A stretch of DNA of 15,993 nucleotides from NCBI GenBank assembly GCA_031255615.1, contig JAIRSD010000070.1, forward strand, positions 1-15,993. The letters run 5' to 3'. The notes beneath the pieces were generated by a model. That model made no database searches and was not told where the DNA came from. It saw only the letters and a list, made by a program, of their open reading frames with translations. Shown here in pieces: positions 1-15,993 of the stretch (positions within the stretch are counted from its first letter, which is position 1; every line of letters begins with the position of its first letter). The position numbers and the translations under genes are program-made. This stretch comes from Treponema sp. (GTDB lineage: Bacteria; Spirochaetota; Spirochaetia; Treponematales; Breznakiellaceae).

Positions 1-659
1 TTGTTGACGATGACCACCTTGCCGCCGGTCCGCAGGGTATAGCGGGGAAGGGAGGCGGCGGGGTTCACCGTCAGGCTGGTGCCCAGGACCAGCATCAGGT
101 CCGCAGCCTGGGCCTCCTCCACGGCTTCCCGCAAAGCCTCCATGGGGAGGCTTTCGCCGAAAAACGTGATAGCCGGTTTCAGGACCCCGCCGCAGGCGGG
201 GCAGGTTGGGAGGCCCCCGGAACGGACAATGGCGGCGGCCTCCTCAAAATCCATGCGGATCCCGGAACAGCGCAGGCAGTAATGGACGCGGGGGGACCCG
301 TGGACTTCGATGACGCGCCGGGATCCGGCCTTCTGGTGCAGCAGATCGATGTTCTGGGTGATCAGGGCCTTCAGGAATCCCCGCCGTTCCAGCTCCGCCA
401 GACAGGTATGGACCACCGAGGCTTCCTTTTCGTTGACGTTGTAGATAAAAGAACCGGCGGCGCGGTAGTAAAACGACGGGTCTTGCCGGAAGTATTCAAT
501 ATCGAAGATTTTTTCCGCGTCCATGTCGTTATACAGACCGTTCTTCCCCCGAAAATCCCGGATTCCCGAAAGGGTGCTCACCCCCGCGCCGGTCAGGGCC
601 GCGCAGCGCCCCGCCCCGGTAATCGCCCGGTAGAGTTCCTCGATGTTTCCGTTGTCCAT
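1..659 (-). CDS. Sir2-family NAD-dependent protein deacylase (sirtuin), 3' end outside the window
   Basis: Read on the minus strand from ATG at 659; the frame is open to the window edge, so about 219 residues are visible and the C-terminus is missing. All sirtuin landmarks are present: GAGVS at residues 24-28, GIRDFRG at 32-38, QNID at 102-105, the catalytic His120 in EVHGS, a zinc ribbon with Cys128, Cys131, Cys153 and Cys156, FFGE at 166-169, and GTSLTVNPAA at 193-202. Sirtuins remove acyl groups from lysine using NAD+ and release nicotinamide and O-acyl-ADP-ribose in the cytosol. The GIRDFRGKNGLY stretch and overall spacing resemble the Thermotoga-type (class U) bacterial enzymes more than SIRT5-like CobB; that subclass call is from memory. 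A GGGAGG Shine-Dalgarno sits about 7 nt upstream of the ATG. The gene follows the FAD oxidoreductase on the same strand after 139 bp; co-transcription is possible but not shown. Confidence 0.93.
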   Translation of the reverse strand, partial: MDNGNIEELYRAITGAGRCAALTGAGVSTLSGIRDFRGKNGLYNDMDAEKIFDIEYFRQDPSFYYRAAGSFIYNVNEKEASVVHTCLAELERRGFLKALITQNIDLLHQKAGSRRVIEVHGSPRVHYCLRCSGIRMDFEEAAAIVRSGGLPTCPACGGVLKPAITFFGESLPMEALREAVEEAQAADLMLVLGTSLTVNPAASLPRYTLRTGGKVVIVN

Positions 660-798
660 AGGCATCCTCCCGCAGAGGCCGTTTTTAAGCGGTTGCCGTT
701 CAGAATGTGCGGCGCTGCACAACCCCCTAAGGCGTTCCCCAAAACCGGCCGGCTTGCGAACGGCCCCCATATCGCCCCGGAGGAGGCAAGCAGGCAGG

Positions 799-2175
799 CT
801 ATTGGGTCTTTTGCTCCGCCCGGAGCATCGCCGCCAGGTCCCGTTCCGCGTAATCCGCCATGCTGCCGGCCTTTTGCCAGAGCAGGTCCGCCCTAGCGGC
901 CCAGGAGGCAAGGCCGGCGGGATTCCGGGGGTAGGCCAGGTAATGCCGGTACACCTTTTCCCCGATAGACGACGCGGTAAGAAGGTTGCCCAGGGCCGCC
1001 GGGGAAAGCCCCCCGGAGAAGAATCCCCCCAGCAGTTTCAGAATCAGATTCCCCCGGCCCTTCTCATCGTCGTCCTCATACACGATGCTGTGCTTGAACT
1101 CGTAGTCGTTCTCCTCCTCGGTGCAGCGGGTGGCGGGGCAGAGCATGGCCAGATTCTTGGCGAACAGAGCCCCCTGCTCCTCGATGTACCGGGTGTTGAC
1201 CTTCCACAGGGCCTCCGTCCCGGGATAGCCGCCGTCCTTCATGGCCCGGCCCGCCTCTTCCGCCGCGATGGAACAGAGGAGCCAGCCGTAGGGAACCCCC
1301 TCCCCGGACCAGGGGTTGGAGATGCAGGCGGCGCTTCCCAGGGCCGCAAAACCGTCGGCCACAAAGCTGTAGGGGGGCCGCCGGTAGGGGGTGCTTCCCT
1401 GTTCGATATGATCCAGCGTGTAGGGAGGGAGGTAGCCCTTGGCGGCGAAACGCTTAAAACAACGCTCCGCGTAATCAAAGGAAAGGTTCGCCCCTATACC
1501 CATGATGGCGCCCCCCTTTTCATGCTGCGGGGCAAGCCAGGCCTTGTAGTGGACCCAGGTGGTGTTCAGCTCCACCTTGTCCCTTTCCGGATCCCGCAGG
1601 TTGACGTAGTGGAGGACCACATAGAACTGATCCCGGGGGCCGGTAGCAAAATTCTCCACCCCGTAATCCCCGGGCAGACTGGTCCGCAGCACCGCCGGAA
1701 TCCCCGAAGCATCGGCGCAGAGCCGGGCCTGTATCCGCAGTTCCTCCCCCGCCCGGTCAAGAACCGCGCCGCAGAGCTTCCCCCGGGAATCAAAAAGGGG
1801 GGATTTAAAGCCGGTTTCATAAAGCAGTTCCGCCCCCTGCTCACGAGCCCAACCGGCAATCCTGCCTATCATGGCCGCCCGCCGCAGGACCAAAATATTG
1901 GCCCGGCTTTTCTTGGGATAGTTGTTCAACGCCGACCGGAGCATCCCCAGATTGAAAGAAGCCACATACTCAGGATCCCCCGGCGCCGGTTCGTGCAGAC
2001 CAAACCGGGCGAACTGATCCTTGGCTATATGGATAATGTAGTAGTCGCCCCCCAGCTTCTCCTCCGGCGACAGGTCGCACACCAGCGTCCGGTAACCCTG
2101 CCGGGCCATCAGTCCCGCAAAATAGAGCCCCGCCGTGGAGCCCCCCACCACCAAAACATCGACGCTCTTTTCCAT
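799..2175 (-). CDS. FAD-dependent oxidoreductase, geranylgeranyl reductase/FixC-like
   Basis: A 458-residue protein starting at ATG 2175 with a GGGGGAA ribosome site. The N-terminal Rossmann nucleotide-binding motif is VVGGSTAG (residues 9-16), a variant of GxGxxG. DASG at 155-158 and GSAACISNPWSGEG at 280-293 correspond to the second FAD contact of the geranylgeranyl-reductase/halogenase-like superfamily, where the usual form is GDAAG...NPxxGGG. Here Asp is replaced by Ser281, which is unusual because that Asp normally contacts the FAD ribityl or phosphate. The substrate cannot be read from sequence; reduction of a polyprenyl or quinone-like lipid is only a family-level guess. No signal peptide or clear transmembrane segment is seen. 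The gene occupies the place downstream of rpoB where rpoC is expected and appears to have its own extended -10 promoter. A sirtuin follows on the same strand. Confidence 0.8.
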   Translation of the reverse strand: MEKSVDVLVVGGSTAGLYFAGLMARQGYRTLVCDLSPEEKLGGDYYIIHIAKDQFARFGLHEPAPGDPEYVASFNLGMLRSALNNYPKKSRANILVLRRAAMIGRIAGWAREQGAELLYETGFKSPLFDSRGKLCGAVLDRAGEELRIQARLCADASGIPAVLRTSLPGDYGVENFATGPRDQFYVVLHYVNLRDPERDKVELNTTWVHYKAWLAPQHEKGGAIMGIGANLSFDYAERCFKRFAAKGYLPPYTLDHIEQGSTPYRRPPYSFVADGFAALGSAACISNPWSGEGVPYGWLLCSIAAEEAGRAMKDGGYPGTEALWKVNTRYIEEQGALFAKNLAMLCPATRCTEEENDYEFKHSIVYEDDDEKGRGNLILKLLGGFFSGGLSPAALGNLLTASSIGEKVYRHYLAYPRNPAGLASWAARADLLWQKAGSMADYAERDLAAMLRAEQKTQ

Positions 2176-2193
2176 AAGGTTTCCCCCGCCGGT

Positions 2194-2202
2194 ATTGTAC
2201 CA
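2194..2202 (-). promoter_or_regulatory. Candidate extended -10 promoter of the FAD oxidoreductase gene
   Basis: The minus strand reads TGGTACAAT, an extended -10 (TGn plus TACAAT, 5 of 6 consensus), about 19 nt before the ATG at 2175. No recognisable -35 lies 16-18 nt upstream, as is usual for extended -10 promoters. Prediction by eye only. Confidence 0.45.
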
Positions 2203-2257
2203 CAGTTTTCCCGCCCGCCGGATACTATGTATGACAACAAAGAACAGCGGCGCTCAG

Positions 2258-2296
2258 TTGAGAAAATTCCGCATATCAAGTGAATGTTGGGCGCGT
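2258..2296 (-). repeat. Copy C: diverged tail of the three-hairpin dispersed element
   Basis: On the minus strand this 39-nt stretch (CGCGCCCAACATTCACT, then TTTTCTCAA at the end) matches the tail of copy B (15099-15137) at about 30 of 39 positions without gaps. The conserved 68-nt core seen in copies A and B is not recognisable next to it, so this is either a truncated copy or a related element that shares only the tail. It lies in the rpoB-FAD gene gap. Confidence 0.55.
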
Positions 2297-2351
2297 TTTG
2301 GTTCGGCCTCCCCCGCCGGCGCATCCATGCCGTCGGCCTAAAAACAGCAAG

Positions 2352-2375
2352 GGCCGCCGGAAAAAAGCGGCGGCC
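2352..2375 (-). terminator. Possible terminator of the rpoB operon
   Basis: A perfect 8-bp GC stem (GGCCGCCG with CGGCGGCC) closes an 8-nt loop, about 95-115 nt after the rpoB stop. On the minus strand a run of five T follows the stem after about ten bases (CTTGCTGTTTTTAGG). The distance from stem to T run is longer than in a classical intrinsic terminator, so the call is moderate. Confidence 0.5.
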
Positions 2376-2444
2376 GTCATTGCGAAACCGATGGGAATCA
2401 CGCGATCCAGCGGCTGGGTTTTGGGAAAGACAATACCCCTTCGA

Positions 2445-2461
2445 CCCGGCCAAAGGCCGGG
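2445..2461 (-). terminator. Hairpin immediately after the rpoB stop
   Basis: CCCGGCC and GGCCGGG form a perfect 7-bp stem with a 3-nt loop, starting 7 nt past the rpoB stop codon. No T tract follows on the minus strand, so it may act as a 3'-end stabiliser or processing site rather than as an intrinsic terminator. Confidence 0.45.
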
Positions 2462-2468
2462 CCCTGGG

Positions 2469-5400
2469 TTAAAAGTTGCTCCCGCTCTTGGTAATAAGTT
2501 CCTCATCCCTTTCCGTCAAGGGAATCTGTTTTCCCTTGGCGTCGTAAATGGTCAGGTCCAGGGCCAGTCCCCGGAGTTCCTGGACCAATACGTTGAAGGA
2601 TTCGGGAATCCCCGCGGTAGTGGAGGGCTCCCCTTTGACGATGGCCTCATAAATCTTGGAACGGCCGGTCATATCATCGGATTTGATGGTCAACAGTTCC
2701 TGCAAGGTGTTGGCCGCGCCGTAGGCCTCCAGAGCCCAGACTTCCATTTCCCCCAACCGCTGGCCGCCGAATTGGGCCTTGCCTCCCAGGGGCTGCTGGG
2801 TGACCAAGGAATAGGGGCCCGTAGAACGGGCATGCATCTTATCGTCAACCAGGTGGTGAAGTTTCAGGAAGTAGATAACCCCGCAGAAGATGGGATTCAC
2901 AAAACTTTCCCCCGTGCGGCCGTCATACAGGGTCGTCTTACTGGTAACGGGGAGTCCCGCCTCCCTGAGCTTCTCCTCAATTTGCCCGGTTGAGGGGGAC
3001 TGGAATACCGGCGCGGAGTACCATTCGTCCAGGGTAGAACCGGCCCACCCAAGCTCCGTCTCCAAAAGTTGGCCGATGTTCATCCGGGAAGGCACTCCCA
3101 GGGGGGTAAGGCACAGATCCAGGGGGGTGCCGTCTTCCATGTAGGGCATGTCTTCCTCCGGGAGAATCCGGGCCACCACCCCTTTGTTGCCGTGGCGGCC
3201 GGCCATCTTATCCCCCTCCCTCAGTTTCCGCTTGGTGGCGATAAGGACCTTTACCACCTCATCTACCCCGGGGTTAAGATCGTCTCCGGCGCTGCGTTTA
3301 AGCCGCTGAATATCAATGATCGTACCTTCCACCCCGTGGGGCACCCGGAGGGAGGAATCCCGAACCTCCTTGGCCTTCTCTCCAAAGATCGAGTTCAGGA
3401 GCTTGAATTCCGGGGTTGTTTCGGTCTCGCTCTTGGGAGTCACCTTGCCGACCAGGATGTCCCCGGAACGGACCTTGGCCCCCACCATGATGATCCCTTC
3501 ACTATCCAGGTTATCGAGACTCTTTTCCGAGGTATTGGGAATATCGTGGGTAATCTTTTCCGGCCCCAGTTTGGTTTCCCGCACCTCGGTAAGAAATTCC
3601 TTGATATGGATGGAGGTAAACATATCCTCCTTCACCACCCGCTCGGAGATAAGGATAGAATCTTCATAGTTGTAGCCGTTCCAGGGCATAAAGCCCACCA
3701 GGATATTCCGGCCCAAAGCCAATTCCCCTTTCCGGGTGGCGGGACCGTCGGCAATCACCTGACCGCGGGTTATTCTTTCCCCAACGTTGACAATGGGCCG
3801 TTGGTTGTAACAGGTATCCTGGTTGGTCCGCTGGTATTTCACCAGCCGGTACATATCCAAACCTTCCCCGTTGGTCTCGGGGATGGGGCCCTCGCTATTT
3901 TCCGGTTCAACGACAATTTCCTGGGAAGTAACCCGACGAACCACCCCGCCGCGCCGGGCCTTTACCAGGACCCCTGAATCGTAGGCGCATTTTCCTTCCA
4001 TCCCGGTCCCCACCCTGGGAGCCTCGGGAAACACCAGGGGAACCGCCTGACGCTGCATATTGGAACCCATAAGGGCCCGGTTGGCGTCATCGTGTTCAAG
4101 GAAGGGAATAAGAGAGGCGGAAACAGAGATGATCTGCTTGGGGGACACGTCCATGTACTGGATTTCCTGGGGGGAACGGGTTGTGTAATCCCCCTGGCGG
4201 CGGCAGGAGACCTGCTCGTCCGCAAAGGAACCGTTGTCGTTCAATTTTGCGGAAGCCTGGGCGATGTAGTAGCGGTCCTCGTCCATGGCGGAAAGGTATT
4301 CAACTTCCTCCGCCGCCCTGCCGTCCACCACCTTGCGGTAAGGGGTTTCCAAGAAGCCGTATTCGTTCACCCGTGTATAATTCGCCAGGGATACGATAAG
4401 GCCGATATTCGGCCCCTCCGGGGTCTCGATGGGACACATGCGGCCGTAATGGGTGTAATGGACATCCCGGACTTCAAAACCCGCCCGTTCACGGGAAAGA
4501 CCGCCGGGCCCCAGGGCGTTGAGTCTCCGCTTGTGGGTCAGCTCCGCCAGGGGATTCACCTGATCCATGAACTGGGAAAGCTGGCTGGAACCGAAGAATT
4601 CCTTGATCGCCGCCACCACCGGCTTAATCGAAACAAGGTCCTGGGGCTTAATGGTATCGGTCTCCTTGAGACTCATCCGTTCCTTGGCGATCCGTTCCAT
4701 GCGGCTAAAGGCGGTCTTCATGGAATTTGCCATCAGCTCGCCCACGGAACGGACCCGGCGGTTCCCCAAGTGGTCTATATCGTCAATATTTTCATCCCCC
4801 ACATAGACCTTGATGAGGAATTTCATGGTGGCGATAATATCCTGTTTGGTAAGGGTAAATTCCTCCAGGGGAACCTTATAGTCAAATTTTTTGTTAAGTT
4901 TGTAACGCCCCACCTTGCCTAAATCGTAACGGCGGCTGGTAAAGAACATCCCCAAAAGATCCTTCCCCGCCGCTTCCACGGTAATGGATTCTCCGGGCAT
5001 AAGCACCGAATACACCGTCGAAAGGGCGTCCTCCCTGGACGGTTCATCCCGGCTGGGGTCTTCCTTAACAAATTTGATCTCCTCCCGCTCAAAGCAGTTG
5101 AGGAGCATGTCGGAATTAAGGGAGGATTCTGCATCAAAGTCGATCACCTCCACTTCCGCAACGCCGTTAGCCAACAGTTCGTCAACGTTGTGGGGGTGGA
5201 GTTTTTCTCCGGCCCGGTAGAGCTTCTTCTTCTCTTCGTCCTTCTTTGCCGAAGCCTCCTCCGGATCTTCGGCTGCGGAGATCCATACGGCGGAGGCGAG
5301 AATCCGTCCGGAGAACCGCTCCCTCGTCTCCCGGTCATCCTTTACTTCCAGGGTCTCCGTCGTATAGAAGGCCTGGATAATGTCTTCCCGGCTTTCGTAA

Positions 5401-6020
5401 CCCAGGGCCCGAAGGAATATGGTCCCTAGGATCCGCTTTTTCCGGTCGATCTTGGCGTAGATAAGCTCTCTTTTCTGGTCGATTTCGAATTCCAGCCAAC
5501 TGCCCCGGTAGGGGATGATCCGGGATGAGTAGATACCCTTTTCATGGCTGAAAATGACTCCCGGGGAACGGTGAATCTGGGAAACCACCACCCGCTCCGC
5601 GCCGTTGATGATAAAGGTCCCCCGCTCGGTCATAATGGGGATATCCCCCATGTAAATGTCTTTTTGGCGGATTTCACCGGTCTGGGTAAAGATCAAATTT
5701 ACCCGGGCCTTAAGGGACACCGCATAGGTCAGGCCCTTCTGTTTACAATCCTGTTCGGAGAATTTGATATTATCCTCATCCAGCATGTAATAGTCATAAG
5801 CCAGAACCATATCTCCATTGGGGCTTTCGATGGGAAAGGTGGTCCGGAACACCTCCTCCAGACCCTGCGGAGCCGGTTTATTGCCCGCCCGTAAAATTTC
5901 CCGCTGGAGGAAACGTTCATAGGACCCAAGCTGGATGCCGATCAGATCCGGCAATTCCATCACATCCTGAATTTCCTTACCAATATAAGTCCGACTCCCA
6001 TCCGCTTTTCCTTCCATCAT
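2469..6020 (-). CDS. rpoB: DNA-directed RNA polymerase subunit beta
   Basis: Full-length RpoB of 1183 residues from ATG at 6020. This start was preferred over an in-frame GTG at 6065 because GGGGGA lies 5-8 nt before the ATG-ATG pair, while the GTG has no site. The subunit forms half of the RNA polymerase active-site cleft. Landmarks are [10 protein letters not shown] at 478-487, THKRR at 495-499, ALGPGG, the [17 protein letters not shown] block, [13 protein letters not shown] and [12 protein letters not shown] with catalytic lysines, and the C-terminal [20 protein letters not shown] block that contacts beta-prime. Residue 501, equivalent to E. coli Ser531, is Asn (codon 4520-4518); Asp516 and His526 equivalents are conserved. 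The length fits a Treponema RpoB. It is last in the block, 174 nt after rplL with a hairpin between. rpoC does not follow, which is unusual. Confidence 0.98.
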
Positions 6021-6141
6021 TTGTTCCCCCTGTCCGAACAAGCCCGGTCCTGCCTCACGAATCACAAAAGGGGCCGGTTATACACCGAAACCCCGCCCAT
6101 GATGGTGAGAAGAATAGGTCCCCCTAAGGGGCGTTGAAAGC

Positions 6142-6166
6142 ATGCCCGTCCGGGAAGAACGGGCAT
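6142..6166 (-). terminator. Hairpin in the rplL-rpoB gap, possible attenuator or processing site
   Basis: ATGCCCGT pairs with ACGGGCAT (8 bp) around a 9-nt loop, about 30 nt after the rplL stop. No T run follows on the minus strand. In E. coli a partial terminator and an RNase III site lie in the same gap, lowering rpoB relative to rplL; the position here is equivalent, but the function is inferred. Confidence 0.5.
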
Positions 6167-6194
6167 ACCCTTAACTTCATTATTCTGTCGAGTC

Positions 6195-6581
6195 TTACTG
6201 AATATCAACGGTACCGCCCGCGGCAGTGATCGATTCCTTGATTTTGTCGGCTTCTTCTTTCGAAACATTCTCCTTAAGAGGCTTGGGAGCGCCCTCGACC
6301 AAATCCTTGGCTTCCTTAAGGCCAAGTCCCGTAACGGCCCGGACTTCCTTGATAACCGCAATCTTTTTGGTGTCATCGTAGGCCTTAAGAACGACGTTAA
6401 ACTCGGTCTTTTCCTCCACCGCCTCGGGGGCCGCACCGCCCGCGGGGGCTCCCATCGCTACCGCCACCGGCGCGGCGGCGGATACACCGAACTTCTCTTC
6501 CAGGGCCTTAACCAATTCGGAAACTTCCAGAACGGTCATGGATGAAATCGCCTCGATAATCTCTTCTTTTGTGGCTGCCAT
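6195..6581 (-). CDS. rplL: 50S ribosomal protein L7/L12
   Basis: 128 residues, the usual length. It has the N-terminal dimerisation helices (about residues 1-33), an Ala/Gly/Pro-rich hinge (about 35-55) and the C-terminal factor-binding domain with [20 protein letters not shown] at about 75-95 and a final GTVDIQ-type end. Four copies or more form the ribosomal stalk on L10 and recruit translation GTPases. The start ATG at 6581 has AAGGAG about 8 nt upstream. It lies between rplJ, after a hairpin-rich 139-nt gap, and rpoB. The strong site and the hairpins on both sides would suit the known need for several L7/L12 per ribosome, but this regulation is inferred. Confidence 0.98.
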
Positions 6582-6606
6582 CTTAGCTTCTCCTTACTGG
6601 GTAATA

Positions 6607-6692
6607 GCGCCCCACAGGGGGCGCGGAGGCCGGTCGAAAGAAACCGGCCCTATATAATCCAACAGGACAGCAGCTTCGGACCCCTCGGTCCG
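6607..6692 (-). promoter_or_regulatory. Three consecutive hairpins in the rplJ-rplL gap
   Basis: Three perfect GC-rich inverted repeats lie end to end between rplJ and rplL: 6607-6624 (GCGCCCC/GGGGCGC, 4-nt loop), 6628-6649 (GGCCGGT/ACCGGCC, 8-nt loop) and 6677-6692 (CGGACC/GGTCCG, 4-nt loop). None is followed by a T run. They could be processing sites, stabilisers or barriers that set the rplL to rplJ ratio. Confidence 0.5.
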
Positions 6693-6720
6693 GGAAGCCT
6701 GAAGGATCAATATACGTTAC

Positions 6721-7260
6721 TTAGGCGGTTTTTTGATCCCCCACCGCCTTGATGCAGCGCACCAGCCGGGCGGGAATATCGTTGAGGGCCCCCGCCAAAT
6801 TCCGGGCCGGGCCATTTATCACCGACATAAACATGGAAATAAGTTCCAGCCTGCCGGGAAGTTTCGAAAAGGCGGCGGTTTCCTGGGCGGAATACACCGA
6901 ATCGCCGATAAGGGCCCCCTTAATCCGCAGGGCCGGGGCTTCCTGGGTAAAATTCAGGAGAATCCTGGCAACCTCGTTGGAATCCTTGGGGGCAATCGCC
7001 ACCGCCGTGGGCCCTATCAGATAATCCGCCACCTGGGGGGGGGCGGAAAGCTGTTCAAAGGCAATCCGGGCAAAATTGTTCTTGACAACCTTGTACAGAA
7101 CATCTTTACCCCGCAGTTGTTTCCGCAGGTTGGTTATCTGCTCCACCGTAAGGCCCCGGTAATCGGTAAAAATAAAATCCCTGGACCCGCTCAGGGCCCC
7201 TTTAATTTCCTCGATGGCCTTGGTTTTGCTTTCCTGAATCCTCTTCGCTACAATCGCCAC
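6721..7260 (-). CDS. rplJ: 50S ribosomal protein L10
   Basis: 179 residues from a GTG start at 7260, with GAGGAG about 6 nt upstream. The N-terminal domain (AIVAKRIQ..., then FTDYRGLTVEQITNLRKQLR at about 31-50, KVVKNNFARIA at about 57-67) binds 23S rRNA with L11; the C-terminal helix carries L7/L12 dimers. The length is typical. It follows rplA after 60 nt. A tract of nine C (minus strand) at 7035-7043 lies within the codons for S-A-P-P-Q, a homopolymer prone to slippage inside an essential gene. In many bacteria L10 with L7/L12 represses its own mRNA through a leader; the 60-nt gap here shows no obvious such structure. Confidence 0.98.
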   Translation of the reverse strand: MAIVAKRIQESKTKAIEEIKGALSGSRDFIFTDYRGLTVEQITNLRKQLRGKDVLYKVVKNNFARIAFEQLSAPPQVADYLIGPTAVAIAPKDSNEVARILLNFTQEAPALRIKGALIGDSVYSAQETAAFSKLPGRLELISMFMSVINGPARNLAGALNDIPARLVRCIKAVGDQKTA

Positions 7261-7320
7261 GTTAATCTCCTCTTATGGATCTACGGACACCCGCAAATTC
7301 CGAAACTAAGAAACCGGGAG

Positions 7321-8001
7321 TTATTCCTCGTCTTTGATCGAAACCCAGACTCCGGGCCCCATGGTAGAAGCCACCGAAACGGTCTGGATGAACTCACCCT
7401 TGGCATCGGCGGGACGTTTACGCTTTATTTCGGTAACAACGGTCTTTACATTTTCCGCCAGCTTTTCATTCTCCATTGAGACCTTTCCCACCGCCAAATG
7501 CACCACCCCGGTCTTGTCGGTCCGGAATTCAATGCGGCCCTTTTTCAGCTCCGCCAGGGCGCCCTTGATATCAAAGGTGACGGTACCGGCCTTGGGATTG
7601 GGCATAAGCCCCTTACGGCCCAGGACCATACCAAGTTTACCCACATCCTTCATCATATCCGGGGTAGCCACCGCCACATCGAATTCGGTCCAGCCGCCCT
7701 TTATTTTTTCGATCAGATCGTCGGCTCCCACAAAGGTCGCCCCCGCGTCCTGAGCTTCTTTTTCCTTTTCGGGCTTGCAAAAGACCAGGATCTTCTTTTC
7801 GCCCCGGAACTGGTGGGGAAGCACCATCGTGTCCCGAACGGACTGGCTCTTTTTAAGGGTCAATTTGACAGAAAGATCCACGGTTTCGTCAAATTTAGCA
7901 TAGGCCATATTCTTTAATAGATTCAGGGCCTCTTGAATATCGTAGGACGCGGCAGAATCATACTTTTTAATGTTTTCCTGGTATCTTTTCCCACGGTTCA
8001 T
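7321..8001 (-). CDS. rplA: 50S ribosomal protein L1
   Basis: 226 residues, the family length. Characteristic stretches are [15 protein letters not shown] at the N-terminus, [20 protein letters not shown] (about 38-57), [11 protein letters not shown] (about 129-139) and [19 protein letters not shown] near the C-terminal RNA-binding part. L1 forms the mobile stalk at the E site of the 50S subunit and in many bacteria represses translation of its own L11-L1 mRNA. Its ATG overlaps the rplK stop by 4 nt (ATGA), so the two genes are almost certainly translationally coupled. rplJ follows after 60 nt. Confidence 0.98.
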
Positions 8002-8429
8002 CTTTCTACCTCCACACCCATGGACCGGGCCGTACCGGCGATAATCCGCATGGCGGCTTCGGTATCATTGGCGGAAAGATCCGCCATCTTCAGTTTGGCA
8101 ATTTCTTCGAGTTTTACCTTGGGAAGTTTGCCCACCTTGGTCCGGTGGGATTCCGGGGAACCCTTTTCCAGTTCAATGGCCTTCTTGATAAGCACCGCCG
8201 CGGGGGGGGTCTTCAGGATAAAGGTAAATGTCTTATCCTGGTAAACGGTGATGACCACCGGGATAATAAGACCCGCCTCCATACCCTTGGTCCGGTCGTT
8301 GAACTGCTGGACAAACTGGGGGGCGCTGACTCCGTGGGGGCCGAGGGCGGGGCCTACGGGGGGGGCCGGCGTAGCCTTGCCCGCGGGGCACTGTAGTTTG
8401 ATGAGGGCGGCAATTTTCTTCTTTGCCAT
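7998..8429 (-). CDS. rplK: 50S ribosomal protein L11
   Basis: 143 residues. The N-terminal domain contains [30 protein letters not shown] sequence (residues 10 onward) with the proline-rich face that contacts the GTPase-associated centre; the C-terminal domain contains KPPA-type residues and a [13 protein letters not shown] end that bind 23S rRNA. L11 is also needed for RelA-type stringent signalling in bacteria that have it. The ATG at 8429 has AAGGAG about 7 nt upstream. The gene overlaps rplA by 4 nt and follows nusG after 111 nt. Two tracts of eight C on the coding strand (8212-8219 and 8358-8365) are GC-bias homopolymers. Confidence 0.98.
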
Positions 8430-8469
8430 GTTTTTCTCCTTTGTGGTGCTGCCGTGGCAAGCGGCTAAC

Positions 8470-8532
8470 GGGGCGCAGCCCCTCCCACTTCTCTAAATTC
8501 GAGACTGTTCCAAAACCGCCAGGGTTTTGAAA
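8470..8532 (-). promoter_or_regulatory. Two hairpins in the nusG-rplK gap (possible rplK leader)
   Basis: A 10-bp stem with one G-T pair at 8508-8532 (TTTCAAAACC/GGTTTTGGAA, 5-nt loop) begins 9 nt after the nusG stop, and a small GGGGC/GCCCC hairpin lies at 8470-8482. The larger one is AT-rich and strong enough to form in RNA. It could be a processing site or part of an L1 feedback site ahead of rplK-rplA; neither role can be decided from the sequence. Confidence 0.45.
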
Positions 8533-8540
8533 CCAGGCCG

Positions 8541-9104
8541 CTATAACTTTTCTACCTGCAAAAGGTCAACTTCCACCGGGGTATTACGGCCGAAGATGCC
8601 GACCATAACTTTAAGCCTGCTCTTTTCCTGGTTCACCTCTTCGATGGTTCCGGTGAAAGATTCGAAGGGACCGTCAATAATTTTAACCTGCTCTCCCGGA
8701 GAAAAACTCTGCCGCACCCGGGCCGGACGCTCGCCTTTGATGTCGCCGGATTTTTGCAGCATGTTCCGCACTTCGTCCGCGGGCAGGGGCTGGGGCTTCG
8801 CGTCCCCCAGGGTCCCCACAAAACCGTGGACTCCCTGTATCTTTTTTATCTTGGAACAATTAGATTTCCATGTTATCGGGACATCGGGGAGATCCATTTC
8901 CAGGAATATATAGCCCGAGTAGGTCTTGCGGAGCCTCTCCCGCCTCTTTCCGCCCTGGGTATCTACCACCACCTCGACAGGTATCTTGACATCAAGGACG
9001 ACCTCTTTATCAAGATCGCCGTTCTTGATCATCATGCGGATAATTTTCTCTATTTTGTTCTCCCATCCGGTGGACGTTTGAACCGCATACCAGCCCGAAG
9101 CCAT
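8541..9104 (-). CDS. nusG: Transcription termination/antitermination factor NusG
   Basis: 187 residues. The N-terminal NGN domain starts with GWYAVQTSTGWENKIEKII (about 4-22) and contains the YSGYIFLEMDL strand (about 62-72) that packs on RNA polymerase; a linker leads to the C-terminal KOW domain with FSPGEQVKIIDGPFESFTGTIEEV (about 133-156), which binds Rho or ribosomal protein S10. The start ATG at 9104 is preceded by AAGGA. It follows secE after 21 nt, so they are in one transcript. The position secE-nusG-rplK is the standard bacterial order. Confidence 0.97.
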   Translation of the reverse strand: MASGWYAVQTSTGWENKIEKIIRMMIKNGDLDKEVVLDVKIPVEVVVDTQGGKRRERLRKTYSGYIFLEMDLPDVPITWKSNCSKIKKIQGVHGFVGTLGDAKPQPLPADEVRNMLQKSGDIKGERPARVRQSFSPGEQVKIIDGPFESFTGTIEEVNQEKSRLKVMVGIFGRNTPVEVDLLQVEKL

Positions 9105-9125
9105 GATTTTCCTTACGATACTCGC

Positions 9126-9305
9126 CTAAAATATCATCCTGATGCCCAAAAGGAGCAGCACGTCTACGAGGCCCAGGGCAAGGGCGATAATGACGGTGGA
9201 AACAATAACCACCTTGACGGAACTGACCACATCATCCCGGCTGGGCCATACGACCTTTCGCAGCTCCGCATAAGACTCTTTGACAAACTGAACAAGTTTG
9301 TTCAT
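9126..9305 (-). CDS. secE: Preprotein translocase subunit SecE
   Basis: A 59-residue protein, MNKLVQFVKESYAELRKV at the start, then VWPSRDDV (about residues 19-26), the conserved amphipathic hinge of SecE, and one C-terminal transmembrane helix (about 31-57). This is the short single-helix form that clamps SecY in the membrane. ATG at 9305 with AAGGTGAT upstream; stop TAG at 9126-9128. It was found by direct reading of the tRNA-Trp to nusG interval, and the neighbours leave little doubt. Confidence 0.96.
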   Translation of the reverse strand: MNKLVQFVKESYAELRKVVWPSRDDVVSSVKVVIVSTVIIALALGLVDVLLLLGIRMIF

Positions 9306-9370
9306 ATTCCATCACCTTCTATTTTTTCTCGCACCCTCCCGGGTATCCCTAGCCTTTTTAAATTTATTCC

Positions 9371-9443
<73 letters not shown>

Positions 9444-9513
9444 TTATTCACTGGTTTATCCGCGTCCCGGCCCGGATCCGACCGGACCCGTTGCGGAAGA
9501 CCGTCGAAGCCTT

Positions 9514-9687
9514 TTACTTTATCTTGGTCTCCTTATGAAGGGTGTGCTTCCGGTCGAAGGGACAATATTTTTTCAGCTCCAGCTTTTCCTGCGTGTTCCG
9601 CCGGTTCTTTGCGGTGGTGTAGTTCCGCCGTTTACATTCACTGCATTGAAGCGCCACCAGTTCCACAATCTGTTTCTTGCTCGCCAT
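9514..9687 (-). CDS. rpmG: 50S ribosomal protein L33
   Basis: 57 residues from ATG at 9687. A longer in-frame start at 9732 was rejected because its extra 15 residues are not family-like and would cover intergenic hairpins; a G-rich ribosome site lies just before 9687. Family features are CSEC at 15-18, RNYTTAKN at 21-28 and the C-terminal [17 protein letters not shown]. The zinc-binding form of L33 has four cysteines; here Cys15, Cys18 and Cys42 are present but the fourth site is Asp45, so metal binding may use Asp45 or His48, or be lost. L33 sits near the E site of the 50S subunit. It is flanked by tRNA-Thr and tRNA-Trp. Confidence 0.96.
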
Positions 9688-9722
9688 ATCCCCACCCCCC
9701 TTCCGGCCAAAGGACCGGAGAC

Positions 9723-9741
9723 AATCCCCCACGGGGGGATT
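9723..9741 (-). other. Hairpin upstream of rpmG
   Basis: AATCCCCC and GGGGGATT pair perfectly (8 bp) around a 3-nt loop, 36 nt before the rpmG ATG. No T run follows. A second, imperfect CCGG-based hairpin lies between it and the start codon. Likely RNA-processing or stability structures. Confidence 0.45.
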
Positions 9742-9762
9742 CCTGCCAGAGAAAACTTTAAC

Positions 9763-9785
9763 ATGGAAAGACGGCGTCTTTCCAT
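9763..9785 (-). terminator. Hairpin directly after tRNA-Thr
   Basis: A 23-nt near-perfect palindrome (ATGGAAAGAC/GTCTTTCCAT, 10 bp, 3-nt loop) starts 1 nt after the tRNA-Thr discriminator base. On the minus strand it is followed by GTTAAAGTTTTCTC, a weak T tract. It may be a 3'-processing signal for the tRNA or a partial terminator before rpmG. Confidence 0.5.
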
Positions 9786-9786
9786 C

Positions 9787-9859
9787 AGCCCTCGATCAGA
9801 ATCGAACTGATGACCTTATCCTTACCATGGATATGCTCTGCCAACTGAGCTACAAGGGC
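9787..9859 (-). tRNA. tRNA-Thr (anticodon GGT)
   Basis: 73 nt on the minus strand: acceptor GCCCTTG/CGAGGGC, D arm GCTC/GAGC, anticodon stem TATCC/GGATA with loop ATGGTAA, variable loop AGGTC, T arm ATCAG-TTCGATT-CTGAT, discriminator T. CCA is not encoded. Reads ACC and ACU codons. First gene of the block, about 35 nt after the predicted transcription start. Confidence 0.95.
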
Positions 9860-9900
9860 GACTTGCCCGGCCCATACAGTACCGGACGATTAGTCCAAGA

Positions 9901-9929
9901 AACATATCAAGATTTTTAAAAAAGATCAA
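9901..9929 (-). promoter_or_regulatory. Candidate sigma-70 promoter of the tRNA-Thr to rpoB block
   Basis: On the minus strand, TTGATC (-35) is separated by 17 nt, mostly A/T, from TATGTT (-10); each matches the consensus at 4 of 6 positions. The predicted start near 9894 is about 35 nt before tRNA-Thr. It is the only AT-rich stretch in a very GC-rich gap, which supports it. Confidence 0.55.
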
Positions 9930-10250
9930 GGCCGTTCCAGGCAAAGCCGGCGAATCTGGGTTCAGGCCGACAAACGGGGCGGTTGGGGCCGCGTTCTGCG
10001 GGCCAAGAAGGGCGGGGCGCGGCGGCAGGGAGGCCGGCGGGGGGGGGCGGCTGGGTCCGTTCCAGGAGACGGCGCGCGGAGCGCGGCAATGCCGAAGGCG
10101 CGAAACAGCAGGGAGGCTGTTTCGCGCCCGCGCAAGGGATAGAAGCGGAATTCCCCGCCCCCGGAGGGGGCGGGGAATTGGAGCGGATAGCCCGGTCCCC
10201 GGCGCGGAGCGCCGGGGATGCGCCCTATATGCTCTACATATAAGCAATAC
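9930..10250. other. GC-rich gap between the two minus-strand blocks, no gene
   Basis: About 320 bp with no supportable coding region. The right half is the dispersed element copy A. The left half is extremely GC-rich, has a run of nine G at 10039-10047 and a small hairpin with a GGA loop near 10068-10085. Open frames here on both strands reflect GC bias and the repeat. Confidence 0.7.
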
Positions 10251-10256
10251 TCAGCG
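10097..10256 (+). repeat. Copy A of a three-hairpin dispersed element
   Basis: In order on the plus strand: hairpin 1 at 10097-10128 (13-bp perfect stem, 6-nt loop AGGGAG); a 68-nt core at 10129-10196 that contains hairpin 2 at 10149-10179 (14-bp perfect stem AATTCCCCGCCCCC, loop GGA) with flanks GCAAGGGATAGAAGCGG and GGAGCGGATAGCCCGGT; hairpin 3 at 10197-10217 (9-bp perfect stem, loop GGA); then a tail starting ATGCGCCCTATATGCTCT. Copy B (15099-15260, minus) has the same order and junctions. The tail end is less certain and overlaps the TlpA stop codon. The element runs antisense to the TlpA gene. Its identity is not known to me. Confidence 0.8.
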
Positions 10257-10811
10257 TTTGCCAAGCCGGGCGTTGAGCAGGGCGGCGATATCCCGGTTGA
10301 GCTCCCGCTGGTTGTAGGCCCCGACCTTTACGGACAAGATGACGCCCTCCCCGTCGATGAGGAAGGTCTGGGGGATGGCGTAGATCCGGTAGAGTTGCGA
10401 GATTTTCCCGGTCTGGTCCATGACTATGTTGAGGTTGAGGTTTTTGTTCCGCAAGAAAGCGGAGACTTCCTGGTTTGTCTCGGCGCAGTTTACCGCCAGG
10501 ACGGCCATATCCGGGGATTTCGCGTCGGTAAGCTGGGAAATGAGGGGCAGTTCCCTGATGCAGGGGCCGCACCAGGTGGCCCAAAAGTGGAGGGCCACTG
10601 GTTTTCCCCGGTAATCCGACAGTTTCGCGATTCCGCCGCCGGGGAGGGCGAAGGTAAAATCGGGGGCCCGGCTGCCTACCGCCGGGTTGTCCGCGGCGGC
10701 GGGGAGGGGCCAGAGCAGAAGGCCGGCGGCGACAAGGGCGGCAATGGCGGCAAGGGGGCTCCGCAGGCGTCTTGCGCGCCCGCCGGGGGTCCGTGTATAG
10801 GACTGGTTCAT
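10251..10811 (-). CDS. TlpA/ResA-type membrane-anchored or exported thioredoxin
   Basis: 186 residues from ATG at 10811, preceded by AAAGGAG at a good distance. The N-terminus has a basic stretch then a hydrophobic helix (about residues 17-40, ending LPAAA), so it is a signal peptide or membrane anchor. The thioredoxin fold follows: GSRAPDFTF at 46-54, LHFWATWCGPC at 74-84 with the redox pair Cys81-Cys84, and the cis-proline Pro147 in YAIPQTF. An extra Cys lies at 109. It would reduce disulfides or a partner outside the cytoplasmic membrane. It is the third gene after the CXXC protein and the 4Fe-4S protein, 34 nt downstream, which suggests these supply it with electrons in the way CcdA does elsewhere. 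The substrate is not identifiable. Confidence 0.93.
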   Translation of the reverse strand: MNQSYTRTPGGRARRLRSPLAAIAALVAAGLLLWPLPAAADNPAVGSRAPDFTFALPGGGIAKLSDYRGKPVALHFWATWCGPCIRELPLISQLTDAKSPDMAVLAVNCAETNQEVSAFLRNKNLNLNIVMDQTGKISQLYRIYAIPQTFLIDGEGVILSVKVGAYNQRELNRDIAALLNARLGKR

Positions 10812-10845
10812 AGAGTGTTTCTCCTTTCATTTGTTTCTATGTGTT

Positions 10846-11766
10846 TCATTTGCCTGTTTGTTTCGTTTGTTTTTCCTTCCGGCTGCTCCGGCTGCCTCGA
10901 TTTCCGGCTGCTCCCTGCTCCGGTTCCCGGTTCCAGTTCCGGCGGAGGGCCCGGGCCGGGCAGGTTCCGGCGCATGCGCCGCAGCGGATGCACTCGCGGT
11001 CGAGGGCGCGTTGGGTGTCCATCCTGCAAAGGGCCGCGCATGCGCCGCAATGCGTACAACGTTCTTCCCGTATCTCCATGCCGAACAGGGCGAGGCGGTT
11101 AAAAAGGCCGTAGAGGGCTCCCAGGGGGCAGAGAAAGCGGCAGAAGGGCCGGAATATGAACAGCGCCGCCGTAATCGCGGCGATCAGCAGGGCCAGTTTG
11201 AGGAAAAAAAGGCCCCCGACGAGTTTCCGGAGGGCGGCATCAAGGAAGACCAGGGGAAGGCCCGCCTCTAGGGTTCCCGCGGGGCAGAGAAATTTGCAAA
11301 AAACGGGGTCCCCGTAGCCGTAAACAAAGAAGGCCCCCAGGGGCAAGGCCAGGACCGGCAGGGCCAGGACGCCGTATTTCAGCAGCGACAGCTTTCGGGT
11401 GAGGCGGTTTTTGGGCAGTTTGGGGGAGGGGATCCGGTAGAGGAGTTCCTGGATAAGACCGAAGGGGCAGAGGAAGCCGCAGACTCCCCGGCCAAGGGTC
11501 AAGCCGAAGAGCAAAAGCAGGCCGGTTACCAAGAAGGGGAAGCGGCCCTGGGCCAGGGAGTTTTGCAGGGCCCCCAAGGGGCAGGAAGCGACGGCTCCGG
11601 GGCAGGAATAGCAGTTAAGGCCGGGGACGCAGAACCTTTTGAGGGGGCTGCGGGACACGGTTCCCCCGATAAAGCCCTGAAGATCCGCGTTGTATACAAG
11701 CATGGACAGGAACTGGATATGCCGTCTGGCTAATCGGGTCCGGAAAAGGGTCAATCCTCTAGCCAA
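10846..11766 (-). CDS. Polytopic membrane 4Fe-4S protein, NapH/NosR-like
   Basis: 306 residues, starting with TTG at 11766, overlapping the end of the upstream gene by 8 nt. N-terminal CVPGLNCYSCPGAVASCPLGAL (Cys46, 52, 55, 62) is typical of this family. Transmembrane segments lie near 76-95, 128-150 and 186-206, and each is linked to a CxxxCP motif: Cys96/100, Cys157/161 and Cys209/213. The C-terminus carries two ferredoxin clusters, CTHCGACAALC (237-247) and CIRCGACAGTC (259-269), probably on the cytoplasmic side, then an Arg/Lys-rich tail (about 275-306). Such proteins move electrons from cytoplasmic carriers into or across the membrane. Gene order CXXC protein, 4Fe-4S protein, TlpA suggests a route to an exported thioredoxin. 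The exact start is uncertain; an alternative ATG is at residue 22. Confidence 0.88.
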   Translation of the reverse strand: MARGLTLFRTRLARRHIQFLSMLVYNADLQGFIGGTVSRSPLKRFCVPGLNCYSCPGAVASCPLGALQNSLAQGRFPFLVTGLLLLFGLTLGRGVCGFLCPFGLIQELLYRIPSPKLPKNRLTRKLSLLKYGVLALPVLALPLGAFFVYGYGDPVFCKFLCPAGTLEAGLPLVFLDAALRKLVGGLFFLKLALLIAAITAALFIFRPFCRFLCPLGALYGLFNRLALFGMEIREERCTHCGACAALCRMDTQRALDRECIRCGACAGTCPARALRRNWNREPEQGAAGNRGSRSSRKEKQTKQTGK

Positions 11767-11902
11767 TCCCCATACACTCCAGACAGATAAAGACCGCCTT
11801 CTTAAAAACCGACTCCCCGTCGCCCAGCACGATGCCGGCAGCGGTAAGGGCGATCCCCAGGAACAGGATAAAAAAAGAAAGGGCTTTGGGGCTGGGGAGC
11901 AC
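11759..11902 (-). CDS. Small CXXC membrane protein, CD1871A-like
   Basis: 47 residues from GTG at 11902, with AAGGGG 9 nt upstream. One transmembrane helix (about residues 8-27), then GDGESVFKKAVFICLECMGIG, with the pair Cys40-Cys43. Small proteins ending in xCLECIGIG are annotated in firmicutes as CD1871A-family CXXC proteins and, as I recall, are found beside 4Fe-4S and TlpA-like genes. A longer ATG start at 11929 is possible, but the promoter -10 at 11937-11942 would then leave almost no leader, so GTG was chosen. Its stop overlaps the TTG start of the 4Fe-4S gene by 8 nt, implying translational coupling. Role is unknown; a thiol relay at the membrane face is an inference. Confidence 0.82.
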   Translation of the reverse strand: MLPSPKALSFFILFLGIALTAAGIVLGDGESVFKKAVFICLECMGIG

Positions 11903-11936
11903 CTTTGCAGGCCCCTTTATAGGATCCATAGATATA

Positions 11937-11965
11937 ATTATAACGAAAAAAAGGGGCAATACTAA
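11937..11965 (-). promoter_or_regulatory. Candidate promoter of the CXXC/4Fe-4S/TlpA cassette
   Basis: A perfect TATAAT at 11942-11937 on the minus strand, with TTAGTA (3 of 6) 17 nt upstream at 11965-11960. The predicted start near 11930 gives about 28 nt of leader to the GTG at 11902, enough for the AAGGGG site. Confidence 0.55.
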
Positions 11966-12307
11966 CGCATAGGCGATATATCCGCGATATAATGGGGAAC
12001 GATAAGGGGGGAACGGGCGGCGGTTTTCAGGCCGGCCCCTGCCGGCCCCGCTCCGGGGCGTGGTTTCCCCGGCGGGGAGCAGCGCCGGCGCGGAGCGGCC
12101 CCGGGGCCGGATGCGCGGCCCCGGCAGCCTGCGGCTGCCTCGATAGCCCGACGGCCCGGTTTTTTGCGGCCCGCCGCAGGTAGACAGTTGCGGGCGGATA
12201 GTTGCAGGCTGACAGCCGCAGAAAACGCGCCGAAAAGGGACTCGGCCTGCGGAGTCGTCTTTCCAAGTCGTCTCAACATTGAGAATTTGCCGGGAACAGG
12301 AGTAATC
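11966..12307. other. Divergent intergenic region, GC-rich, hairpins, no gene
   Basis: About 340 bp between the divergent cassettes. From roughly 12020 to 12190 it is nearly all G/C with many inverted repeats, among them a 12-nt perfect palindrome GGCCCCGGGGCC near 12100 and GCAGCC/GGCTGC with a TGC loop near 12125-12139. A fragment resembling the dispersed element lies at 12142-12178. The MFS promoter could not be identified. Confidence 0.6.
12142..12178 (+). repeat. Copy D: possible degraded fragment of the dispersed element
   Basis: It contains GATAGCCCG, then after an 8-nt insertion CCCGGTTTTTTGCGGC and GCCGCA. The same pieces in the same order span the core end and hairpin 3 of copy B. 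The length is short and the region is GC-biased, so chance similarity is possible. Confidence 0.35.
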
Positions 12308-13648
12308 ATGGGGAAAGGACAGATTGAACGGGGCGGTTTTCGGAAGTACATGGGGCTTACCTTTCTCATTGGATTCGGTTTTTTCACGATGGGGCTCATG
12401 GACCCTCTGTATGATACCTACGTGCCCATCTACCTGAGGCGTTTTCTTTCGTCCAACGCCGCGGTGGGGGGAATTATGACTCTGGATAATATTCTTCAAC
12501 TGTTTCTTATCCCGGTCATCTCTGTGTGGAGCGACCGGACCCGGACCCGGCTGGGGCGGCGCATGCCTTTTATCCTGGTGGAGCTGCCTCTGGCGGCGCT
12601 TTTTTTCAGCCTGATACCGCCGGGGGCTTCCTGGTCCTTGTTTGCCCTTTTGGGGATCCTTTTTTGTTTTAACCTCTTCAAGACCTCGGTCCGGGGTCCG
12701 GTGGTAGCCCTGATGCCGGACACCATTCCCGGAGATTACCGTTCAGAGGCGAACGGGGTGATCAACATGATGGGGGGCATCGGCCTTATCGTAAGCACCC
12801 TGGTCCTGGCCCGGTTAATCGACAGCCCCTCCCCGCTGGGGGAATTTTTTGCCGGGGCCCTGCCTTTCAATATCGCGTCCCTGTGCATAATCGCCGCCGT
12901 ACTGGTTCTGCTGTTTTTTGTGCGGGAAAAACTGCCGGAGGGGGATGAAAAGGCGGAGGAGCGGATTCCGGTGTTTCGGTCGATCCGGCAAATTTTTAGC
13001 GGCGGGGCCCCGTCCGCGGAGGGAGGGGGAAGGGAAAACGGCGGAACCGGGGTGAAGGATACCAGCGTGGCGCGGATTCTCCTTTCCATTTTCTTCTGGT
13101 TTACCGCCTATGAGGGGGCGAAGCCTTTTTTGGGCCTGTTTTTGGTGGAATCCATGGGGGTTTCCGAGGGGAACGCGGCCCTGGCGCAGGGGGTGGCGGG
13201 GATTTCCAGCGTGATCATGGCGGTGCCCTGCGGTTACTTTGCCCACAGGATGGGGAGGAAGCGTTTCATCCGGTTAAGCCTTGTCTTCCTGACCGTCATA
13301 CTGGCCCTTATTCCCGTGTGCGGGTTCCTGGGAAACCGGGCGGGCCTTGGCCCCTCCGCAGCCCTGGGAATTTTCCTGGTTCTGATGTTCTTATACGGTG
13401 CGGTCTGGATTGGGGTTACGGTAAATTCCTTTCCCATGCTTTGGCAGATAGCCAGTTTTGGAAATATGGGCATCTATACCGGGATGTATTATACTTTCAG
13501 CCAGGGCGCCGCTATCTTAGCGCCCCCCATAACCGGACTGATCATCGATCTGGCCGGATTTTGGGGCATCTTTATTTTTGGAAGCCTGTGTATGCTGGCC
13601 GCGTGGTTCACCATGGGCGGGGTAAAGGCAGGGGAGCCGCAAAACTAG
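12308..13648 (+). CDS. MFS transporter of the SLC45/GPH sugar-porter type
   Basis: 446 residues from ATG at 12308; AGGAG lies 6 nt upstream. A longer frame opens at 12164 but its extra residues run through hairpin-rich DNA and are not transporter-like. Twelve hydrophobic segments can be traced, split by a charged central loop (about residues 205-250). [15 protein letters not shown] at 75-89, after helix 2, is the loop 2-3 signature of the SLC45/glycoside-pentoside-hexuronide porters; a related but weaker copy, HRMGRKRFI, follows helix 8. Substrates in this group are usually sugars or glycosides. It precedes deoD by 8 nt, so a nucleoside or pentose substrate is conceivable, but this is inference. 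Confidence 0.88.
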
Positions 13649-13656
13649 GAGGGATC

Positions 13657-14361
13657 ATGTCATTTCACATTGCCGCTAAACCCGGAGAAATCGCGGAGGC
13701 GGTTCTGCTGCCCGGCGATCCCCTGCGGGCGAAGTTTGTGGCGGAACAATTTTTGGAGCAGCCTTTTCTTTACACCGATGTACGGAACATCCTGGGCTAT
13801 ACGGGAACCTACAAGGGGAAGCGGATCTCCGTCCAGGGAACGGGAATGGGCATGCCGTCGATATCAATATATGTGAACGAACTGTTTAAGGACTACGGGG
13901 TCAAACGGGCTATCCGGATCGGCACCGCCGGAGGACTCCAGGAGGATCTTAAACTGCGGGATATGGTTATTGCCATGTCCGCCTGCACCAATTCGGGGAT
14001 CAACGATATTCGTTTTAGGGGGATGAGCTTTGCCCCCACCGCCAGCTTCAACCTGCTCAAGGCCGCCTACGAGACAGCCCAGGCCCGGGGATGGCAGCCC
14101 AAGGTGGGGGCCGTAATCTCCTCCGACACATTTTACAGCGACGACCCGGAGGAATGGAAACTCTGGGCCGGCTACGGAGTTCTGGCGGTGGAGATGGAAA
14201 CCGCGGAACTCTATACCCTGGCGGCCAAGTACGGCAGGGAGGCCTTGGCCCTGCTCACCATTTCCGACAGCTTCGTCTCCGGGGAGGAAGACAACCCCGC
14301 GGAACGGCAAAAATCCTATACCAGGATGATGGAAACCGCCCTTGAAGCGGCCCTGTCCTAA
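13657..14361 (+). CDS. deoD: Purine nucleoside phosphorylase, DeoD type
   Basis: 234 residues from ATG at 13657, with GGAGGG just upstream; a longer overlapping frame from 13318 lies inside the MFS gene and was rejected. It aligns closely with the E. coli enzyme: His4, PGDPLRAKF at 19-27 (Arg24 binds phosphate), GTGMGMPS at 61-68, IRIGTAGGL at 86-94, VEMETAELY at 178-186 (ribose binding) and Asp204 in TISDSF, the residue that protonates the purine. The enzyme splits purine (deoxy)ribonucleosides with phosphate into free base and (deoxy)ribose-1-phosphate, as a hexamer in the cytosol. It is the middle gene of an apparent operon with the MFS porter 8 nt before and the MgtC protein 12 nt after. 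Confidence 0.96.
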
Positions 14362-14373
14362 ACGGGAGAATCT

Positions 14374-15060
14374 GTGGCCGAATCTGTTTTAACCCCCACT
14401 ATCATTGTCGCGCGTCTTTGTTTGAGCTTTGGGGCCGGAGTCATCATTGGTTTTGAACGGGCGAGCAGACGGCAGGTGGCGGGAATGAGGACCCATGTCC
14501 TTATCTGCCTGGGGGCCACCCTGTTGATGATTCTTTCCATCTGGCTGCCCCAGGAATTCGCCCACCTGAAAAACGGGGACCCCGGCAGAATCGCCGCCCA
14601 GGTAGTTTCGGGGATTGGCTTTCTGGGGGCCGGCGCCATGATCAGACTGGGCAACAACATACGGGGCCTGACTACCGCCGCCTCCCTTTGGCTTATCGCC
14701 GCCGTGGGCATGACCATAGGGGCGGGACTGTATCTGGGGGCCGCGGTTGCCGAAGGCCTTACCCTGGTGGCCCTTTGGGGGCTTGGAAAATTCGAGGCCC
14801 GAATTTTTCCCGCCGAGCGAAACAAGACCCTGGAACTTGGATTTAAGAACGGGGAGCCGGACATCAACAAAGTATTGAGCACGATTAAATCCTTTGGGGT
14901 AAGAGTCCTGTCCATGAATATTGACCAGTCCTTCGACCAGAAGGGGGCGAAATTCAGACTCCTGGTTGGGTTTCCCAGCTCCATTGATATTCCCAGGCTG
15001 CTTAAGGCATTAAAATCCATCAAGGGCCTTGAGGAAGTGGGTCTGAAGGAAAAGTATTAA
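14374..15060 (+). CDS. MgtC/SapB-family membrane protein
   Basis: 228 residues from GTG at 14374, with GGGAGA 4-5 nt upstream, 12 nt after deoD. The N-terminal half has four to five hydrophobic segments with the family signature GFERASRRQVAGMRTHV (about 26-42), SGIGFLGAGAMI (about 88-99) and GLTTAASLW (about 107-115). A soluble ACT-like domain (about 145-228) follows, as in MgtC proteins of pathogens. The family is tied to growth in low magnesium and survival in hosts; Salmonella MgtC inhibits the F1Fo ATPase, but most bacterial members are uncharacterised. No magnesium-sensing leader is seen, since it is third in its operon. Its stop codon overlaps that of the transposase frame on the other strand (TTAA at 15057-15060). 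Confidence 0.92.
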   Translation: MAESVLTPTIIVARLCLSFGAGVIIGFERASRRQVAGMRTHVLICLGATLLMILSIWLPQEFAHLKNGDPGRIAAQVVSGIGFLGAGAMIRLGNNIRGLTTAASLWLIAAVGMTIGAGLYLGAAVAEGLTLVALWGLGKFEARIFPAERNKTLELGFKNGEPDINKVLSTIKSFGVRVLSMNIDQSFDQKGAKFRLLVGFPSSIDIPRLLKALKSIKGLEEVGLKEKY

Positions 15061-15993
15061 CCCCGGCGACGAAAGAAAAGACATTTATTTATTCGCCATT
15101 GAGAAAACACCGAATAGCGAGAGCATATTGGGCGCATTTTTTGCGGCGCAGCCGCAAAAAACCGGGCTATCCGCTCCAATTCCCCGCCCCCGGCGGGGGC
15201 GGGGAATTCCGCTTCTATCCCTTGCGCGGCCCGCAAAGGGCCTTCCTGCCCTTTGCGGGCTTGTAAGTTCTGCTCCCCCCGCAAAACCCAAGATACATTC
15301 GATACGCGGCGCTTTAACCGGGCATTGCCACGGGCGACGTTCCCGGTCCAGATGTTTAATTCGGCGTCAAACAGGTGCTTCCGGTCCGGCAGACTGAAAA
15401 TGTGCACCGTGCTTTTATGCTCAATCCCTACCCGGACGTCCACCTTTTCCCCTATATGGGCGATCATCTCTTTGCTGTAATATTCAAATCCGTCAAGGAT
15501 GATTCCGTTCTTTAGTACGGTTTTGGTATGCCGCAGGGTAAAAAGATACTTCGTTAAATGTTCCGGTATTTCCCGTTTGGGCCCCGCCTTCTCCTGCCAA
15601 ACTTCCATGGAAGTGCGCTCATCCATGCCCTGTCCGCTGTGATGCCATTCGTTGTTGCACCAGTCAAATAAATGCCCCAGCCGTTCTTCCATTTCCTCAA
15701 AGGCCGGTATTTCGGCAGCATCCTTTTTCTTAATGCCGTCTATGTTCCGGTGGTAGAGTTCCAACTCATCAGGACGGTCGGCCGTATTTGACCCGGTGTA
15801 GGTTATCTCAAACTTGTCAAACCGTTCATGCAGGGTCCCCCACAGCCGTTCTATGGGTTTTGATTGGCCGCGCCCCACCTGGACGAAGGACATCTTTACG
15901 CCGGCCTCGTTTAAAAGCCCCGCGTCCTGGTCCAGGGATTCGGGGTCTATCTTGGTCCGCTTCAATGTGATCGTGGAAATACTTTTCCCCCTT
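15057..15993 (-). CDS. Mu-type DDE transposase, C-terminal part, fused to repeat copy B
   Basis: Only the C-terminal part is in the window; the frame is open to the right edge, and the TTG at 15965 is not its real start. After the edge it reads through GKSISTITLKR, then GRGQSKPIERLWGTLHERFD, whose Glu in KPIER is the third catalytic residue of the integrase core. YTGSNTADRP and a C-terminal beta-barrel (VDVRVGIEHKSTVHIFSLP) are typical of Mu-like and related transposases. From the codon at about 15260 onward the frame is encoded by the dispersed element copy B: roughly the last 67 residues (ARKGQEGPL... to the stop) are repeat-derived. The natural C-terminus is therefore probably lost, and activity is doubtful. 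It converges on mgtC with overlapping stops. No terminal inverted repeat was seen. Confidence 0.85.
   Translation of the reverse strand, partial: RGKSISTITLKRTKIDPESLDQDAGLLNEAGVKMSFVQVGRGQSKPIERLWGTLHERFDKFEITYTGSNTADRPDELELYHRNIDGIKKKDAAEIPAFEEMEERLGHLFDWCNNEWHHSGQGMDERTSMEVWQEKAGPKREIPEHLTKYLFTLRHTKTVLKNGIILDGFEYYSKEMIAHIGEKVDVRVGIEHKSTVHIFSLPDRKHLFDAELNIWTGNVARGNARLKRRVSNVSWVLRGEQNLQARKGQEGPLRAAQGIEAEFPAPAGGGELERIARFFAAAPQKMRPICSRYSVFSQWRINKCLFFRRRG
15099..15260 (-). repeat. Copy B of the three-hairpin dispersed element
   Basis: On the minus strand: hairpin 1 at 15260-15229 (13-bp perfect stem, loop AGGAAG), core at 15228-15161 identical to copy A except the hairpin 2 loop, hairpin 2 at 15208-15178 (14-bp stem), hairpin 3 at 15160-15138 (10-bp perfect stem, loop TGC), and a 39-nt tail at 15137-15099. 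Stems 1 and 3 differ from copy A at six pairs each, all compensated. The element ends 38 nt from the mgtC stop and is read as coding sequence by the transposase frame. Confidence 0.85.

Follow-up and report, generated by a model that had tools for sequence, protein, structure and literature searches.

The stretch of Treponema sp. DNA analysed here (the window, 15,993 nucleotides) carries two structured segments whose stems differ in sequence and remain paired, which raises the question of what such an element is and whether it acts as RNA or as DNA. A sequence-only reading had offered two answers, structured non-coding RNA or REP/MITE-like DNA hairpins, of which the second is favoured by the results below and the first less so. 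Copies A (10097-10235, plus strand) and B (15120-15260, minus strand) share one common layout and form an inverted repeat with arms at 10103-10196 and 15161-15254 (94 nt, 88% complementary). The boundaries first given (10097-10256 and 15099-15260) were correct to about 20 nt, being overlong on the tail side. Alignment and folding both agreed with the original claim that stem changes are matched on the two arms, and the core differed between A and B, as claimed, in the loop of hairpin 2 only, at two bases. Hairpin 1 (P0) has 13 bp in both copies (GGCGCGAAACAGC / GCCCGCAAAGGGC, loops AGGGAG / AGGAAG) and hairpin 3 (P3) has 10 bp in A and 11 bp in B; the six differing pairs reported for each stem were recovered in a hand recount, with 6/6 compensated in P0 and all six of the 10 aligned pairs that differ compensated in P3. 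The three hairpins therefore stood, and what had been overlooked was an enclosing helix, P1 (GCGCA/TGCGC), which surrounds hairpins 2 and 3 to form a three-way junction. The start of the tail, ATGCGCCC, is thus partly structural, as TGCGC is the 3' arm of P1 and its partner GCGCA lies ahead of the core. The features are as follows.

10097..10128, plus strand: copy A P0 (hairpin 1), 13 bp with loop AGGGAG, in DNA and RNA folds.
10130..10134, plus strand: copy A P1 5' arm GCGCA, paired with 10219-10223 in the DNA fold and covarying across 122 copies.
10136..10193, plus strand: copy A P2, the Flavo-1 core (RF01705, 38.7 bits; DNA fold), with GGG/CCC, TA/TA and GC/GC at its base, purine internal loops and then a 14-bp hairpin with its loop at 10163-10165.
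10196..10218, plus strand: copy A P3 (hairpin 3), 10 bp, in the DNA fold.
10219..10223, plus strand: copy A P1 3' arm TGCGC, from P1 covariation and the DNA fold.
10224..10235, plus strand: copy A tail CCTATATGCTCT, common to copy B by alignment.
15229..15260, minus strand: copy B P0, 13 bp with loop AGGAAG, in the DNA fold.
15223..15227, minus strand: copy B P1 5' arm GCGCA, in the DNA fold.
15164..15221, minus strand: copy B P2, the Flavo-1 core with its 14-bp hairpin (RF01705, 39.1 bits; DNA fold).
15137..15161, minus strand: copy B P3, 11 bp, in the DNA fold.
15132..15136, minus strand: copy B P1 3' arm TGCGC, in the DNA fold.
15120..15131, minus strand: copy B tail CCAATATGCTCT, by alignment.

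Both copies folded more stably than their shuffled counterparts, as RNA (z -6.8 for A and -4.9 for B) and as single-stranded DNA (z -8.6 and -6.3), with 0/200 shuffles as stable in each case. On the element strand, DNA energies gave P0 plus the three-way junction as the optimal structure of both A and B, and RNA energies gave copy A another optimal structure. The complement of copy A was nearly as stable with DNA energies, a point against a DNA element that folds on one strand, though only the three hairpins form there and the junction does not. Across 108 copies, the base of P2 formed in 95 with DNA energies versus 82 with RNA energies, so that the choice of energies does not separate the two readings.

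The core had not been recognised as belonging to a named family. In the proposed comparison with Rfam, a covariance search matched it to Flavo-1 (RF01705) over the full model length at 38.7 bits for A and 39.1 bits for B (E ~2e-5), just under the gathering score of 42. Matches above this score were found in 6/8 genomes holding relatives. Flavo-1 RNA was described by Weinberg et al. 2010 (PMC2864571), with a Bacteroidetes range according to the excerpts available; RF01705 is typed as an sRNA in Rfam, and surveys, as excerpted, name it as one of the sRNA families with the highest abundance (PMC9029176). Among the matches listed from the open PubMed Central literature, no title presented Flavo-1 as a palindromic repeat, and in open PubMed Central text AGCGGATAGCC occurred in four papers and GATAGAAGCGGA in two, all unrelated to the element, judged by title.

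The search for the core in other genomes returned numerous further copies rather than few or none, consistent with the dispersed structured element that had been proposed: at least 80, 34, 131, 140, 150 and 86 matches in 6/8 genomes, counted among the best 150 or fewer candidates scored per genome. The A/B tail pattern was absent from the other sequences among the 153 scanned, and ANGGR-loop hairpins were present immediately 5' of the element in four related genomes. P0, with its ANGGR-type loop, is an addition found in a subfamily that includes the window copies and those of some uncultured treponemes. More than one element occurred in 10/153 sequences examined (mostly 3-8 kb), and same-strand clusters were seen in some oral-treponeme-like genomes; the clusters inspected (G181 and G230) sit among repeats resembling, by eye, Rhs/YD-repeat ORFs.

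The element is intergenic, with 118/123 spirochaete copies outside ORFs compared to 153/366 random positions, and it lies sense and antisense to its neighbours about equally (neighbour orientations relative to the element in 70 copies: ++ 25, -- 23, -+ 13, +- 9). This balance weighs against a structured small RNA family, the reading implied by the Rfam typing, in which copies would be transcribed and the three-way junction RNA would bind a putative protein. The listing of RF01705 as an sRNA, the covarying helices and the conserved purine-rich internal loops all speak for such a family, as does the excess of G-T over A-C mismatches (24 to 10), which points to the strand as drawn. G-T accounts for only ~1% of stem pairs, however, 2049/2128 pairs in P2 and P3 being Watson-Crick (G-T 24, A-C 10, other 45). 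An upstream stretch common to all copies was not seen by eye, so that no common promoter is visible, and some upstream sequence is common to sets of copies from the same genome. In the available parts of a published F. psychrophilum transcriptome, several 5' transcribed regions coincide with Flavo-1 matches, which favours the sRNA and counts against a DNA element, and the same parts report no sense preference. We consider the sRNA rather unlikely, and a REP/MITE-like single-strand DNA element fits the data better. Against the DNA element, copies in Bacteroidota tend to lie between convergent genes (7/15 versus 3/27 for random positions), and the trend of orientation with GC skew is weak (69/114, p 0.03; Bacteroidota 16/23, p 0.09).

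P1 was paired in 108/122 copies chosen without regard to P1, and 35/45 of the non-GCGCA arms paired perfectly versus 10 or fewer in each of 500 random re-pairings; the 122-copy count is the unbiased figure, as counts on alignment A2 (in which row L047:5036 is probably a false copy) are biased by rows picked to pair in P1. Among divergent relatives, P1 and P2 together gave 107 double-changed cells versus 32.7 in shuffles over the 43 distinct rows of alignment A3, which was fitted to the structure. The case for selection on structure is strongest for P1 and for the basal part of hairpin 2. The original claim that compensated changes indicate selection on folded RNA or single-stranded DNA holds best for these helices, and selection is not the sole reading, because whole hairpins differ between species beside the same gene and because one-sided or wobble intermediates are few in one copy-rich genome, G001. 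In the 54/58 G001 copies compared (four with unrelated stems were left out), 45 changes were compensated Watson-Crick, 8 one-sided and 1 two-sided to G-T; by hand count, 19/45 of the compensated changes were transversion-type, which have no route through a wobble pair. The scarcity of intermediates also fits palindrome-templated rewriting.

These observations bring in a second alternative, in which the compensation is a by-product of mutation: repair templated by a hairpin, or template switching, would copy one arm from the other and exchange hairpins between copies, the fold being under little or no selection. The G001 counts, with their many transversion-type changes, are what this predicts, as is the free combination of P2 and P3 (24 combinations among 29 copies). 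At one Flavobacterium site, beside the same gene, the element was present in 10/16 genomes and P2 or P3 differed wholesale between species, again as expected; it was absent in the other 6/16, where the flanks do not align cleanly. Against it, P1 covaries as well, even though ~85-90 nt with two hairpins separate its arms in A and B; against it too, the two phyla have similar junction segments, with the caveat that copies were picked by those segments. We regard the by-product reading as improbable.

Dispersal suggests that the element may be mobile. Neither a clean empty site nor an insertion polymorphism turned up among 153 sequences compared or the 16 genomes at the Flavobacterium site, and persistence beside one gene across species is unlike an actively moving element; both count against a REP/MITE-like DNA element, as does the lack of a linked transposase among the 14 largest neighbour families or in the Y1_Tnp search of two copy-rich genomes. 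Clustering of 396 neighbouring ORFs gave no mobile type or transposase by eye among the 14 largest families. Phage and plasmid origins were both rejected. Copy A matched none of 50,697 phage records; the core pattern was present in two viral contigs, and two further viral scans were empty. The nine Rhodococcus plasmid records that match hairpin 3 (six near record ends) were judged chance.

A RAYT-linked REP was also rejected, since neither A nor B has a GTAG or CGTC foot (the feet are GCGCA in P1 and GGCG/GCCC in P0) and the Y1_Tnp genes examined mostly had no flanking element. PF01797 (Y1_Tnp) was present in 7/13 genomes, with no match at E <=1e-5 in the copy-rich, possibly incomplete G006 and G008. 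A scan of 15/24 Y1_Tnp loci (with L182 represented by L175, the same place) with model R1, trained on A2 including both window copies and many loci later searched with it, gave a strong neighbouring element at L179, which adjoins a gene fragment truncated by the end of a contig, and a weak one at L178 (24.2 bits). Among the genes examined, the element flanked only a single gene fragment in G005 and, as a weak case, one gene in G037; a pattern scan of eight G007 loci found none, and RAYT-like genes inspected in G002 and G003 were flanked by other hairpins.

The same-strand clusters gave rise to a third idea, that the copies are attC-like recombination sites of an integron-type tyrosine recombinase, with folded single-strand sites and conserved feet as further likenesses. 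This was largely refuted by the Rhs/YD-like context of the inspected clusters and by the distribution of integrases, and we regard it as very improbable. TIGR02249 exceeded its cut-off in 3/13 genomes searched (G004, G173 and G181) and in none of G001, G002, G005, G006, G007 and G008, which include the copy-rich G001, G005, G006, G007 and G008; weaker matches occurred in 13/13 genomes and likewise in 13/14 controls. No same-orientation cassette array was seen, and of the G001 copies 32 face forward and 26 face in reverse.

Given these results, A and B are probably two copies of a non-coding DNA element, dispersed and REP/MITE-like, that folds as a single strand, has its hairpins exchanged or rewritten and spreads in trans. 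The covariation of P1, the large number of copies, their location between genes and their balanced placement point to a folded-strand element of this kind. Its conserved unit would be the three-way junction, P1 around the Flavo-1 helix P2 and hairpin P3, with the ANGGR-loop hairpin P0 directly ahead of it in the subfamily. One strand most likely folds while the DNA is single-stranded, the DNA itself presumably being the acting molecule. Hairpin stems may be swapped between copies or rewritten arm from arm, and would so change and yet stay paired; the junction segments may be kept as the part recognised by a putative protein, and copies may spread via a putative enzyme acting in trans, for which neither an integron integrase nor a RAYT transposase fitted. 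A bolder proposal, which we offer tentatively and with more doubt than belief, is that Flavo-1 is a new bacterial DNA repeat and not an sRNA. In it, a conserved single-strand three-way junction would be the socket into which hairpin modules fit interchangeably; these modules would be swapped from one dispersed copy to another at fixed genomic sites, and short parts of the stems would diversify into barcodes that almost always stay paired, by an undescribed hairpin exchange or hairpin-templated copying.

If RF01705 members are DNA elements, their sRNA annotation misleads, including in abundance surveys (PMC9029176, as excerpted). Dozens of copies per genome with paired yet different stems, and a site with hairpins that differ between sister species, are natural experiments; with them one can ask whether covarying stems, normally taken as the signature of functional RNA, can also be produced at the DNA level, by hairpin exchange or by copying of one arm from the other.

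Several known systems share parts of this behaviour. Integron attC sites act as a folded single strand and keep their structure while the stem sequence varies, as here; unlike them, the element is dispersed without visible cassette arrays, and the copy-rich treponeme genomes tested have no integrase over the cut-off. Mitochondrial mobile double-hairpin elements are organellar and are likened here by description only, being, in the accounts available in part, short dispersed hairpin units described as mobile. The Flavo-1 family itself has the same P2 core, GC/GC, TA/TA and GGG/CCC pairs and purine internal loops as the window copies; it differs in that the Rfam consensus structure lacks P1, P3 and P0, that the window copies score slightly under the gathering score and that the present data lean to DNA and not sRNA. 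REP/BIME repeats with RAYT (TnpA-REP) include, in the available excerpts, a Bacteroidetes subclass 2.6 with 'atypical secondary structures' (PMC6006769, PMC3733652). They differ in the GTAG/CGTC foot, absent from A and B, and in the Y1_Tnp genes, here mostly unflanked by the element, but they resemble it in intergenic position, high copy number and hairpins, making them a candidate for a known system that works alike.

The two copies of the element in the window were compared by inverted-repeat match and by alignment with each other, and both comparisons bear out the repeat, the order of hairpins and the compensated stem changes described in the sequence-only reading. Shuffled sequences were far less stable than the folds of either copy. 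What that layout missed is a helix around the core and hairpin 3 (P3), in which GCGCA 5′ of the core pairs with TGCGC 3′ of P3; we call it P1. The copies and the gene fragment beside them are placed as follows.

10097–10235, plus strand: copy A, with a tRNA on one side and a TlpA-like gene's 3′ end on the other
15120–15260, minus strand: copy B, flanked by the 3′ ends of an MgtC-like gene and the transposase gene
15261–15965, minus strand: C-terminal fragment of a MuA-like transposase (Mu-transpos_C, PF09299) at the window's right end, adjoining copy B

The open frame of the transposase fragment continues into copy B. The window also holds two tRNAs and genes that, from their reading frames, we take to be rpoB, ribosomal protein genes, secE/nusG-like genes, the TlpA-like and MgtC-like genes, an MFS transporter and a nucleoside phosphorylase.

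Pairing in P1 was measured on 122 distinct copies with sufficient flank, collected with a core-only pattern from the window and scan loci. The five bases preceding the core had a perfect downstream partner in 108 of the 122, whereas 200 re-pairings averaged 54 and never exceeded 63. Among the 45 copies with an arm other than GCGCA, 35 still paired (mean 4.6, maximum 10 in 500 re-pairings), through variants such as GCGTG/CACGC, GCGTT/AACGC, GCACA/TGTGC and GCATG/CATGC. Because the arms pair and covary across copies, P1, the core helix (P2) and P3 form a three-way junction. The core itself, which the sequence-only reading had assigned to no named family, is already known to Rfam: Flavo-1 (RF01705) matches copies A and B over the full model length at 38.7 and 39.1 bits, both just short of its gathering score, 42. 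R1, a covariance model covering the entire junction, scored the window copies at 91.7 and 83.8 bits, which is no independent test since both belong to its training set. R1 also detects divergent relatives beyond that set, in oral-treponeme-like genomes and Flavobacterium, where the inner P2 pairs covary as well in an alignment fitted to the structure.

The stems differ between copies both at single pairs and as whole hairpins. In genome G001, a 15-bp P2 stem is common to 54 of 58 copies, with pairs 1–6 invariant and many forms at pairs 7–10; relative to the consensus, 45 changes are compensated to Watson–Crick pairs (19 of them transversion-type), eight are one-sided and one is two-sided to G-T. 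Over 145 copies, taken with a finder that rewards Watson–Crick pairs and treats all mismatches equally, 2049 of 2128 stem pairs are Watson–Crick, 24 G-T, 10 A-C and 45 other. P2 and P3 forms mix freely, with 24 combinations in 29 copies (11 P2 forms and 20 P3 strings, the latter cut by script and some shortened).

At one Flavobacterium site, the element lies beside the same gene in 10 of 16 genomes (protein identity at least 80%), and in four more loci that were found via the element.

Element present: L227, L228, L230, L231, L233, L236–L239, L241
Element absent: L229, L232, L234, L235, L240, L242

By eye, at least four P2 forms and at least four P3 forms occur there, P2 forms a and b each occurring together with two or more P3 forms. 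P1 is kept, with one G-T in L228, as is the outer P2 base, and in form b inner core pairs are altered too. Repeated insertion at the same place may, strictly, still account for these differences, but the flank adjoining P1 is common to several copies. The exact pattern of one P2 form recurs elsewhere in 6 of 11 site genomes; G379, where the site holds a variant of that form, has no such match elsewhere. The exact pattern of another form is present in 2 of 11.

A genome scan returned at least 120 stretches, from Bacteroidota and from uncultured Treponema/Spirochaetaceae assemblies that, judging by isolate names, are probably from termite guts. Eight genomes gave 80, 34, 0, 1, 131, 140, 150 and 86 RF01705 matches among the candidates scored (at most 150). 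With stricter filters (E ≤ 1e-4), matches occurred in 20 of 296 sampled Spirochaetota, 43 of 296 sampled Bacteroidota and 0 of 14 control genomes. By a simple ORF caller, 118 of 123 spirochaete copies lie outside long ORFs (random positions, 153 of 366), as do 24 of 24 Bacteroidota copies (random, 35 of 72). Neighbor orientations for the 70 spirochaete copies with both neighbors (++ 25, −− 23, −+ 13, +− 9) indicate neither the sense bias expected of mRNA elements nor the convergent bias expected of terminators; a convergent lean in the smaller Bacteroidota set (+− 7 of 15 versus random 3 of 27) may be meaningful. According to a published F. psychrophilum transcriptome, several 5′ transcribed regions overlap Flavo-1 matches, which are sense or antisense indistinctly, many lying beyond transcribed regions.

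Many element tails in G001 (L197–L226) share a further ~60–100-nt stretch, CCCAAATTTTGATTATCGAATTTAAG...GTTAGCCAACGCCC, and several other hairpin families lie upstream of copies, which makes these intergenic stretches mosaics of different hairpin repeats. Divergent copies in G181 and G230 (L153–L156, L160) form same-strand clusters near repeated ORFs, Rhs/YD-repeat-like by eye, with which they seem to have been duplicated. P3 of copy A (10190–10224) resembles stretches in nine Rhodococcus plasmid records, in six within ~60 nt of record ends, probably by chance between GC-rich hairpins.

The first hairpin of the window copies (P0) was surveyed as ANGGR-type loops on perfect stems of at least 11 bp in 850 kb of spirochaete loci, mostly chosen for holding an element. 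Of 28 such hairpins, 13 are stems within the element; 13 of the other 15 end 0–2 nt 5′ of a P1 when read by eye (10 by strict pattern). These come from the window and four further genomes (G007, G383, G384, G385), indicating that P0 is a feature of a subfamily. Most G007 copies lack it, and other genomes carry different hairpins, or none, at this position.

By eye, no mobile family was prominent among the 14 largest families of neighboring genes. The integron integrase was considered as the element's enzyme, and an integrase search and inspection of clusters gave no link. Y1 transposases were not found in two copy-rich genomes; those present and examined elsewhere had no flanking element, apart from a weak case in G037 and, in G005, a gene fragment cut off by the end of a contig. 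Seven similar dispersed proteins of 152–174 aa in G007 (L183, L186, L189, L191, L193, L195, L196) match Y1_Tnp weakly, with no clear HUH motif by eye and no adjoining copy by pattern search. RAYT-like genes in Flavobacterium and Mucilaginibacter (L185, L188, L190, L192, L194) are flanked by other inverted repeats, candidate atypical REPs (at L185, GCTCCGCAAA/TTTGCGGAGC).

Under DNA energies, the element strand of both window copies reaches its energy minimum as P0 plus the junction, and the complement of copy A gives the three hairpins without the junction at nearly equal energy; with RNA energies, copy A adopts another fold. Across 108 copies chosen for pairing in P1, the P2 base formed on the element strand in 95 with DNA and 82 with RNA energies, and on the complement in 60 and 71, respectively, so predicted folding favors the element strand over its complement and does not discriminate between DNA and RNA. 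The open-access literature searched held no report of the enclosing helix, hairpin modules, P0 subfamily, high copy number in uncultured treponemes or hairpin differences at a fixed site. The repeat is real and abundant, with a structured, modular build, and the best reading of it is a DNA element of REP/MITE-like type that works as a folded strand.
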